Below, piece by piece: positions 1 to 64,000 of a stretch of DNA of 64,000 nt. The number at the start of each line of letters is the position of its first letter. The first letter of the stretch is position 1. Origin of the DNA: Spirochaetaceae bacterium (GTDB lineage Bacteria > Spirochaetota > Spirochaetia > Treponematales > Treponemataceae). The DNA is taken from contig JAGBFB010000021.1 of the NCBI GenBank assembly GCA_017936665.1, positions 1-64,000 of the forward strand, in the 5' to 3' direction. The notes beneath the pieces were generated by a model. It was not told where the DNA came from. It searched no databases and worked only from the letters and a program-made list of their open reading frames with translations. The translations under genes were made by a program, and so were the position numbers.

Positions 1-1589
1 GCCAAAGTTCCAACTACGTTTTCTTTTGCAATAAAGCCTGTAACTGCGGCTGCTGCCATTTGCCAACTTAAAACACCAATAATTGGAACAAGTAAGTATG
101 CAAAAGGACGAGCAATGCTAGCTAAAATTGAAGTGTCTGCAACTTCTGCCACAGCAAAACTCCATGTGAATGTTTGCATAATTTGAACTGCTGTATTACA
201 TAAAAGAATGATTGTTGCAGCTTTTACAATGTAAGCCCATCCACGACTACACATTGATTTAAAAGCTCCACCCAAAGAAGGAATTTTGTATTCAGGTAAT
301 TCAATAATAAAGAATGATTTTTTTGCTTTCCAACCAGCAATTGCATTTACAAGTAAAGCTCCCAAGAAAATCAAAACAATTCCAGAAAGATACATTACTG
401 TACTTACCCAACCAGCTCCATCAAAAAATGCACCAGCAAAAAGCGCAATCACAGGGATTTTTGCACCACAAGGCATAAATGGAGCAAGCATTGCTGTAGC
501 TCGGCGTTCTCTTTCGTTTTTAATTGTACGGCTAGCCATAATTCCAGGAACTGCACAACCAATTGTAATTACAAAAGGAATAACAGATTTCCCAGAAAGA
601 CCAACTTTTTTGAAAATTGGATCCAAAACAACTGCAACACGGCTCATGTATCCACAATCTTCAAGAAGGGCAATTAAGAAATACATTACCATAACAAGTG
701 GAAGGAATCCAACAACTGCAACAACACCACCAATTACGCCATCAACTAGCAAGGCAGACAAAAGAGGATTTGCGTCTTCAAAGAATGTTGCAACCCAACC
801 TTGGAAAGTTTCTAGCCAACCAACAAGCAAATCTGCAATTGGTGTTCCAACCCAAACTTGTGAAATTTGGAAAACAAGGAACATTACAACCGCAAAAATT
901 GGAATTCCAAGCCACTTGTTTGTGATAATTGCATCTATTTTATCTCCGATGTTTTTATCTTTAGTTAAAATTTTGCGTGTTTCAACTTCTGAAACAATTT
1001 TATTTACAAACTCGAATCTCTTTCTGTCGGCGGCTTCTACAACGGCTTTATCTGTTAAATCAATATCACCTTGAGAATAAGGAGCGTCTTGGTTTTTTCC
1101 AGCTAAAGAAATTACTGAAGAAATAACTTCTTTTAATCCTTTTCCTGTTTTTGAAACAGTATTTATTACGGGGCAACCTAATTTTTCTGATAATTTATTT
1201 ATATCAATAAAAGTTTCTTTCTTTTCGTTAATATCACTTTTATTTAGAGCAACTACAACAGGAATTCCAAGTTCCAAAAGTTGTGTTGTAAAGAAAAGGC
1301 TACGACTTAAATTTGTAGCATCCACAATATTGATGATAACATCAGGATTTTCTTGTTTAACATAAGAACTTGTAATTGATTCTTCGCTTGTAAAAGGCGA
1401 CATTGAATATGCTCCAGGAAGGTCAACAGCAATTAAATCTGCCTTAGCTGAATAAATTTTTTTAATTTGATGTTCTTTTTTGTCTACTGTAACACCAGCC
1501 CAGTTTCCAACTTTTTCATTTCGACCAGTTAGGGCATTGAACATTGTGGTTTTTCCCGAATTGGGATTACCAGTTAATGCAACTCTCAT
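1..1589 (-). CDS. feoB: Ferrous iron transport protein B (FeoB), C-terminus cut by window edge
   Basis: FeoB is an inner-membrane ferrous iron importer with an N-terminal GTPase. Reading left from the ATG at 1587-1589, the product opens with a G1 loop (GNPNSGKT, residues 7-14), followed by the G3 motif DLPGAYS and the G4 motif NKSD. After a linker come the hydrophobic Gate segments, including the typical PCGAK...P stretch. The frame stays open to base 1, so the last membrane segments lie outside the window. The start has a GAGGT ribosome site about 7 nt upstream. It follows feoA, 93 bp apart, and a regulator-like palindrome sits in the gap. The assignment is secure; only the 3' end is missing. 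Confidence 0.95.
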   Translation of the reverse strand, partial: MRVALTGNPNSGKTTMFNALTGRNEKVGNWAGVTVDKKEHQIKKIYSAKADLIAVDLPGAYSMSPFTSEESITSSYVKQENPDVIINIVDATNLSRSLFFTTQLLELGIPVVVALNKSDINEKKETFIDINKLSEKLGCPVINTVSKTGKGLKEVISSVISLAGKNQDAPYSQGDIDLTDKAVVEAADRKRFEFVNKIVSEVETRKILTKDKNIGDKIDAIITNKWLGIPIFAVVMFLVFQISQVWVGTPIADLLVGWLETFQGWVATFFEDANPLLSALLVDGVIGGVVAVVGFLPLVMVMYFLIALLEDCGYMSRVAVVLDPIFKKVGLSGKSVIPFVITIGCAVPGIMASRTIKNERERRATAMLAPFMPCGAKIPVIALFAGAFFDGAGWVSTVMYLSGIVLIFLGALLVNAIAGWKAKKSFFIIELPEYKIPSLGGAFKSMCSRGWAYIVKAATIILLCNTAVQIMQTFTWSFAVAEVADTSILASIARPFAYLLVPIIGVLSWQMAAAAVTGFIAKENVVGTL

Positions 1590-1650
1590 AGTAAAATACC
1601 TCTTTTAAATTGTATATTGAATCCATACGGATACGTTCCGATTTTAATGC

Positions 1651-1666
1651 GTTAGTCTTGACTAAC
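1651..1666. promoter_or_regulatory. Second metal-regulator-like palindrome, between feoA and feoB
   Basis: GTTAGTCTTGACTAAC is a perfect inverted repeat with 6-bp arms (GTTAGT/ACTAAC) and a 4-nt centre. The same arms occur in the feoA promoter at 1921-1936. The position suggests separate control of feoB, or cooperative binding with the first site. The resemblance to DtxR/MntR-type boxes is by eye only. Confidence 0.6.
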
Positions 1667-1682
1667 TTTTTTAATAAAAAAA

Positions 1683-1895
1683 TTACACCACAATAGCTTG
1701 AGCTAATTGATTATCAATACTATATCTTCCATCTTTAATAGAAACAACACAACTATTTTTTAATCGTGAAACAACGGTTATTTTTTCGCCAGTGTAACAT
1801 CCTAAAGAAAATAAAAAAGAGTTGAGTTCTTCATCATCAGTATTAACTTGTTGAATTGTATATTCTTGTCCAAGTAAAACATCTTTTAAAGTCAT
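1683..1895 (-). CDS. feoA: Ferrous iron transport protein A (FeoA)
   Basis: This 70-residue SH3-like protein is the size of a stand-alone FeoA, the small cytoplasmic partner of FeoB. The sequence shows the expected pattern of short beta strands: an N-terminal LKDVLLGQEYTI stretch, then a GCYTGEKITVV turn and a C-terminal strand ending in AQAIVV. The start is supported by GGAGG 6 nt before the ATG. It is the first gene of a feoA-feoB operon read to the left. The promoter upstream has consensus boxes with a palindromic operator over the transcription start, so iron- or manganese-dependent repression is likely (inference). Confidence 0.9.
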   Translation of the reverse strand: MTLKDVLLGQEYTIQQVNTDDEELNSFLFSLGCYTGEKITVVSRLKNSCVVSIKDGRYSIDNQLAQAIVV

Positions 1896-1920
1896 ATCTA
1901 CCTCCGTATTATTTTATTTA

Positions 1921-1969
1921 GTTAGTTTTAACTAACCAGAATTATATTAAATTGTAAAAACTTATGCAA
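1921..1969 (-). promoter_or_regulatory. feoA promoter with operator over the transcription start
   Basis: On the minus strand a -35 TTGCAT (1964-1969) and a perfect -10 TATAAT (1941-1946) are separated by 17 bp. The palindrome GTTAGTTAAAACTAAC (1921-1936) starts 4 bp after the -10 box, covering the expected start site, which is a typical repressor position. Confidence 0.8.
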
Positions 1970-2024
1970 GTAAAAATAAAAAATTTCATACTAAATTTTA
2001 GAAAAATTATAAAAAAAAATTTTC

Positions 2025-2087
2025 TTGACAACTAGAAAAAACAGGTTTACCATAATAACTATAAATAACGTGTTACTAGAAGTAACA
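2025..2087 (+). promoter_or_regulatory. Promoter and operator-like palindrome of the sugar-binding protein gene
   Basis: A -35 TTGACA lies at 2025-2030 with a weak -10 around 2048-2056. Just downstream, TGTTACTAGAAGTAACA (2071-2087) is a perfect inverted repeat with 7-bp arms and a 3-nt centre, placed where a local repressor would act. An AAGGAG ribosome site follows, before the ATG at 2106. No regulator gene sits beside it, so the protein that binds is unknown. Confidence 0.6.
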
Positions 2088-2105
2088 ATAAGGAGAAAAT
2101 AGTCT

Positions 2106-3449
2106 ATGAAAAGATCATTGGGCATTTTACTTGTTCTCATGTTAGCAATGGGAACATTATTTGTTGGTTGTGCTAAAGACGGCGCAACAGAAGTTTATTT
2201 CTTAAACTTCAAACCAGAAGTTGCTGAAATCTATGATAACGAAGTAGTTCCAGCATTCGAAGCAGAAAATCCTGGATACAAATTAAAAGTTGTAACAGCT
2301 GCATCAGGAACATACGAACAAACATTTAACAGTGAAGTTGCAAAATCAAACCCACCTGTTATTTTCCAAGTTAATGGTCCTGTTGGATTAAATAACCAAA
2401 AAAATGCTGTTGCTGATTTATCATCAACAGATTTCTACAAAATTCTTGGTGACAAATCAATGGCTTTAACACTTGATGGAAAAGCTGCTGCTATTCCTTA
2501 CGCTGTAGAAGGATACGGAATTATCTATAACAACACTATCATGAACAAATATTTTGCTCTTGATGGTGCAAAAGCAAAATCAATGGATGATATCAAAAAC
2601 TATGATACATTAAAAGCAGTTGTAGAAGATATGCAAGCTAAAAAAGATGCTCTTGGAATCAAAGGTGTATTTGCTTCAACATCAATGTCAGCAGGTAACC
2701 AATGGAGATGGCAAACACATACAGTTAACGTTCCTCTTTACAAAGAATTCTTAGACGATGCTCCAGATGCAAACCCACTTGCAACAGGTCTTACAAAAGA
2801 TACTATTGCTTTCAAATATGGTGGAAACATGAAAAACATCATGGATCTTTACACAAACAACTCTTTAACAGCTAAAACACTTTTGGGTGCAAAAACAGTT
2901 GATGAATCAATGGCAGAATTTGCTCTTGGTCAATGTGCAATGGTTCAAAATGGTAACTGGGCAGCAGGACAAATCTTAGGTGTTGCTGGAAACACAGTTG
3001 CAGCAGAAGATATCAAATTCCTTCCAATCTACACAGGTATCGATGGAGAAGAAGGAATGGGTCTTTGTGTTGGAACAGAAAACTATCTCTGTATTAACAA
3101 AAATGCTTCAAAAGATGCACAAAAAGGTGCAGATGTATTCTTGACATGGTTGTTCTCATCAGAAACAGGAAAAAAATTAGTTTCAACAAAACTTAACTTT
3201 ATCACACCTTTCAACACATTCTCAGACGCAGATCTTCCAGCTGATCCTCTTTCAAAAGAAGTTTCAAAATGGATGAACAAACCTGGTGTTACTTCAGTAA
3301 TGTGGGTATTCAATGCAATCCCATCTGAAGAATGGAAAAACCAATTTGGTGATGCAATGCTCCAATACTTCGAAGGAAAAACTGACTGGGCAGATGTAGA
3401 AAAAGTTGCTGTTGACGCTTGGGCAGCTGAAAAAGCATTAACAAAATAA
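2106..3449 (+). CDS. ABC transporter sugar-binding lipoprotein (family 1 solute-binding protein)
   Basis: This 447-residue protein is an extracellular solute-binding lipoprotein of the MalE/UgpB type. A hydrophobic leader ends in the lipobox FVGC with the lipidated cysteine at residue 22. The mature part has the two-lobe pattern of carbohydrate-binding proteins, including a FALGQCAMVQNGNW-type hinge segment. It is followed by two MalF/MalG-like permease genes, but a strong terminator at 3481-3511 separates them, which fits higher expression of the binding protein than of the permeases. The substrate cannot be read from sequence. Maltodextrin or another oligosaccharide is plausible because malQ and an intracellular amylase lie elsewhere in the window. 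Confidence 0.88.
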   Translation: MKRSLGILLVLMLAMGTLFVGCAKDGATEVYFLNFKPEVAEIYDNEVVPAFEAENPGYKLKVVTAASGTYEQTFNSEVAKSNPPVIFQVNGPVGLNNQKNAVADLSSTDFYKILGDKSMALTLDGKAAAIPYAVEGYGIIYNNTIMNKYFALDGAKAKSMDDIKNYDTLKAVVEDMQAKKDALGIKGVFASTSMSAGNQWRWQTHTVNVPLYKEFLDDAPDANPLATGLTKDTIAFKYGGNMKNIMDLYTNNSLTAKTLLGAKTVDESMAEFALGQCAMVQNGNWAAGQILGVAGNTVAAEDIKFLPIYTGIDGEEGMGLCVGTENYLCINKNASKDAQKGADVFLTWLFSSETGKKLVSTKLNFITPFNTFSDADLPADPLSKEVSKWMNKPGVTSVMWVFNAIPSEEWKNQFGDAMLQYFEGKTDWADVEKVAVDAWAAEKALTK

Positions 3450-3480
3450 TTTACTTGCAGATAAGTAATTATTTGCGATA

Positions 3481-3511
3481 AAAAAACCCGTCTAAAAAGA
3501 CGGGTTTTTTT
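3481..3511 (+). terminator. Intrinsic terminator after the sugar-binding protein gene
   Basis: The hairpin has arms ACCCGTCT/AGACGGGT with an AAAA loop, flanked by A and T runs. It lies 31 nt after the stop codon. Confidence 0.9.
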
Positions 3512-3822
3512 AGGGTAAGAAAAAATATTAGTTTTTATTACCCCAATTTATAAAAGAACAAAAATTATTTTTAGAAATGTATTTTCTAAAAATAGTGTTT
3601 GTTTTTGAACTTTTGAAAAAGTTCTAAGGTTTTTTAGAATGTATAATTTTTACATCCTTAAAAATCGTTTGTGGTTCTACCTAAAAAATATTTTTTTGTT
3701 CTGAATAACAAGTAAAATTGTGTAAAGAATGAATTATACTGTAATAGTGTGGTATTTATTAGTTAGTGCTAAAAAATTTTAAGATCTTTCTTTTGAAAGA
3801 TATAATTAATTTGAGGAGCTAT
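3512..3822 (+). other. Intergenic leader between binding protein and permease genes, with two hairpins
   Basis: This 311-bp gap holds no gene. It contains an inverted repeat at about 3568-3595 (TTTTTAGAAA/TTTCTAAAAA) and a second at 3607-3624 (GAACTTTT/AAAAGTTC, 2-nt loop). A possible -10 TATACT lies at 3735-3740, but I see no convincing -35. The hairpins could protect or process the message between the abundant first gene and the permeases. Confidence 0.45.
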
Positions 3823-4668
3823 ATGGAAAAGACATTAAAAAAATACTTTGCTTTGTTCGCATTGCCTGGTGTCATTTGCTTTTTATTAGCATTTTTGATT
3901 CCTATGTTTATGGGTGTTTTTCTATCCTTTTGTGAGTTTAGAAACCTAGCAGATGTAGAATGGGTTGGAATAAAGAATTACATTAGTGCTTTTACAATCG
4001 ACAAAAATTATACACATGCGTTATGGTTTACTGTAAAGTTTACAGTTGTTACAGTTATTTCAATTAACGTATTGTCATTTTCTTTGGCTCTTTTATTAAC
4101 AAAAGGTCTTAAAGGAACTAATATCTTTAGAACAATTTTCTTTATGCCTAACTTAATCGGTGGTATTGTTCTTGGTTGGATTTGGCAGGTTATCATTAAT
4201 GGTGTTTTGTTAAATTACGGTCAAACAATTGTTTCTGATCCAAAATATGGATTTTGGGGTTTGGTTATTTTGATGAACTGGCAGAATGTAGGTTATATGA
4301 TGGTAATTTATATTGCTGCAATTCAAAATATTCCTACAGATATGCTAGAAGCTGCTGAAATTGATGGAGCTGGATATTTTAGAACTTTATTTCAGATTAA
4401 AATTCCAGCAGTTATGCCATCAATTACAATTTGTTTGTTCATGACTTTAACAAATGGTTTTAAACTCTTTGACCAAAACTTGGCTTTAACAGCTGGAGCT
4501 CCTGCAAAACAAACAGAAATGCTTGCTTTAAACATTTATAACACTTTCTATGGTCGTATTGGATTTGAAGGTGTAGGACAAGCAAAAGCTGTTATGTTTA
4601 CAATTATGGTTGCAGTTATAGCATTACTACAATTAAGACTTACACGAAGCAAGGAGATTGAACATTAA
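3823..4668 (+). CDS. Sugar ABC transporter permease, MalF/UgpA type
   Basis: This inner-membrane permease has about six hydrophobic segments and the conserved cytoplasmic EAA loop (EAAEIDGAGYFRTLFQIKIP) that docks the ATPase. I place the start at 3823, where GAGGAG precedes the ATG by 4 nt; an in-frame ATG at 3766 has no ribosome site and would add 19 non-conserved residues. The stop codon overlaps the next start (TAATG), so the two permeases are translationally coupled. No ATPase gene is nearby. Such transporters usually share an MsmK/UgpC-type ATPase encoded elsewhere. Confidence 0.9.
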   Translation: MEKTLKKYFALFALPGVICFLLAFLIPMFMGVFLSFCEFRNLADVEWVGIKNYISAFTIDKNYTHALWFTVKFTVVTVISINVLSFSLALLLTKGLKGTNIFRTIFFMPNLIGGIVLGWIWQVIINGVLLNYGQTIVSDPKYGFWGLVILMNWQNVGYMMVIYIAAIQNIPTDMLEAAEIDGAGYFRTLFQIKIPAVMPSITICLFMTLTNGFKLFDQNLALTAGAPAKQTEMLALNIYNTFYGRIGFEGVGQAKAVMFTIMVAVIALLQLRLTRSKEIEH

Positions 4669-5507
4669 TGAAAACAACACCTAGAGTATTTATTACAGTT
4701 TTTTTGATTCTTATTTCCTTTGTTGTACTTTTCCCTATTATAATGGTTTTTATAAACTCCTTTAAAGGTAGTTTGTTTATCTCAAATGCTCCTTTTTCAA
4801 TGCCAGTTTTTGAAGGAAATGCTGCTTCTTATGTTGGCTTAGATAACTATTTTACTGGTGTGAAGAAAATCAATTTTTTTAGTGCATTTGGTTATTCTTT
4901 ATGGATAACGGTAGCTTCCGTTGCAGGTATTTTGATTGTATCCAGTATGCTTGCATGGTATATTACTCGTGTAAAAAACAAGTTGAATAGCATAATTTAC
5001 TATTGTTTGGTATTTTCAATGATTGTTCCATTCCAGATGGTTATGTTTACAGTTAGTAAGATGGCAAACATTTTACACTTGGATAACCCAATTGGAATTA
5101 TCGTAATTTACATTGGATTTGGTTGTGGTATGTCTACATTTATGTTTGCTGGATTTATCAAATCAATTCCTTTGGCAATGGAAGAAGCTGCGATGATTGA
5201 CGGTGCAACTCCACCACAAATTTTCTGGCATGTAATCTTTCCAATGTTGAAAAGTCAAGCAATTACAATTGGTATTCTTGAAATCATGTGGGTTTGGAAC
5301 GACTACTTGCTTCCATATCTTACAATCGGAACTGAATACAAGACAATTCCAATTGCAATTCAGTATTTGCGTGGAGGATATGGTGCAGTAGACTGGGGTG
5401 CAATGATGGCAATGCTTGTTTTAGCAATGTTACCAGTAATTATATTCTATATGATTTGTCAAAAACATATTATTCGTGGTGTATTGGCTGGTGCTGTAAA
5501 AGGCTAG
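4668..5507 (+). CDS. Sugar ABC transporter permease, MalG/UgpE type
   Basis: This 279-residue permease is the second membrane subunit of the importer. It has a periplasmic loop after the first membrane segment, as in MalG, and an EAA loop reading EEAAMIDGATPPQIFWHVIFP. It overlaps the preceding permease by one base (TAATG). A hairpin with a T run 30 nt after the stop ends the operon. The absence of an ATPase gene is the only unusual point. Confidence 0.9.
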   Translation: MKTTPRVFITVFLILISFVVLFPIIMVFINSFKGSLFISNAPFSMPVFEGNAASYVGLDNYFTGVKKINFFSAFGYSLWITVASVAGILIVSSMLAWYITRVKNKLNSIIYYCLVFSMIVPFQMVMFTVSKMANILHLDNPIGIIVIYIGFGCGMSTFMFAGFIKSIPLAMEEAAMIDGATPPQIFWHVIFPMLKSQAITIGILEIMWVWNDYLLPYLTIGTEYKTIPIAIQYLRGGYGAVDWGAMMAMLVLAMLPVIIFYMICQKHIIRGVLAGAVKG

Positions 5508-5536
5508 TAAATATTTAATTTGCGTAAAAATTAATC

Positions 5537-5572
5537 AAAGACTGATTTCTATAGAAGTCAGTCTTTTTTTTA
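5537..5572 (+). terminator. Terminator after the permease operon
   Basis: The arms are GACTGA/TCAGTC with inner pairing around TTCTATAGAA, followed by a T run. Confidence 0.85.
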
Positions 5573-5608
5573 TGAATTAATTTTGATTTTTTTTGTTTTC
5601 AAATAGGA

Positions 5609-5643
5609 TTGAATTATAAATCAAATTTTTTTATATTATAAAT
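5609..5643 (+). promoter_or_regulatory. Leaderless promoter of the HAD hydrolase gene
   Basis: -35 TTGAAT (5609-5614), a 17-bp spacer, -10 TATATT (5632-5637), then exactly 6 nt to the ATG. No Shine-Dalgarno sequence is possible, so the expected transcript starts at the A of the start codon. Confidence 0.7.
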
Positions 5644-6303
5644 ATGAAAACAGAAGAAACAGAGCAAATCAAAGCTGTAATTTTTGATATGGATGGAGTA
5701 CTGCTTGATAGTGAAAGTGTTTGTGATAGATGTTTTGAACAAGCTGCTATTGAACAAAATATTGAAAATAGAAAACCGATAATTGACGATGCTCGTGGTA
5801 TGGGAAAATCCAGTTTTTTGGAATTTATTTCAAAAACTTATGGAAATAAGGTTGATACAGAAAAACTGTGGAACAGAGCTTCTGAATTATTTCATATAAT
5901 CGAAGATACTGAAGGTCTTAATCTTTTATACTTTGCAAAAGAAATTTTAGAATATCTAAAACCTAAATACAAAATAGCCCTTGCTTCAAGTACAAGAAGA
6001 CAATCTGTGGAACGACAAATGAAAGCAACAGGAATCTGGGATTTTTTTGATGTAACAGTTTGTGGCGATGATGTGCAAAATACTAAACCTAGCCCTGAGA
6101 TTTACTTAAAAGCTGTTGAAAAACTAAATTTATTACCAGAAAATTGTATTGCAGTTGAAGATAGCCTTAATGGAATTAAAAGTGCAACTTCGGCAGGTTT
6201 AAAAGTTGTGATGGTTCCTGATCAAGTAAAACCAGATGAAACCATGAAAAAACTTTGTTGGAAGATACTAAATTCTTTAGAAGATTTTACACTTCTATTG
6301 TAA
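5644..6303 (+). CDS. HAD-superfamily phosphatase, beta-phosphoglucomutase-like
   Basis: This 219-residue cytoplasmic hydrolase has the HAD motifs in order: motif I DMDGVLLD with the nucleophile Asp15 and acid/base Asp17, motif II as the ASST segment, motif III lysine in TKPSPEIY, and motif IV VEDSLNGIKSA. The helical cap inserted after motif I is the C1 type of beta-phosphoglucomutases and sugar-phosphate phosphatases. It follows the sugar transporter but has its own promoter and sits after a terminator. A role with sugar phosphates is plausible but the substrate is unknown. Confidence 0.85.
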   Translation: MKTEETEQIKAVIFDMDGVLLDSESVCDRCFEQAAIEQNIENRKPIIDDARGMGKSSFLEFISKTYGNKVDTEKLWNRASELFHIIEDTEGLNLLYFAKEILEYLKPKYKIALASSTRRQSVERQMKATGIWDFFDVTVCGDDVQNTKPSPEIYLKAVEKLNLLPENCIAVEDSLNGIKSATSAGLKVVMVPDQVKPDETMKKLCWKILNSLEDFTLLL

Positions 6304-6364
6304 TTATACCGATACAATATCCCTTGACTTTCAGCGTTATTTTGTGATATTCTAAATCCATTAA

Positions 6365-6438
6365 GGGCCTATAGCTCAGTTGGTTAGAGCTGCGGACTCA
6401 TAACCCGTAGGTCCCTGGTTCAAGTCCAGGTGGGCCCA
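6365..6438 (+). tRNA. tRNA with CAT anticodon, probably tRNA-Ile2 (lysidine-modified)
   Basis: The cloverleaf folds: acceptor GGGCCTA/TGGGCCC, D stem GCTC/GAGC, anticodon loop CTCATAA and T arm CCTGG/CCAGG. CCA is not encoded. The T arm and the G27-T43 pair resemble Escherichia coli tRNA-Ile with CAT anticodon more than elongator tRNA-Met, so I favour the isoleucine tRNA whose C34 is modified by TilS. The last anticodon-stem pair (A31, C39) is a mismatch. A genomic island is inserted at its 3' end. Confidence 0.85.
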
Positions 6439-6444
6439 TAAAAA
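6417..6444 (+). repeat. Left attachment-site repeat (attL) inside the tRNA 3' end
   Basis: This 28-bp sequence begins GGTTCAAGTCCAGG and runs through the end of the tRNA into an A run. It matches 23611-23638 exactly; both flanks then differ. Confidence 0.9.
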
Positions 6445-6475
6445 TAGCACCTAGGGGTAGGTGCTATTTCTTTTT
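6442..6475 (+). terminator. Terminator of the tRNA gene, supplied by the island
   Basis: The arms are AAATAGCACCTA/TAGGTGCTATTT with a GGGG loop, followed by a T run. It overlaps the 3' end of the convergent gene at 6464. Confidence 0.85.
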
Positions 6476-6928
6476 AGGAGTAAACGCATCTTGGTCATCA
6501 GGTGGTAGATGTTTGTCATATTGTTCTTTTAACTTTGTAACAGTATCATTTCCAATAGATTCACCTTTTGCACTTGATTGTCTTTGCATATCACCAAAAT
6601 TAGCAGTATCTTGATGCCCTTCTGCATTTATATGTTTTTGTCCAAGTTTAAGTGTACCTGTATCTCCACGAGATATATCTCGTTTCTTTTCTTGACCAGT
6701 AAAAGCTTTGTAAAGAGAATCGCCCATAGATTGCAATCCCGCAGAACCGATAGTCTTAAATGCTGCACCCAAAGCCTTGTTTTCAATTTCCCTCTGAGAA
6801 AAACCTGCTGCCCCTTTATCTTTGTAAACAGAATTAAGTTCTTCAAGACCTTTTGTGGTCGTATCAAAAGCCCTTCGTGTGCCAGAAATAGCAGAAACAG
6901 CCCCCATAATTTTAAAATGAGAAAACAA
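6464..6928 (-). CDS. Hypothetical protein at the left island end
   Basis: I do not recognise this 154-residue protein. It is basic and polar with no membrane segment. The N-terminal third (ISGTRRAFDTTTKGLEELNS) looks helical and the C-terminal half is low-complexity and probably disordered, ending in KKK. The stop codon lies inside the stem of the tRNA terminator. It reads toward the tRNA, opposite to the island's defence genes. The position next to the attachment site is where an integrase would be expected, but there is no recombinase motif. Confidence 0.55.
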   Translation of the reverse strand: MFSHFKIMGAVSAISGTRRAFDTTTKGLEELNSVYKDKGAAGFSQREIENKALGAAFKTIGSAGLQSMGDSLYKAFTGQEKKRDISRGDTGTLKLGQKHINAEGHQDTANFGDMQRQSSAKGESIGNDTVTKLKEQYDKHLPPDDQDAFTPKKK

Positions 6929-6939
6929 TTTATCTGAAA

Positions 6940-7400
6940 AAATGAATATAGGATAAACTAAGAAAATTCTTAATAATGCAACATTGCACTTTTAATAATA
7001 AAGATAAGTAGAGAACTCGACTACTCTGATTCATTGCTTCGCAATGTCAGTGTACCCCACACTGAAAACGACAAAAGTGCAACACTTTTATCAGTTTCGT
7101 TTGGGGCTCTGTACTTCGTTTGACCGCTCACTTCGTTCGGGCAAAGGTTTGACACCTTTGGAAACCGTCTTAAGGGGCTTTGCGGTCGCCCCTCAAAAAA
7201 CTGTGCAATATTGCACTCTTGAACAGAGTGCTTATTGCAAGTTTTTTTCACCCCTCGTGCATAATATCTTCTTTGAATGTGTGATGAAGATATTCCACAA
7301 TTTTCACTTCTCAAGTTCGTGAAAATCTTTTTTTGTAAATAGTAAAATTTATGTAAGTGTGGTATAATGTTTCCGTAGTTTTGTATTATCGGAAGAATAT
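6940..7400. repeat. Hairpin-rich intergenic region upstream of hsdR
   Basis: No gene is convincing here. The stretch is richer in GC than its surroundings and holds a chain of short hairpins: CATTGC/GCAATG, TCAGTGT/ACACTGA (7047-7065), AAAAGTG/CACTTTT (7073-7089), AAAGGT/ACCTTT, GGGGC/GCCCC, and the palindrome GTGCAATATTGCAC followed by GCACTCT/AGAGTGC. An extended -10 (TGGTATAAT, 7360-7368) near the right end probably drives hsdR. Confidence 0.6.
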
Positions 7401-7403
7401 TTT

Positions 7404-10400
7404 ATGAGCAATTTTGACTTTTTGAATACTTATTGGCCAGATTTTGCCAAAATAATGGAATTTGCAGAAAATTACGTTTATACAGATCCAGCCTCAAGTA
7501 AAAATAAATCTGGATTGTTTTTGGAATTAATGGTTCGCGAAATTCTTAGAGTTGAAAATATTCCAGAGCCAGAAGATAAAAAAGAAAATACACATTACAA
7601 CAGAATTAAATTACTAAAAGAAAATGGAGTTCTTCCATATGATGTTAATCAATGGATAAATCAAGTTAGATTAAAAAGAAATGATTCTTCTCATGAAAAT
7701 TTAGGTTCTTCTTCAGACGCGTTATTAGTATTAAAATTTACATTTCGTACTGCTGTTTGGTTTATGCAAGTTTATGGAGATGGTTCATTCAAACCCAATC
7801 AGTTTGTAGATCCTGAAAAAACTAAAGTTGTTCCTGATTATACAAAACTTGTATTAAATCAAGAACGAAAAATCGAGGAACAAAATGAAGAAATCGCAAA
7901 ATATGAAGCAACTCTTTCTGAACACAACAAATTATTAGCAGAACAACAAGCTTTAATTGAACAATTAACAAAAGAACGTGAAGAAAACCGTCGAACTACA
8001 CCTCAAGCAGCATTAACAAAACAAGAAAGACAAAACATTTCTGCTATCGCTATTTCAAATACAAAACTTTCAGAAGATGAAACCCGAAAACTTATTGACG
8101 AACAACTCCGTCGTGTAGGATGGGAAGTTGATACACATACTTTAAGATATTCAAAAGGAACTCGTCCGCAAAAAGGAAAAAAAATTGCGATTGCTGAATG
8201 GCCTGTAAATTCTCCAACATCAAAAGATCATCGTGCTGATTATGCCTTATTTATTGATGAAAAATTAATTGGAATTATTGAGGCAAAGGCTTACGAAAAA
8301 AGTGTTTATTCAATTATAGACAATCAATGTAATGAATATGCAAGAAATATAAAAGATGAAGATGAAAAATATTTACTTGGTAAATGGGGAAAATATCAAG
8401 TTCCTTTTATTTTTGCCACAAACGGACGACCATATTTAAAGCAAATTGAAACTGAATCTGGCATTTGGTTTCAAGATTTAAGAAAAGAAACAAATAATCC
8501 AATTGCTTTACAAGGCTGGTATAGTCCTGATGAATTAATGGCAAAATTTAAGCAAAATGTAGATGAAGCTGATCAAAAATTATCCAATTTGCCTTATGAC
8601 TTTTTACGCGACCCAGATGGTTTAAATTTCAGACATTATCAACTTTCTGCAGTAGAAGCTGTAGAAAAAGCTGTAATTGATGGAAAAGACAGAATCATTC
8701 TTGCAATGGCAACTGGAACAGGAAAAACAAGAACAATTCTTGGAATGGTTTATAGATTCTTAAAAACAAATCGTTTTCGTCGCATTTTATTTTTAGTAGA
8801 CCGCACCGCTCTTGGTGAACAAGCTCAAGATGTTTTTAATGATGTAAAACTGGAAGATTTGCAACCATTAAACAAAATTTACAATATCAATACTCTTGAT
8901 GATATTGAACTTGCTTCAGAAACAAGAATTCAAGTTGCAACAGTTCAAGGAATGGTTGCTCGAATTATGAGTGATGATAAAGAAAGAATTCCTTCTTCTG
9001 GAGATTTCGACTGTATAATAATTGATGAAGCACACAGAGGATATTCACTAGACAAAGAATTAAGTGAAGCTGAACTTTTATATAGAGACCAAAATGATTT
9101 TATAAGTAAGTACACAAAAGTTATTGAATATTTTGATGCAGTTAGAATCGGATTAACAGCAACACCTGCAATCCATACAACAAAAATTTTTGGAGAAGCT
9201 GTATTTACATATTCTTATAGAGAAGCTGTTATAGACGGATATTTGGTTGATTACGATGCTCCACACATTATAAAAACTGAGTTGAATCAAAATGGAATTC
9301 ATCATAAAAAGGGCGAAACTTTAGCTCGTTACAATCCAGTTACAAAAGAACTATTAAATCCCGCTGAATTAGAAGATGAAGTTGATTTTGAAGTAGAAGT
9401 TTTTAACAAAAATGTAATCACAGATTCTTTTAATGATGTTGTATTGCAGGAACTTTCAAAATATATTGATCCAGAAGGTGAAGAAAAAACAATTATTTTT
9501 GCAGTAAATGACCAACATGCGGAAACTATTGTAAAAAAACTACGAAAAATTTATGAAGAACAAGACATTCCTGGAAAAGTAGTAGAAAAAATCACTTGTG
9601 CAATTGGAGATAGAAATCGAGTTCAAGATGCAATAAAAAGATATAAAAATGAACATTATCCAACAATAGCAGTTACAGTTGATTTACTTTCTACAGGAAT
9701 TGATGTTCCAGAAATTACAAAAATTGTTTTTATGCGAAGAATAAAATCTCGTATTTTGTATGAACAAATGCTTGGACGGGCAACTCGTTTGTGTCCAAAA
9801 ATTGGGAAAACTCACTTTGATATTTTTGATGCAGTTGATTTATACAGTTATCTTGATGATTTTTCTTCTATGAAGCCTGTTGTTACTAATCCTTCTGTTA
9901 CTTTTGATGAATTATTCTCTGGATATGAAAAAGTTGATGATGAAGAACACATTAAATTTATCAATGACCAAATAATTGCAAAATTACAAAGAAGTAAGAG
10001 ACATATGTCTGAAACCCAGTTAAACTTCTTTAATGTAAATTCTCATTTTGATTCACCAGATGATTTTCTATCAAAAGTAAAAAAAATACGAATGAAATCA
10101 GAACAAGATTGCAAAGAGTTTTTAATTAGAAATAGAACAGCCTTTGGATTTACAAAAATTCAAAACACAAATACCAGATATGTTATTGTAAGTGATAAAA
10201 CAGATGAAGTTCACGAAGTAACTAGAGGTTATGGAAAAGGACAAGAGCCAAAAGATTATCTTGAAAGTTTTTCTACATATATAAATGCAAATAGAAGTAA
10301 ATTAGAAGCACTAGAAATTGTTTGCACAAGACCAGCAGATCTTACCCTTAAAGATTTAAGAACTTTATCTATGACTTTGGATGCAAACGGATTTAGTTCT

Positions 10401-10757
10401 ATTCAATTAAATACTGCAATAAAACAACTTACAAAAGAAGAATGTGCTGCAGATATTATTACTTTAGTTCGTCGTTATGCTATTGGAACTCCCCTAATTT
10501 CACACGAAGAGCGAATTCGCAATGCAATTAAAAAATTGAACAAAGCTCACGATTTTACAGCAGGTGAAAAAAAGTGGATTGAAAGAATTGAAAAATATTT
10601 GATAAATGAATCTGTTGTTAATGCACAAACCTTTGATGAATACATGGCTTGGAGAAATCTAGGTGGTTTTACAAAAGTAAATAAAATATTCAGTAATCAA
10701 CTTTCTTCTATAATAAAAGAGTTGAACACATATCTTTATGAAGATAAAATCTCATAA
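7404..10757 (+). CDS. hsdR: Type I restriction enzyme R subunit (HsdR)
   Basis: HsdR is the translocating ATPase and nuclease subunit of a type I restriction system. The 1117-residue product has an N-terminal DUF4145-like helical region and a coiled coil near residues 145-200, then a PDDEXK nuclease core (IIEAK near residue 293), a Walker A motif (ATGTGKT, about 437-443), a DEAH box (IIDEAH, about 538-543) and a C-terminal helicase lobe with QMLGRATR. All nuclease and helicase motifs look intact. The start has a GGAAGAA site upstream. It begins an operon continuing with hsdM 18 bp later. Confidence 0.95.
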   Translation: MSNFDFLNTYWPDFAKIMEFAENYVYTDPASSKNKSGLFLELMVREILRVENIPEPEDKKENTHYNRIKLLKENGVLPYDVNQWINQVRLKRNDSSHENLGSSSDALLVLKFTFRTAVWFMQVYGDGSFKPNQFVDPEKTKVVPDYTKLVLNQERKIEEQNEEIAKYEATLSEHNKLLAEQQALIEQLTKEREENRRTTPQAALTKQERQNISAIAISNTKLSEDETRKLIDEQLRRVGWEVDTHTLRYSKGTRPQKGKKIAIAEWPVNSPTSKDHRADYALFIDEKLIGIIEAKAYEKSVYSIIDNQCNEYARNIKDEDEKYLLGKWGKYQVPFIFATNGRPYLKQIETESGIWFQDLRKETNNPIALQGWYSPDELMAKFKQNVDEADQKLSNLPYDFLRDPDGLNFRHYQLSAVEAVEKAVIDGKDRIILAMATGTGKTRTILGMVYRFLKTNRFRRILFLVDRTALGEQAQDVFNDVKLEDLQPLNKIYNINTLDDIELASETRIQVATVQGMVARIMSDDKERIPSSGDFDCIIIDEAHRGYSLDKELSEAELLYRDQNDFISKYTKVIEYFDAVRIGLTATPAIHTTKIFGEAVFTYSYREAVIDGYLVDYDAPHIIKTELNQNGIHHKKGETLARYNPVTKELLNPAELEDEVDFEVEVFNKNVITDSFNDVVLQELSKYIDPEGEEKTIIFAVNDQHAETIVKKLRKIYEEQDIPGKVVEKITCAIGDRNRVQDAIKRYKNEHYPTIAVTVDLLSTGIDVPEITKIVFMRRIKSRILYEQMLGRATRLCPKIGKTHFDIFDAVDLYSYLDDFSSMKPVVTNPSVTFDELFSGYEKVDDEEHIKFINDQIIAKLQRSKRHMSETQLNFFNVNSHFDSPDDFLSKVKKIRMKSEQDCKEFLIRNRTAFGFTKIQNTNTRYVIVSDKTDEVHEVTRGYGKGQEPKDYLESFSTYINANRSKLEALEIVCTRPADLTLKDLRTLSMTLDANGFSSIQLNTAIKQLTKEECAADIITLVRRYAIGTPLISHEERIRNAIKKLNKAHDFTAGEKKWIERIEKYLINESVVNAQTFDEYMAWRNLGGFTKVNKIFSNQLSSIIKELNTYLYEDKIS

Positions 10758-10775
10758 ATTTGGAGTAAAAAATAA

Positions 10776-12206
10776 ATGACAAATCAAGAAATCGTAAGTA
10801 AACTTTGGAATCTTTGTAATATTCTTCGAGATGATGGAATCACATATCATCAGTATGTAACAGAACTTACATATATTCTATTTTTGAAGATGGCAAAGGA
10901 AACCAAAACAGAAGATACAATCCCTGAAGAATATCGTTGGGATAAACTTGTAGTTCATAGTGGAATTGCACTTAAAAAATTTTATAAAGATTTACTTGCA
11001 TATCTTGGTGAAAATACAAAAGGTCGTGTGCGAGAAATATATCAAGGGGCAAGTTCCAATATTGATGAGCCAAAAAATCTTGAAAAAATAATTAAATCAA
11101 TAAATGAATTGGATTGGTATTCTGCAAAAGAAGAAGGCCTTGGAAATCTTTATGAAGGATTACTTGAAAAAAACGCCAACGAAAAGAAAAGTGGAGCTGG
11201 TCAATATTTTACACCACGGGTATTAATTGATGTAATGACAGAACTTATTGCTCCTCAAGTTGGGGAACGTTGTAATGATCCAGCCTGTGGAACATTTGGC
11301 TTTATGATTAGTGCTGATTCTTATGTAAAAAGTATTTCAGATGATTACTGCGACCTTACCGAAAAACAAGTAGAGTTTCAAGTAAAAGAAGCCTTTTCTG
11401 GTGGAGAACTTGTTCACGAAACTCATCGTTTAGCTTTAATGAATGCTATGCTCCACAACATAGAAGGAAGAATTGTACTTGGCGATACACTAAGTGAAAG
11501 CGGAAAAGCAATGACAGGATACGATGTTGTTCTTACAAATCCACCTTTTGGAACAAAGAAAGGCGGTGAACGTGCAACACGTGATGACTTTACTTATACA
11601 ACAAGCAACAAACAATTAAACTTTCTTCAGCATATTTATCGTTCATTAAAAGCAAACGGAAAGGCTCGAGCTGCAGTAGTTTTGCCAGATAATGTTCTTT
11701 TTGCAGACGGAGACGGTGAAAAAATCCGCGTGGACTTAATGAATAAATGTAATTTGCACACAGTTTTACGATTGCCAACAGGAATATTTTATGCTCAAGG
11801 CGTAAAAACAAACGTGCTTTTCTTTACTCGGGGCAAAACTGACGAAGATAATACAAAAGAAGTCTGGTTCTATGACCTTCGCACAAATATGCAAAGTTTT
11901 GGAAAAACAAATCAACTTAAAAAAGAACATTTTGCAGATTTTATAAAAGCTTACGAAGCAGAAGACAGAAGTTCAATCAAAGACGAACGCTGGAATTGTT
12001 TTACTCGTGAACAAATTGCACAAAAAGGAAACAGCCTAGACCTAGGCCTTATTCGTGACGAAAGTATTTTAGATTACGAAGATTTACCAGAGCCAATAGA
12101 AAGTGCTGAAGACGCAATCACACAATTAGAAATGGCGGTAGATTTGATAAAAGACGTGGTAAAAGAGCTAAAGAAAACGGGAGAAAATATAGGTTATAAT
12201 CGCTAA
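10776..12206 (+). CDS. hsdM: Type I restriction-modification methyltransferase subunit (HsdM)
   Basis: HsdM is the N6-adenine methyltransferase subunit that works with HsdS. The 476-residue protein has the N-terminal helical N6_N4_Mtase domain, then SAM-binding motif I (DPACGTFGF, about 168-176) and catalytic motif IV NPPF (NPPFGTKKGG, about 254). Length and motifs are normal for the family. It follows hsdR and is separated from hsdS by three accessory genes, which is unusual because M and S are normally adjacent. Confidence 0.95.
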   Translation: MTNQEIVSKLWNLCNILRDDGITYHQYVTELTYILFLKMAKETKTEDTIPEEYRWDKLVVHSGIALKKFYKDLLAYLGENTKGRVREIYQGASSNIDEPKNLEKIIKSINELDWYSAKEEGLGNLYEGLLEKNANEKKSGAGQYFTPRVLIDVMTELIAPQVGERCNDPACGTFGFMISADSYVKSISDDYCDLTEKQVEFQVKEAFSGGELVHETHRLALMNAMLHNIEGRIVLGDTLSESGKAMTGYDVVLTNPPFGTKKGGERATRDDFTYTTSNKQLNFLQHIYRSLKANGKARAAVVLPDNVLFADGDGEKIRVDLMNKCNLHTVLRLPTGIFYAQGVKTNVLFFTRGKTDEDNTKEVWFYDLRTNMQSFGKTNQLKKEHFADFIKAYEAEDRSSIKDERWNCFTREQIAQKGNSLDLGLIRDESILDYEDLPEPIESAEDAITQLEMAVDLIKDVVKELKKTGENIGYNR

Positions 12207-12220
12207 AAATATATTTTTCC

Positions 12221-12255
12221 TTGATTTTGGAGATTATAACTGATAAAATATTAAT
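12221..12255 (+). promoter_or_regulatory. Leaderless promoter candidate before the DUF4143 ATPase gene
   Basis: TTGATT, a 17-bp spacer and TAAAAT, with the -10 box 6 nt before the ATG at 12256. It could let the accessory genes be expressed apart from hsdR-hsdM. Confidence 0.5.
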
Positions 12256-13464
12256 ATGATAAAACGCGAAATATACATGCAAAGAATCAGACCGTTTATA
12301 AATACGGATTTGATAAAAGTCTTTACAGGAATAAGACGTGCTGGAAAATCTGTAATGCTGGAACTTGTAAAAAATGAACTTAAAGAATCCGGTATAGGTG
12401 AAGAAAATTTTCTTTGTATAAATTTTGAACAATTTTCAAATTCTCAGTTTTTAGATGTAGAAAGCCTTTATAAGAAAATTACGGATTTTCAAAAAAACAC
12501 AAAAGGAAAAATCTATCTTTTTTTTGATGAAATTCAAGAAGTTGATGGCTGGGAAAAATGTATAAATTCTTGTCGTATAGATTTTGATTGTGATATTTAC
12601 ATAACCGGTTCCAACGCAAAACTTCTATCTGGAGAATTGGCAACATATTTGGCTGGTCGTTATGTTGAATTTGTAATTTATCCTTTTTCATTTGCAGAAT
12701 TTTTTGAAATGAATCTTATTAAAAATCCGAATGTAGATAAAGCCACTTGCTTTATGCAGTTTTTAAAAACAGGTGGAATGCCTTTTCTTTCAAATTTTCC
12801 TGATGATGATTCAGCAAAAAGTCAATATTTGATTGATATATACAATTCTGTAGTTTTAAAAGATGTAGTAAAAAGAAATAATATTCGTGATGTTGATACT
12901 TTAGAGCGAATTGTTGCTTATGCTTTTTCAAACATTGGACATATTTTTAGTGCAACATCACTTTCAAAATATTTTAAAAGTGAAAATCGAAAAATATCCC
13001 ACGACACAATTTTGAATTATCTAAAATTCTGTTCAGATGCTTTTCTTTTTTACAAAATTAATCGTTATGATTTAGAAGGAAAAAAAATTGTTACCGTTAA
13101 TGAAAAATATTATTGTGCAGACCACGGTTTGCGAGAAGCGCTTTTTGGTAAAAATATTCAAAATATAGACCAAGTTCTAGAAAATATTGTTTGCCTAGAA
13201 CTTTTGCGAAGAAACTATAAGGTTTATGTTGGAAAAAAAGGCGATTTAGAAATAGACTTTATTGCAGAAAAACAAGGAAAAAAAATCTACGTACAAGTTG
13301 CATATCTTTTGGCAAATGAAGAAACCATAAAGCGAGAATTTTCTGTCTACAATTTTGTAAAAGATAGTTATCCAAAATACGTTGTTTCAATGGATGACCT
13401 TGATTTTTCACAAAATGGAATAATTCACAAAAATATAAAAGACTTTTTGCTTATGGAGTTTTAG
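12256..13464 (+). CDS. AAA ATPase with DUF4143 C-terminal domain
   Basis: This 402-residue protein belongs to the ATP-binding AAA_14/DUF4143 family. It has a Walker A motif (GIRRAGKS, residues 25-32), a Walker B-like FFDEIQEVDGW segment, and a C-terminal half with the DUF4143 pattern, including a nuclease-like DLEIDFI...KKIYVQVAY stretch that resembles a PD-(D/E)xK fold. These proteins are frequent in defence islands and mobile regions, but the molecular function is not settled. It lies between hsdM and hsdS, 49 bp after hsdM. Confidence 0.8.
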   Translation: MIKREIYMQRIRPFINTDLIKVFTGIRRAGKSVMLELVKNELKESGIGEENFLCINFEQFSNSQFLDVESLYKKITDFQKNTKGKIYLFFDEIQEVDGWEKCINSCRIDFDCDIYITGSNAKLLSGELATYLAGRYVEFVIYPFSFAEFFEMNLIKNPNVDKATCFMQFLKTGGMPFLSNFPDDDSAKSQYLIDIYNSVVLKDVVKRNNIRDVDTLERIVAYAFSNIGHIFSATSLSKYFKSENRKISHDTILNYLKFCSDAFLFYKINRYDLEGKKIVTVNEKYYCADHGLREALFGKNIQNIDQVLENIVCLELLRRNYKVYVGKKGDLEIDFIAEKQGKKIYVQVAYLLANEETIKREFSVYNFVKDSYPKYVVSMDDLDFSQNGIIHKNIKDFLLMEF

Positions 13465-13497
13465 AAAACTGAAAATGGAGAATTGAAAGGGTGAATG
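13463..13497 (+). repeat. Junction repeat 1 in the hsd operon
   Basis: The gap contains GGAGAATTGAAAGGGTGAA. Near-identical sequence recurs at the next two gene junctions (14560-14603 and 15660-15707). Confidence 0.65.
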
Positions 13498-13528
13498 ATA
13501 ACGAAGCAAACGAAAAGGAGAAAATTAA

Positions 13529-14563
13529 ATGGAAAAGAAAGAAATAGATCAGTCTAATCAAAATAAAGAATATAATATCTTAATCGAAAATGTTGGGATT
13601 GCTCTTAAAAACAGCAGACAGAATATTGCTAACACAATAAATACAGAAATTGTTTTAACATATTGGCAAATCGGTAAATATATTATTGATTATGAGCAGA
13701 AAGGAAATGAAAAAGCAGAATATGGTTCTAATATGTTGAACAAACTATCTTCCGACCTAACTCAAAAATATGGCAAAGGTTTTAGTAGAAGTAATGTTTT
13801 TTATATCAGAAAGTTTTATATGGAATATCCAAAAGTTCAGACAGTGTCTGAACTTTTAAGTTGGAGTCATTATGTAGAACTTTTAAAAATAGAACAGTCA
13901 GAAGAACGTTCTTTTTATGAAATTGAATGTAAAAAATCTCATTGGGGCGTAAGAGAATTAAAACGACAAATGAAAAGTATGTTGTTTCATCGCTTAGTTC
14001 TTAGTTCAGATAAAAATCAAGTAATACAACTTGCAAAGGAAGGACAAATTATAGACAGTCCAGAGGACATTTTAAAAGAGCCATATATTTTTGAATTTAC
14101 AGGATTACCACAATTACCAGTCTATAAAGAAGGTGATTTAGAAGAAGCCCTTGTAAATAATCTAAGCCAATTCCTTCTTGAATTGGGAAAAGGCTTTACT
14201 TATGTAGGACGGCAACAAAACATAATAATTGCAGGTAGAACTTACAAGGTTGACTTAGTTTTCTATCATCGAATTTTAAAATGCTTTGTTTTGATCGATT
14301 TGAAACGAGGAGAAATTCAACATGAAGATATTGGTCAAATGAATTTTTATTTAAATTACTATCGTGAAGAAATGAATACCGAAGGCGATACTGAACCAAT
14401 AGGAATTGTTCTTGGTGCTTATCAAGACAAGTTAGTTATGCAATATGCTCTACAAAATATTTCTAATCAAGTTTTTGTCAGTCGTTATCAATTATATTTA
14501 CCAGATAGAAATCAAATTGAAACAGAATTTCAAAGATTTCTTAGTAATGACAAGGAAAGATGA
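13529..14563 (+). CDS. DUF1016 (YhcG-like) PDDEXK nuclease domain protein, copy 1
   Basis: The 344-residue product has the N-terminal DUF1016 helical region (SRQNIANTINTEIVLTYWQIG) and a C-terminal YhcG-type PD-(D/E)xK nuclease core with YKVDLVFYH, then FVLIDLKRGEI and the GQMNFYLNYY helix. The nuclease residues D, D and K appear present. A good ribosome site (AAGGAG) precedes the ATG. It has a diverged paralogue immediately downstream. Such proteins are often found next to type I restriction genes. Their exact role is unknown to me. Confidence 0.85.
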   Translation: MEKKEIDQSNQNKEYNILIENVGIALKNSRQNIANTINTEIVLTYWQIGKYIIDYEQKGNEKAEYGSNMLNKLSSDLTQKYGKGFSRSNVFYIRKFYMEYPKVQTVSELLSWSHYVELLKIEQSEERSFYEIECKKSHWGVRELKRQMKSMLFHRLVLSSDKNQVIQLAKEGQIIDSPEDILKEPYIFEFTGLPQLPVYKEGDLEEALVNNLSQFLLELGKGFTYVGRQQNIIIAGRTYKVDLVFYHRILKCFVLIDLKRGEIQHEDIGQMNFYLNYYREEMNTEGDTEPIGIVLGAYQDKLVMQYALQNISNQVFVSRYQLYLPDRNQIETEFQRFLSNDKER

Positions 14564-14603
14564 AAACGAAAAACGGAGAATTGAAGGGTGAAAGGTGAAA
14601 ATA
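14560..14603 (+). repeat. Junction repeat 2 in the hsd operon
   Basis: The gap holds GGAGAATTGAAGGGTGAAAG followed by GTGAAAAT. Its AAGGTG serves as ribosome site for the second DUF1016 gene. Confidence 0.65.
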
Positions 14604-15694
14604 TGAACAATAAAAGTCTGATTCAAAATGAAACTGTTTTTTTGGATGAAGTAACTGAACTTGTTCAAAAAGCAAGAGATACAGCTAATTCTGCAGTAAG
14701 TTCAATAATTGTTGTGACTTATTGGAATATTGGAAAAAAAATTGTAGAGCAAGAACAATCAGGAAACGATAGAGCAGAATATGGAAAACAAGTTATAGAA
14801 GTTCTTGCAAACAATTTAACTAGAAAATTTGGTACATCTTACAACAAAAGAAACTTGCAATATTTTAGAAAATTTTATTTATCATTTAAGAATTTTGAAA
14901 TTGTGAACACATGTGTTCACAATCTGAATTGGTCTCATTTTAGAAGACTTCTTTCTGTTGCAAGTGAAGCTGCACGTTTATGGTATTTAAAAGAAGCAAA
15001 TAATCAAATGTGGTCTGTAAGAACTTTAGATAGAAATATTTCTACTCAATATTATGAAAGACTTTTGATATCTCCTAAAAAAGAAAAAGTCATAGAAGAA
15101 ATGAAAAGTAAAACCTCTGAATACAAAGATTCACAGTTTGAATTAATAAAAAGTCCTGTTATTGCAGAATTTTTAGGCTTTAAGACTAATGATTATACCG
15201 AGACAGAATTGGAAAGTGCAATTCTTACTCATATCCGAGATTTTTTAATGGAAATGGGAAAGGGATTTGCTTTTGTTGCTCGTCAACAACATATTGTTAC
15301 GGAAACAGATGATTATTTTATAGACTTAGTTTTCTATAATATTGAATTGAAGTGTTACGTTTTAATTGATTTAAAAATCGGAAAAATTACTCATCAAGAT
15401 GTTGGTCAAATGGATATGTATATCCGAATGTATGACGATTTAAAAAAGAAAAGCGATGACAATCCAACAATCGGGATAGTACTTTGTTCAAAAACAGATG
15501 AAGATATTGCAAGATATTCTGTTCTTCACGATTCAAAACAAATTTTTATGGCAAAATATATGCCTTATATGCCTACAAAAGAAGAATTAAAACTAGAAAT
15601 TGAAAAAGAAAAAGCAAACTTTTATTTGCAACATCCAGAACTAGCAGATGAAAAAGCAGAAACTGAAAACGGAGATTTGAAGGGTGAAAGGTGA
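14603..15694 (+). CDS. DUF1016 (YhcG-like) PDDEXK nuclease domain protein, copy 2
   Basis: This is a second DUF1016/YhcG protein with the same layout as its neighbour: helical N-terminus (ARDTANSAVSSIIVVTYWNIG) and a C-terminal nuclease core DYFIDLVFYN...YVLIDLKIGKI...GQMDMYI. I place the start at the ATG 14603, 7 nt after AAGGTG; an upstream GTG at 14588 lies inside the junction repeat. The last residues (ENGDLKGER) are themselves encoded by the third junction repeat, as if the end of the gene had been replaced. It overlaps or abuts hsdS. Two unlike copies side by side may form a heterodimer or have different targets. Confidence 0.85.
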   Translation: MNNKSLIQNETVFLDEVTELVQKARDTANSAVSSIIVVTYWNIGKKIVEQEQSGNDRAEYGKQVIEVLANNLTRKFGTSYNKRNLQYFRKFYLSFKNFEIVNTCVHNLNWSHFRRLLSVASEAARLWYLKEANNQMWSVRTLDRNISTQYYERLLISPKKEKVIEEMKSKTSEYKDSQFELIKSPVIAEFLGFKTNDYTETELESAILTHIRDFLMEMGKGFAFVARQQHIVTETDDYFIDLVFYNIELKCYVLIDLKIGKITHQDVGQMDMYIRMYDDLKKKSDDNPTIGIVLCSKTDEDIARYSVLHDSKQIFMAKYMPYMPTKEELKLEIEKEKANFYLQHPELADEKAETENGDLKGER

Positions 15695-15707
15695 AAACGG
15701 AAAGATG
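15660..15707 (+). repeat. Junction repeat 3, between DUF1016 copy 2 and hsdS
   Basis: GGAGATTTGAAGGGTGAAAG followed by GTGAAAACGG repeats the sequence of the two earlier junctions. It encodes the tail of one gene and, in another frame, the region before hsdS. Confidence 0.65.
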
Positions 15708-16982
15708 AAAAGTGATATGGAACAAACAGAAATAGAAGCTCCTTATGAATTGCCAGAAGGTTGGAAGTGGGATTTTGCAAAGAATCTAGCTGATATTTAT
15801 ACGGGCAACAGTATAAATGAAAAACTAAAACAAGAGAAATACCTTAATCAAACGGAAGGATTAAATTTTATCGCTACAAAAGATATTGATTTTGATGGTG
15901 CTATAAATTATGAAAATGGTGTAAAAATCAATGATTATGAAAAATTTAAAACTGCTCCTAAAAATACACCTCTTCTTTGTATAGAAGGTGGAAGTGCTGG
16001 AAGAAAACTTGGTTTTTCAGAAGAAGAAGTGTGTTTCGGAAATAAACTTTGTGCATTTGTTTGTAGAGATATAAATCCAAAGCTTCTTTATTTTTATTTA
16101 CAGTCTAATTTTTTTTATCATTGTTTTATGAAAGAACGTCATGGTTTAATCGGCGGTGTCAGTGTAAATACATTAAAACAAATTCCTTTTCCTCTTCCTC
16201 CAACTCTCGCCGAACAACAACGCATTGTAAATCGTATAGAATCAATGTTTGCAAAATTGGACGAGGCAAAAGAACATGCCCAAAACGTGGTAGATGGTTT
16301 TGAAACACGCAAAGCTGCTATTCTTCACAAAGCGTTTACAGGGGAACTCACAGCAAAATGGCGAAAAGAAAACGGCGTAAGTGATGATTCGTGGGAGGAG
16401 AAAACGATTGGGGAGATTTCATCAAAAATCACAGATGGTGAACATTCCACTCCAAAAAGGGTGGATCAATTTTGTGGGTATTATTTACTTTCTGCAAGAA
16501 ATATTCATAATGGGGAAATTCGCTTAGATGATGTGGATTTTGTAACAGAAAATGAATACGAAAGAATAAGAAAAAGATGTAATCCGACTAAAAACGATAT
16601 CTTAATTTCTTGTTCTGGAAGTATTGGTAGAGTTTGTGTAATTCAAGATAATAATAAATATGTAATGGTACGTAGTGCTGCGATGGTAAAATTACTACAG
16701 GATAATCCTTTTTATATTGCATATATGTTACAATCTTTTAATGTACAACAACAAATTGAAAAGACAAAAAAACAATCATGTCAGGCGAATTTGTTCTTAG
16801 GTGCAATCAAACAACTTTTGCTTCCTGTTCCTACACTTCCAGAGCAAGTTGAAATAGTGCGAATCCTTGATATAATTATAGAAAAAGAAAACAAAGCAAA
16901 ACAAGCCTCTGAAGCAGTGTTAGAGCAGATAGATTTATTGAAGAAGTCAATTCTTGCAAGGGCGTTTCGTGGGGAGTTGTAG
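15705..16982 (+). CDS. hsdS: Type I restriction specificity subunit (HsdS)
   Basis: HsdS recognises the bipartite DNA target for the type I enzyme. The product has two target-recognition domains, each followed by a conserved helix: LPPTLAEQQRIVNRIESMF after the first and PVPTLPEQVEIVRIL after the second. It starts with an N-terminal PYELPEGWKW motif typical of the first domain. Candidate starts are GTG 15684, ATG 15705 and ATG 15717; GGAAAG just before 15705 makes this my choice. The ends look intact, so the system is probably functional. No second, silent hsdS is present. Confidence 0.92.
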   Translation: MKSDMEQTEIEAPYELPEGWKWDFAKNLADIYTGNSINEKLKQEKYLNQTEGLNFIATKDIDFDGAINYENGVKINDYEKFKTAPKNTPLLCIEGGSAGRKLGFSEEEVCFGNKLCAFVCRDINPKLLYFYLQSNFFYHCFMKERHGLIGGVSVNTLKQIPFPLPPTLAEQQRIVNRIESMFAKLDEAKEHAQNVVDGFETRKAAILHKAFTGELTAKWRKENGVSDDSWEEKTIGEISSKITDGEHSTPKRVDQFCGYYLLSARNIHNGEIRLDDVDFVTENEYERIRKRCNPTKNDILISCSGSIGRVCVIQDNNKYVMVRSAAMVKLLQDNPFYIAYMLQSFNVQQQIEKTKKQSCQANLFLGAIKQLLLPVPTLPEQVEIVRILDIIIEKENKAKQASEAVLEQIDLLKKSILARAFRGEL

Positions 16983-17023
16983 TTTTTTATTATATTTGAT
17001 TATTGAATAGGGGAAAATGAAAG

Positions 17024-19162
17024 TTGAAAGTTGAAATTAGAAATTGCAATAATATAGATTACACGCAAATCAGAATAGAAGAAAATAAATTAAATATAAA
17101 GTACGCATTGAATGGAACAGGAAAATCAACTATTGCGAATTCAATATATAGTAGAATTGTTGAACCAGAAAAAATTGCACTATTAAAACCATTTAAACAT
17201 AAAGGAGATAGTTCTATTAATCCCGAAATAAATATCGATGTATCAATTAATAAAATAAAAATATTTAATGAAAAATATATTAACAGTTTTGTTTATAAGA
17301 AAGATGAATTATTGAATAATAGTTTTGAAATTTTTATCAAAGATGAAGACTATATAAAACATCAAGAAGAAATAGGAAATATAGTCAAAGAAATAAGAAA
17401 TCTTTTTAAGAATGATGAAGTCATAACTAATTTAGAAAAAGTTTTACAAGTTTTTATCGATGATTATAAGGCTGCAAAAAATGGATGGGCAGCAAATGGT
17501 GTTTTTGGGAAGGGATTGGCAAAAGGTAATAAACTGCATAATATTCCTCAAGATTTACAAGTATATAAACCATTTTTATTCAGTGAAAATCCTGTAAAAT
17601 GGTTGAAATGGCAAATAGATGGAAATACTTTTCTTCCAATTAGTGATGTATGTCCATTTTGTTCTACTGAAAATATTGGGGCAAAAAAAGAAAAAATAGA
17701 GAAAGTAAAACAAGAATATGAACCAAAATATGTTGAACATTTATCAAATATGATTTCTTTATTAGATAGTTTGTCAGAATACATTTCTGAAGATGCAAAT
17801 GAAATAATTAAAGCAATAAAAAATAATATTGATGGATTATCAGATGAACAAAAGAACTTTATTCAAAATGTAAATAATGAGATACAAACTCTTTATAAAA
17901 AAGTAATTGAAATGAAATCTATTGGCTTTGAGGAATTGAAGGATATAGATGATATACAACAACATATTTCAAAGCTAGAAATAAATTTGGATTATCTTCC
18001 CGACTTAAATTCGGTAAAAATGGGTGAAATATGTCACTTAATAAATAAATCTATTCAAGAACTATTGGAAAAGATTATTGATCTTAAAAAAGAGATTTCG
18101 GCACAGAAAAAAAGTATTGCACAAAAAATTGCAAATAATAAAAAAGAGATTAACGATTTTTTGGAATATGCTGGTTATAAATATCAGGTTGATATAAAAA
18201 CTAGTAATGAAGATTATAAATTAGTTTTATATCACAATGATTATACCTCTAAAGAAATATCTGAGGGAAATAATATTCTTAGTTACGGTGAAAAAAATGC
18301 ATTTGCATTGATTTTATTTATGTATGATGCATTAAAAGAAAATGCTGATTTGATAATTTTAGATGATCCGATTTCTTCTTTTGATGGAACAAAAAAATTT
18401 GCTATTATTAATAAATTGTTTTATGGAAAAAATAGTTTAAAAAATAAAACTGTATTATTACTAACACATGATTTTAATGTAATAATTGATACAATTTATA
18501 ATTTTAACAATAGAATAAATGTGGAAGCGTTTTTTCTTGAAAATAAAAATGGAGAATTGAAAGAAAAAGAAGTCAAGAAAGAAAATATTACATCATATAA
18601 GCAAATAGCAATGAAAAATATTAAGTCTGATACATCTCTGATAACACCTCTAATATATCTTCGTAGGCTATTTGAATTTGAAGGTGAAGATAATCTTGGT
18701 TATCAATTACTATCTAATTTATTTCATAAAAGAGAAGTTCCTATTGTTAAAAGAGACAAATCTTTTTTCAATATGACTGAAACCGATATTTTTGAAGGTG
18801 AACAAGAAATTAAACACTTTCTTCCAAGCTTTTCATATTCAGAAATAATTTCGAAAATACGCGATTATGATTATTTATTAGCAGAATATAAAACTAATTC
18901 TATTGGATATGAAAAACTTCAAATATATCGTGCATTAAATCTTGTTAATCCAGTGGGAGAAGATAGTAATGATAAGCTAATAATTACCCAAGAAGATAAT
19001 GCATTTAAAAAATTTGTAAATGAAACATTTCATATTGAAAATGATTATCTTTATCAACTAAATCCAATAGAATACGAAGTAATTCCTAATTATGTTGTGG
19101 AAAAATGTGATAAATATGTAAAAGAAATTGAAGATAAATTCAGAACTAATGCACTTACTTAA
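17024..19162 (+). CDS. RloC/PrrC-like AAA_13 ATPase, candidate anticodon nuclease
   Basis: The 712-residue protein has a split ABC-type ATPase. Walker A is ALNGTGKST (28-36), with an Ala where the first Gly is usual. The ABC signature is LSYGEKNA (419-426), Walker B is LIILDDPISSFD (443-454) and the H-loop is LLTHD (479-483). A coiled-coil insert carries CPFC (210-213), like the zinc hook of RloC. After the ATPase, R547-x3-E551 and a nearby H568 resemble the Arg-Glu-His set of PrrC/RloC tRNA anticodon nucleases. It sits directly after hsdS, the setting known for PrrC. The start is TTG 17024; an ATG at 17017 is out of frame. The ATPase family is sure, the nuclease activity inferred. Confidence 0.72.
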   Translation: MKVEIRNCNNIDYTQIRIEENKLNIKYALNGTGKSTIANSIYSRIVEPEKIALLKPFKHKGDSSINPEINIDVSINKIKIFNEKYINSFVYKKDELLNNSFEIFIKDEDYIKHQEEIGNIVKEIRNLFKNDEVITNLEKVLQVFIDDYKAAKNGWAANGVFGKGLAKGNKLHNIPQDLQVYKPFLFSENPVKWLKWQIDGNTFLPISDVCPFCSTENIGAKKEKIEKVKQEYEPKYVEHLSNMISLLDSLSEYISEDANEIIKAIKNNIDGLSDEQKNFIQNVNNEIQTLYKKVIEMKSIGFEELKDIDDIQQHISKLEINLDYLPDLNSVKMGEICHLINKSIQELLEKIIDLKKEISAQKKSIAQKIANNKKEINDFLEYAGYKYQVDIKTSNEDYKLVLYHNDYTSKEISEGNNILSYGEKNAFALILFMYDALKENADLIILDDPISSFDGTKKFAIINKLFYGKNSLKNKTVLLLTHDFNVIIDTIYNFNNRINVEAFFLENKNGELKEKEVKKENITSYKQIAMKNIKSDTSLITPLIYLRRLFEFEGEDNLGYQLLSNLFHKREVPIVKRDKSFFNMTETDIFEGEQEIKHFLPSFSYSEIISKIRDYDYLLAEYKTNSIGYEKLQIYRALNLVNPVGEDSNDKLIITQEDNAFKKFVNETFHIENDYLYQLNPIEYEVIPNYVVEKCDKYVKEIEDKFRTNALT

Positions 19163-19186
19163 TTAAATCAAGATATAGGAGCTCCC

Positions 19187-20995
19187 ATGTCCGAAAAATA
19201 CACAGTACACGATTACACAGTAGAACAAATCTTAAACTTCATCAAATCAGATGAAATTGCCATCCCAGAAATACAACGGCCTTTTGTTTGGAAAGGGTGG
19301 CAAGTTCGTGATTTGGTTGATTCATTGTATCAAGGTTATCCAACTGGATATTTAATTATTTCTAAAAGTCCTGATTTAAAATTAAAAGATGGCTCTCTTT
19401 CTGTTGGTAAAAAGATTATGATTGACGGTCAGCAACGCGTAACAGCAATGATGACTGCCCTTGCGGGATTTGAAGTGTTTAATGCAGATTTTGAAAAGAA
19501 ACATATTGCCATTTCTTATAATCCATTTGCAAAAGATGATGAAGAATGTTTTAAAGTTCAAGATAATGCTATAAAAAAAGATAAAAAATGGATTCAAGAT
19601 ATTTCTGTAATATTTCAAACATCATTTGACTCATTTTCTTTTGTTCAAAACTTTTGTGCTTTAAATCCAGAAATAAATCCTTCTGATTTTAACAAACAAA
19701 TTACAAAATTAATCGACATTAAAAATCGCAAACTTGGTGTTATTGAACTTTTTGATAAAGAACTAAGCATTGATGAAGTAACAGAAATTTTTATTCGCAT
19801 AAATAGTCAGGGAACAAAACTTAATCAAGCGGATTTTGCGATGAGTCGTATTGCTGCAAACGAATCTTATGGCGGAAATATGCTTAGAAAAGCAATTGAT
19901 TATTTTAGTCATTTAGCAGTTGATCCAAAATGGTATTCAGAAATGCTAAAAGACGAAGATTTTTCAAAAACAGAATTTGCCACAAAATTAAAATGGTTAA
20001 AAGATGATAACGAAGATATTTACGACCCAGATTATTCAGATATGCTTCGTGTTGCTTTTATGTATAAATTCTGTCGTGGAAAACTAAAGGATTTGGTAAG
20101 TCTTTTACAAGGTCGCGATTTTGAAACAAAAGATTTTAAAGAATCTATTGCAGAAGATACTTTTACAAGACTTTCTGCAGGTGTTCTTGATTACATGAAT
20201 GAATATAATTTTAAGCAATTTGTTCTAGCTATAAAGGATGCAGGTTTCATTTCTAAAAAACTTATTAATTCTGGAATTACTTTAGATTTTGCATATACTC
20301 TTTATCTTTTACTTTTAAAAGATGCTAGTATCGAAAAAACAAAAGTAAAAAATTATGTACAACGATGGTATGTAATGAGCACTCTTACAGGACGTTATAT
20401 TTCTTCTCCAGAAACAGCAATGGATCATGATTTGCGTCGCATCAAAGAAAAAGGATTTTTAGTTTATCTTTCAGAAGTTGAACAAACTCTTTCAGATACA
20501 TTTTGGAATATTGAACTTGTGCAAAAACTTGAAACTTCTGTTGTAAACAGTCCATATATCAATGTATTTTGGGCGGCAGCTTGTCGTGATGGTAGAGATT
20601 CATTATTTAACGAAGGCTCAAAATTTTCAAATTTAATTACAACAATGGGGGATGTTCATCATATTTTTCCAAAACAGTATTTAATTGACAATGGAATAAA
20701 AGATAAATCAAAATACAATCAAGTTGCAAACTTTACTTATCTTGATACACCAACAAATATTGCAGTTGGAAAAGATGAACCAAGTGTATATTTTTCAAAA
20801 GTTTGGAATCAACTTACAAACAAGAATTATGTTATTGGCAATCTAAAAACAGAAGATGCAATCAAGAAAAATCTTGACGATAACTGTATTCCTTTGGAAA
20901 TAAAGAATTGGAGTTTTGAAAACTATGAAGAATTTTTATTACAACGAAGAAAATTAATGGCAATGAAAATCAGAGAATACTATGAGAAGTTGTAA
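19187..20995 (+). CDS. DUF262 plus HNH protein, GmrSD-like (type IV restriction family)
   Basis: This 602-residue protein has the N-terminal DUF262 domain with its hallmark IDGQQR (about 78-83) in a ParB-like nucleotide-hydrolysing fold, and the upstream IPEIQRPFVW signature. Near residue 489 the C-terminal part has DVHHIFPKQYL, the first half of an HNH (DUF1524-like) nuclease, followed by a typical N-F-TYLDTPTNIAVG segment. The combination in one chain is that of GmrSD-type enzymes, which cut modified phage DNA. It sits 24 bp after the RloC-like gene with an AGGAG site, so it probably belongs to the same operon. Confidence 0.85.
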   Translation: MSEKYTVHDYTVEQILNFIKSDEIAIPEIQRPFVWKGWQVRDLVDSLYQGYPTGYLIISKSPDLKLKDGSLSVGKKIMIDGQQRVTAMMTALAGFEVFNADFEKKHIAISYNPFAKDDEECFKVQDNAIKKDKKWIQDISVIFQTSFDSFSFVQNFCALNPEINPSDFNKQITKLIDIKNRKLGVIELFDKELSIDEVTEIFIRINSQGTKLNQADFAMSRIAANESYGGNMLRKAIDYFSHLAVDPKWYSEMLKDEDFSKTEFATKLKWLKDDNEDIYDPDYSDMLRVAFMYKFCRGKLKDLVSLLQGRDFETKDFKESIAEDTFTRLSAGVLDYMNEYNFKQFVLAIKDAGFISKKLINSGITLDFAYTLYLLLLKDASIEKTKVKNYVQRWYVMSTLTGRYISSPETAMDHDLRRIKEKGFLVYLSEVEQTLSDTFWNIELVQKLETSVVNSPYINVFWAAACRDGRDSLFNEGSKFSNLITTMGDVHHIFPKQYLIDNGIKDKSKYNQVANFTYLDTPTNIAVGKDEPSVYFSKVWNQLTNKNYVIGNLKTEDAIKKNLDDNCIPLEIKNWSFENYEEFLLQRRKLMAMKIREYYEKL

Positions 20996-21023
20996 CTTGA
21001 TAGTCTGAAAGAATTTCCTACCT

Positions 21024-21155
21024 TTACTTATTTTTTGATTCAGCTTCTAATATTTTTATAAATTCACTAACTGAACTATAATTTTTAGAAGCTGTACTAA
21101 TCACAATGGTGTAACAAAAAAATTCTTGACTTGCTATTCCTTTAATGTTATAATT
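21024..21155 (-). pseudogene. Gene remnant, C-terminal fragment only
   Basis: The minus strand of this gap reads about 43 coherent codons (GIASQEFFCYTIV... ending KILEAESKNK) before a stop at 21024-21026, with no start codon. The composition looks like real protein, so I read it as the tail of a gene lost by deletion. I do not recognise the family. The promoter of the following ATPase gene overlaps its upstream end. Confidence 0.35.
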
Positions 21156-21175
21156 TTACTCGGAATGAACCGAGT
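21126..21175 (+). promoter_or_regulatory. Promoter and inverted repeat before the ATPase_2 gene
   Basis: TTGACT (21126-21131), a 17-bp spacer and TATAAT (21149-21154) form a near-consensus promoter. ACTCGG/CCGAGT (21158-21175) follows at the expected transcription start and could be an operator. Confidence 0.75.
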
Positions 21176-21207
21176 CGGTTAGAATCGAGTAAAATTCGAG
21201 GTATGAT

Positions 21208-22608
21208 ATGTCAAACGAAGATTTCTTTTTAGGCAGAAAAAATCAAGTAAAATCAATTACAAACTTTTTAAATTCAAACAAAAATAACGCAGCCTTAGTT
21301 TATGGTCGCCGACGAGTAGGTAAAACAGAATTAATAAAACATTGTCTAAATCAAATTTTAGCCACATCAATTTATTATGAATGTAAAGAAACTTCTGAAC
21401 TAAATAATGTGGAATCATTTTCAGAAATTATATCAGAAACTTTTGGACTTCCTCCTTTAGCTTTTAATTCTTTTGAAGCTACTCTTGCATTTCTTTATAA
21501 ACAAGCAACAGAAAAGGAAATAATTGTTGTAATTGATGAATATCCATACATTAGAAATGTTGTAAAAGGACTTGATAGTATAATTCAATCTTTTGTTGAT
21601 AATAACAAATCAAAATTAAAACTAATTCTTTGTGGTTCCTATGTTGAAACAATGAAATCATTATTAGAAGAAAAAAGTCCTCTTTATGGTCGTTTTGACT
21701 TAGTGATGCATCTAAAAGCTATGGATTATTATGAATCTTCATTGTTTTATAAAGATTTTAGTAACGAAGATAAAATCAGGTTGTATTCTGTATTTGGCGG
21801 AATCCCTTATTATAATAGACTTATCGATTCTTCAAAATCTGTAAAACAAAACATAATTGATTTGATTGCAAGTCCAGACAGTCGTTTTGAAAATGAAGTT
21901 CAAATGTATTTGAAGTCCGAAATTTCAAAAATGGTAAATGCTTACGAAGTTTTTGAAGCTCTTGCTAAAGGTTATGTTCGATTTAGTGATATTTTATCGC
22001 AATCAAAAGTGTCAAGTTCTCCAACATTGGTTGATATTCTTGAAAAACTTATAAAAATGGATGTTGTAACAAAAGAATTTCCAATTAATGATGAGAATAA
22101 CAGAAAAAAAGTAGGTTATTATGTTTCTGACCAACTTACTTTGTTTTATTTCAAATATATTTATAGAAATCTTTCTCGACTTGCTGTTATGGATTCAGAT
22201 GTTTTTTATGAAAAATTTATTAAAAATGATTTTGAAGAACATTATGTTCCAAAAACTTTTGAGCAGGTTTGTAAACAGTTTTTAATCAGAAAAAATCGTC
22301 TTGGAGAATTAGAAGATTCTTTTGAAAAAATTGGAAAGTATTATTACGATGATCCAGTTAATCACAAAAATGGTGAATTTGATATTGTTACAGAAAATGA
22401 TAGTTCTTATATTTTTTACGAAGCAAAATTTAAAGATGAAAAACTTGATAAAAATTTGATTTATACTGAAATCAAACAGGTGAATGATACTGGATTAGTT
22501 TGTAACAAATACGGTTTCTTTTCAAAATCAGGTTATAAAGAAATTGATGAAAATTATAAAAAACAGTTGATTCTGTATTCAATCGAAGATTTGTTTAGCG
22601 AAGATTAG
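21208..22608 (+). CDS. AAA ATPase of the ATPase_2/DUF234 family
   Basis: The 466-residue protein begins with an ATPase domain: Walker A GRRRVGKT (about residues 32-39) and Walker B VVIDEYPYI. A winged-helix region follows, then a C-terminal DUF234-like domain with DIVTENDSSYIFYEAKF, which again resembles a nuclease-type fold. This family is common in archaea, spirochaetes and mobile regions; its role is unknown. It has its own consensus promoter and GAGGT ribosome site, so it is transcribed separately from the restriction operon. Confidence 0.8.
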   Translation: MSNEDFFLGRKNQVKSITNFLNSNKNNAALVYGRRRVGKTELIKHCLNQILATSIYYECKETSELNNVESFSEIISETFGLPPLAFNSFEATLAFLYKQATEKEIIVVIDEYPYIRNVVKGLDSIIQSFVDNNKSKLKLILCGSYVETMKSLLEEKSPLYGRFDLVMHLKAMDYYESSLFYKDFSNEDKIRLYSVFGGIPYYNRLIDSSKSVKQNIIDLIASPDSRFENEVQMYLKSEISKMVNAYEVFEALAKGYVRFSDILSQSKVSSSPTLVDILEKLIKMDVVTKEFPINDENNRKKVGYYVSDQLTLFYFKYIYRNLSRLAVMDSDVFYEKFIKNDFEEHYVPKTFEQVCKQFLIRKNRLGELEDSFEKIGKYYYDDPVNHKNGEFDIVTENDSSYIFYEAKFKDEKLDKNLIYTEIKQVNDTGLVCNKYGFFSKSGYKEIDENYKKQLILYSIEDLFSED

Positions 22609-22689
22609 TAAGCATAAAGACTTAGTATTTGTAGTAATATAAATATTTTAATAACAATAATTGTGTAATTCTTCAATATTTTTTTACTT

Positions 22690-22991
22690 TTAAATACGTT
22701 TACTTGCGTCAGCGTATACTTCCATATCTTCACGTTTTCCAATAGCAACAATATTTATTACTAGAACTTCGTCTTTTATTGAATAAACTATTCTGATTTT
22801 TTTTTATTTACATACATTTTTCTGTAGCCAGTTAAATCATAACCATTTTTATTACCGAGTTCTTCTCCAAGTAAAGGCGATTTTTGTAGTTTTTCAAGTT
22901 GCTTTTTTACAAGAACTTTTACGCTTCCATCTAATTGGCAAAACTCTTTTAAGGCTTCTGGATGAAATAGGATTTTGTATGTTTTCGACAT
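22690..22991 (-). pseudogene. RelE/ParE-family toxin gene with frameshift in an A9 run
   Basis: Starting at the ATG 22989-22991 the first frame gives 67 residues ending MYVNKKKSE. A -1 shift in the run of nine A (plus-strand T at 22797-22805) continues as IRIVYSIKDEVLVINI...ADASKRI and stops at 22690, giving a normal 100-residue RelE toxin. Either the gene is inactivated, or the run is a slippage site that limits toxin output, or it is a sequencing error. The start overlaps the antitoxin stop (TAATG). Confidence 0.75.
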
Positions 22992-23275
22992 TAGACACCC
23001 GCTTGTTTCATGGTATCTTCAAAAGAAACATATTCATTTTCAGGAGTATTTTTACGTGCTTCAATTAGTGAGAAAATCTCTTTTTGTTCTGCATATTCCT
23101 CTATGGCTTTTAAGCGTTCATACTCATCAATAGGAATAACTACAGCCTGCATTTCATTATTTTTGATGATAGCAACTTTTTCTTGTTTTGATTCTGCTAT
23201 TCTTTTTAAAAAAGTCGCAAACTGTCTAACAAACTGAGTTGAAGAAACAATTTCATTTCTGGTAAAAGTAATCAT
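22991..23275 (-). CDS. Phd/YefM-family antitoxin
   Basis: This 94-residue protein matches Phd/YefM antitoxins: an N-terminal DNA-binding fold (ITFTRNEIVSSTQFVRQFATFLKRI...VAIIKNNEMQAVVIPIDEYERL) and a charged C-terminal tail that would bind the toxin. It is the first gene of the pair, overlaps the toxin start by TAATG, and has a strong promoter with repeated TATACATA sites, consistent with autorepression by the toxin-antitoxin complex. Confidence 0.85.
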   Translation of the reverse strand: MITFTRNEIVSSTQFVRQFATFLKRIAESKQEKVAIIKNNEMQAVVIPIDEYERLKAIEEYAEQKEIFSLIEARKNTPENEYVSFEDTMKQAGV

Positions 23276-23282
23276 AAAAAAC

Positions 23283-23324
23283 TCCTATATGTATAATTAT
23301 ATGTATAAAAATATGTACAGTCAA
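23283..23324 (-). promoter_or_regulatory. Toxin-antitoxin promoter with repeated operator sites
   Basis: On the minus strand TTGACT (23319-23324), 17 bp and TATAAT (23296-23301) form a strong promoter. TATACATA occurs twice and TGTACATA once at a regular spacing through and just after the boxes, as expected for Phd-type operators. Confidence 0.75.
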
Positions 23325-23610
23325 GTAAAAATATTAATTAAATTTAAACTAAATATTCGTAATTTTATAATTTTGTGGATGTTTGCTTGACTTTTTGACA
23401 AAATGCTATAATCCTCAGAAAACTTAATGCCGTTTATCCCAATTTTATGCTATAATAAAATGTAAACCAAAATGTAAACCTTTTGAAAATTTTGAATGTA
23501 AACCTAGGTATAAACCTTGTAAATATGGCTAAATATCGTTGAATTATACCTAAAAATCGAGTATTATATAGTAAATAGCGATAAATACTCGGTATTAAAA
23601 TAATATATAG
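23325..23610. repeat. Right island end: direct repeats and an inverted repeat next to attR
   Basis: No gene fits here. ATGTAAACC occurs at 23460, 23472 and 23496 with a variant GTATAAACC at 23508, so the starts are 12, 24 and 12 bp apart. ATGCTATAAT occurs twice (23403, 23447). CGAGTATT/AATACTCG forms an inverted repeat (23558-23565 and 23584-23591) 19 bp before the attachment repeat. Such arrays near an att core are typical of integrase arm or excisionase sites. Confidence 0.6.
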
Positions 23611-23638
23611 GGTTCAAGTCCAGGTGGGCCCATAAAAA
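23611..23638 (+). repeat. Right attachment-site repeat (attR), displaced tRNA 3' end
   Basis: This exact 28-bp copy of the tRNA-Ile2 3' end has no tRNA body before it. It marks the right boundary of the island. Confidence 0.9.
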
Positions 23639-23668
23639 AAGCACTTCAATTTTTGGAGTGCTTTTTTA
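23635..23668 (+). terminator. Ancestral terminator of the tRNA-Ile2 gene, displaced by the island
   Basis: The arms AAAAAAGCACT/AGTGCTTTTTT enclose a short loop. It follows the right attachment repeat as a tRNA terminator would follow its gene. Confidence 0.8.
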
Positions 23669-23774
23669 TTTTAAATGAATCTGAAAGTAATAAAATTTTC
23701 TAGCAATAAGTAAAAGTGTATGTTATAATTTAAGCAAGATATTTTAGTGTATTTCTAAAAAGGAAAAAATCGAT

Positions 23775-25352
23775 ATGAAAATGTTTCGTTCTAGTGGTAT
23801 TTTACTACATCCGTCATCTTTACCAGAAACTCCTGGTATTGGAACAATTGGGGCTCAAGCTTACAAATTTGTAGATTGGCTAAAAAGTGCAAAACAATCT
23901 ATTTGGCAAATTTTGCCAATTGGTCCTACTGGATATGGTGATTCTCCTTATGCTTCTTTTTCAACTTATGCAGGAAATCCATTACTTATTGATTTAGATA
24001 TTTTAGTAAAACGTGGATACATGATGAAATCCGTAGCAACTCCACCAACTTATATTTCTTCAACTGGTAAAATTGATTATGGTTCAGTTGTTTGGTGGAA
24101 ACTTCCAGTTTTAAAAAAAGCAGCAGAAGGATTTTTAACTCGATGCAATTTAGTGGATAGAAATGCATATTTTGATTTTAAAAAAGAAAATTCTTGGTGG
24201 CTAGATAATTATGCAATTTTCATGAGTATAAAAGAAGTTTATGATTTAAAAGCAAATGAAGAACATCTTTTTGGTGCCATGTGGAGTAATTATTGGCCAA
24301 AAGAATTAGCTTCTCATAATGATAAAGCTGTTGCTGAATGGGAAAATTCTCATAAAGATGAATGTGAAATTTACAAAGTAATTCAATATTTCTTTTTTTC
24401 TCAATGGAAAGAATTAAAAAAATACGCAAATGATAAAGGAATTTCGATTATTGGTGATATTCCAATTTTTGTTGCTCCAGATTCTGCAGATGTTTGGTCA
24501 AATCAAGAATCCTTTTTACTTGATGAAAACGGTGCTCAAACTGCATGTGCAGGAGTTCCACCTGATTATTTTAGTGCTACAGGACAACTTTGGGGTAATC
24601 CACTTTATAATTGGGAACAAATGGAAAAAGATGGTTTTTCTTGGTGGATTAAACGAATAAAATATATGCTTTCTTTGGTTGATTATGTTAGAGTTGACCA
24701 CTTTAGGGGTTTTGAGGCTTATTGGAAAGTTCCAGCAGGTAAAAAAACTGCGATAAATGGCGAGTGGGTAAAAGCTCCTGGACAAAAACTGTTTGAAGCA
24801 ATTCAAAAGGAACTGGGAGATATTCCTCTTATTGCAGAAGACTTAGGCTTAATTACTCCAGAAGTTTTGGCTTTACGTGATAATTTTAATCTTCCTGGAA
24901 TGAAGATTTTACAATGTGCCTTTGATAAAAAAGAAGCAGGGGCAGCTGGAAATTCAAATCCATTTATGCCTCACATGTATCCAAAAAATTGTGTTGTTTA
25001 CACAGGAACTCACGATAACGCAACTTTACAAGGTTGGCTTTTACATTCCTCTGAAGAAGAACGCAAAAATATTGTAGATTATCTAGGTTTGAACTGTACT
25101 AATATCGAAAAAGCAACTCGAGATAGAACTTTGTGCAAAGAACTTGTTAGACTTGCTATGTCATCAGTTGCTGATTTTGCAATTTTTCCATTACAAGATA
25201 TATTCTCAATTGGAGATGAAGCTAGAATGAATATTCCTTCTACAACAGGAGGAAGCAACTGGCAGTGGCGAATGGATTCTGATATGATGTCAAAAGAAAC
25301 AGCTGAATGGCTAAAAGCTATGTCAGTTTTATACGACAGAAATTCTAGATAA
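23775..25352 (+). CDS. malQ: 4-alpha-glucanotransferase (amylomaltase)
   Basis: MalQ (GH77) transfers maltodextrin segments and frees glucose in the cytoplasm. The 525-residue product begins with the family signature RSSGILLHPSSLPETPGIG and LPIGPTGYGDSPY. The catalytic regions are YVRVDHFRGF with the nucleophile Asp (near 309), LIAEDLG with the acid/base Glu and GTHDNAT. Length is normal for the short bacterial type. An AAGGA site precedes the ATG. Its end overlaps the convergent sirtuin gene by 24 bp. It likely works with the GH13 enzyme at 53171 and a sugar importer on starch-derived oligosaccharides. Confidence 0.95.
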   Translation: MKMFRSSGILLHPSSLPETPGIGTIGAQAYKFVDWLKSAKQSIWQILPIGPTGYGDSPYASFSTYAGNPLLIDLDILVKRGYMMKSVATPPTYISSTGKIDYGSVVWWKLPVLKKAAEGFLTRCNLVDRNAYFDFKKENSWWLDNYAIFMSIKEVYDLKANEEHLFGAMWSNYWPKELASHNDKAVAEWENSHKDECEIYKVIQYFFFSQWKELKKYANDKGISIIGDIPIFVAPDSADVWSNQESFLLDENGAQTACAGVPPDYFSATGQLWGNPLYNWEQMEKDGFSWWIKRIKYMLSLVDYVRVDHFRGFEAYWKVPAGKKTAINGEWVKAPGQKLFEAIQKELGDIPLIAEDLGLITPEVLALRDNFNLPGMKILQCAFDKKEAGAAGNSNPFMPHMYPKNCVVYTGTHDNATLQGWLLHSSEEERKNIVDYLGLNCTNIEKATRDRTLCKELVRLAMSSVADFAIFPLQDIFSIGDEARMNIPSTTGGSNWQWRMDSDMMSKETAEWLKAMSVLYDRNSR

Positions 25353-26090
25353 AACCTCGCCAATTTTTCCTTGGATTAAAAGTGTTGAATTTTTATCATA
25401 ATCTGTTGGACTCATATTTATAATAACAAGGTTTTTTCCTTTAAAGTACCTTACAAGACCAGATGCTGGATATACAACTAAGGATGTGCCTCCAATAATT
25501 AATGTATCTGCTTTAGAAATTGCTTTTATTGAATTATCGATTGTATTGTTGTCTAAGGATTCTTCATATAAAACAACATCTGGTTTTACAATGTGATTAC
25601 ATTTTGTACAATGAGGTATCCCTTCAGAATCAATTTTGTGTTGTTCTAGGATAAATGATGCGTCATAAAAACTGTTACAGTTTAGGCAAAAATTTCTATG
25701 TACGCTTCCGTGTAATTCAAAAACATTTTTACTTCCTGCTGCTTGATGTAATCCATCAATATTTTGTGTGATAATTGCAGAAAGTTTGCCTTTTTGTTCC
25801 AATTCGGCAAGTTTAAAATGTGCAGGATTAGGTTTTGCATCTAAGGCTATCATTTTTTGGCAATAAAATTTATAAAATTCACTACATTTGTGATTAAAAA
25901 AAGTTCTACTAACAATTTGTTCAGGTGGATATTTCCATTCTTGATTATACAATCCTGATGTACTTCTAAAATCGGGGATTCCACTTTCTGTTGAAACACC
26001 TGCTCCACCAAAAAAAACGATGGAATTACTATTATTTATAATATCTTGTAAAATCTGTATTTTTTTATCTATTGATTCCATTGTATACAT
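25329..26090 (-). CDS. cobB: NAD-dependent protein deacylase, sirtuin (CobB/SIR2)
   Basis: Sirtuins remove acyl groups from lysines using NAD. The protein has GGAGVSTESGIPDFRS at the N-terminus (NAD binding), TQNIDGLHQAAG, the catalytic His in ELHGSVH, a zinc site from two Cys pairs (CLNC and CTKC), and the GGTSLVVYPA strand. I start it at 26090, where AAGGGG precedes the ATG by 6 nt; an in-frame codon at 26117 would add nine residues without a ribosome site. It converges on malQ with a 24-bp overlap. Confidence 0.92.
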   Translation of the reverse strand: MYTMESIDKKIQILQDIINNSNSIVFFGGAGVSTESGIPDFRSTSGLYNQEWKYPPEQIVSRTFFNHKCSEFYKFYCQKMIALDAKPNPAHFKLAELEQKGKLSAIITQNIDGLHQAAGSKNVFELHGSVHRNFCLNCNSFYDASFILEQHKIDSEGIPHCTKCNHIVKPDVVLYEESLDNNTIDNSIKAISKADTLIIGGTSLVVYPASGLVRYFKGKNLVIINMSPTDYDKNSTLLIQGKIGEVLSRISVV

Positions 26091-26200
26091 TTTATCCCCT
26101 TGAATAACTAAAGTCAATTTAGTATTATAAAAAACATCAATTATCCATGATTTGTCAAAACGACTTATTCAAAAAAGATTTTGTCTAAAGGACGGAAAAT

Positions 26201-27061
26201 ATGTTTAAAATTCTTGAAAAAAAACAGTTGTCAGCAGACGTTTTTTATATGAAAGTAAACGCCCCTGAAATTGCACAAAACCGTAAAGCAGGACAATTTG
26301 TTCTTGTCCAAATAGATGTAGATTATGGTGAAAGAATTCCTCTTACAATTGCAGATGCAAATGCTGAAGAAGGTTGGCTTGTTTTAGTTTTCCAAGCTGT
26401 TGGTGCAACAACTCTTAAATTGTCTAGAAAAAATGTAGGCGATGAAATTGCAGCAATTCTTGGTCCTCTTGGAAATCCTACTCATATTGAAAAGAAAGGA
26501 ACAGTAGTGTGCGTAGGTGGTGGAATCGGTGTTGCTCCACTTCATCCAATTGTACAAGCTCATAAGGCAGCAGGAAATAAAGTTATCGTAATTATGGGTG
26601 CAAGAAACAAAGATTTAATCATTTTTGAAGATGAAATGAGAGCTTTAGCAGATGAACTTTATCTTATGACAGATGACGGTTCTGCTGGAGAAAAAGGTCT
26701 TGTTACTGAACCTCTAAAAAAACTTTGTGAAAGCCAAAAAATTGATGAAGTAGTTGCTATTGGACCTCCAATAATGATGAAATTCTGTGCAGCTACAACA
26801 GAACCATTTAAAGTGCCTACAACAGTTTCACTAAACACAATTATGATTGATGGAACTGGTATGTGTGGTGGTTGTCGTGTAACAATTGGTGGAAAAACTA
26901 AATTTGTTTGTGTTGATGGTCCTGAATTTGATGGACATCAAGTTGATTGGGCAAACATGATGATGCGTATGAAAGCATTTAAAGATAGAGAAGCTGAAGA
27001 TATGCATAAATGTAGAATGGAAGCACAAGCAGATTCACTTGCAAATGGAGGAAACAAATAA
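26201..27061 (+). CDS. nfnA: NfnA-like ferredoxin-NADP(+) oxidoreductase small subunit
   Basis: This 286-residue flavoprotein has a ferredoxin-reductase fold: an FAD site (ERIPLTIAD), an NAD(P) site (VVCVGGGIGVAPLHP) and C-terminal cysteines (GTGMCGGCRVT...KFVCVDGP) for a [2Fe-2S] cluster, as in PyrK and SudB. With the GltA-like gene that overlaps its stop (TAATG) it makes the NfnAB pair, which links NADH, NADPH and ferredoxin by electron bifurcation in anaerobes. The name rests on the pairing; a sulfide dehydrogenase or glutamate-synthase-like role cannot be excluded. Confidence 0.85.
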   Translation: MFKILEKKQLSADVFYMKVNAPEIAQNRKAGQFVLVQIDVDYGERIPLTIADANAEEGWLVLVFQAVGATTLKLSRKNVGDEIAAILGPLGNPTHIEKKGTVVCVGGGIGVAPLHPIVQAHKAAGNKVIVIMGARNKDLIIFEDEMRALADELYLMTDDGSAGEKGLVTEPLKKLCESQKIDEVVAIGPPIMMKFCAATTEPFKVPTTVSLNTIMIDGTGMCGGCRVTIGGKTKFVCVDGPEFDGHQVDWANMMMRMKAFKDREAEDMHKCRMEAQADSLANGGNK

Positions 27062-28560
27062 TGAGCGAATATATTAGTTCTGATGTTTTAGCTACAGAAG
27101 CAAAAAAATTATACGAAGAATTAAAAGCAAAAATAGATGATAATTCTTTAACTCCAAAAGAAAGAGGTGCAATTCCACAACAAGAAATGCCTACAGGTGA
27201 GCCAATGGAAAGGGCTCGTTCTATGGGCGAAGTTGCAACAGGATATACTGTTGAACAGGCAATTGTAGAAGCAAATAGATGTTTACAATGTAAAAATGCC
27301 CCTTGTGTAAATGGATGCCCTGTAAGCGTTCCAATTCCATCATTTATTGCAGAAGTTGCAAAAGGTGAATTCAAAAAAGCTGTTGATATTATTAAAACAA
27401 CAAACCTTTTACCTGCTATCTGTGGTCGTGTGTGTCCACAAGAAAAACAATGTCAAGGACAATGTACAGTTGGAAAAATGTACAAAAATGCAGAAAAAGC
27501 TGTTTCTATTGGTCGTCTTGAAAGATTTGTTGCAGATTACGAAAGAAATAATAATCTAGGAACATTGCCTCAAATAGCTTGTGAAACAGGAAAAAAAGTT
27601 GCAGTTATCGGTTCTGGTCCTGCTGGATTAACTGTTGCAGCTGATGTTCGTCGTGCAGGTCATGATGTTACTGTTTTTGAAGCATTCCACAAAGAAGGTG
27701 GTGTTATGGTTTACGGAATTCCTGAATTCCGTTTGCCAAAAGCTATCGTTGCTAATGAAGTTGAAAATCTTAAGAAAATGGGTGTAAAATTCCGTACAAA
27801 TTTCTTAGTTGGTCGTACTGGAACATTACATCAACTTTTACAAGAACAAGGATTTGATGCTGCTTTTATTGGAACAGGTGCTGGATTACCAAAATTCATG
27901 AACATTGAGGGCGAAAATTTAATTGGTGTTTTCAGTGCTAACGAATATTTAACTCGTGCAAATCTTATGAAAGCCTACGATACAGAAAAAGCAGATACAC
28001 CTCTTTATAAAGCTAACAAAGTTGTAGTTGTAGGTGGTGGAAATGTTGCAATGGATGCTGCTCGTATGGCTTATCGTTTAGGTGCAGAAAAATCTTCTGT
28101 TGTATACCGAAGAACACAAGCAGAAATGCCAGCTCGACGTGAAGAAGTTGCTCACGCCATGGAAGAAGGTGTTGAATTTAGATTCCTTGAAAATCCTGTA
28201 AAAATCCTTGGTGATGAAAACGGAAAAGTAATCGGAGTTGAAGTTCTTAGCTACGAATTAGGAGAACCAGATGCTTCAGGAAGAAGAAGTCCTGTGGCAA
28301 TTAAAGGAAGTGAACATGTTGTAGATTGTGATGCAGTAATTATTGCATTAGGAAATGGTTCAAATCCTTTGATGGAAAAAACAACTCCTGGTCTAGAAGC
28401 CGATGAAAAAGGTCATATAAAAGTTGATGAAAAGGCAGAAACATCTTTGCCACATGTATTTGCTGGTGGAGATATTGTTCTTGGAGCTGCAACTGTTATT
28501 TTGGCAATGGGCGAAGGAAGAAAAGCTGCTAAGAGCATTAACGAATATTTAGCAAAATAA
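27061..28560 (+). CDS. nfnB: NfnB-like / GltD-type NADPH-dependent oxidoreductase large subunit
   Basis: The 499-residue protein has an N-terminal cysteine-rich region (CLQCKNAPCVNGCPV and CGRVCPQEKQCQGQC) for two iron-sulfur clusters, an FAD site (VAVIGSGPAGLTVAAD, about residue 180) and an NADPH site (VVVVGGGNVAMDAARMA, about residue 320). This is the glutamate synthase small-chain family; paired with the preceding gene it fits NfnB. A terminator follows 24 bp after the stop. Annotation as homotetrameric glutamate synthase is the usual alternative. Confidence 0.87.
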   Translation: MSEYISSDVLATEAKKLYEELKAKIDDNSLTPKERGAIPQQEMPTGEPMERARSMGEVATGYTVEQAIVEANRCLQCKNAPCVNGCPVSVPIPSFIAEVAKGEFKKAVDIIKTTNLLPAICGRVCPQEKQCQGQCTVGKMYKNAEKAVSIGRLERFVADYERNNNLGTLPQIACETGKKVAVIGSGPAGLTVAADVRRAGHDVTVFEAFHKEGGVMVYGIPEFRLPKAIVANEVENLKKMGVKFRTNFLVGRTGTLHQLLQEQGFDAAFIGTGAGLPKFMNIEGENLIGVFSANEYLTRANLMKAYDTEKADTPLYKANKVVVVGGGNVAMDAARMAYRLGAEKSSVVYRRTQAEMPARREEVAHAMEEGVEFRFLENPVKILGDENGKVIGVEVLSYELGEPDASGRRSPVAIKGSEHVVDCDAVIIALGNGSNPLMEKTTPGLEADEKGHIKVDEKAETSLPHVFAGGDIVLGAATVILAMGEGRKAAKSINEYLAK

Positions 28561-28583
28561 ATTTATTTGTGATATAACTTAAG

Positions 28584-28632
28584 AGCCTAAGTTGAGATTT
28601 GAAAAAAAATTTTAACTTAGGCTATTTTTTTT
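28584..28632. terminator. Terminator after nfnB, also at the end of the convergent gene
   Basis: The arms are AGCCTAAGTT/AACTTAGGCT followed by a T run. The right arm overlaps the stop of the convergent gene at 28622. Confidence 0.85.
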
Positions 28633-31141
28633 CTAAATCAAAGCTAATCAATTGAGAATTAATCAAATTAAATGATAGAATAGCAATATCAATTATATCT
28701 TGAGTTAAAGTTTGATTTTTTTCTAAATAAATAATAATTGAATTTGTAAATCCTTTATAAGTAATTTCTTTATAAAAAAGATGTTCATTTTCATCATATA
28801 AAAATTTTTTATTGTTTTGTTTATATGCCGAACTTAAATTAGAAATTACAGTAGAATCAATAATTCTAATATCATTTTTCATATCAAAAGTAATTGGAGA
28901 GTAAACTCCATCTTTCTTTTGACATAAGATTACTGCATCGAGATTTAATTTATTACATAATTCACAAGATGCAACCATTGCGTATTCATTTTTTGATTTA
29001 CATCTATACTGCAATTCTGATAAAGCGTCGATAAAATTCAAATCTTGCTGATGTTTTGCTATCTGATTTTTTAATTTTACTTTTATTGCAAGTTCTTCAA
29101 GATAATCTACACTTACAGTTAATGGAGCAAAATGAGCTGTGTAATTTGCAAATTCTTCGATTTCAAGAGATGATACTATATTAGTATAGTAGTTCAATTG
29201 ATGTGCATAGGCGAAATCAATTCCTTTTTTCCAATATTTTTTTGATTCTTGTTCAAATTGAAATTTGTGTAAGAAAATTGCAAATTCTAAATTTATAAAA
29301 ACGTAAAGATGACTTTGTTCAGAACAATAAGTATCAATAAAATTCATTGCTTGATGGTAAAAATTAAAGGCATTTTCTATATTATTTTCCGTTATTGCTA
29401 ACATTGCTTGTAATAAAAATTGTAAAGGTTTTGTGTTGTAAGTAATAAATTCATCTTTTTTGCTGTTTATTGCATAAAGACCTAATTTTGCTTGAGTATA
29501 AAGTCCATTGATACAATCAATTAAAGATTTAAAAATTGTAATGTCATTTTTTGAAACAAAAACAAATTCATCAACTCCATAGATATTCATGAGTTTTAAT
29601 GCTTTGTTAAAAAGAAGATAAGAATTATCAAATTTTCTAACAAAAAACAAAATTTTTGCTAAGTTTGTTAATGTAATAACAATTTCAGAGTAATTTCTTA
29701 TGTCATGAATTCTAGTTAAAAAACTATTTATAATATCGTAGGCGTTTAAATAATCAGCATCTAATAAATATTCATAAGAAAGACCATTTCGGATTTTTAT
29801 CATGGCAACAGAATTTCCGATTTTATTTCTTATTGCATTACATCTTCTGTACCAATTAAATGCTTCTTTTTTGTTACCAAGTTTTGATAAAATAATTCCT
29901 TTCCAGTGGCAAGCAGTAGAAAGTCCAAATTGATTTCCGATTTTTTCTGCTAAACTTTTTGATTCTTCAATGTAATCTAAAAGTTTTCTTAAAAAATCAT
30001 TTGATTGTAAATAAAACCATGGAGTACAAAGAATTGTGTAAATTGCATTATTATTAAAATTATTTTTTCTTAACAAGTCTATTACTGCAAAATACTTTCC
30101 TGTTTGCATTGTATCAGTTAATTTTTCAGAATTCATATATTCTAGCATATTTGCAAGAACGAAGAATTTTGAAGAAGTATTTTCTGCTGTTAGTTGTAGT
30201 AAATTATTTGCATATTTTAATGCAGTGGAAAATTGGCTTTGTTGATTCAAAATTAAAGACAAAAAACAAATTGCGTATTTGTATGTATCATCAAGAAGAT
30301 GGGTGTCAATTACAAATAACAAATTCTTAGTTGCACTATCATAATCACGAGATAAAATATTTATCATTGCAATTTCAAAATGTAGATTTGCAAGTTCTTG
30401 TTTTGTAAAGTTTATATCATGTTGATGACTTTGAATAAATGAAATTAAATCATTACCTTGCCCAAGAGAAAATAGACATCTCATATTATGCAAAGTGGTG
30501 TAAATTTCATCATAATTTGTGATGTCCCAAGATTTTGCTGCTGGCAAAGTGATTGTTTCTTCTGTTTCGGCAGCAATAATTTCGTAAAAATTATGAAAAA
30601 TTGATATTTCTGAATAAAATAAATCTTCAACTTCTTTATTTTGTACCTGAGAAATATTATAACAAAGAATTAATTTTCCATTAAATTTGTCTTCATCAAG
30701 TTTTTTAACAATTTGAATTGATTCTTCTGAAAGTAATTGAGCATTTAAAATCACAATATTTTTTGTTGAATTACAAATCAAATTGGAAAAAGTTTCGATA
30801 ATTCTTTGGTTTTCATATTCAATTTCTTCAAGAACGATTATATCGTCTCGCTCTTTACAAAATTTGTTATCAAAATACGAAAGGATTGTTTCTTGTTGCA
30901 AAGAGTAGGAATGTTTTTTAATTAATTCTTCTGATGTGTTTAGTTTTTCAATTAGATATGGAAATGGAGATAAAGGAATTTTTTTGAAATCAAAATCATC
31001 TAAGTTTACAGTAATAAAATCTTCTGGAATAATATTTTCAATATATGATATCAATATTTGATTCAAAGAAAGATATAAAAATGGTTCTTGAGAAGATAAA
31101 AATTCACTTAAAATAGACGATAAAAGATTTCTACTTTCCAT
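28622..31141 (-). CDS. Large TPR-like protein with possible GAF-type C-terminus, function unknown
   Basis: I do not recognise this 839-residue protein as a named family. The N-terminal 200 residues alternate like a P-loop domain of STAND regulators but show no Walker A motif. The middle (about 210-640) is a run of helical pairs typical of TPR repeats. The last 170 residues resemble a GAF sensor fold (YAMVASCELCNKLNLDAVILC...SPITFDMKN). No signal peptide, membrane segment or output domain is seen. It may be a scaffold derived from a STAND-type regulator. A -10 TATAAT lies 9 nt before the ATG, so the leader is very short or absent. Confidence 0.6.
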   Translation of the reverse strand: MESRNLLSSILSEFLSSQEPFLYLSLNQILISYIENIIPEDFITVNLDDFDFKKIPLSPFPYLIEKLNTSEELIKKHSYSLQQETILSYFDNKFCKERDDIIVLEEIEYENQRIIETFSNLICNSTKNIVILNAQLLSEESIQIVKKLDEDKFNGKLILCYNISQVQNKEVEDLFYSEISIFHNFYEIIAAETEETITLPAAKSWDITNYDEIYTTLHNMRCLFSLGQGNDLISFIQSHQHDINFTKQELANLHFEIAMINILSRDYDSATKNLLFVIDTHLLDDTYKYAICFLSLILNQQSQFSTALKYANNLLQLTAENTSSKFFVLANMLEYMNSEKLTDTMQTGKYFAVIDLLRKNNFNNNAIYTILCTPWFYLQSNDFLRKLLDYIEESKSLAEKIGNQFGLSTACHWKGIILSKLGNKKEAFNWYRRCNAIRNKIGNSVAMIKIRNGLSYEYLLDADYLNAYDIINSFLTRIHDIRNYSEIVITLTNLAKILFFVRKFDNSYLLFNKALKLMNIYGVDEFVFVSKNDITIFKSLIDCINGLYTQAKLGLYAINSKKDEFITYNTKPLQFLLQAMLAITENNIENAFNFYHQAMNFIDTYCSEQSHLYVFINLEFAIFLHKFQFEQESKKYWKKGIDFAYAHQLNYYTNIVSSLEIEEFANYTAHFAPLTVSVDYLEELAIKVKLKNQIAKHQQDLNFIDALSELQYRCKSKNEYAMVASCELCNKLNLDAVILCQKKDGVYSPITFDMKNDIRIIDSTVISNLSSAYKQNNKKFLYDENEHLFYKEITYKGFTNSIIIYLEKNQTLTQDIIDIAILSFNLINSQLISFDLEKK

Positions 31142-31193
31142 AACATATATATTATAACAAAAAATTATGAAATCGCAAGGAAATTTATGTGTT

Positions 31194-32972
31194 TTAGTTA
31201 AAAATCATCTTACCTTTAAATTCTTCTATTTTAGAATATCCTTTTCTTGCCATCCAAGCAGAAATTCCATTGATAATTTCTTTGATACAATTTGGATTTG
31301 CAAAAATTGAAGTTCCAATTTGAATTGCATCTGCTCCAGCAAGGATAAACTCAACTGCATCTTGCCAAGTAGAAATTCCGCCAAGCCCAATAACTGGAAC
31401 TTGTTGTTCTTTTGGTAAAGTTTTTATTGCATAACAAATGTCATAAACCATTCTAAGTGCTATTGGTTTTATAGCTGGACCTGCAAGACCTGCTTTAATG
31501 TTGTCAAAAATAAATTGTTCTTTCTCAATATCAATAGCCATTGCCTGAAATGTATTTACCAAACTTATTGCGTTTGCTCCAGCTTTTATTACTGAAAAAG
31601 CGATTGCTTTTAAATCAGGTGCATTAGGTGAAAGTTTTACAATTAAAGGTTTTGATGTTGCTTTTCTAACTGCATTTGTAACTTCAAAAGCCGCTTGAGG
31701 ATCTAATCCAAAAGCCATTCCTCCTGCCTTTACATTTGGACAAGAAATATTTAATTCTATCATTGGAACTTCGGTTTTGTCTAAAAGTTTTGCACCTTCT
31801 ACATAAGTTTCTATTGAAGAACCAGATAAATTTGCAATGGCTACTGGTTTTAATTCCATCATTGTTGGTAATTTTTTTTCGATAAATACTTTTATTCCAG
31901 GATTTTCTAGTCCTATAGAATTTATCAATCCAGATGGAGTTTCTTGTAGTCGGATTCCAGTATTTCCAGGTTTTGGTTCTAAAGTTAATCCTTTAGAGCA
32001 AATTCCACCTAAAAGATTTACATCAATTACATCTTGAAATTCTGTTCCAAAACCAAAGGTTCCAGAAGCAGCAATTACAGGATTTTCAAATTTAACTCCA
32101 GAAATATTAACTGATAAATCAGGATTATCTACTTTTTCTTTTCTTTCCATAGGTTTTTTTTCAGAAAAGATAAGTTTGCTTCCTTCAAAAACTGGACCAT
32201 CTTTACAACAGCGTTTATTTCCTTCTGTAGTTGTAATTGTACATCCTAAACAGGCTCCAAGACCACATGCCATTCTTTGTTCCATACTTAAATAGCAAGT
32301 AATTCCTGCTTCTAAGCATACTTTTTGCACATATTTAAGCATAGGTTCAGGTCCACAGGCGTAAACTACAGAATAATTTTTTTGCTTTATATCATCTGCG
32401 GTAAAAACTGACGGTAACATTCCTTTTATTCCTTCTGTTCCGTCATCTGTAGTGATAACTAAATTTTTTGCTTTAACATTTTCTAATCCGTATGAAAATG
32501 ATTTGAAACAAGCGTAAAAATCGTAAGTGTGAGGTTTTAAGTTTGTAGAAAAACCTGCAACAGGAGCAACTCCAATTCCTCCTCCGATTATTGCAATTTT
32601 AACTTCATCTGCATTTTGTAAATCTTCTTGAGGAAGTGGGAAAGTATTTCCTAAAGGTCCTGTCATTTCTACAGAATCATCAATTTTTAAATTGCAAAGT
32701 TCTTTTGTACCTTGCCCTTTTAGTAAAATTAAAAATTCAACAAAAACAAAATTATCTTGGGTTTTGCAAGAATAAACACTGATTGGTCGCGCAAGCAAAA
32801 CTTTTGAAATAGAACTTCTGAGCATATAAAACTGACCACTTTGTGGCACTGATTGATTTTTATGAACAAGTTCAGTTTTTAAGATAAGGTGAAAAATTCC
32901 TGATTTTACCTCGTTTAATGAAATTACTTTTCCTACAGAAATTCCTGCTTTTGTTGAATTTTCTTTACACAC
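31194..32972 (-). CDS. pyrD: Fused PyrK-PyrD: dihydroorotate dehydrogenase B, electron-transfer and catalytic subunits in one chain
   Basis: The N-terminal 270 residues are PyrK-like: FAD site (ARPISVYSCK), NAD site (IAIIGGGIGVAPVAGF) and a cysteine cluster ACGLGACLGC plus RCCKDGP for [2Fe-2S]. The rest is class 1B dihydroorotate dehydrogenase: NPVIAASGTFGFG, the FMN site, ELNISCPNVKAGG with the catalytic Cys, and GLGGISTWQDAVEFILAGA. Normally these are separate proteins. I start it at GTG 32972, with AGGA 7 nt before; an in-frame TTG at 32993 lies further inside pyrF. It overlaps the end of pyrF, forming a pyrF-pyrKD operon. Confidence 0.93.
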   Translation of the reverse strand: MCKENSTKAGISVGKVISLNEVKSGIFHLILKTELVHKNQSVPQSGQFYMLRSSISKVLLARPISVYSCKTQDNFVFVEFLILLKGQGTKELCNLKIDDSVEMTGPLGNTFPLPQEDLQNADEVKIAIIGGGIGVAPVAGFSTNLKPHTYDFYACFKSFSYGLENVKAKNLVITTDDGTEGIKGMLPSVFTADDIKQKNYSVVYACGPEPMLKYVQKVCLEAGITCYLSMEQRMACGLGACLGCTITTTEGNKRCCKDGPVFEGSKLIFSEKKPMERKEKVDNPDLSVNISGVKFENPVIAASGTFGFGTEFQDVIDVNLLGGICSKGLTLEPKPGNTGIRLQETPSGLINSIGLENPGIKVFIEKKLPTMMELKPVAIANLSGSSIETYVEGAKLLDKTEVPMIELNISCPNVKAGGMAFGLDPQAAFEVTNAVRKATSKPLIVKLSPNAPDLKAIAFSVIKAGANAISLVNTFQAMAIDIEKEQFIFDNIKAGLAGPAIKPIALRMVYDICYAIKTLPKEQQVPVIGLGGISTWQDAVEFILAGADAIQIGTSIFANPNCIKEIINGISAWMARKGYSKIEEFKGKMIFN

Positions 32973-33918
32973 TGTATTTTCCTGCCATTTCAATTAATTC
33001 TGTTTTTGAGTCTAAAGCAACTTTTTCTGCTGCTAGAACTATATCATCTAATGTTAAAATTCCAGCTTCTTGTTTTTCAGTTAAGGCTGATGATTTTTTC
33101 CATGCACATAGAACGCCTCTTGAAGAGTTTACTGTTCCTCCTGCTTTGCCTAGTAAAGTTCCAGCGATTTTTGCTTTTCCGCCTTGAGCTCCATAACCAG
33201 GAATTAAGAAGAAAATATTTGGATACATATTTCTAATATTGATTGCCTCTTGTTCTTCAGTACAACCTACAACAGCACCTACAGGTGAACAAATTTCGTT
33301 TTCATCATATCCGTAATTTTGAGCAAAGAATTTTTGTAATTCAACAAGATGATTTCCAACTCTATCTAAAACATGATTTCCATCTTGTAAAATTTGATTT
33401 TCAATATCTTGCATTCCAGGATTTGAAGTTCTAAGTAGCACAAAAATTGATTTTTCTTTTGCAAAATCAGAAGTTCCTGTTTTTTTGCAATATTCGGTAA
33501 AAGATTGTAATGTATCAAAACCCATGTATGGATTTACTGTGATAATATCAGTTTCAAAATCTCCAGAAAAGTGTGCTTTTGCGTAGGCACTTGCTGTATC
33601 TGCAATATCACCTCGTTTAATATCTGAAATTACTGGAATATTTTTTTCTCGTAGAAGTTTTAGAGTTTCAACATAAGTTTGTAATCCTTCAAGTCCCATT
33701 GCTTCATAATATGCAATTTGAACTTTGAAACAACCACTATGTTTTGCACAAGCGTTTATCAATTCAGTATTGTAAGCTAAAACAGCTTTTGCTGGACTAG
33801 CAAATTTTTTTAATACTTCAGGTGGTAAATAATTAGGTGAAGTATCCAATCCCACACATAGTGGACCATTTTCTTTACAAGCCATTTGTAGGCGATTCAT
33901 TTGATGTAAAAAGTTCAT
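32965..33918 (-). CDS. pyrF: Orotidine 5'-phosphate decarboxylase, type 2
   Basis: This enzyme makes UMP. The product shows LCVGLDTSP, the catalytic VISDIKRGDIADTA (Asp-Lys-Asp) and a C-terminal LIPGYGAQGG phosphate site, all typical of the longer type 2 family. I start at ATG 33918; it aligns with family N-termini (MNFLHQMNRL) and lies exactly 6 nt after a -10 box, so the message should be leaderless. An upstream TTG at 33936 would lie inside the promoter. The fused pyrKD gene follows with overlap. Confidence 0.93.
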   Translation of the reverse strand: MNFLHQMNRLQMACKENGPLCVGLDTSPNYLPPEVLKKFASPAKAVLAYNTELINACAKHSGCFKVQIAYYEAMGLEGLQTYVETLKLLREKNIPVISDIKRGDIADTASAYAKAHFSGDFETDIITVNPYMGFDTLQSFTEYCKKTGTSDFAKEKSIFVLLRTSNPGMQDIENQILQDGNHVLDRVGNHLVELQKFFAQNYGYDENEICSPVGAVVGCTEEQEAINIRNMYPNIFFLIPGYGAQGGKAKIAGTLLGKAGGTVNSSRGVLCAWKKSSALTEKQEAGILTLDDIVLAAEKVALDSKTELIEMAGKYSV

Positions 33919-33981
33919 GATTAGAGTATATAACAAAACAAATTAAGTTGACAAGGCAAAAAAATAATGTATTCTATATAT
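33919..33981. promoter_or_regulatory. Divergent leaderless promoters of pyrF and the lipid kinase gene sharing one -35 element
   Basis: TTGACAA at 33948-33954 serves both ways. To the right TTGACA, 16 bp, TATTCT (33970-33975) and 6 nt to ATG 33982. To the left TTGTCA, 18 bp, TATACT (33925-33930) and 6 nt to ATG 33918. The shared -35 means polymerase can occupy only one direction at a time. Confidence 0.7.
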
Positions 33982-35091
33982 ATGGCACAAATTTTAGATT
34001 CTTCAATGTTAAAATATTATTTAGAACCAATAATTTCATCTTGTAACTTATGGAAAGATAAAAATCTTTTTGTTTTTATGATAGCAAACCCTGTTTCTGG
34101 TGGTTTTACTAGAAAAAAAATTGCTAAAAAAAATAAAAGTATTCTTGAAAGTGCAAGTAATGTGGCAAAAGAAACAAGCGTTGTTGTAAAATCCGTAGAA
34201 TTTACTCTTTTTGAAACAGAATATGCTGGTCACGGAGATGAATTTGTAAATACAATTTTTGATTTTTATAAAGATAACTGTGTTGGAAATACTGAAAATA
34301 AAATTTTAATAATAACAGCTGGTGGTGACGGAACTAGCCACGAAGTTCAAAGTGCTTTAATTAAATTAATAAATGAATCTGAAGAAAATAAAAAAAATAT
34401 AGCAAAGGATTTTTGCGTTTTTAGGCTTCCTTTTGGAACAGGAAATGATGGTTCAGATGGAAGAAATCTTGAAGAAAGTTTGTTGCGACTAAATTTTCCT
34501 GCTCACATAGAATTACAAAAGGCTGTAAAAGTTTCTTGTCAGGGCATAAATAGCAAAAAGGATAGTTGGTTTGCATTTAACATTGCAAGTATTGGAATTG
34601 ACGCATTTATTACACATATGACTAACAAAATGAAGTCAAAATTGCCTGGGGATTTTTACAAACTTTGGGTAGATTTAGCCTGTGTATTTTATACTTGGTT
34701 TTACAAAAAAGTACCCGCTTTTATGGAACTTTTTAAAGAAAATAATTCTATTGCAACTTATGATAACAAAATTGAATTTGCCTTGTTAGGAAGTTCTGGA
34801 CATCGCACTTATGGAAGTAATCATTTAATTTTGCCCACTGATGAAAATTGTTGCATTACGGAATCTGTGAGTTTGATAAAAAAATTGATAATAAAACATC
34901 ATTTTAATGATGGAACTCACTACGGAAAGCCTTATTCTGTGTTTTATGATGCTGACAAGATAAAAATTGCTTACGATGAAAAAATTTTACTTCAACTTGA
35001 TGGGGAAAGTCATTTATTAACAAAGGATTCTTTTCCTATCGTTATGGAACTTACAGAGCCTTTAATTCCTGTGATTGTTTTAGATGATTAG
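33982..35091 (+). CDS. Diacylglycerol/sphingosine kinase-like lipid kinase
   Basis: The product has the lipid-kinase catalytic signature: ANPVSGGFTRKK near the N-terminus, ITAGGDGTSHEV (ATP site GGDGT) and FRLPFGTGND. The C-terminal beta domain ends with a LLQLDGE motif. At about 369 residues it is longer than bacterial DgkB or YegS because of an insert around FYTWFYKKVPAFM. I start at ATG 33982, 6 nt after a -10 box; the ATG at 33967 would lie within that promoter. The stop overlaps the convergent recR stop by 4 bp. Confidence 0.8.
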   Translation: MAQILDSSMLKYYLEPIISSCNLWKDKNLFVFMIANPVSGGFTRKKIAKKNKSILESASNVAKETSVVVKSVEFTLFETEYAGHGDEFVNTIFDFYKDNCVGNTENKILIITAGGDGTSHEVQSALIKLINESEENKKNIAKDFCVFRLPFGTGNDGSDGRNLEESLLRLNFPAHIELQKAVKVSCQGINSKKDSWFAFNIASIGIDAFITHMTNKMKSKLPGDFYKLWVDLACVFYTWFYKKVPAFMELFKENNSIATYDNKIEFALLGSSGHRTYGSNHLILPTDENCCITESVSLIKKLIIKHHFNDGTHYGKPYSVFYDADKIKIAYDEKILLQLDGESHLLTKDSFPIVMELTEPLIPVIVLDD

Positions 35092-35675
35092 AAAGAAATA
35101 CGTCCTCTAAAACTTCTAGCAAGAGTGAGTTTATCAGCGTATTCTAAATCGCCCCCTACAGGAAGTCCTGAAGCGAGCCTACTTACTTTTACATCAGTTT
35201 GTCTTAAAATTTGTTGTAAATAAAGTGCAGTTGTGTCACCTTCAACTGTTGGATTAGTGGCAATAATTACTTCTGTAACATTTTCTTTTTTGATTCTTTC
35301 AATTAATTTTCCGATAGGAAGTTGGTCTGGTCCAATTCCTTCAAGAGGCGAAATTAATCCTCCTAAAACATGAAAGATTCCTCTAAATTCGCCAGAATTT
35401 TCTATAGTGTTTACATCTTGAGGTTGTTCAACAACACAGAGTAAATTTCTTTCTCTTAAAGGATTTGAACAAATTGCACATGGATCAGTTTCTGTATATG
35501 CACCACATTCTGAACATTGATGAATTCTTGAATGTAATTCTACGAGTTGTTTTGCAAATCGTTCTAAAAAAGTTTGGTCAGCTTTCAAAAGGTGATTTGA
35601 AATCCGCATTGCACTTTTTTTTCCGATTCCAGGTAAACGAGAAAAAGATTCTGCTAATTCATCTAAAGCATTCAT
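35088..35675 (-). CDS. recR: Recombination protein RecR
   Basis: RecR works with RecFO to load RecA at gaps. The 195-residue protein has the helix-hairpin-helix start (LAESFSRLPGIGKKSAMRI), the four-Cys zinc finger (CSEC and CAIC) and a Toprim domain (VVEQPQDVNTIE...IIATNPTVEGDTTALYL). It is the last gene of dnaX-ybaB-recR, starting directly after the ybaB stop, the order common to many bacteria. Confidence 0.95.
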   Translation of the reverse strand: MNALDELAESFSRLPGIGKKSAMRISNHLLKADQTFLERFAKQLVELHSRIHQCSECGAYTETDPCAICSNPLRERNLLCVVEQPQDVNTIENSGEFRGIFHVLGGLISPLEGIGPDQLPIGKLIERIKKENVTEVIIATNPTVEGDTTALYLQQILRQTDVKVSRLASGLPVGGDLEYADKLTLARSFRGRISF

Positions 35676-35993
35676 TTAGTTTGCTCCAAAAAGATTGCTC
35701 ATATCCATTCCAGCAAGATTTCCTGCCCCAGCAATTTTTTCCTGAATATTATCAGTTGCTTGGTGAGTTGCTGCGATAATCAAATCTTGTAGCATTTTTA
35801 CATCTCTTGGATCAACTGCAATTGGGTCAATTTGAATATCAACCATTTCAAATTTTCCGTTAAGAGTAACTTTTACTAATCCTCCTCCAGAAGAACCAGT
35901 TGCAGTAATGTTTTTTAAGTTTTCTTGCATTTGATTTAACTTATCTTTAAGAGCTGCTGGATTTTTTAGTAAATCAAAAGGATTAAAATTCAT
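35676..35993 (-). CDS. YbaB/EbfC family nucleoid-associated protein
   Basis: This 105-residue DNA-binding protein has the family core GSSGGGLVKVTLNGKFEMVDI and the ending with a helical LQDLIIAATHQA segment. Its spirochaete relative in Borrelia, EbfC, binds DNA as a tweezer-like dimer. It overlaps the end of dnaX by 11 bp and abuts recR, so the three are co-translated. Confidence 0.93.
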   Translation of the reverse strand: MNFNPFDLLKNPAALKDKLNQMQENLKNITATGSSGGGLVKVTLNGKFEMVDIQIDPIAVDPRDVKMLQDLIIAATHQATDNIQEKIAGAGNLAGMDMSNLFGAN

Positions 35994-37845
35994 TGTTTTC
36001 TACCTCTTCGTGTCTTTCTTCTATTGTATTTTCTTGATTTTTATTGAAATTTTGTTCAATATTATTTTTTTGCACTTTTGAAACACTAATAACTTCGCCT
36101 TTAAAATCCGAACATAGAATTTGTATTACTTCAGGATATTCTTCTTGAATTTTTTCTTCTTGTGATACTTTTAAAACAGGAGCGATAGTTACTTGTCTTC
36201 CCCAAATATTTCTTATGTTTTCTATTATGTCTTGTTTGAAATTATCTAGTTGATGTTTCAAAAATAGACTTTCTACCTCAAATTGAACTGTATTGTCTTT
36301 TAAAATCCAATTAGAAGTTTGAATTAAAATTGAAGATAAAAGAGGATTTGAAAGTTCTACTTCTTTTATGATTTCATTTCGTAATTCTTCTACTGTTAAG
36401 TGAGGCTTTGCTTCTATAACTTTTGTTTGGTGAATTTCGATTTTCTTTTCTTCTTGCTGATTTTCTTCTACCTGATGAAATTGTTGAAACGAAGAACTTT
36501 CACTTATAGAAGGATTTTGTTGAGAAAAAATAGGTTCACTTTGTAAGTGATTTTGTTCTGCGGTTATCGAGTTAGATTCTTCTTGCTGATAACCGCTATT
36601 GAAAAAAGGGTGAGAAAATCCCTCCTTTTTTTGCATATTTGGATTTTCTTGTATCAAGGAACTATTTTGAGAACCTGGATTTTGCTGAATTAAATTTTGT
36701 CCTTGTAATAATAAAGCTTTTGCTTGGTCAATGGCAGTTTTAACTTCTGTTACTGAAACATAAGAAGTAAGCCAACAAAGTCTAGAAATTGCAAGTTCTA
36801 ATTCGTATCGTGGACTAACTGAATAACGAATATCTCTAAAAAGTTGAAGCATTAAAGATAAGGCTCTTTCAAGCATTACTTTATTCCAACTAGAAATTAC
36901 TTTTTTAGAATATCGTTCGACATTTTGTCCTAACAAAGATTCTTTTGTGATTCCAGATTCAATTAACAAAAGAGAGCGTAAATAATCAGCATAATTTGAA
37001 ACAAACTGTTCTATTGAAACTCCATTTGCAGTAATTTCATCAAGTTTTTCTAATGCAAGTTTTGAATTTCCATCTACACAAAATTCTGAAAGTTCATTTA
37101 ATCGTTCTACGCCAACAAGTCCTAATTTATCACGAATTTTTTCGTAAGTGATGTGATTATCAGAAAAGGCAACTACTTGGTCAAAAAGAGTATAAGCATC
37201 TCTAAAACTTCCAGTTGCTTCCCGTGCAATCCAGAAAAGTGCTTCATCATCCGCTTGTATTCCAAGTTCACTACTTGCTTTTGCTAAAACCTCTTTTATT
37301 TGGTCAACAGTTCCTAATCTAAAATGAAATTGTTGACATCGGCTTTTTATTGTTGCTGGAACTTTATGAAGTTCAGTTGTAGCAAAAATAAAAATTACAT
37401 ATTCAGGTGGCTCTTCGATAGTTTTTAGTAGTGCGTTGAACGCACTAGTTGAAAGCATATGAACTTCGTCAATGATATAAATTTTATAACGAGAAGAGTT
37501 TGGTGGAAAAAGTACTTCATCTTTAATTTGTCGAATATCGTTTACACTTGTATTTGATGCACCGTCAATTTCGATAACATCAAGGCTAGAACCTTTTGTA
37601 ATTTCTTTACAAGCAGTACATTCTTCGCAGGGAGTTGCACTTGGTCCATTTTGACAATTTAGAGCTTTTGCTAAAATTCTTGCGGAAGAGGTTTTTCCAC
37701 ATCCTCTTGGTCCTGAAAACAAATATGCATGAGCAATTTTTCCTGATTGAATTGCGTTTTTTAGGGTAGCAGCAACAAATTCTTGTCCTACTAAATCATC
37801 AAAACGCTGTGGGCGACGCCTTGTCGCAGTAACTTCATATGCCAT
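35983..37845 (-). CDS. dnaX: DNA polymerase III subunits gamma and tau (DnaX)
   Basis: DnaX is the ATPase of the clamp loader. The 620-residue product has Walker A GPRGCGKTS (45-53), the zinc site (C64, then C73, C76 and C79), IIDEVHMLS (Walker B), the SRC sensor and a long Gln-rich linker (about 380-470) leading to the tau-specific C-terminus. Within the linker, codons 405-407 (CAA AAA AAG) form a perfect slippery A AAA AAG heptamer at 36625-36631. A -1 shift there gives a 416-residue gamma-like product. The start lies 7 nt after a -10 box with no ribosome site. Confidence 0.95.
   Translation of the reverse strand: MAYEVTATRRRPQRFDDLVGQEFVAATLKNAIQSGKIAHAYLFSGPRGCGKTSSARILAKALNCQNGPSATPCEECTACKEITKGSSLDVIEIDGASNTSVNDIRQIKDEVLFPPNSSRYKIYIIDEVHMLSTSAFNALLKTIEEPPEYVIFIFATTELHKVPATIKSRCQQFHFRLGTVDQIKEVLAKASSELGIQADDEALFWIAREATGSFRDAYTLFDQVVAFSDNHITYEKIRDKLGLVGVERLNELSEFCVDGNSKLALEKLDEITANGVSIEQFVSNYADYLRSLLLIESGITKESLLGQNVERYSKKVISSWNKVMLERALSLMLQLFRDIRYSVSPRYELELAISRLCWLTSYVSVTEVKTAIDQAKALLLQGQNLIQQNPGSQNSSLIQENPNMQKKEGFSHPFFNSGYQQEESNSITAEQNHLQSEPIFSQQNPSISESSSFQQFHQVEENQQEEKKIEIHQTKVIEAKPHLTVEELRNEIIKEVELSNPLLSSILIQTSNWILKDNTVQFEVESLFLKHQLDNFKQDIIENIRNIWGRQVTIAPVLKVSQEEKIQEEYPEVIQILCSDFKGEVISVSKVQKNNIEQNFNKNQENTIEERHEEVENNEF
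36600..36631 (-). promoter_or_regulatory. Candidate programmed -1 frameshift site in dnaX
   Basis: On the coding strand the heptamer A AAA AAG is in the correct phase (CAA AAA AAG). It is followed at once by GGAGGG, which can pair with CCCTTT nine bases later to make a short hairpin. In the -1 frame nine codons (GGIFSPFFQ) precede a TAG. The relative position (407 of 620) matches the Escherichia coli site (about 430 of 643). Confidence 0.7.
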
Positions 37846-37881
37846 AATCTAAAGAATACTGTAAAAAGGCAAAAATTACAA
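37846..37881 (-). promoter_or_regulatory. Leaderless promoter of dnaX
   Basis: TTGTAA (37876-37881), 17 bp, TATTCT (37853-37858), then 7 nt to the ATG. The -35 lies within the last codons of aroK. Confidence 0.65.
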
Positions 37882-38442
37882 CATAAAAATATTTTTTACA
37901 AATTTTACAAAATTAGCAACGTTTTCTTGTTTAGAAGCTTCAGGATGAGGAGAAAAAGAAAAATCTGTAATTTCTTTGTAAGATTTCATTCTTCTTTCAT
38001 AAAATTGATGAAAAATTTGCTGAATATCTTCTAAAGATTTTGGATTTTCCCGTGAAATATATCCTGGTAAACTTCCTGTTTTTTTTGAATTGCGTAAAAT
38101 TCTTTCTAAACAGATGTTTTCTGGAACTTCTAATAAGATAAATTTTCCTATCTGCTTCAAAACTTCTATGGATTCAAGATTATCGCAAATTCCACCGCCT
38201 GTAGAAATGACGAAATTTTCGTAATTTTGTTTTTTTTCTAAAAGATACTTACAAGCTTCAAATTCTGCTTTTTTAAATGAAGATTCACCTTGTTTTACAA
38301 AAAGTTCTCTTACTTTTATTCCTGTTTGATTTTCGATTATTTCATCAGTATCAAAAAAGGGAAGTGAAAGATTATTTGCAAGACCTTTTCCTAAAGATGA
38401 TTTTCCAGAGTGTTTCATTCCAATTATTATTACAGAATCCAT
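37876..38442 (-). CDS. aroK: Shikimate kinase
   Basis: This enzyme phosphorylates shikimate in aromatic amino acid synthesis. The 188-residue protein has Walker A GMKHSGKSS (residues 8-16), the shikimate-binding DTDE, and STGGGICDN. Length is typical. It precedes dnaX on the same strand. A -10 box TATAGT (38449-38454) lies 6 nt before the ATG, so a leaderless message is likely; the divergent prsW-like gene has the same design. Confidence 0.9.
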   Translation of the reverse strand: MDSVIIIGMKHSGKSSLGKGLANNLSLPFFDTDEIIENQTGIKVRELFVKQGESSFKKAEFEACKYLLEKKQNYENFVISTGGGICDNLESIEVLKQIGKFILLEVPENICLERILRNSKKTGSLPGYISRENPKSLEDIQQIFHQFYERRMKSYKEITDFSFSPHPEASKQENVANFVKFVKNIFML

Positions 38443-38464
38443 TTTTTTACTATAACAAATTTAC

Positions 38465-38499
38465 TTGAAAATGTACATTGATTAAGTTATTCTGAATAT
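38465..38499 (+). promoter_or_regulatory. Leaderless promoter of the PrsW-like gene
   Basis: TTGAAA (38465-38470), 17 bp, TATTCT (38488-38493), then 6 nt to ATG 38500. Confidence 0.7.
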
Positions 38500-39138
38500 A
38501 TGAACTTAATTTTTAGTATTTTGATTAATTATTTGCCTTTGTTGATAGTTGCTATAATTCTTTGTGTAAAAAATACTGAAATCAAATGGTTTATGCCAAT
38601 TTTTTCAGTTTTAATAGGAATGTTAGCGGTATTGCCAACTACTTTAATTCAATTTTTATTTCCCGAATTTCTTTTTGCTAAACAGAGCTTACTAACATTA
38701 CTTTTTTCTAGTTTAGTTTATATTGCGTTAGTAGAAGAACTTTGCAAAGCATTTTGTCTATATTTAATTCCAAGTAAAAATTTGTCTTTGCCTTCTTTTT
38801 TTGCCTTGTCTTTTTTGATGGGTTATTCTTTTGGAAGTTTTGAAAATGTAATTTACGTTTTACAAGGAATGACAAATCCTATTTTACGGATATTTACTTC
38901 TTGTATTGTTCATGGAATTTGTACAGCTACTTCATCTTTTTTTATATGGTTCTTAAAAAAGAAAAAATTTCATTTAACATTGATTTTAACTCCAATTTTT
39001 GTTCATGGGTTATATGATTTTTTTGCTGGATTTCCTGGAAGATTCTGGTTGTTTTCTATAATCGTTCTTTTTTATGGAATTTTTCAATGTATGGTTTTTT
39101 ACCAAATGTTCCGAAACGAAAATTCTTCAAACGAATAA
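38500..39138 (+). CDS. PrsW-family intramembrane metalloprotease
   Basis: The 212-residue protein has about seven hydrophobic segments. Conserved motifs of the PrsW/CPBP-like group are placed in membrane helices: VEELCK (EExxK), SFGSFENVIYV, CIVHGICTA (His) and FVHGLYDFF (His and Asp). In Bacillus, PrsW cleaves the anti-sigma factor RsiW; the substrate here is unknown. It lies divergent from aroK. Confidence 0.8.
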   Translation: MNLIFSILINYLPLLIVAIILCVKNTEIKWFMPIFSVLIGMLAVLPTTLIQFLFPEFLFAKQSLLTLLFSSLVYIALVEELCKAFCLYLIPSKNLSLPSFFALSFLMGYSFGSFENVIYVLQGMTNPILRIFTSCIVHGICTATSSFFIWFLKKKKFHLTLILTPIFVHGLYDFFAGFPGRFWLFSIIVLFYGIFQCMVFYQMFRNENSSNE

Positions 39139-39224
39139 TTTTTTACAATGATTTGTTTAACAATTGATTTATTTACCTGTTGACAAAAAAATAGTATTTT
39201 TGTAATATTAAAACATAATTACGA

Positions 39225-39297
39225 CGCAGGGTAGAGCAGTTGGCAGCTTGTCGGGCTCATAACCCGGAGGTCGCAGGTTCGAGTCCTGCCCCTGCTA
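39225..39297 (+). tRNA. Initiator tRNA-fMet (CAT)
   Basis: The 73-nt cloverleaf has the initiator hallmarks: an unpaired first acceptor position (C1 opposite T72) and three G-C pairs at the base of the anticodon stem (GTCGGG CTCATAA CCCGG). CCA is not encoded. Confidence 0.92.
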
Positions 39298-39304
39298 TAA
39301 CGAA

Positions 39305-39335
39305 GGCTTCTTTCAGTTTTGAAAGAGGCTTTTTT
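39305..39335 (+). terminator. Terminator of the initiator tRNA gene
   Basis: The arms GCTTCTTTC/GAAAGAGGC (one G-T pair) are followed by a T run. Confidence 0.8.
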
Positions 39336-39498
39336 GTTTTAAATCTTCCCTTATCAGCTTGTAAAAGTTTCACTTTCATAAAAAAATAAAAAAAAATATG
39401 TCTAAATTTGTAAATTAAAATTCCACACCTTATATTTTAAATGATGACACGTAGTTAGAAGCACATTAAAAAAAACTACATCATTAGGAGGATTTTTG

Positions 39499-40566
39499 AT
39501 GAAATCAACAGGTTTTACAGGTTTGAAGCGAATTGCAATTGCAATGCTTCTTGTTATCACATTGGGCGTAGGAGCTGCATCTGCCCAAATTATCGAAGTT
39601 TATAATAAACTAGGTTCAGACGTTGTAATAAAACCAGCAGTAAAAGGAGCAGATCCTTTCTTCAGTGGTATTTATAATGAAGCTAGAGCCTGGGTTACCT
39701 TCGATGACTTCTGGGTAGAAGGTCGTGTAGGAATGAACATGACAACCAATAATTTATGGGATACAGGTGTTATTGAAATTATGAGCGATAAAACTTACGG
39801 AAATGTAGGTTGGCTTCCTTTCGATGGCTCAGAAATTGTTTTGGGAACTTTGTACTACAAAACAGTTCCTGGAACTTACATGAATGCTTATGACGATGCT
39901 CTTCCTGCTGGTCGTTACGGAAAAACAGGTGCTACATATTTGTTTTCAGGTTTAAGCCCAATGACAGGAATTTCTATGGGTGTAAACGTTCCTTTCCAAC
40001 GGGATATGTTTTCTGATGTAAGTTTCTTTCAAGTAAATGGTGCTGTTTACTATGAAGGAACAGGTGGCCTTAATGGTGGTGTATCATATTTCACTAACTT
40101 AAAAAATGATGTTACTTTAGGTGCTTTCTTTTCTTACACAGGCGATGACCCTTTAACATGGATGGTTGGATACACTTACAACGGATATGGAATTGATGGG
40201 GAAACTCCAATTGACCATGCAATTGATGCAACAATGAAATTTGATATGGGATTCTTCTCAATCTCAGCAGACTTTGAAATTGGATTTAATGTTGAAGAAG
40301 GTTCTAATATGCCAATTTATACAGGTTTGTTAGGAATTGTATATCCTATGCCAGATTTAGCATTAAAAATGAGTGCCTTGTACAGAATTGGAGATGCTAA
40401 AGATTATGCAATGAGTGAAAATTTAATTTTCCTTTATCCTAGAGCATCTTATTATCTTGGACCACATGAATTTAGTGTTGGTGCACAAGTTACAATTTCA
40501 GATATGCCAGTTGTTGATACAGGCGTAGGTCTTGCATTCCCTATTTTCTGGAAGTATTATTTCTAG
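39499..40566 (+). CDS. Outer-membrane beta-barrel protein, function unknown
   Basis: The 355-residue product has a 29-residue signal peptide ending ASA before Gln30, many alternating aromatic strands (ARAWVTFDDFWVEGRVGM, then MKFDMGFFSISADFEIGF) and a C-terminal FWKYYF, the aromatic last residue used for barrel insertion. It resembles porin-like proteins of treponemes in general character, but I cannot assign a substrate. The ribosome site is perfect (AGGAGG, 7 nt before the ATG), in contrast to the many leaderless genes nearby, which suggests high expression. A long hairpin terminator follows. Confidence 0.8.
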   Translation: MKSTGFTGLKRIAIAMLLVITLGVGAASAQIIEVYNKLGSDVVIKPAVKGADPFFSGIYNEARAWVTFDDFWVEGRVGMNMTTNNLWDTGVIEIMSDKTYGNVGWLPFDGSEIVLGTLYYKTVPGTYMNAYDDALPAGRYGKTGATYLFSGLSPMTGISMGVNVPFQRDMFSDVSFFQVNGAVYYEGTGGLNGGVSYFTNLKNDVTLGAFFSYTGDDPLTWMVGYTYNGYGIDGETPIDHAIDATMKFDMGFFSISADFEIGFNVEEGSNMPIYTGLLGIVYPMPDLALKMSALYRIGDAKDYAMSENLIFLYPRASYYLGPHEFSVGAQVTISDMPVVDTGVGLAFPIFWKYYF

Positions 40567-40622
40567 AAAAAGTAGTGTAAAAAATTTGTACTAAAAAATT
40601 TAGTACAATTCTTCAAAAAAAT

Positions 40623-40687
40623 AACGGCGAAAAAGTGTAATCTTCTAGTAATGAAGTTTTACACTTTTACAAACGCCGTTTTTTTTG
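40623..40687 (+). terminator. Long hairpin terminator after the outer-membrane protein gene
   Basis: The arms AACGGCG/CGCCGTT and, inside them, AAAAGTGTAA/TTACACTTTT form a long stem followed by a T run. A smaller inverted repeat TTGTACTAAA/TTTAGTACAA lies just upstream (about 40587-40609). Confidence 0.85.
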
Positions 40688-40731
40688 TATCTTTCAATAA
40701 ACCAATTTGTTTTATTTTTAAGAGGTATATA

Positions 40732-41412
40732 ATGAAAGATATTGAGAAAAATCTTGAAAATAATTTTTTAATTTCTGACGAAGTTTTAAAATGGGGGAAG
40801 CCTTATCTTGATAATTTTTCTAGATTAATGACATACTATAAATGTGCCACAATGGAAATAGAAACAAAATTTAATGTTTTAAACGAAGAATTTGCACTTC
40901 AGCATGATAGAAATCCTATAAACAGTATAAAAAGCAGAATAAAAAAACCAATAAGTATAAAAGAGAAATTGGAAAAAAATAAATATCCTTTTACTGTTGA
41001 ATCGATTGAAAAATATCTAAATGATGTTGCTGGTTTAAGAGTTGTTTGTTCTTTTACAGACGATGTTTATATGTTAGCGGATGCTTTATTAAAACAAGAT
41101 GATATTACTCTAGTAGAAAAAAAAGATTATATAAAAGAACCAAAATCTAGTGGTTATAGAAGTCTACATCTTATTGTAGAAATTCCAATTTTTCTTTCAA
41201 ATGAAAAAAAAATGATGAAAGTAGAAATTCAGTTGAGAACAATTGCAATGGACTTTTGGGCAACAATTGAACACCAGTTAAAATATAAAAAAAATTTTAG
41301 ACTCACAAAAAAAATGGAAAGAGAATTATTTATGTGTGCTCAAATAAGTTCTCATTTGGATGAAAAAATGAACTCTTTAAAAAAGATTATTCAAGAAAGT
41401 TCAAATCCATAA
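40732..41412 (+). CDS. Small alarmone synthetase, RelQ/YjbM type
   Basis: This 226-residue protein makes (p)ppGpp from GTP or GDP and ATP. It has the synthetase domain only: KSRIKKPISIKEKLEKN, the IEKYLNDVAGLRVVC signature, SSGYRSLHLIVE (nucleotide site) and VEIQLRTIAMDFWATIEHQLKYK with the catalytic Glu. The hydrolase and TGS/ACT domains of long RSH enzymes are absent. The start is ATG 40732 with AAGAGGT 6 nt before; the open frame further left runs through the preceding terminator. It converges on the RNase III gene with a 26-bp overlap. Confidence 0.88.
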   Translation: MKDIEKNLENNFLISDEVLKWGKPYLDNFSRLMTYYKCATMEIETKFNVLNEEFALQHDRNPINSIKSRIKKPISIKEKLEKNKYPFTVESIEKYLNDVAGLRVVCSFTDDVYMLADALLKQDDITLVEKKDYIKEPKSSGYRSLHLIVEIPIFLSNEKKMMKVEIQLRTIAMDFWATIEHQLKYKKNFRLTKKMERELFMCAQISSHLDEKMNSLKKIIQESSNP

Positions 41413-42340
41413 TTTGTTCGAGCATTTTTAATGTTGCATTTCGTTTTGCATCTTTTTTGCTTTTTTCAACATCGAGACAATCATTATAATTTGCAACTTT
41501 ACATCTACATTCCCACCCAGATTTTTTTTCTGTAAAAATAAAAGTTGGTTTTTCAATATATTCTTTATGAAATAATTCTTGTAATTGATTTATTGCATCT
41601 GTAATTTCTGGCTTGCCAACTTCATTTTGCATATCAATTTTTTTACAATAATTGAGAGCTTGCATAGATGCTGCCATTTTTGCTTCTGTAACTGTATCAT
41701 CACAACCAATAAAAGAAATTCCTAACTCAGCAATTTTAACTTGTTGATAAAATTTATTTTCTTGCACATTTTCTTTTGGCGTAAATTTTGTAAAGGTTGG
41801 AAATTTATATCCTTTATCTTTGCACCAATCACATAACATACGAACTGTGTTTTCAGAAAATTCAGTAACATCTAACATTCCAAAACAAAGTTTGAAAAGT
41901 ACATCAAAGTTCCAATTACAATCCACTGCAACAGCTCCAATAATTGATTCGCACAAATCTTCTTGAAGTGAATCGCTAAGAACTTCTCCTTTTTTTACAT
42001 TTTTTGTTCCGATACGAATATACTTTCCTAAATCCAAAAGTTTAATTGTTCTTGATAAATGTTTTTTATCAACCCAACTTGATTTAATCTGAGTTAATTC
42101 ACCTTCATCTTTTTCTGAAATAAATTGTTTGTTTTTAATCTTTCCATATTTTTGACACATTGATTTTACAACGGTTATTCCCAAAACTGAATCCCCGTAA
42201 AATTCTAAAACTTCACAATGGGCTACTCCAGGATTTTCGTAAGCGTAAGATTCTCTTGTAAAGGCTTGTACCAAAAGTTGTTTGTTATTAAATTGATATC
42301 CAATGATATTTTGAATCGTTTCTAAAGTTTTGTTATCCAT
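41387..42340 (-). CDS. rnc: Ribonuclease III family protein
   Basis: RNase III cuts double-stranded RNA. The N-terminal 150 residues show a diverged signature HCEVLEFYGDSVLGITV (usual form NERLEFLGDAVL) and the second acidic site QEDLCESIIGAVAVD, so the catalytic Glu and Asp residues are kept. A C-terminal double-stranded-RNA-binding domain follows (AINQLQELFHKEYIEKPTF...KKDAKRNATLKMLEQ), preceded by an extra region (about 185-235) that may be a degenerate second copy. At 317 residues it is longer than usual. It could be the main rnc or a paralogue. The promoter is leaderless. Confidence 0.75.
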   Translation of the reverse strand: MDNKTLETIQNIIGYQFNNKQLLVQAFTRESYAYENPGVAHCEVLEFYGDSVLGITVVKSMCQKYGKIKNKQFISEKDEGELTQIKSSWVDKKHLSRTIKLLDLGKYIRIGTKNVKKGEVLSDSLQEDLCESIIGAVAVDCNWNFDVLFKLCFGMLDVTEFSENTVRMLCDWCKDKGYKFPTFTKFTPKENVQENKFYQQVKIAELGISFIGCDDTVTEAKMAASMQALNYCKKIDMQNEVGKPEITDAINQLQELFHKEYIEKPTFIFTEKKSGWECRCKVANYNDCLDVEKSKKDAKRNATLKMLEQIMDLNFLE

Positions 42341-42410
42341 AAAAAATATTATCTCATATCTTTAAATGAATTGTCAAATTTTTTTCTTTGATTTATTATG
42401 TAGTTACTTT
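42341..42410. promoter_or_regulatory. Divergent promoters of RNase III and ATP-grasp genes with a shared -35
   Basis: TTGTCAA at 42371-42377 is read both ways. To the left TTGACA, 18 bp, GATAAT (42348-42353) and 7 nt to ATG 42340. To the right TTGTCA, 17 bp, TATTAT (42394-42399) and 11 nt to ATG 42411. Confidence 0.6.
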
Positions 42411-43814
42411 ATGAAAATTCTTTTTTATAGTACAAATTCAAATAAGTTTGATTGTAAAACATTTAAAATAAATTCTTTCCCAACTTGTAAAATGGAATTT
42501 GATGAACTTGTAAATTGTTTTCCAGAACACGAGTTTTTTGTTGTAACTCAAACTCCAGGGATGTTTTTAATCGATTTATTTGATGATGGAAGTTTTTCTA
42601 AATCTGAAAAAGTAAAATATTTTGTAATAAATTCTGATGAATCTTTTAGTGCCGAAAAATTTTCAGAAACAATTTTAAAAATAAATCCAGATGTTGCAAT
42701 TTCAGTTTCTTTTTGGACAACTCCTTTTGATTGGCTTTTTATAAAAGATTCTTTGGTTGCAGATATTTTAAATTCAAATGGAATAAAAACATATTGTACT
42801 ACAAATAAAACTTCTTTTATTAGTTTTGATAAAAATTTGACAAACCAAAAAGTGAATGAATTAATTTCAAATAAAAAAATTAAAAATCTAAAAATTCCAA
42901 AATCAATTTATGTTCATCATGAATTATTTTGTTCAGAAAAAAATAAAATAAATGTGCAAGAAAATGTTTACAAAGAATATATTTTTTCTGAAATTAAAAA
43001 ATTAAATTTTCCGGTAATTATTAAAGATAATTATTGTACAAGTTCTTACGGAATGGAAGTTGCAACAAGTTATAATCAAGTTATTACATTTTTAAATTCT
43101 AAAAGAAATAATTCTGATAGAATAATTCAAGAATATATAGAAGGAATAAATTTTGGCACTGAAATTTATAGCAAAAAAAATAAAAATAAACTAACTCATC
43201 ATGTACTTTCACCTTTTATTTTTTCTACTAACAAGTATGGTATTACAAGTCCTAAACAAAGTGTAAAAATTGGTCCAATAAAAAATCCTAAGTTTAAAAT
43301 TTCAAAGTTAAAAAAATCTTTGCAACAGTTAGCTTGTGAATTAAAATTTTGTGGTATAACTCAAGTTGATTTGATTTTAAAAAATGATGAATGGTACTTG
43401 TTAGAAATTAATTCTAGAGTTTCGGGAATGTCAAAAACTTATGCTTCAAGTATGAATAAATCTTTGTTACAAATTTTAACAGAACTTACCCAAGAGAAAA
43501 AACTAAAATCAATTTTTGAAAGAAAAAATCAAAAAGAAAATTTAGTTATAAATTTTAAAGTTCCAATTCAAACTGAAAATCAAATGGAAGAAATTTCTAA
43601 AATCAAAAATGTAAAATATGTAAATCAATTACATAATTTAGAAGCAAAGCAAGATAGAGAAAAAGGTTTTTGTGAAATAGTTTTAGGTAATACAAAAAAC
43701 TTTGAACAGTTAAAAATAATTTTTGATGATTTTGTAAATGAAAATAAATTATATGTTGATGAAACCTTGTTGCAAGGCACATACGATTTGTTTAATCTTT
43801 TAAAAAAGTTTTAA
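42411..43814 (+). CDS. ATP-grasp ligase-like protein, substrate unknown
   Basis: The product has a pre-ATP-grasp N-terminal domain (MKILFYSTNSNKF) and an ATP-grasp core: FPVIIKDNYCTSSYGMEVA (nucleotide lid), RIIQEYIEGINFGTEIY and a metal site VDLILKNDEWYLLEINSRVSGM. This is the carboxylate-amine/thiol ligase fold, as in D-Ala-D-Ala ligase and carbamoyl-phosphate synthase, but the sequence does not match a named enzyme I know. The codon composition is very AT-rich. I chose ATG 42411 because it begins the conserved domain. It converges on nrdG with a 4-bp overlap. Confidence 0.72.
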   Translation: MKILFYSTNSNKFDCKTFKINSFPTCKMEFDELVNCFPEHEFFVVTQTPGMFLIDLFDDGSFSKSEKVKYFVINSDESFSAEKFSETILKINPDVAISVSFWTTPFDWLFIKDSLVADILNSNGIKTYCTTNKTSFISFDKNLTNQKVNELISNKKIKNLKIPKSIYVHHELFCSEKNKINVQENVYKEYIFSEIKKLNFPVIIKDNYCTSSYGMEVATSYNQVITFLNSKRNNSDRIIQEYIEGINFGTEIYSKKNKNKLTHHVLSPFIFSTNKYGITSPKQSVKIGPIKNPKFKISKLKKSLQQLACELKFCGITQVDLILKNDEWYLLEINSRVSGMSKTYASSMNKSLLQILTELTQEKKLKSIFERKNQKENLVINFKVPIQTENQMEEISKIKNVKYVNQLHNLEAKQDREKGFCEIVLGNTKNFEQLKIIFDDFVNENKLYVDETLLQGTYDLFNLLKKF

Positions 43815-44353
43815 CCTGTCCATCTTTTTTGTGAACATAAAATAGGTTGATGAACTGGAGAAATTCCAAAAGAAATTCCTTCTAAACTTTTTTGTACATC
43901 GATAATTCTTTGATTTTCGCTACCTCTAAAGCGTAAATCTAAATTTCGTTTTTCTTCAAGATAAAGTCCGTCAACTAGAATATCTAAAGTTTGTAAGAGT
44001 TCAATTTGATGTGTGTTTCCAATTCCTACGATTTGTTCCCAAGTAAATCCTGTGTAGGCTGCAACTTCATATCCTAATAATTTTAATCTTCTGCCTAATT
44101 CTGCAAATCCTTCAGCTTGAAAAAATGGATCACCTCCAGAAAATGTAACACCTCTTACCAAAGGATTGGCTTTTATCTGATTGATGATTTCAGAAACACT
44201 CATATCAGTTCCAATTCCAAAAGGATGGGTGGCTGGATTGTGGCATCCTGGACAATCGTGAGAACAACCTTGTGCAAATATTGTGAAACGGATACCGGGC
44301 CCGTCAACGATTGAATCATTAACGAGCCCGGCAATATTGAGAATAGTTTGCAT
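43811..44353 (-). CDS. nrdG: Anaerobic ribonucleotide reductase activating protein (NrdG)
   Basis: NrdG is the radical-SAM enzyme that makes the glycyl radical on class III ribonucleotide reductase. The 180-residue protein has the CxxxCxxC cluster motif in QGCSHDCPGCHNP, the GGDPFFQ segment and DGPGIRFTIF before the cluster. It is the third gene of an operon: nrdD, a small glycyl-radical-domain gene, nrdG. Confidence 0.95.
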   Translation of the reverse strand: MQTILNIAGLVNDSIVDGPGIRFTIFAQGCSHDCPGCHNPATHPFGIGTDMSVSEIINQIKANPLVRGVTFSGGDPFFQAEGFAELGRRLKLLGYEVAAYTGFTWEQIVGIGNTHQIELLQTLDILVDGLYLEEKRNLDLRFRGSENQRIIDVQKSLEGISFGISPVHQPILCSQKRWTG

Positions 44354-44382
44354 AGCCTGATGGGGTCTATTTTTTAGTGCAA

Positions 44383-44547
44383 CTACATTCCGTGTTTAAT
44401 GCGGTCATGCTCTTCGGCTCGTTTAGCATCGTTAAAACGATCTAGAGTTCCTACAAGATAACCAGTGATTCGTCGAATTCTTTCAAATTCAACACCTTTA
44501 CCAAGTTTAGCTTCAATGTTTGTGCTAATTTTTTCTTTTGTTTCCAT
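44383..44547 (-). CDS. Small separate glycyl-radical domain of class III ribonucleotide reductase
   Basis: This 54-residue protein matches the extreme C-terminus of class III NrdD. It reads FERIRRITGYLVGTLDRFNDAK and ends DRIKHG, like the RRTCGYLG...RVKH tail that holds the radical glycine in phage T4 and bacterial enzymes; the candidate glycine is G29. The neighbouring large NrdD lacks this tail, so the gene probably supplies the radical site in trans. AGGGG precedes the ATG by 6 nt. It lies 368 bp after nrdD and 29 bp before nrdG. It could also be a spare part that repairs cleaved enzyme, as GrcA does for pyruvate formate-lyase. Confidence 0.82.
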   Translation of the reverse strand: METKEKISTNIEAKLGKGVEFERIRRITGYLVGTLDRFNDAKRAEEHDRIKHGM

Positions 44548-44915
44548 AAAATCCCCTAATTAAAAGTCTGTGAGAAAATATCAATTTTCGAACAGACTTT
44601 TAAGACGCTATTTCGCAACGAAGTGAGAAATAGCAGTAAATAAAGAAGTTTGCAAAGCAAACTCTAACTGAAAAGTGAAGCACCATTTGTGCGAAGCTTT
44701 TCAGTATATCCCCTAATTAAAAGAATGCGAGAAAATATCAATTTTCGAGCAGACTTTTAAGACGCAATTTCGTAACGTAGTGAGAAATTGCAGAAAATAT
44801 ATGAGTTTGCAAAGCAAACTCAATATGAATTATGAGGTACTATTTGTACCGAACAATTCATAAAATCCCCTAATTAAAAGTATACGATTATTATAGATAA
44901 ATCGCAAAACTAAAA
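44548..44915 (-). repeat. Two tandem 157-bp hairpin units between nrdD and the glycyl-radical gene
   Basis: Unit A is 44724-44880 and unit B 44567-44723, each exactly 157 bp; a third start (CTTTTAATTAGGGGAT) forms the ribosome site of the small gene. Each unit has four hairpins. Examples in unit B (plus strand): TTAAAAGTCTGT/ACAGACTTTTAA with a GA/GA internal loop and inner GAAAAT/ATTTTC; GCTATTTC/GAAATAGC; AGTTTGC/GCAAACT; CTGAAAAGT/GCTTTTCAG with a GAA/GAA loop and inner GCAC/GTGC. In unit A several pairs change on both sides (GCAATTTC/GAAATTGC, GTAC/GTAC, ATGAATT/AATTCAT). A 13-codon open frame starts in unit A. Confidence 0.85.
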
Positions 44916-47243
44916 TTATTTTTTCCAATTTGCTAAGTAAGGAATATTTCTATATTTCATTCTTAGCTCTTGCATTTTTTCTTCTGTAATTGGTTCTCCT
45001 GTTTTGCGTCCACAACGAGGACAAACTTCACCAATTACTCCCACATAACCACAAAGTGGGTCTCTATCAACTGGATGGTTAATTGAACCATATCCAATTC
45101 CTGCATCATGCATACAACGAACGATTGCTTCAAATGCTTCTACATTGTTAGCTGTATCTCCATCAAGTTCTACATAACTGATGTGTCCTGCATTTGTTAA
45201 AGCATGATAAGGTGCTTCAATTTTAATTTTATCAAAAGCAGAAATTTTATAATAAACAGGAACATGGAAAGAGTTTGTGTAATAATCTTTATCAGTTATT
45301 CCTTTTATTATTCCGTAACGCTTTTTATCCATTCGTACAAATCGTCCTGAAAGACCTTCGGCAGGAGTTGCAAGAAGTGTAAAGTTTAGTTGTTTTTCTG
45401 CACTTAAATCATCTAAGTATTTTCGCATAAATCCAACGATTTCAAGACCTTTTTCTTGCATTTGTTCACTTTCACCATGATGATGACCGTACAAGGCTGT
45501 TAATGTTTCTGCAAGTCCGATAAATCCGATACTTAAAGTTCCGTGTTTTAGAACTTCACCAACTGTATCATTGTATCCTAGTTTATCACTATCAATCCAA
45601 ACACCTTGTCCCATTAAGAAAGGAAAGTTGTAAACATGTTTTCTACTTTGGATAGCAAATCTATCTAAAAGTTGTCCAACAACTAAGTCCATCATCTTTT
45701 TTAAGTCACGATAGAATTTATCGATATCGCCTTTTGCTTCGATTGCAATTCTAGGCAAGTTAATTGATGTGAATGATAAGTTTCCTCTTCCTGGTGAAAC
45801 TGATTTTGAAGGATCAAAAACATTTGCCATAACACGAGTTCTACATCCCATGTATGAAACTTCTGTTTCTGGATGACCTGGTTTGTAATATTGCAAATTG
45901 AAAGGACTATCTAAGAAACTGAAGTTAGGGAAAAGTCTTTTTGCAGAAACTTCACATGCTTGGATAAATAAATCGTAGTTAGGATCACCTTCGTTGTAGT
46001 TTACACCTTCTTTCACACGGAAAATCTGAATAGGGAAGATAGGTGTTTCGCCCATTCCAAGCCCTGCTTCTGTGGCTTTAAGAATATTTCGCATAACCAT
46101 TCGTCCTTCTGGACTTGTATCAGTTCCGTAGTTGATAGAACTAAATGGTGTTTGTGCTCCAGCTCTAGAGTGCATTGTATTTAAGTTGTGAATCAAGGCT
46201 TCCATTGCTTGATATGTAGCTTTTTCTGTTTCGCGATAAGCTTCTTTAACTGCAAAATTTTGAGCTTTAGAAATAACTTCTTCTGAAAAACCTTTACTTA
46301 AAAGAATATTTTTTTCTTCGTTTAGATAATCTTTATCAGTTGTAATTTGTGGATAATGTCCTGTTTTCTTTTCAATTTCTGATGCGATTTCTTTTAAATC
46401 AAAAAGAGTAAGTCCACCTTGGATTCCATTAGATTTATCTTCTGTTGTATCAGGTTCATTTGATGGTGCTAAAATTTCTAATGATTTATAGAGATTGGTT
46501 GAGTAAAATTTTTTATAAGTTTTTGTAACACCAGGAGCTAATCCGTAATCAAAATCTACGATGGATTGTCCTCCATGTTGGTCATTTTGATTTGACTGAA
46601 TTGCGATACATGCTAAAGCAGAGTAACTTTGAATATCGTTTGGTTCTCTTAAAAATCCGTGACCAGTAGAAAATCCACCTTTAAAAAGTTTTGTAAGCTG
46701 AATTTGACAACAAGTTGTTGTTAATGAATAAAAGTCAAAGTCGTGAATATGGATATCGCCATTTTTGTGAGCATCTGCTTGTTCTTGTGTAAGAAGATAT
46801 TTTTCGTAATAATCTTTTGCAGCTTCGCTACCGTACTTTAACATTGTACCCATGGCTGTATCGCCATCAATATTTGCGTTATCTCGTTTTAGGTCACTTT
46901 TAGTTGCATCAACATTTGTAAGTTCATCAAAAACTTTCATTAAGTGAGTGTTCATTTCGCGAACACGAGTTCTTCCTGCACGATAAAGAATATATTGCTT
47001 TGCTGTTTCTTCAAAGCCTGCACTCATCAAGTCTTTTTCTACTTGGTCTTGAATTTGTTCAATTGTTGGAGGATTTACACCACAGAGTTTTTCTAGCGAT
47101 GCTTCTACAGAATTTGCAACTCCTGCTGCATCGGAAGCATCTCCTTCTCCAGAAGCTTGCATTGCTTTTAAGATAGCTTGTGCGATTTTGTCTTCGTTGT
47201 ATAAAACGACACGACCATCACGCTTTTTAATGCTTTTAATCAT
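44916..47243 (-). CDS. nrdD: Anaerobic (class III) ribonucleoside-triphosphate reductase large chain (NrdD), lacking its glycyl-radical tail
   Basis: NrdD reduces ribonucleotides for DNA synthesis without oxygen. The 775-residue product has an N-terminal ATP-cone (KKRDGRVVLYNEDKIAQAI), the catalytic barrel (CIAIQSNQNDQHGGQSI, HSRAGAQTPFSSINYG, FTSINLPRIA) and a C-terminal metal-site region DPLCGYVGVIGEVCPRCGR. Canonical enzymes then continue into an R-x-x-GY glycyl-radical loop; here the chain ends about 29 residues later at NIPYLANWKK without it. The motif is found in the small gene at 44383-44547. The promoter carries two NrdR-type boxes. I see no frameshift that would join the two. Confidence 0.93.
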   Translation of the reverse strand: MIKSIKKRDGRVVLYNEDKIAQAILKAMQASGEGDASDAAGVANSVEASLEKLCGVNPPTIEQIQDQVEKDLMSAGFEETAKQYILYRAGRTRVREMNTHLMKVFDELTNVDATKSDLKRDNANIDGDTAMGTMLKYGSEAAKDYYEKYLLTQEQADAHKNGDIHIHDFDFYSLTTTCCQIQLTKLFKGGFSTGHGFLREPNDIQSYSALACIAIQSNQNDQHGGQSIVDFDYGLAPGVTKTYKKFYSTNLYKSLEILAPSNEPDTTEDKSNGIQGGLTLFDLKEIASEIEKKTGHYPQITTDKDYLNEEKNILLSKGFSEEVISKAQNFAVKEAYRETEKATYQAMEALIHNLNTMHSRAGAQTPFSSINYGTDTSPEGRMVMRNILKATEAGLGMGETPIFPIQIFRVKEGVNYNEGDPNYDLFIQACEVSAKRLFPNFSFLDSPFNLQYYKPGHPETEVSYMGCRTRVMANVFDPSKSVSPGRGNLSFTSINLPRIAIEAKGDIDKFYRDLKKMMDLVVGQLLDRFAIQSRKHVYNFPFLMGQGVWIDSDKLGYNDTVGEVLKHGTLSIGFIGLAETLTALYGHHHGESEQMQEKGLEIVGFMRKYLDDLSAEKQLNFTLLATPAEGLSGRFVRMDKKRYGIIKGITDKDYYTNSFHVPVYYKISAFDKIKIEAPYHALTNAGHISYVELDGDTANNVEAFEAIVRCMHDAGIGYGSINHPVDRDPLCGYVGVIGEVCPRCGRKTGEPITEEKMQELRMKYRNIPYLANWKK

Positions 47244-47294
47244 GGTAAAATCCTTAAAATTTGTATATTTATTTGAATCACTAAAGTTAGTAAA

Positions 47295-47349
47295 AAACGC
47301 TATATTTAAGTTATGATTTGATTATAAACGCTATATATAGTGTTGTCAA
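47295..47349 (-). promoter_or_regulatory. nrdD promoter with paired NrdR boxes
   Basis: On the minus strand TTGACA (47344-47349), 17 bp and TATAAT (47321-47326) form a consensus promoter. The spacer contains the NrdR-like box AACACTATATATAGCGTT (47327-47344). A second, weaker copy (AACTTAAATATAGCGTT, 47296-47312) starts 31 bp away, three helical turns, over the transcription start. NrdR is the known repressor of nrd genes. Confidence 0.85.
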
Positions 47350-47508
47350 TTAGATTTTCTTGTGGAAAACTCTGTGGAAAAGCCTATCAAAGCGAGTATC
47401 TATAAGGCTTGAAGGGATTTTTAAATTTAAAAAAATTTTACAATTCTATTTATATTTTTTAATAATTTTTTTGATGATAAAATTGCAAATTTTTGATAAA
47501 ATATAAAT

Positions 47509-47946
47509 ATGATAAATCAAGAATCTTATACAGAATTTTTGCGATGTATTCAACCTCAAACAATGCAACCTATGTCATTAAGTTTTAATAGAACGGGAGA
47601 TGTTCCCCAAGGTGAAAATCAAATTCAGCTTTCATGGAAATTTTTATATGCAAATGATGATCCGCTTTTTCCACAAAGTGATTTGTGTGTTTTTAGACCA
47701 AAGTTTGAATTTGTGATGCTTCATAATGGAAAACCAATTTATAATCAAACTTCAATTATTGTAACAAAATTTACAATTACCGACCGAGATAAATTTGACG
47801 ATTTTTGGATAATCGAAGATGTACGAAAATTCTTTAGAGATAAACAAATTCCAAGTTTGTTATGGCCGATTGTGCGTCAACAAGTTTTAGATGGCTTTGC
47901 CAGATTAGGTTTACCACCAATATCACTTCCGTGGATGATAAATTAA
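47509..47946 (+). CDS. SecB-like protein
   Basis: This 145-residue protein resembles the export chaperone SecB: a strand-rich core (FPQSDLCVFRPKFEFVML and IVTKFTITD) followed by a helix and the typical ending LLWPIVRQQVLDGFARLGLPPISLPW, comparable to the SecB ending with GFPPL and aromatic or proline residues. It is solitary. It might be a true secretion chaperone or one of the SecB-fold proteins used by toxin-antitoxin-chaperone modules, but no toxin is adjacent. A TAAAAT box lies 6 nt before the ATG; the -35 is unclear. Confidence 0.55.
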   Translation: MINQESYTEFLRCIQPQTMQPMSLSFNRTGDVPQGENQIQLSWKFLYANDDPLFPQSDLCVFRPKFEFVMLHNGKPIYNQTSIIVTKFTITDRDKFDDFWIIEDVRKFFRDKQIPSLLWPIVRQQVLDGFARLGLPPISLPWMIN

Positions 47947-47948
47947 TA

Positions 47949-50084
47949 TTAGAAATATCTTGCTTCTAAGGCATCTGCAAGATTTTCTGAACGCTTAATT
48001 GTTTGCAAAATTAAAGGAATGATTATTGGCATTATAGTTTTTATTTTGCCAGTTAATCCTTTTGCTGATTTAATACCTTCTCTGATTATTTGAGTTTTTA
48101 CGATATGACTAGCTTCTTCTGTTAAAATCGGGATAAAACGCATTACCAATAAAATCATAACAGTAACAGTTTTTGTATTAAATTTGAGTTTTTCAAAAGG
48201 TTTTAATAAATGCTTCATTCCGTCTACAAGTTCAGATTCTTCGATACTGTAGGAAAAAACTGAAATACATATCATTGCCCCTACAAAGTGCAAAATCATT
48301 CTTAATCCTAACATAAATTTTACATCAGTGATTTTTATAAAATTCCATTCCCAAAGAATTTTATCTTGTGGTGAATTTTTGAACAATAAAACTTGAAATG
48401 CAAAGAAGATTAAAATCCAAGGAAGCATTTTTAGTATTCTAAGTATAATTTTTTTTACAGGATATTTTGCTAGTAAAGCATAGATTAGTGAAATTCCACA
48501 AGCACAAGATAATAAAACTATATTTTGAAATACCAATGTTGATAAAAACAATGCAAAAAAAAGTAAAATTTTTGAATGAGGTTTCATATTATGAACTAAG
48601 GATTTTTTTAAGCAAAAATCACCTAAAGAAATATTTCGTAAATTGTCTAACAGCGATGAATATTTTTTGTATCTATCGTTTTCTACATAATTTGATTTAT
48701 CAATAGGAATTTTAATAGGATTTGAATCAGATGAAATTCTTCCCTCATGTAATCGAATTATTCTATCAGCAATCATTGCTTCTTCCATTCTATGTGTGGA
48801 AAAAATTATTGTTTTTCCTTTTTGTGCAAGTGTTTGTAATAATTCGAAAAATTGAATTCTGCTTTTAGGGTCTAATGCTGAACTTGGTTCATCTAAAATG
48901 ATTATTGGAGAATCCATTGCAATAATTCCTGCCAAGGCGAGTTTTCGTTTTTCTCCTCCAGAAAGCATTTGTATTGGGCGATCTTTGTATTTTTCAAAAG
49001 GAATACCACAAAGATTCATTGAATTTTCAACTCTTTCTTTTAATTCTTTTCCTGTAAATCCTAAATTTTCAGGACCATAAGCTACATCATCAGCTGCAAT
49101 ATTTTCAAACAATGCACTTTCTGCATCTTGTAATGCAAGAGAAGGTTTTCCTGTTGCGTAAACTTTTCCTGAAGTGGGTGCTAATAACGAAGAAATTACT
49201 TCAAACAAAGTAGATTTTCCTGACCCGGATTTTCCCATGACAGCAGTAATTGTTCCTGCCTCAAAAGCTAAAGAAATATTTTTTAGTATTGGAATTTCCT
49301 TTTTATATTCAAAGTTTATATTTTCAAGAAATAAAGAAATTTCCTTGTTGGTCGTCTTATCTTGTTTTATTCTATAATTTCTATTAAACACAGAAGTTTC
49401 TAAGTTTCCGAAAATATGAGTTGAAATATCTATTTCTTCTCTAAATTTTTCTCTGCTGTCGTCAAAGATAATTTTTCCGTCATTCATTGCAATAATTCGT
49501 TTTGCCATAAATGCTTCATCTAAGTCGTGGGATATATGTATTATTGTAGTTCCATTTTTATTTAATTCATCAAGAAGTTCTAGAATTTGTCTGCGAGAGA
49601 TTGGATCAATCATAGAAAGAACTTCATCTAAAATAAGCAAATCTGGAGAAAGTGCAAGAATTCCTGACAAGGCTAACTTTTGAGTTTGCCCTAATGAAAG
49701 TGTTTGAGTTTTTTCTGTGGATTTTTCAAGCAAATCAACTTGTTTTAAGCAAGTTTGCGTTCTTTGTTTTATTTCAACTTGTGGAAGTCCTAAATTTTCA
49801 GGTCCAAAGGCTGTGTCTCTTTCTACAGTTCCTGCAATAATTTGATAACGAGGATGTTGCTGAACAAATCCTATCGGATTTTCATTCTGTTCAATTTCAA
49901 TTGTTCCAGAGTCTGGTTCTAAAAAACCAAAAATTAATTTGGCTAAGGTACTTTTTCCTGAACCATTAGAACCTAAAACTGCAATATATTCACCTTTTTC
50001 TACTGAAAAAGATACATTTTTTACAGCGTGAATATTTGAGTCTGGATAAGAATAACTTAAATTTTTAATTAAAACAAAACTCAT
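47949..50084 (-). CDS. ECF transporter core in one chain: two ATPases fused to the EcfT membrane subunit
   Basis: Energy-coupling-factor importers take up vitamins and metals using two ATPases, a membrane protein T and a substrate-binding S protein. The 711-residue product joins three parts: ATPase 1 with Walker A GSNGSGKST, signature LSLGQ and LLILDEV; ATPase 2 with GKSGSGKST, LSGGEKRKLAL and IIILDEP; and, after about residue 500, an EcfT domain with five hydrophobic segments and the coupling sequence ALEARYF. The usual form is three genes. No S component is adjacent, so it may serve several. It is the third gene after the Lrp and aminotransferase genes, 2 bp downstream. Confidence 0.9.
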   Translation of the reverse strand: MSFVLIKNLSYSYPDSNIHAVKNVSFSVEKGEYIAVLGSNGSGKSTLAKLIFGFLEPDSGTIEIEQNENPIGFVQQHPRYQIIAGTVERDTAFGPENLGLPQVEIKQRTQTCLKQVDLLEKSTEKTQTLSLGQTQKLALSGILALSPDLLILDEVLSMIDPISRRQILELLDELNKNGTTIIHISHDLDEAFMAKRIIAMNDGKIIFDDSREKFREEIDISTHIFGNLETSVFNRNYRIKQDKTTNKEISLFLENINFEYKKEIPILKNISLAFEAGTITAVMGKSGSGKSTLFEVISSLLAPTSGKVYATGKPSLALQDAESALFENIAADDVAYGPENLGFTGKELKERVENSMNLCGIPFEKYKDRPIQMLSGGEKRKLALAGIIAMDSPIIILDEPSSALDPKSRIQFFELLQTLAQKGKTIIFSTHRMEEAMIADRIIRLHEGRISSDSNPIKIPIDKSNYVENDRYKKYSSLLDNLRNISLGDFCLKKSLVHNMKPHSKILLFFALFLSTLVFQNIVLLSCACGISLIYALLAKYPVKKIILRILKMLPWILIFFAFQVLLFKNSPQDKILWEWNFIKITDVKFMLGLRMILHFVGAMICISVFSYSIEESELVDGMKHLLKPFEKLKFNTKTVTVMILLVMRFIPILTEEASHIVKTQIIREGIKSAKGLTGKIKTIMPIIIPLILQTIKRSENLADALEARYF

Positions 50085-50086
50085 AT

Positions 50087-51262
50087 TTATTTTTTACAGC
50101 TTGCAACCAATTTTCCAATTTTTTCAAGGGCGATTTTAATTTTAGAAATATCTGTTGCGTAACAACATCTGATGAAACCTTCGCCACCTTCACCAAAAAC
50201 TGAGCCAGGAACAACTGCAACTTGATACTCATTTAGTAGGCGAGTAAAAAATTCTTCGCTAGATAATCCTGTTGGGCGAATATCAGGAAAAATGTAAAAT
50301 GCACCTTCTGGTTCTGTACAAGGAAGTCCCATTTCTATAAAAGCTTTGTACATTAGATTCCGTCTTTGCTGATAAGAAATTCGCATTTTTTCAACTTCTT
50401 CAAAACCTTTACGCAATCCTTCGGCAGCTCCGTATTGACTCATAATTGGAGCACAAATTGTGGAATATTGATGAAGTTTGTGTACTTGTTTCATTAAATC
50501 TTCTGGACAACATACATAACCAATACGCCAACCTGTCATAGCAAAGGCCTTTGAAAAACCATTTAATACAATTGTGTAAGGTTTCATTCCAGGAAAAGAC
50601 CCAATAGAACAATGTTTGTGGTCGTCATAAACTAGTTCGCAATAAACTTCGTCTGATAAAACCCAAAGTTGATGTTTTTTTACAACTTCTGCAATTTTTT
50701 CAAGTTCCTCTTTTGGAATCATTCTTCCTGTAGGATTGCTTGGAGAACAAATCATAATTGCTTTAGTTTTTGGAGTAACAACTTTTTCAATTTGTTCTGC
50801 TGTTGGATAAAATCCATTTACAGATGTATCAAGATGAATTAGTTTTGTATCGCACAACGAAGCTAATGGTTGATAAGAAACATAACAAGGCTCACAAACG
50901 ATGATTTCATCTCCCGGATTTAGAATTGCTCTTAAAACAGCGTCGATTGCTTCTGAAACTCCGATTGTAACAAGAATTTCTTTTTTAGGATTGTAATCTA
51001 AATTGAATTTTGTTAGATATTTTGCAATTTCTTCGCGAAGTTCTTGTAATCCCCAGTTAGATGTGTAGGAAGTGTGCCCTTGTTCAAGATGATAATATGC
51101 TTCTTCTCTGATAACCCAAGGAGTAGTAAAATCTGGTTCTCCAACTCCCAGTGAAATTATATCGTCCCGTCCGATAAGTAAATCAAAAAATTTTCGGATT
51201 CCTGATGGAGGAGTAGCAAGCATTTTTTCTGAAAATCTATCTTTTCTAGTATTTTCGCTCAT
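50087..51262 (-). CDS. PLP-dependent class I/II aminotransferase, AlaT-like
   Basis: The 391-residue enzyme has fold-type I aminotransferase motifs: LGVGEPDFTTPW, YTSNWGLQELREEIAKYL, SNPTGRMIP, VLSDEVYCELVYD and the PLP lysine in NGFSKAFAMTGWRIGY. The N-terminal PPSGIRKFFDLL resembles Bacillus subtilis AlaT (YugH), and the preceding gene is an Lrp-type regulator like AlaR. So an alanine or related aminotransferase is likely, but aspartate or aromatic substrates cannot be excluded. Confidence 0.88.
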   Translation of the reverse strand: MSENTRKDRFSEKMLATPPSGIRKFFDLLIGRDDIISLGVGEPDFTTPWVIREEAYYHLEQGHTSYTSNWGLQELREEIAKYLTKFNLDYNPKKEILVTIGVSEAIDAVLRAILNPGDEIIVCEPCYVSYQPLASLCDTKLIHLDTSVNGFYPTAEQIEKVVTPKTKAIMICSPSNPTGRMIPKEELEKIAEVVKKHQLWVLSDEVYCELVYDDHKHCSIGSFPGMKPYTIVLNGFSKAFAMTGWRIGYVCCPEDLMKQVHKLHQYSTICAPIMSQYGAAEGLRKGFEEVEKMRISYQQRRNLMYKAFIEMGLPCTEPEGAFYIFPDIRPTGLSSEEFFTRLLNEYQVAVVPGSVFGEGGEGFIRCCYATDISKIKIALEKIGKLVASCKK

Positions 51263-51264
51263 TT

Positions 51265-51750
51265 TTATGCAGTAACTCCTTCTCTTCTATCTTTTTTTTC
51301 ATCTACATAAAGAACATCGTTTTCTTTGTAAGTTTTTAGTACAAAGTGAGTTTTTGTGCTTTTTACGCCGTTTAGGGTGGAAAGTTTTCTAGCTACAAAG
51401 AAAGCAACTTCTTGAATTGTTTCTCCTTCAAGAATTACTTGTAAATCATATCCACCAGACATTAAGTTTACAGTTTTAACTTCTGGGAATCGGTAAATTC
51501 GTTCTGCAATAGCGTCAAATCCGTGTTCTCTTTCTGGAGTAACTTGAATTTCAATAATTGCTCTTACTTTTTCTTTTTTATCTGCAACTTTATCAGGATT
51601 TAGAATGGCTGAATATTTTAGAATTACGCCTTCATCTTCAAATTTCTTGATAATTTGATTAACTTCTTCCACTGTTTTTTTTGTCATTGCTGCAATGTCT
51701 TCTGAAGATAATCTTGCATTATCTTTTAATAATTGTAATATTTCTTCCAT
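51265..51750 (-). CDS. Lrp/AsnC-family transcriptional regulator
   Basis: The 161-residue protein has an N-terminal winged helix (LLKDNARLSSEDIAAMTKKT) and a C-terminal RAM ligand domain (VRAIIEIQVTPEREHGFDAIAERI and VNLMSGGYDLQVIL). It begins an operon with the aminotransferase (2-bp gap) and the ECF gene. The pair resembles alaR-alaT of Bacillus subtilis, so regulation by an amino acid is probable. A TCAGGAGAATGATTTT-like ribosome site precedes the ATG. Confidence 0.9.
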   Translation of the reverse strand: MEEILQLLKDNARLSSEDIAAMTKKTVEEVNQIIKKFEDEGVILKYSAILNPDKVADKKEKVRAIIEIQVTPEREHGFDAIAERIYRFPEVKTVNLMSGGYDLQVILEGETIQEVAFFVARKLSTLNGVKSTKTHFVLKTYKENDVLYVDEKKDRREGVTA

Positions 51751-51834
51751 AAAATCATTCTCCTGTAAAGATAATTTAAAATTTTTACAAATTTCTCTTT
51801 CAATTATATCAAAAATAGATGATAATGAATAGTG

Positions 51835-52308
51835 ATGAATAAGAAGATATTTTTTATAGGATTTTATTTAGTTAGTATTCTTTTAGTTTTTAGTTTTTCA
51901 GGTTGTTTGAGTTTGGATAATTCTTCATCTGGATATGTGGGAACTTCAAATGTTAGCTATTCTGTGGAACAGGGGCAAGTTAATAGTGAAAAAGAATTTT
52001 CTGGAAATCTTTTTTGGTACGATCCTTATGGTACAATTTCTTCTACTCTAAAAGATGGAAAGATTTGTGAAATAGAATTTTCTATGGGATATGATGGTTC
52101 TGATAGAGATTTTTTAATTCAATTTACTAAAAAAAGAGCTGAAATTTTTAATTTAGTTGTGAAATATCTTTCAAAGCAAAGTTCAAAATTTTTGACAATG
52201 GAAAATGCTGATACAATTGAAAAAGATTTGCTTTCAATAATCAACAAAGAATGTAAACCTGAATGTCAAATATTGAGTGTTAGAATTTTCCGATTAGAAA
52301 ATTTTTAA
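51835..52308 (+). CDS. Small lipoprotein, function unknown
   Basis: The 157-residue product has a lipoprotein signal with lipobox FSGC (Cys24). The mature part is serine-rich at first, then about 110 residues of mixed structure with KDGKICEIEFSMGYDGSDRDFLIQF and a helical C-terminus ending in RIFRLENF. I do not recognise a domain. The start is ATG 51835; a GTG three bases before is less likely. No operon partner is evident. Confidence 0.65.
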   Translation: MNKKIFFIGFYLVSILLVFSFSGCLSLDNSSSGYVGTSNVSYSVEQGQVNSEKEFSGNLFWYDPYGTISSTLKDGKICEIEFSMGYDGSDRDFLIQFTKKRAEIFNLVVKYLSKQSSKFLTMENADTIEKDLLSIINKECKPECQILSVRIFRLENF

Positions 52309-52326
52309 AAAAAATATTCTTTTCTA

Positions 52327-52362
52327 TTGACATTTTATATACCGAGTGGTATATAAATAAAT
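52327..52362 (+). promoter_or_regulatory. tetR promoter with palindromic operator 1
   Basis: TTGACA (52327-52332), 17 bp and TATATA (52350-52355) form the promoter. The perfect palindrome TATATACCGAGTGGTATATA (52336-52355) fills the spacer and -10. The ATG follows the -10 by 7 nt, so the message should be leaderless. Confidence 0.82.
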
Positions 52363-52989
52363 ATGAACAACATTTCTAATACAAAGCAAGATTTATCAAA
52401 AGAAAATAGTCGTTCTCGTATTCTTGAAAGTGCCTTACAAATTTTTAGTACAAAAGGATTTGAAGGAGCAAGTGTTAGTGATATTGTTCAAGCGGCTGGT
52501 GTTACAAAACCTACTTTATATTATTTTTTTACAAATAAAGAAGGTTTATATAAAGCAGTTTGGAAAGAAAACTTTGATGATTTTCTAAAAAACTTAAAAG
52601 TTGCTTCGGATTACAAACCAAAACAAGAAAAGTATTACGAAGATGTTTATCCTGTTTTGTGTGGAGTTGTAAAAGTTTTTTTTGATTTTGCTAAAACTAA
52701 TCAAGTATTCTTTTTTCATACGCTTTCTGTTTTTTCTTCGCCAGATACTGTTGCTTGTGCTGATGTTGGAATTGATTACTATCAACAATTATATACTATT
52801 TTACATTCAATGTTCTTGAATATGGGTAAAGCCCACGGAGGTATAAAAGGCAGAGATTTTCAACTAACAGTAAGTTTTATTGGTATGATTAATTCTTACA
52901 TCACTTGTTGGAAACTAAAAGGTGATGGATTAACAAAAAAAACTATTGATTCTATGGTAAGACAATTTATGCATGGAATTTTTAATTAG
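52363..52989 (+). CDS. TetR/AcrR-family regulator, probable autoregulator and amylase regulator
   Basis: The 208-residue protein has the TetR DNA-binding helix-turn-helix at its N-terminus (SRILESALQIFSTKGFEGASVSDIVQAAGVTKPTLYYFF is read in two parts: the helix SRILESALQIFSTKGFEGAS and the recognition segment TKPTLYYFFTNKEGLY) and a helical ligand domain. The same palindrome lies in its own promoter and in the promoter of the GH13 amylase gene 180 bp downstream, so it probably represses both and releases them on a sugar-related ligand. That link is inferred from the operators. Confidence 0.85.
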   Translation: MNNISNTKQDLSKENSRSRILESALQIFSTKGFEGASVSDIVQAAGVTKPTLYYFFTNKEGLYKAVWKENFDDFLKNLKVASDYKPKQEKYYEDVYPVLCGVVKVFFDFAKTNQVFFFHTLSVFSSPDTVACADVGIDYYQQLYTILHSMFLNMGKAHGGIKGRDFQLTVSFIGMINSYITCWKLKGDGLTKKTIDSMVRQFMHGIFN

Positions 52990-53010
52990 ATTCTCCATTG
53001 TTGTTCTAAA

Positions 53011-53089
53011 AAATGTCATTCCGAACTTGTTTCGGAATCTGTATTATATGTTGTAGTAAGATCCTGAATCAAGTTCAGGATGACATTAT
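53011..53089. repeat. Composite palindromic repeat (REP/BIME-like)
   Basis: Two hairpins face each other: ATTCCGAACTTGTTTCGGAAT and ATCCTGAATCAAGTTCAGGAT (arms ATTCCGAA/TTCGGAAT and ATCCTGAA/TTCAGGAT). The whole element is bounded by inverted AATGTCAT/ATGACATT. Elements with these TGTCATTCCGAAC and TTCAGGATGACA halves recur in many unrelated genomes. Confidence 0.8.
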
Positions 53090-53121
53090 GTTCTTTCAAA
53101 GAGAATGTATTTTTTTTACGC

Positions 53122-53170
53122 TTGTTATATACCGAACGGTATGTATATAATTTTATTAAGAGGTGATTTT
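53122..53170 (+). promoter_or_regulatory. GH13 amylase promoter with TetR operator 2
   Basis: TTGTTA (53122-53127), 18 bp and TATAAT (53146-53151) form the promoter. TATATACCGAACGGTATGTA (53126-53145) repeats the operator found before the tetR gene with the same TATATACC/GGTAT arms. An AAGAGGTG ribosome site follows. Confidence 0.78.
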
Positions 53171-54571
53171 ATGTGGTATAATGAAGCAATTTTTTATCAA
53201 TTTTATCCTATGGGAATTTGTGGTTGTGCTGATTACAATAATTTTAATTGGCAAAATTGGAACGGTTCAGATAATCCGTTAAGTTCTGATAATCCAAATA
53301 ATATAAAAAAAATTATTTCTTGGATTCCTCATTTGCAATCTCTTGGAATTAATGCTGTGTATTTTTCGCCAGTTTTTCAATCTGATAGACATGGGTATGA
53401 TACAAGAGATTATTACACAATTGATAGTAGACTTGGTAGTAATGAAGATTTTGCTGAAGTATGCAAGGCTTTACATCAGGCAAATATTAGAGTTGTTCTT
53501 GATGGAGTTTTTAATCATGTTGGTAGAGGGTTTTGGGCATTTTTAGATGTACAAAAAAATCGTCAAAATTCTCCGTATAAAGATTGGTTTTATATTGATT
53601 GGAATAGAAATTCAAACAATAATGATGGATTTTGGTATGAAGGTTGGGAAGGTCATTTTGATTTAGTTAAATTAAATTTAGATAATCCTGCTGTTCAAGA
53701 ACATTTGTTTGGTGCAATAAAAAAATGGAAGGATGAATTTGATATTGACGGTTTAAGATTAGATGTTGCATATTGTTTGAACGAAAGATTTTTAGCAAAT
53801 TTAAAAAATTATTGTTCACAATTTACAGATGGACTTTCTAAAGAACCTAATAGTTTTTTTATTCTAGGTGAGACAATTTATGCAAATGATATGAGTAGAA
53901 TTTGTCCAAGTTTAGTAAATAGTTGTACAAATTATGAAGTTTACAAAGGAATGTATTCTAGTTTAAATTCAAAAAATTTATTTGAAATTTCATATTCTTT
54001 GAATCGCCAATACGGCAATGGTGGAATTTTTAAAAATCAACATTTGCTTTCTTTTGTGGATAATCATGATGTTGAAAGAATTTCTAGTTTGCTTTCAAAT
54101 AAAAATTTGCTACCTTTAATTTATGCAATGTTGTTTACAATTCCGGGGCTTCCTTGTATCTATTATGGAAGTGAATGGGGCATTGAAGGAAAAAAATCTA
54201 ATGGAGATAAATGTTTGCGTCCATGGTTTGAAAATCCTCAATGGACTGAATTGACAACTTTAATTAGTAAATTGTCTAACATAAGAAAAAATTTACCTGT
54301 GCTAAATTATGGAGATTACGAAAATATTTTTATTATGAATGAGCAATTAATTTACAAAAGAATTTTACATTGCGAAAATTCAAAAAAAGAAATTCTTGTT
54401 GCTTTAAATGTTTCAGAAAATAATTATTATTTAAAACCAAATAACAACGGGTATGGAGCCTTTGCTGGTATTTTTGGAAATTGGAAAAATCTTATTACTG
54501 ATAAAACTGAAAATTACAATGGATGTATAAATTTAGAACCACATAGTTTTCAGATTTTAGAAAGTGTATAA
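53171..54571 (+). CDS. GH13 alpha-amylase-family glycoside hydrolase, intracellular
   Basis: The 466-residue product is a GH13 enzyme with its catalytic triad in place: nucleophile Asp198 in GLRLDVA, acid/base Glu234 in ILGETIY and Asp300 in FVDNHD. DGVFNHVGRGF is the first conserved region. There is no signal peptide, so it acts on imported maltodextrins, like cyclomaltodextrinases and neopullulanases, though the N-terminal dimerisation domain of those is absent. I start at ATG 53171 with AAGAGG upstream; the open frame before it runs through the operator. It pairs functionally with malQ. Confidence 0.88.
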   Translation: MWYNEAIFYQFYPMGICGCADYNNFNWQNWNGSDNPLSSDNPNNIKKIISWIPHLQSLGINAVYFSPVFQSDRHGYDTRDYYTIDSRLGSNEDFAEVCKALHQANIRVVLDGVFNHVGRGFWAFLDVQKNRQNSPYKDWFYIDWNRNSNNNDGFWYEGWEGHFDLVKLNLDNPAVQEHLFGAIKKWKDEFDIDGLRLDVAYCLNERFLANLKNYCSQFTDGLSKEPNSFFILGETIYANDMSRICPSLVNSCTNYEVYKGMYSSLNSKNLFEISYSLNRQYGNGGIFKNQHLLSFVDNHDVERISSLLSNKNLLPLIYAMLFTIPGLPCIYYGSEWGIEGKKSNGDKCLRPWFENPQWTELTTLISKLSNIRKNLPVLNYGDYENIFIMNEQLIYKRILHCENSKKEILVALNVSENNYYLKPNNNGYGAFAGIFGNWKNLITDKTENYNGCINLEPHSFQILESV

Positions 54572-54577
54572 AAAAAA

Positions 54578-54617
54578 TCCTTGCAAAATTCAAATGTGTT
54601 TTGCAAGGATTTTTTTT
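54578..54617. terminator. Bidirectional terminator between the amylase and TetR genes
   Basis: The arms TCCTTGCAAAA/TTTTGCAAGGA are flanked by A and T runs on both sides. Confidence 0.9.
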
Positions 54618-54629
54618 GATTAAAATATT

Positions 54630-55220
54630 TTAAACTGAGATATTTGCAACAGCTAATTCAATAGTTCTGTCAAATTCTGATAAATCGTTTTGGTCTAAAA
54701 TTGCAAGTCTAAAAACAGCAGATTCACATAAACTGTAAAAAAGTTCGTTTGCAGCTTTTACATCAATTTTTTTGAATTCACCTGCGTTAATTCCGTCAAT
54801 CAAAAGGGAAGTTAATAAATGTCGTAAACGAATTATTCTTCGTCTAACTTTTACAGCAGGATTTTTTCCTTTCTTTTGAACTTGTAGAAGGTAAGTTAAA
54901 ATAACATTAAATAATTTTTTATGATTCATACAACATTCTAAAATTCCAAAGAGGACTTCTTTTAATCTGTCTTTGCAAGATAAATCTTTTTTAGCAATTG
55001 ATATAAGTACTTCTTCTAACTTTGATGTGAGTTGTTTTATACTGCACATAAAAATTTCGCGTTTATTTTTAAAATAAATGTACAATGTTGTTCGTGTTAT
55101 TCCACATCTATCAGCAATTTTTTGAAATGTAACATCTTCGTATCCTACTTCGATGAAAAGATCTAGAGATTTGTCCAGAATTTTTTTTCTTCTTTTGTCA
55201 TGCTCAACAACTACTGCCAT
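54630..55220 (-). CDS. TetR/AcrR-family transcriptional regulator
   Basis: The N-terminal helix-turn-helix is clear (KKILDKSLDLFIEVGYED, then ITRTTLYIYFKNKREIF), followed by a helical ligand domain with no close match I can name. I start at ATG 55220, 6 nt after GGAG; a TTG at 55232 overlaps that ribosome site. It lies directly after the rlmL-like gene (14-bp gap) and is probably in the same transcript. It is unrelated in detail to the TetR at 52363. Its target is unknown. Confidence 0.85.
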   Translation of the reverse strand: MAVVVEHDKRRKKILDKSLDLFIEVGYEDVTFQKIADRCGITRTTLYIYFKNKREIFMCSIKQLTSKLEEVLISIAKKDLSCKDRLKEVLFGILECCMNHKKLFNVILTYLLQVQKKGKNPAVKVRRRIIRLRHLLTSLLIDGINAGEFKKIDVKAANELFYSLCESAVFRLAILDQNDLSEFDRTIELAVANISV

Positions 55221-55234
55221 TTTTTTCTCCAAAG

Positions 55235-56392
55235 TTAAATTTTATACATGTAAAAGCGTGTATCTAAATTTCCGCTTTTTAAATTTTTAATTGATGATGC
55301 CTTCTTTCCAATTGATTCTTCAAACTTATCGTGAGAAGTTATAAATCCCATTTCCCAATTTTCAAAATCTGTGAAAAGTGAATTCATATTTTTATATAAT
55401 GAAATAGCTTGTTCTTCATCACCTAATCGTTCTCCGTAAGGTGGATTAGAAAGCAAAAGTCCTGTTTCGTATGGGGCTTTGATGTCAGCAAAATCTGCAA
55501 CTTCAAAATCTGGTCGTTGGATGCGTTGGTCACTTCCAATCATTTGTAAAGCACGTCCTGCTGTAACGCATGCGTGTTCTGCATTTTTTTGTGAACGTTT
55601 AACTGCTTCTGGATCAATATCTGTTCCCGTAATTCTTGCTAGTGCATCTGGTCTAATTTTTGCAGCTTCTTGCTTTTTAATTTCTACAGCTTGTTCTTGG
55701 TTGAAAATTGGTAGACTTTCGATAGCAAAATGACGACCAAAACCAGGTGCCACATTGTAGGCATAAAGAGTTGCTTCTGTTGCGATTGTACCTGCTCCAC
55801 AAAATGCGTCGTGTAAAGGAGTTTTTCTTCTCCAACACATCATTTGTAAAAGTACACAAGCCAAAGTTTCGCGAATTGGTGCAATTCCGCCATCAGTTCT
55901 GTATCCTCGTTTGTGTAGAGGTTCTCCTGATAAATCTAGTAGAACATAAACTTTATTTTGTTCAAGATAAATTCTTACATCAGCTTTTGCTCCACTTTCT
56001 GGCAAAATTGACATGTGCCAAACATCTTCAAGTTTTTTGTAAATTGCTTTATGTGTCATTCCTTGAATTGTATGTTCAGAGTTTAGTTTGCTTTTATAAA
56101 TTCTTACTTTATCAACAACAACTTTTGTATCTTTTTTCAAAAAATCTTGCCAATTGATAGAATGAACACCTTCAAATAAATCATCAAAATTATCAGCGTT
56201 AAAAGTAGCAAGTTGTAAATAAACTCTATCAGCAGTTCTTAAACAAAGATTTGCTCTGTAAAGTCCTTCGTCAGGAGCGGTAAAAAATACTCTCCCTGGA
56301 GCATTGCTTATAGTTTTGTAACCGAGAAATTTAATTTCATTTGCAAGAATTTTTTCTGCGCCGATTGCACAAAGGGCAACAAGTGTGTTCAT
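55235..56392 (-). CDS. THUMP-domain SAM methyltransferase, RlmL/YpsC type (23S rRNA m2G candidate)
   Basis: The 385-residue protein has an N-terminal ferredoxin-like and THUMP RNA-binding region (about 1-160) and a Rossmann methyltransferase domain with motif I FCGAGTIATEA and the guanine-N2 catalytic motif SNPPYGERLG. This matches the N-terminal half of Escherichia coli RlmL, which methylates G2445 of 23S rRNA. The start lies 7 nt after a -10 box, so the message is probably leaderless. Confidence 0.87.
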   Translation of the reverse strand: MNTLVALCAIGAEKILANEIKFLGYKTISNAPGRVFFTAPDEGLYRANLCLRTADRVYLQLATFNADNFDDLFEGVHSINWQDFLKKDTKVVVDKVRIYKSKLNSEHTIQGMTHKAIYKKLEDVWHMSILPESGAKADVRIYLEQNKVYVLLDLSGEPLHKRGYRTDGGIAPIRETLACVLLQMMCWRRKTPLHDAFCGAGTIATEATLYAYNVAPGFGRHFAIESLPIFNQEQAVEIKKQEAAKIRPDALARITGTDIDPEAVKRSQKNAEHACVTAGRALQMIGSDQRIQRPDFEVADFADIKAPYETGLLLSNPPYGERLGDEEQAISLYKNMNSLFTDFENWEMGFITSHDKFEESIGKKASSIKNLKSGNLDTRFYMYKI

Positions 56393-56428
56393 ATCTTTTA
56401 GAATAACATTTATTTATAAATTGTTCAA
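56393..56428 (-). promoter_or_regulatory. Leaderless promoter of the RlmL-like gene
   Basis: TTGAAC (56423-56428), 17 bp, TATTCT (56400-56405), then 7 nt to ATG 56392. Confidence 0.7.
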
Positions 56429-56473
56429 TTAAATTTACTTTATTATAGTAGAAAACTGTGATTTTAAGACTGT

Positions 56474-58591
56474 TTAACCATTTAAAATTGCACCACGAAT
56501 CTTTTTTACTGATAACGCGGATGCTAGCGAAAGCGTTTTTTGTGTTTTTTCAGGTTCAACTAAGATTTCAACATAAGTATCATTTATATCTTTGGATAAT
56601 GAAATTGGTGTTCCTAAAATAACTTGCTTTCCTTCTGGAAGATTGTTTGCTTCATAAGAAATTTCTATGAAAGATTTTGATGAAATTGCATTTTCTATTA
56701 CATGAATTTTACCTGAAAAATCCATACCAAAAGCTTCGATTTTTTCTACTTTTACGGTTTCTTTTCGTAACTGCGTTTTTGTAATTACAATTTTTCTGTT
56801 TATGCGATTTAGTAAATCTTCATATTGTTCTTTAGTTAATTCCATTGTTGAAAGATGATTTTTTAATTCTTGAATTAATTCATTTTTAATTTGTAAATTA
56901 GGATTTTCTTGATTTTGAATTAATTCAAATAAGTTTTTTACACAGCTAAATTTTTGAAAAGGTAAAAGAGAAATTTGATTTTGAGTGTTTCTCACATTTC
57001 CAATAAAATCAAGTTGGCTTTTTTCAATTACATTTTGTGCTTGTTCAGAATCTGTAAAATCTAAAAGATAAATTCCAGGAGCAAGAATTGTTTTTATATG
57101 AGGTGCAATTTCTGGATTATTTTCAATTAAGATTTTTTTTGCTTCTGAAACTTTTAAAACATATCCATGATAAATTTGTGCAGATAAATAATTTTCGTAC
57201 CAATCTTCAATAGAAATAATTAAGTTTTGTGGTAATTGATGATTGCAATACTTTTCTAACTTTGCACAAATTGTCTCTGGTGTTTCTTTTAAATCAAAGG
57301 ATTTTATACAAGATTTTTTTGTAATTTCCATTTGCAAAATTGTATCAAATCTTTTTAATTCCATAAAATTTATTATTTCTAAAACTGAACTTAAATTTAT
57401 TTCTGGTAAGATACTTACATTAAATCCTGAATCTATTGTTAAAACTTTTTCTGAATTAAATGAAGTTTGTAAATCACAAAAATTTTTGGACACTTTATAA
57501 ATTGGTTCGTTGTTTATATCTTGAGAAAAATGAATTAATATTCCAAAATTTATTGCATCATTGATTATTGACGAAACATCATCTGTAAAACTTTTTGAAG
57601 TTTGATTTGTTTCTCTGTTTAATATTGAAGAAAGTCTAGATGAAGTTGTAAAAGAAAAATTATCATTACTAAGTTTTTCGTTTATAAGATAAGCACATTT
57701 ATATAAAGTATTTTTTGTAAAACCAGATTCGCTAATGTTGTCTATGATTGTAGAAAGTAAAATTGCTTTTTTTTGCAAATCGTTTTGTGTAAGTTTTGCA
57801 TTATGACTAATTGCAAGATAAATATATTGTTCTGTAAATGTTAAGTTAGAAAAACTTTTCCATCTTTCATGATTTATTTCTAAGTAATTATCGTTTTGAA
57901 TTACTAATGATAAGTTTTTTAATGATGTAATAATTTGTATTAAAAATTTTGAATCTGCTATTGAAGGAAAAATATTACAAATTGAATTTTCAATTTTCTT
58001 TTTAAAAGTTCCGTCTAATTTACATAAATCTGGATTTAAATTTATAAGAGAATAAATTGATGCAAGAAAAAGTGGTGTTAATTGAAATTTATTTGTGTTT
58101 TCAATTATTGTTGAAGAATCTTTTGTTTCAGGAGTTTGCAATAAATTAGAAATATTTAAAATAGATAAAAGTTTTTTTTCTAACAATGGATTTATTTTGT
58201 AATAATTAGTTTTGTGATCTGCGTCAAATTTTTTAAAGATTAAAAGCCTTTCTTCAAGGTTTAATAAAATTTCATATAATGTAGCAAAGTTAAAAGTTCC
58301 AGAAAAAAATGAAGATAATTTTTCTTGTGTTATGTTTGGAATAAAATGAATTGCACTTAAAATTAAAATATCATTTTCTGATAATAAATTAAAAATTAAA
58401 TTTTGATTTTCTTCTTTTCTGATAAAACTACTTAATTGTTCAATTAGATTTTGTTTATTGTATGGAGTTTTTACTTCGCCAATGTAAAGATGCATCAAAC
58501 TAAAAAATTGCTGATTATCCATGATAGAAAGATATTCTCTCCAATCAAGAACTTTTTGTGCCTGAATGTTTTTATTGCTTCGTTCTATCAT
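56474..58591 (-). CDS. Helicase-associated protein, likely partner of the XPB helicase
   Basis: This 705-residue protein starts directly after the XPB stop (TAA then ATG), so both are made together. It is rich in Ile, Asn and Lys and has many winged-helix-like segments (LSENDILILSAIHFIPNITQEKLSSFF). A Helicase_C_3-like middle region (VSILPEINLSSVLEIINFMEL...DTILQMEITKKS) and a C-terminal WYL-like domain (VIENAISSKSFIEISYE...VEILVEPEKT) resemble the helicase-associated protein encoded beside XPB in actinobacteria. The precise function is unknown. Confidence 0.65.
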   Translation of the reverse strand: MIERSNKNIQAQKVLDWREYLSIMDNQQFFSLMHLYIGEVKTPYNKQNLIEQLSSFIRKEENQNLIFNLLSENDILILSAIHFIPNITQEKLSSFFSGTFNFATLYEILLNLEERLLIFKKFDADHKTNYYKINPLLEKKLLSILNISNLLQTPETKDSSTIIENTNKFQLTPLFLASIYSLINLNPDLCKLDGTFKKKIENSICNIFPSIADSKFLIQIITSLKNLSLVIQNDNYLEINHERWKSFSNLTFTEQYIYLAISHNAKLTQNDLQKKAILLSTIIDNISESGFTKNTLYKCAYLINEKLSNDNFSFTTSSRLSSILNRETNQTSKSFTDDVSSIINDAINFGILIHFSQDINNEPIYKVSKNFCDLQTSFNSEKVLTIDSGFNVSILPEINLSSVLEIINFMELKRFDTILQMEITKKSCIKSFDLKETPETICAKLEKYCNHQLPQNLIISIEDWYENYLSAQIYHGYVLKVSEAKKILIENNPEIAPHIKTILAPGIYLLDFTDSEQAQNVIEKSQLDFIGNVRNTQNQISLLPFQKFSCVKNLFELIQNQENPNLQIKNELIQELKNHLSTMELTKEQYEDLLNRINRKIVITKTQLRKETVKVEKIEAFGMDFSGKIHVIENAISSKSFIEISYEANNLPEGKQVILGTPISLSKDINDTYVEILVEPEKTQKTLSLASALSVKKIRGAILNG

Positions 58592-60295
58592 TTATAAATC
58601 TTCCTCAAGTTGCTCAATGTTACGAATCAGTTTGTAAGAGTAGCCTTGCTCTGCTAAGAATTTTTGTCGGTTTGCTCCAAAGTTTTCTTCAACTGTATCT
58701 CGAGTAATCAAAGTAAAAAATCTTGATGTTCTTTCTTTAGGTCGCAAAATTCTTCCAAGACGTTGAGCTTCTTCTTGTCGACTTCCGAAAGTTCCAGAAA
58801 TTTGAATTGCCATTGAAGCATCTGGCAAATCGATTGCAAAGTTTGCAACTTTAGAAACAACTAAAACTCTAATTTCACCTTCTCTAAATTTTTTGTATAA
58901 AACATCTCGTTCAGAATTTGTTGTTTTTCCAGTGATGATTGGTGCATTCAAAAGTTTTGCAACTTCATCTAATTGATCAAGATATTGACCAATTACCAAA
59001 ATTTTATCTTCTGTAAATTTTTCAACTAAGGTTTTAACAACAGGAAGTTTATTTGCATTTACACTTGCAATTTTATATTTTTCTCTTTGGTTTGCAACTG
59101 CGTAATCAAGTTCTTTGTTTTTATCTAAATCAATTCTAACTTCAATACACTCTGCACTGGCAATAAATCCTGAAGATTCTAATTCTTTCCAAGGAACATC
59201 GTAACGTTTTGGACCAACAAGAGAAAACACATAGCCTTCACAACCGTCTTCGCGAACTAAAGTTGCTGTTAAACCAACTCGGCGTACTGTTTGAAGTTCT
59301 GCTGTAACTCTAAAAACTGGTGCAGGAAGAAGATGAACTTCATCGTAAATAATCAAACCCCAAGAATTTTCTCTGAATAATTGAAAGTGCGGATAATCTC
59401 CTTCTTTTTCTGGACGCCAAGTTAAGATTTGATAAGTTGCAACGGTGACTGGTTTTATGGTTTTATTTTCGCCAGTGTATTCTCCAATTTGGTCTTCAGT
59501 TAATTCTGTCTTATCTAAAAGTTCTGCAATCCATTGGTGAACAGCAGAAATATTTGTTGTAAGAATCAATGTGTTTGTTTGCAACATTGACATAATATTT
59601 ATTCCTACAACAGTTTTTCCTGACCCACAAGGAAGTACGATTGTACCAAATCCAGTTCCTGCACTTTTATCACCGATTACTGCTTCTCCTGCTTTTTGTT
59701 GATAGTCGCGGATGATAAAATTTTTTCCTGTGGATTTGCAAGTATCTCTTAATTTTATTTCTAAAAATTCTCCATCTTTAAGAGGAGCTTCATCTTTTAC
59801 AGGCCAAAAAATTTTAAGCAATTCTTGTTTTATGGTGCCTCGATTTATAAGATGAATTAGAAAAGTATTTTTTCTTTCTGTTGGAATTAAATATTTTGAG
59901 AGACTTTTATTTGCAGAAAGTTCTTTGTAAATCAGTTCATTTTCAGTTTCAAGGTAAAGAAAATTTTTGTAATCTTCAGAATCTTCTTCAATCCCTTTAA
60001 TTTTTATTTTTCCAAATTTATTTGCTGTATCTTCTATCCAATCTTTTACACTTTGAGGAACATCATATTTTGCAAATTTTTCTAGCGAAGATATAATTTG
60101 TTCTGTTGAAATTCCTGCACTACTTGCATTCCAAAGTGAAAGTGGTGAAAGTCGATAAGTATGCAAATGCTCTGGGGAACGCTCTAATTCGGCAAAAGGA
60201 ATTAATGCATTTCTACATTCTTCTGCTAGTGGAGCATGAACATCTAATAAAAGAGTTTTATCGCTTTGTACGATTAAAGGATTTGAATATTGCAC
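58592..60295 (-). CDS. XPB/Ssl2-type DNA repair helicase
   Basis: The 567-residue protein is a superfamily 2 helicase of the XPB group: an N-terminal damage-recognition-like region, Walker A PCGSGKTVV, Walker B YDEVH, the XPB-specific RED motif in TLVREDG, and a C-terminal lobe with SKVANFAIDLPDA and QRLGRILRPK. In bacteria XPB is scattered, with a 3'-5' unwinding activity. The start is GTG 60295; no ATG is available. It lies 20 bp after metF and is coupled to the helicase-associated gene. Confidence 0.88.
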   Translation of the reverse strand: MQYSNPLIVQSDKTLLLDVHAPLAEECRNALIPFAELERSPEHLHTYRLSPLSLWNASSAGISTEQIISSLEKFAKYDVPQSVKDWIEDTANKFGKIKIKGIEEDSEDYKNFLYLETENELIYKELSANKSLSKYLIPTERKNTFLIHLINRGTIKQELLKIFWPVKDEAPLKDGEFLEIKLRDTCKSTGKNFIIRDYQQKAGEAVIGDKSAGTGFGTIVLPCGSGKTVVGINIMSMLQTNTLILTTNISAVHQWIAELLDKTELTEDQIGEYTGENKTIKPVTVATYQILTWRPEKEGDYPHFQLFRENSWGLIIYDEVHLLPAPVFRVTAELQTVRRVGLTATLVREDGCEGYVFSLVGPKRYDVPWKELESSGFIASAECIEVRIDLDKNKELDYAVANQREKYKIASVNANKLPVVKTLVEKFTEDKILVIGQYLDQLDEVAKLLNAPIITGKTTNSERDVLYKKFREGEIRVLVVSKVANFAIDLPDASMAIQISGTFGSRQEEAQRLGRILRPKERTSRFFTLITRDTVEENFGANRQKFLAEQGYSYKLIRNIEQLEEDL

Positions 60296-60315
60296 AATAT
60301 TCTATTTTACACCTA

Positions 60316-61200
60316 TCAAAATAATGATTCAACTGCTTGAGTAATTTTTTTTGCTACAAAAGGATTGTTCATCGTGTAAAGATGGATTCCGTCTACACCT
60401 TGGCTAACTAAATCTACAATTTGGTCGATTGCATAGGCAATTCCTGCATCTCTAATGGCTTCTGCATTGTCTCCGTATTTTTCCATCATGGCTGTATATT
60501 TTTTAGGAAGAACAACTCCACAGCGACTAACCATTCGTTCGATTTGGGCTTTGTTTACGACAGGCATAATTCCAGCTTCTATAGGAACATTGATTCCTGC
60601 AATTTTTGTTTTTTCAAGAAAGTCGTAAAAACAATTATTATCAAAAAATAGTTGTGAAATTAACTGACTTGCTCCAGCATCAACTTTGATTTTAAGATTT
60701 TTTATATCATCAATTAATGAAGATGATTCTGGGTGACCTTCTGGATAACAAGCTCCGATTATATTAAATTCTTGCTCTGAACTATCTTGGTTTAGTGCAT
60801 CAAAATCTTTTATGAATTTAATTAAATCGCTAGCGTGTAAAAAATCCGTACAAGGTTCTTTACCTTCAACTTTGTCACCTCGTAAAGCAAGGATGTTTTC
60901 TATTCCAGCGGCTCTAAAATCTGTAAGTAAATTGGTTACTTTTTCTTTTGTAAGATGTATACATGGAAGATGAACAACACTTTCTACTCCACAAACTGTT
61001 TTAATTCTATTTGCGATTGAAAGAGTTGTATCTGAGTTTTCACTACCACCAGCTCCAAATGTAACACTTATAAAATCTGGTTTTAAGTTTTTAAGTTCAT
61101 CTAAGGTTTTATAAATTGTTTCTATAGGACTGGTTTTTTTTGGAGGAAAAACTTCAAAAGAAAAAGTAGTTTTTTTCTTAAAAATTTCACTTGTATTCAT
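60316..61200 (-). CDS. metF: 5,10-methylenetetrahydrofolate reductase
   Basis: MetF supplies methyl-tetrahydrofolate for methionine synthesis. The 294-residue TIM-barrel protein opens with TFSEFVFPPK-like FSFEVFPPKKT, then SVTFGAGGS, HLTCxx-like HLPCIHLTKEKV, NILALRGD (FAD site), GACYPEGHPES and a QLFFDNNCF barrel strand. GAGGAC precedes the ATG. It follows the unassigned 236-residue gene (14-bp gap) and precedes the XPB gene. Confidence 0.93.
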   Translation of the reverse strand: MNTSEIFKKKTTFSFEVFPPKKTSPIETIYKTLDELKNLKPDFISVTFGAGGSENSDTTLSIANRIKTVCGVESVVHLPCIHLTKEKVTNLLTDFRAAGIENILALRGDKVEGKEPCTDFLHASDLIKFIKDFDALNQDSSEQEFNIIGACYPEGHPESSSLIDDIKNLKIKVDAGASQLISQLFFDNNCFYDFLEKTKIAGINVPIEAGIMPVVNKAQIERMVSRCGVVLPKKYTAMMEKYGDNAEAIRDAGIAYAIDQIVDLVSQGVDGIHLYTMNNPFVAKKITQAVESLF

Positions 61201-61214
61201 AATGTCCTCATTTT

Positions 61215-61925
61215 TTATTTACCAAAAGAAAGTTGAAATTTGGATTTTGTCTCAGTGGATTGCCATGTAACAGCGTTTTTAGGATTTTTGTAAACAGGCA
61301 AATCTTCTTGCATTTTTGTAGCAATCCAAGAAAGAATTTGTTCTTCAGAAGTTTCTGGAGAAGTTTCTAAAAGATAAACAAAACATCCAGTAGGATTATA
61401 ATTTTCGGCTGCAACGTTTTCGGCAAAGGATTTAAAAGCATTTTGTGCCATGCTTGTAATCAATCCTAATGATTGTTGTGTCATAGGTTGTTTTGAAGGA
61501 TTTTTTATACTATCTGCCTTTGTTTCTTGGGGTTGCAATACAAAAAAAAGTTTTCCTGGATTATGTTCTGAAAATCTATGCAAAAGTTCTAAAGTAAGAT
61601 ATGTGTAACCTAAAATTAATTCATCGGTTGCTTTAGTAAAATTTTCTGTTGTATTTTGTGTAAAGATTTTATCGTAAGAAGATGAATCAAAAAATAAAAC
61701 AGCACCTTCAATCTGATTAAAATAATTTTCTGCATTAACTATTACAGAATGTGCAGAAATAGGAGAACACCTATTCCATGTTGTGTTAATTGAAACTACT
61801 TTTGGATTTGTATCTTCAAAGAATTGAGTTGTAACAAAAGGATTTAATCCAACTGTTTGAGCGATGTTTTCAAGTTCAGAATTTTTTGAATATTCTTTTC
61901 CTGACAAAATTATATTTTTACCCAT
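61215..61925 (-). CDS. Rossmann-type (SDR-like) protein, function unknown
   Basis: The 236-residue product shows alternating strands and helices like a degenerate short-chain dehydrogenase: VVSINTTWNRCSPISAHSVI, GAVLFFDSSSYDKIF and a QQSLGLITSMAQNAFKSFAENVA helix similar to the SDR catalytic helix. However, the Gly-rich cofactor loop and the Tyr-x3-Lys pair are missing. I cannot name a function. Its promoter is leaderless (TATAAT 6 nt before the ATG). It heads a transcript that continues into metF. Confidence 0.5.
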   Translation of the reverse strand: MGKNIILSGKEYSKNSELENIAQTVGLNPFVTTQFFEDTNPKVVSINTTWNRCSPISAHSVIVNAENYFNQIEGAVLFFDSSSYDKIFTQNTTENFTKATDELILGYTYLTLELLHRFSEHNPGKLFFVLQPQETKADSIKNPSKQPMTQQSLGLITSMAQNAFKSFAENVAAENYNPTGCFVYLLETSPETSEEQILSWIATKMQEDLPVYKNPKNAVTWQSTETKSKFQLSFGK

Positions 61926-61960
61926 ACAAGTATTATAGCAAGGAGAATATTTATTTTCAA
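61926..61960 (-). promoter_or_regulatory. Leaderless promoter of the metF transcript
   Basis: TTGAAA (61955-61960), 17 bp, TATAAT (61932-61937), then 6 nt to ATG 61925. Confidence 0.75.
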
Positions 61961-62006
61961 TATAAAAAATAACCTAACAAATTCTATACTTTATGGGTAA
62001 AAAAAA

Positions 62007-62231
62007 TTAGAAAACTTGTACTACTTCTGTAACTTCTGGGATATTTTCTTTTAAGAAAACTTCTACTCCAGATTTTAAAGTCATTGTTGCCATAGGACAG
62101 CTTCCACAAGCTCCTGTAAGTTTTACATGAACTTTTCCTTCTTCATCAAATTTAACAAATTCAATGTCGCCACCATCAGCTTGTAATTGAGGACGGATAT
62201 GTTCAATTGCTCTTTTAATTTTATCTTCCAT
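62007..62231 (-). CDS. NifU C-terminal domain protein (iron-sulfur cluster carrier)
   Basis: This 74-residue protein is a stand-alone Nfu domain: it has IRPQLQADGGDIEFV and the CGSCPMATMTLK motif whose CxxC binds a cluster in a dimer. It would deliver iron-sulfur clusters to apoproteins. It has a normal GGAGG ribosome site. It stands alone. Confidence 0.93.
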   Translation of the reverse strand: MEDKIKRAIEHIRPQLQADGGDIEFVKFDEEGKVHVKLTGACGSCPMATMTLKSGVEVFLKENIPEVTEVVQVF

Positions 62232-62270
62232 TTGTAAAAACCTCCGTAAAATACATAATGATTTATATTA

Positions 62271-63442
62271 TTAGTATATGTTACTTCCCAGTAATTTTGC
62301 AAGACAAATATCTTGTTCCAACAATTTTGCAATTTCATCGTAACATGATTTTTCATCTTTTAATGATGAAGAATTTTTCTTTACTGCACGAATTAAAAGA
62401 TTTTTTGGTGTATGACTCATATCAATAAATTCTAAAAGTTGAGCAGAATATCCATGTTTTTTTAATAATTCGCATCGCATAACATCAGTTGATAAAGATA
62501 AAAATCTTTCTTTTACGATTCCGTATTTTAACATTTGCGAAAGTGCAGAATTTGAACTTTGTTTGTAATTTTGATTTAATTCATGTTGGCAACAAGGAAC
62601 TGACAAAATTGCATTTGCATTTTGCTTAATTGCCGAAGCGATTGCGTAATCTGTAGCTGTATCACAAGCGTGAAGTGTAATAACTAAATCGCATTTTTTA
62701 TCTTCAATCTTTGCAAAATAATCTTCAACTGTTCCGTTATGAAAATGCAAATTATCGTATCCAAACTCTTTTGCTAAAAGATTGCACATTGTAATTACAT
62801 CATCTTTTAAATCAAGTCCAATAATTTCAACAGGAATTTTTTCAATTTCATTGATAAAGTGATAAACGGCAAAAGTCAAATAGGATTTTCCACAACAAAA
62901 TCAATTATTTTCAATTTTTGTCCATGATTGATTTCTGGCAAAATATCTTTTATGTATTCTAAAAATCTGTTTATTTGTTTAAATTTATCGTATTTTTGTG
63001 CAAGAACTTTTCCTTCTTTATTCATAACTCCTAAGTGAACAAGAAATGGAACAGGAATTCCTTCTTTTATTATATAGTTTTTAGTTTTTATACTTGGGGA
63101 AGTGAATTTTATATTTTTATTAGTATTATAATTTTCTAATAGAGTGATTTTTCCTTTCTTATTTGTTAAAAAAGTGAATTTTTTATCATTTGTTTCTATA
63201 TAAACATGCTTAAAATTTATACCAATATTTTCTTGCAAAAATGTTTTAACTTCTTCCCTTGATAAATTTTTGTGAAACGCTTGTGTAGAAGTATACATTT
63301 GTACAAAAAAAGTGTTGTTATTTATGTTTATTTTAACTTTATTAAATTTTGAATCTACTGTTGGTTTTGCAAAGGTTGCAGAAATAAGATTTTGAGAAAT
63401 TTCTGTGTATTTTTGATTATATTTTTGTTTTAAATCTTCCAT
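62271..63442 (-). pseudogene. SAM-dependent methyltransferase (Methyltransf_32 type) broken by a one-base deletion
   Basis: Two frames together encode one protein of about 390 residues. The first ends at LKIIDFVVENPI. In the next frame the sequence continues CGKSYLTFAVYHF. The expected junction is the SAM motif IIDFGCGKSYLTF, restored by adding one G near 62896. Downstream, LVITLHACDTATDYAI and SVPCCQHELN are typical of this family. A 1-base loss (GG to G) outside a homopolymer suggests a real mutation or an assembly error. The start is ATG 63442, 6 nt after TATATT. Confidence 0.82.
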
Positions 63443-63487
63443 AAAACTAATATATACTTTATTAAAAAAAAATGATATACTATAAAT

Positions 63488-64000
63488 ATGGCAAAAATAT
63501 ACGTTTTTGTAAATCAAAAAGGTGGTGTTGGAAAAACCACTTCTGTAGTAAATTTGGGTGCTTATCTTGCTGAAGCAGGAAAAAAAGTACTATTAGTTGA
63601 TTTTGACTCACAAGGAAATATGTCTTCTGGAGTAGGTCTTTCAAAAGAAAAGCCGACTATTTATGAATTGATGGCAGAACAATCTACTGCGGAAGAAACA
63701 ATAAAGCATACTTCAGTAAAAAATATGGACGCAATTCCTGCTTCTATTGATTTATCTGGTGCTGCCATTGAGTTGGTTGATCAAGAAGATAGAGAATTTT
63801 ACTTGAAAAGAGTTTTGGAACCTCTTAGAGATAAATACGATTATATTTTAATTGATTGTCCTCCTTCATTGGGAATTTTAACCTTAAATGGACTTGCTGC
63901 CGCAGATGCAGTTTTAGTTCCAATGCAATGTGAATATTTTGCTCTTGAAGGAATTTCTTTGCTTTTACAAACTGTAAAAAAGGTGCAGAAAACCATAAAT
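63488..64000 (+). CDS. parA: ParA/Soj chromosome-partitioning ATPase, 3' end beyond window
   Basis: The visible 171 codons encode a ParA-type ATPase with the deviant Walker A KGGVGKTT (residues 11-18), VDFDSQGNMSSG (Walker A') and LIDCPPSLGILTLN (Walker B). This is the small Soj type without an N-terminal DNA-binding domain. parB is usually next and would lie past the right edge. The TATACT box at 63476-63481 is 6 nt before the ATG, giving another leaderless start; the gene is divergent from the broken methyltransferase. Confidence 0.93.
   Translation, partial: MAKIYVFVNQKGGVGKTTSVVNLGAYLAEAGKKVLLVDFDSQGNMSSGVGLSKEKPTIYELMAEQSTAEETIKHTSVKNMDAIPASIDLSGAAIELVDQEDREFYLKRVLEPLRDKYDYILIDCPPSLGILTLNGLAAADAVLVPMQCEYFALEGISLLLQTVKKVQKTIN

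Follow-up and report, generated by a model that had tools for sequence, protein, structure and literature searches.

The closest described relative of the repeat analyzed here is TD-1 RNA, an Rfam family (version 15; RF03155, clan CL00124, gathering cut-off 64.5 bits) whose type is given as Cis-reg. The same clan includes TD-2 RNA (RF03162, gathering cut-off 48.7 bits). Two groups of short bacterial repeats also invite comparison. REP and BIME elements are mobilized by RAYT or IS200/IS605 Y1 transposases; to our knowledge, single-strand transposition does not produce duplicated ends. RUP and BOX of pneumococcus are MITE-like, that is, small nonautonomous intergenic repeats whose presence varies among strains. 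Our literature searches on TD-1, or on repeats that target Shine-Dalgarno (SD) sequences, found nothing relevant.

We analyzed a 64,000-nucleotide stretch of contig JAGBFB010000021.1 from a Spirochaetaceae bacterium (hereafter, the window), in which a preliminary description had placed tandem hairpin units between "the two halves of nrdD." The arrangement is more precisely a 775-amino-acid NrdD and a separate 54-amino-acid protein that forms the glycyl-radical end and covers only the last 31 positions of the Pfam family NRDD (PF13597, positions 532 to 562 of 562). The units between the two genes belong to the known TD-1 family (Table 1). Our reading of them, to which we assign a probability of about 0.72, differs from the cis-regulatory label of that family: they are two tandem copies of a nonautonomous, mobile-like interspersed repeat of Treponemataceae that is directed to SD sites, and not a regulator of nrd. 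The observations behind this reading are the dispersal of the element, its fixed position and orientation, its polymorphism among close relatives, the locus-specific matching of its two ends, its absence at nrdD in related genomes, and a decay of pairing that looks neutral.

Table 1. Features of the tandem array and flanking genes (positions in the window)
Feature	Position	Strand	Remarks
Downstream gene	44383..44547	-	54-aa protein, glycyl-radical (RRITGYL) end of anaerobic ribonucleotide reductase
Gene-proximal boundary	44545..44567	-	First of three copies; SD (AGGGG) and ATG of the 54-aa NrdD glycyl-radical protein gene
TD-1 unit 1, gene-proximal	44555..44711	-	Rfam TD-1 match 44555-44674, 68.3 bits, above cut-off
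Hairpin 4 of unit 1	44560..44603	-	Adjoins SD; arms 44560-44579 / 44584-44603; inner UUC/UCA internal loop (GA/GA on +)
Hairpin 3 of unit 1	44607..44634	-	GCTATTTC/GAAATAGC on +
Hairpin 2 of unit 1	44646..44664	-	GTTTGC..GCAAAC; terminator-like score on -
Hairpin 1 of unit 1	44668..44704	-	CTGAAAAG/CTTTTCAG on +
Internal boundary	44702..44724	-	Second SD copy (AGGGGATATACTG), common to both units
TD-1 unit 2, gene-distal	44712..44868	-	Rfam TD-1 match 44712-44831, 57.5 bits, below cut-off
Hairpins 4, 3, 2, 1 of unit 2	44717-44760, 44764-44791, 44805-44819, 44825-44861	-	
Outer boundary	44859..44881	-	Third SD copy, putative target duplication; CATAAAATCCCCTAATTAAAAGT on +
Upstream gene	44916..47243	-	nrdD, 775 aa

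The geometry given in the preliminary description was borne out. Two units, 82% identical, follow each other at a start-to-start distance of exactly 157 bp (44541 to 44697 and 44698 to 44854), and each has the four hairpins described, with some mismatched positions in hairpin 4 of unit 2. Tandem Repeats Finder gave the array a score of 468, compared with 59 for the next best repeat in the window. When folded as RNA, the 314-nt array is far more stable than its shuffled versions on both strands (z = -11.6 and -11.2), and the same holds when it is folded as DNA (z = -12.3 and -11.6). The UUC/UCA loops of the minus strand are the complement of GA/GA loops on the plus strand. We also found the previously noted copy of the small gene's ribosome site, and it occurs at all three copies of the boundary sequence, the third being a partial copy; each carries the SD as CCCCT on the plus strand and AGGGG on the minus strand.

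Both units match TD-1 RNA on the minus strand, which is the mRNA strand, and only unit 1 passes the gathering cut-off alone. The full length of the Rfam model corresponds to hairpins 2 to 4 plus the trailing SD, on the same strand and in the same place upstream of a gene. Neither hairpin 1 nor the SD repeated at the 5' end is part of the model, however, and the family as defined in Rfam includes no mobile-like behavior, solo scars or tandem arrays. On the plus strand, the units match TD-2 RNA below its cut-off (36.4 and 34.5 bits), and hairpin 1 of unit 1 falls within one such match (44612 to 44709). In related genomes, too, nearly every TD-1 copy has a TD-2 match on its other strand, owing to a middle hairpin common to both, and the two Rfam families therefore overlap.

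Copies of TD-2 that stand alone make up another dispersed family of hairpins, recognizable by ATCCNTG loops and a GGAACCACC-like string (for example, G016:526161, 843304, 1638787, 1697698 and 1885655, and G033:660241, among others). They have mainly the middle hairpin in common with TD-1, their outer hairpins being different, and none of the 13 copies read is placed at an SD.

The element is dispersed in the source genome, where we found 15 matches at the DNA level and 20 matches to the TD-1 model. Among 59 genomes searched, 16 had TD-1 matches; all 16 lie inside the family to which the window belongs, and none of the 23 genomes outside this family had any. Even within genera the counts are patchy (22, 0 and 12 in one genus, 20 and 0 in another, 44 and 5 in a third), such that sister species carry many copies or none. 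In the genus on which our multi-genome comparison mainly rests (g15), genomes have from 0 to 84 copies. Tandem arrays are common, and adjacent units range from identical to strongly diverged. The genes that follow the copies in the source genome are unrelated to one another, and include those for Hsp70, EF-G, an AMP-binding enzyme, and ACT, YGGT, CBS and NRDD proteins, among others.

This distribution bears on the proposal that the units are an nrd-specific structured RNA, by which the balance between the radical subunit and NrdD would be tuned. What speaks for such a role is their location between the two genes; we nonetheless give it almost no credence: about 20 copies of the same element precede other, unrelated genes, and the two nearest nrdD relatives (89% and 87% amino acid identity) have a short spacer with no TD-1 element. 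The split of nrdD itself is seen with or without the element; the gene is split in five of six relatives read (L058, L059, L060, L061 and L081) and fused in L071. The array was also said to be kept at this spot, and this is not supported, given its absence in those relatives and the gain, truncation and loss of copies among close relatives detailed below. The likeliest effect of the element on the nrd gene is none or an incidental one. Because hairpin 2 has a terminator-like score on the mRNA strand, the element may have some effect on the small gene.

The preliminary description had named occurrence of the units at random intergenic places, as a generic repeat, as one observation that would count against it. 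Dispersal as a generic repeat is indeed what we found, though the places at which the units lie are not random but almost always SD sites. With a query that lacked the SD, 65 of 70 distinct g15 loci ended at an SD and start codon at a near-constant distance, and two of the five exceptions apparently use a GTG start. The full TD-1 model gave 66 of 68 loci in this genus, and 18 of 19 copies in the source genome are placed in the same way. Every copy, read in the TD-1 sense, points toward the gene, and nearly all copies have an SD at both ends. The hairpins as drawn do not sequester the SD. One genome, G005, is an exception in that many of its copies lie in arrays with no start codon after them (L347-L355); the TD-1-like arrays of this genome often finish with an extra hairpin 1. 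We considered an upstream reading frame that starts in hairpin 1, and dropped it after finding its ATG changed to ACG or TCG in 5 of the 18 copies read in G016.

The paired changes that had been listed from the two units of the array are real, and the pattern continues in a set of 19 copies from the source genome. Across these copies, both partners have changed in 28 of 40 pairs, and there are 125 double-change cells where shuffles predict 38.9. Moreover, 95.6% of cells are paired, compared with 40 to 54% when the partners are slid. In a count over roughly 3,725 pair cells, the departures from pairing comprise 27 G-U and 24 A-C combinations, which is no excess of G-U for either strand; a crude count by position in treponeme tRNA acceptor stems gave 20 G-U and 6 A-C among 224. 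Because G-U does not exceed A-C, individual copies give no sign of being maintained as RNA, whichever strand is considered, and the decay of pairing looks neutral. The covariation lies between lineages of the element and often involves whole arms, as with hairpins that are selected or copied as DNA, or that are selected only in active copies. Of the two earlier suggestions, a structured RNA and a family of hairpin repeats, the second stands, as the units are a dispersed hairpin repeat, whereas maintenance as RNA is not visible. Covariation alone is thus no proof of RNA function, in that hairpins kept or copied at the DNA level also covary, and a count of G-U against A-C offers a simple check on RNA maintenance.

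The same count weighs on the idea that the plus strand encodes a trans-acting small RNA, as the TD-2 reading would have it. GA tandem loops would be more stable on this strand, and the TD-2 model does find both units there. The scores remain below the cut-off, the stand-alone TD-2 copies in relatives look different, and the departures from pairing have no G-U bias for the plus strand. We regard a plus-strand RNA of this kind as very improbable.

Comparison of close relatives revealed that the element comes and goes. All nine loci compared are polymorphic: a site that is filled in one genome has, in another, no element, a truncated one or only a solo scar. For g15, these comparisons used segments of 14 to 18 kb mapped by search; collinear 400-kb stretches of three g15 genomes offered only three comparable sites, with gene order differing. 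Both G016 and G060 carry the element at G016:205002 (99% identical), and the site is empty in G059, G062 and G032. The same gene at G016:1444148 varies among relatives: the element is complete, complete with a nested insertion, shortened in either of two ways (one of which leaves hairpin 1 only), or missing. A third locus, G016:487521, is full in G016, truncated in G062, and represented in G060 by a solo scar that consists of a hairpin arm and the SD.

Such scars can be counted by means of the solo string AAGTTTTTATNGGAG, of which six g15 genomes have 8 to 27 occurrences each and G030 has 23. It does not occur in eight genomes that lack TD-1, nor in G005 and G006, whose copies carry different arm sequences. 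We rejected the possibility that this string is a pre-existing target, since genomes free of TD-1 are without it; a scar is the better interpretation. Among the loci compared, we found no fully clean, single-copy empty target. For example, a pair of adjacent SD-like strings occupies the empty sites that correspond to G016:1436781, and the left and right SDs of G016:205002 are not the same.

These data also permit an assessment of the cis-regulatory label, according to which TD-1 would be a leader RNA whose hairpins, in the 5' UTR beside the SD, control translation or mRNA stability. The uniform sense orientation, the end at the SD, the strong paired changes, the terminator-like hairpin 2 on the mRNA strand and the Rfam classification are all in keeping with such a leader. 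We nevertheless consider it quite unlikely. The downstream genes have no function in common, genes that have a full copy in one genome have a truncated copy or none in close relatives, the SD is left free by the hairpins as drawn, and G-U does not prevail among the departures from pairing. If an Rfam cis-regulatory family is apparently a mobile-like repeat, then its covariation and its gene associations need to be read differently.

Further evidence comes from the two ends of each copy. The SD region at the 5' end resembles the SD at the 3' end of the same copy more than it resembles the SDs of other copies. The longest common string is 6.7 for own ends and 5.3 for others among 56 nonorthologous g15 copies, and 9.6 and 6.4, respectively, among 26 copies from three other genomes; none of 20,000 permutations reached the difference in either set. 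Locus-specific matching of this kind is expected of target duplication or of local recombination. The clearest matches span 9 to 12 bp. Where a match is longer and takes in the hairpin-4 arm, it suggests that a tandem unit was duplicated and then lost, and, because sequence of this arm lies to the left of about a third of copies, the same process could account for some of the end matches. At nrdD, the outer boundary is identical over 23 bp to the SD-ATG region of the small gene itself, as would be expected if the first insertion had duplicated it.

An explanation without target duplication is that the element has its own SD at both ends and that copies survive only upstream of start codons, the likeness of the ends being a product of tandem duplication and gene conversion. 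That nearly all copies have both SDs, that several loci have identical tandem units, and that left-arm remnants are frequent would follow from this. It leaves the fixed distance to the start codon unexplained, however, and unusual SD variants are shared by both ends of one copy only (L288, TTATTAGAGGT; L153, TTATTGGAGGT; L339, GGAGTATGTATG), including some copies with no left-arm remnant. On balance, we judge this alternative unlikely, and we infer instead that duplication of the target at insertion, rather than recombination afterwards, probably produced the matching ends.

For the SD-directed repeat that we favor, the following course of events may be envisaged, with insertion itself being putative. 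A four-hairpin copy would insert at an SD site in the direction of the gene, probably after recognition of the SD by a protein or an RNA. The SD at the 3' end of the element would stay with the gene, which would remain translatable, and a second copy of the SD region, approximately 9 to 12 bp in the clearest cases, would be left at the 5' end. Recombination between these short direct repeats could then generate tandem arrays, truncations and solo scars with an arm and an SD. Any effect on the nrd gene would presumably be incidental.

Like REP and BIME, TD-1 is a short, noncoding, multicopy hairpin element that is patchily distributed and forms tandem arrays. Unlike them, its ends look duplicated, and most of its carriers have no Y1 transposase: Y1_Tnp (PF01797) was not found in 10 of 12 carrier genomes tested, including the richest, and was present in G000 and G035. 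A Y1 transposase of the IS200/REP kind is consequently unsupported as the mobilizer. We also considered nucleases of the Rpn type (PF12784), which are abundant in many carriers, absent in two others (G033 and G020), and common in some noncarriers; their occurrence does not follow that of TD-1. Like RUP and BOX, TD-1 is small, nonautonomous and variable in presence between relatives. It differs from them in its strict SD targeting, its orientation fixed to the gene, and its lack of clear terminal inverted repeats, no shared inverted terminus having been seen in about 110 copies whose ends were read directly.

It is conceivable, though at present a doubtful proposition, that TD-1 represents a new kind of bacterial mobile element, one that recognizes an SD, inserts in the sense direction, and duplicates the SD in such a way that the host gene stays translatable. 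If SD targeting with duplication is real, it would let an insertion element settle neatly in the most sensitive position of a gene and yet leave the gene active. The strict sense orientation, the lack of inverted termini and the strong folding would also be compatible with an element that, rather like a SINE, moves in bacteria by way of an RNA intermediate. The g15 genomes, which probably belong to the T. denticola group, supply many natural pairs of empty and filled sites.

Several g15 copies of TD-1 have themselves received an insert. It is 62 nt long, bears a hairpin and follows TTGAT in the loop of hairpin 4 (L157 at 380-460; L233 near 892502-892692 of G016; L261; L263). Targets of the TTGAT kind are typical of IS200/IS605 elements, ISDra2 among them; despite these inserts, we found no Y1 transposase in G016 or G062.

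Two TD-1 copies, L024 (G000:C5:59583-59702) and L027 (G000:C13:7635-7752), lie within what appear to be Rpn-type (PDDEXK_2) nuclease genes, an identification based on the frames as read and on PF12784 hits on the same contigs. In each case, the N-terminal part of the gene precedes the element, and what follows downstream is a short C-terminal part that has an SD and ATG of its own, as if an internal SD had been used by the element. A palindromic stretch of unrelated sequence interrupts an Rpn-type gene at L165 (G016:63700-64420); it too finishes with an SD and ATG, ahead of the C-terminal part. The PF12784 hits suggest that several Rpn genes in G016 are similarly split.
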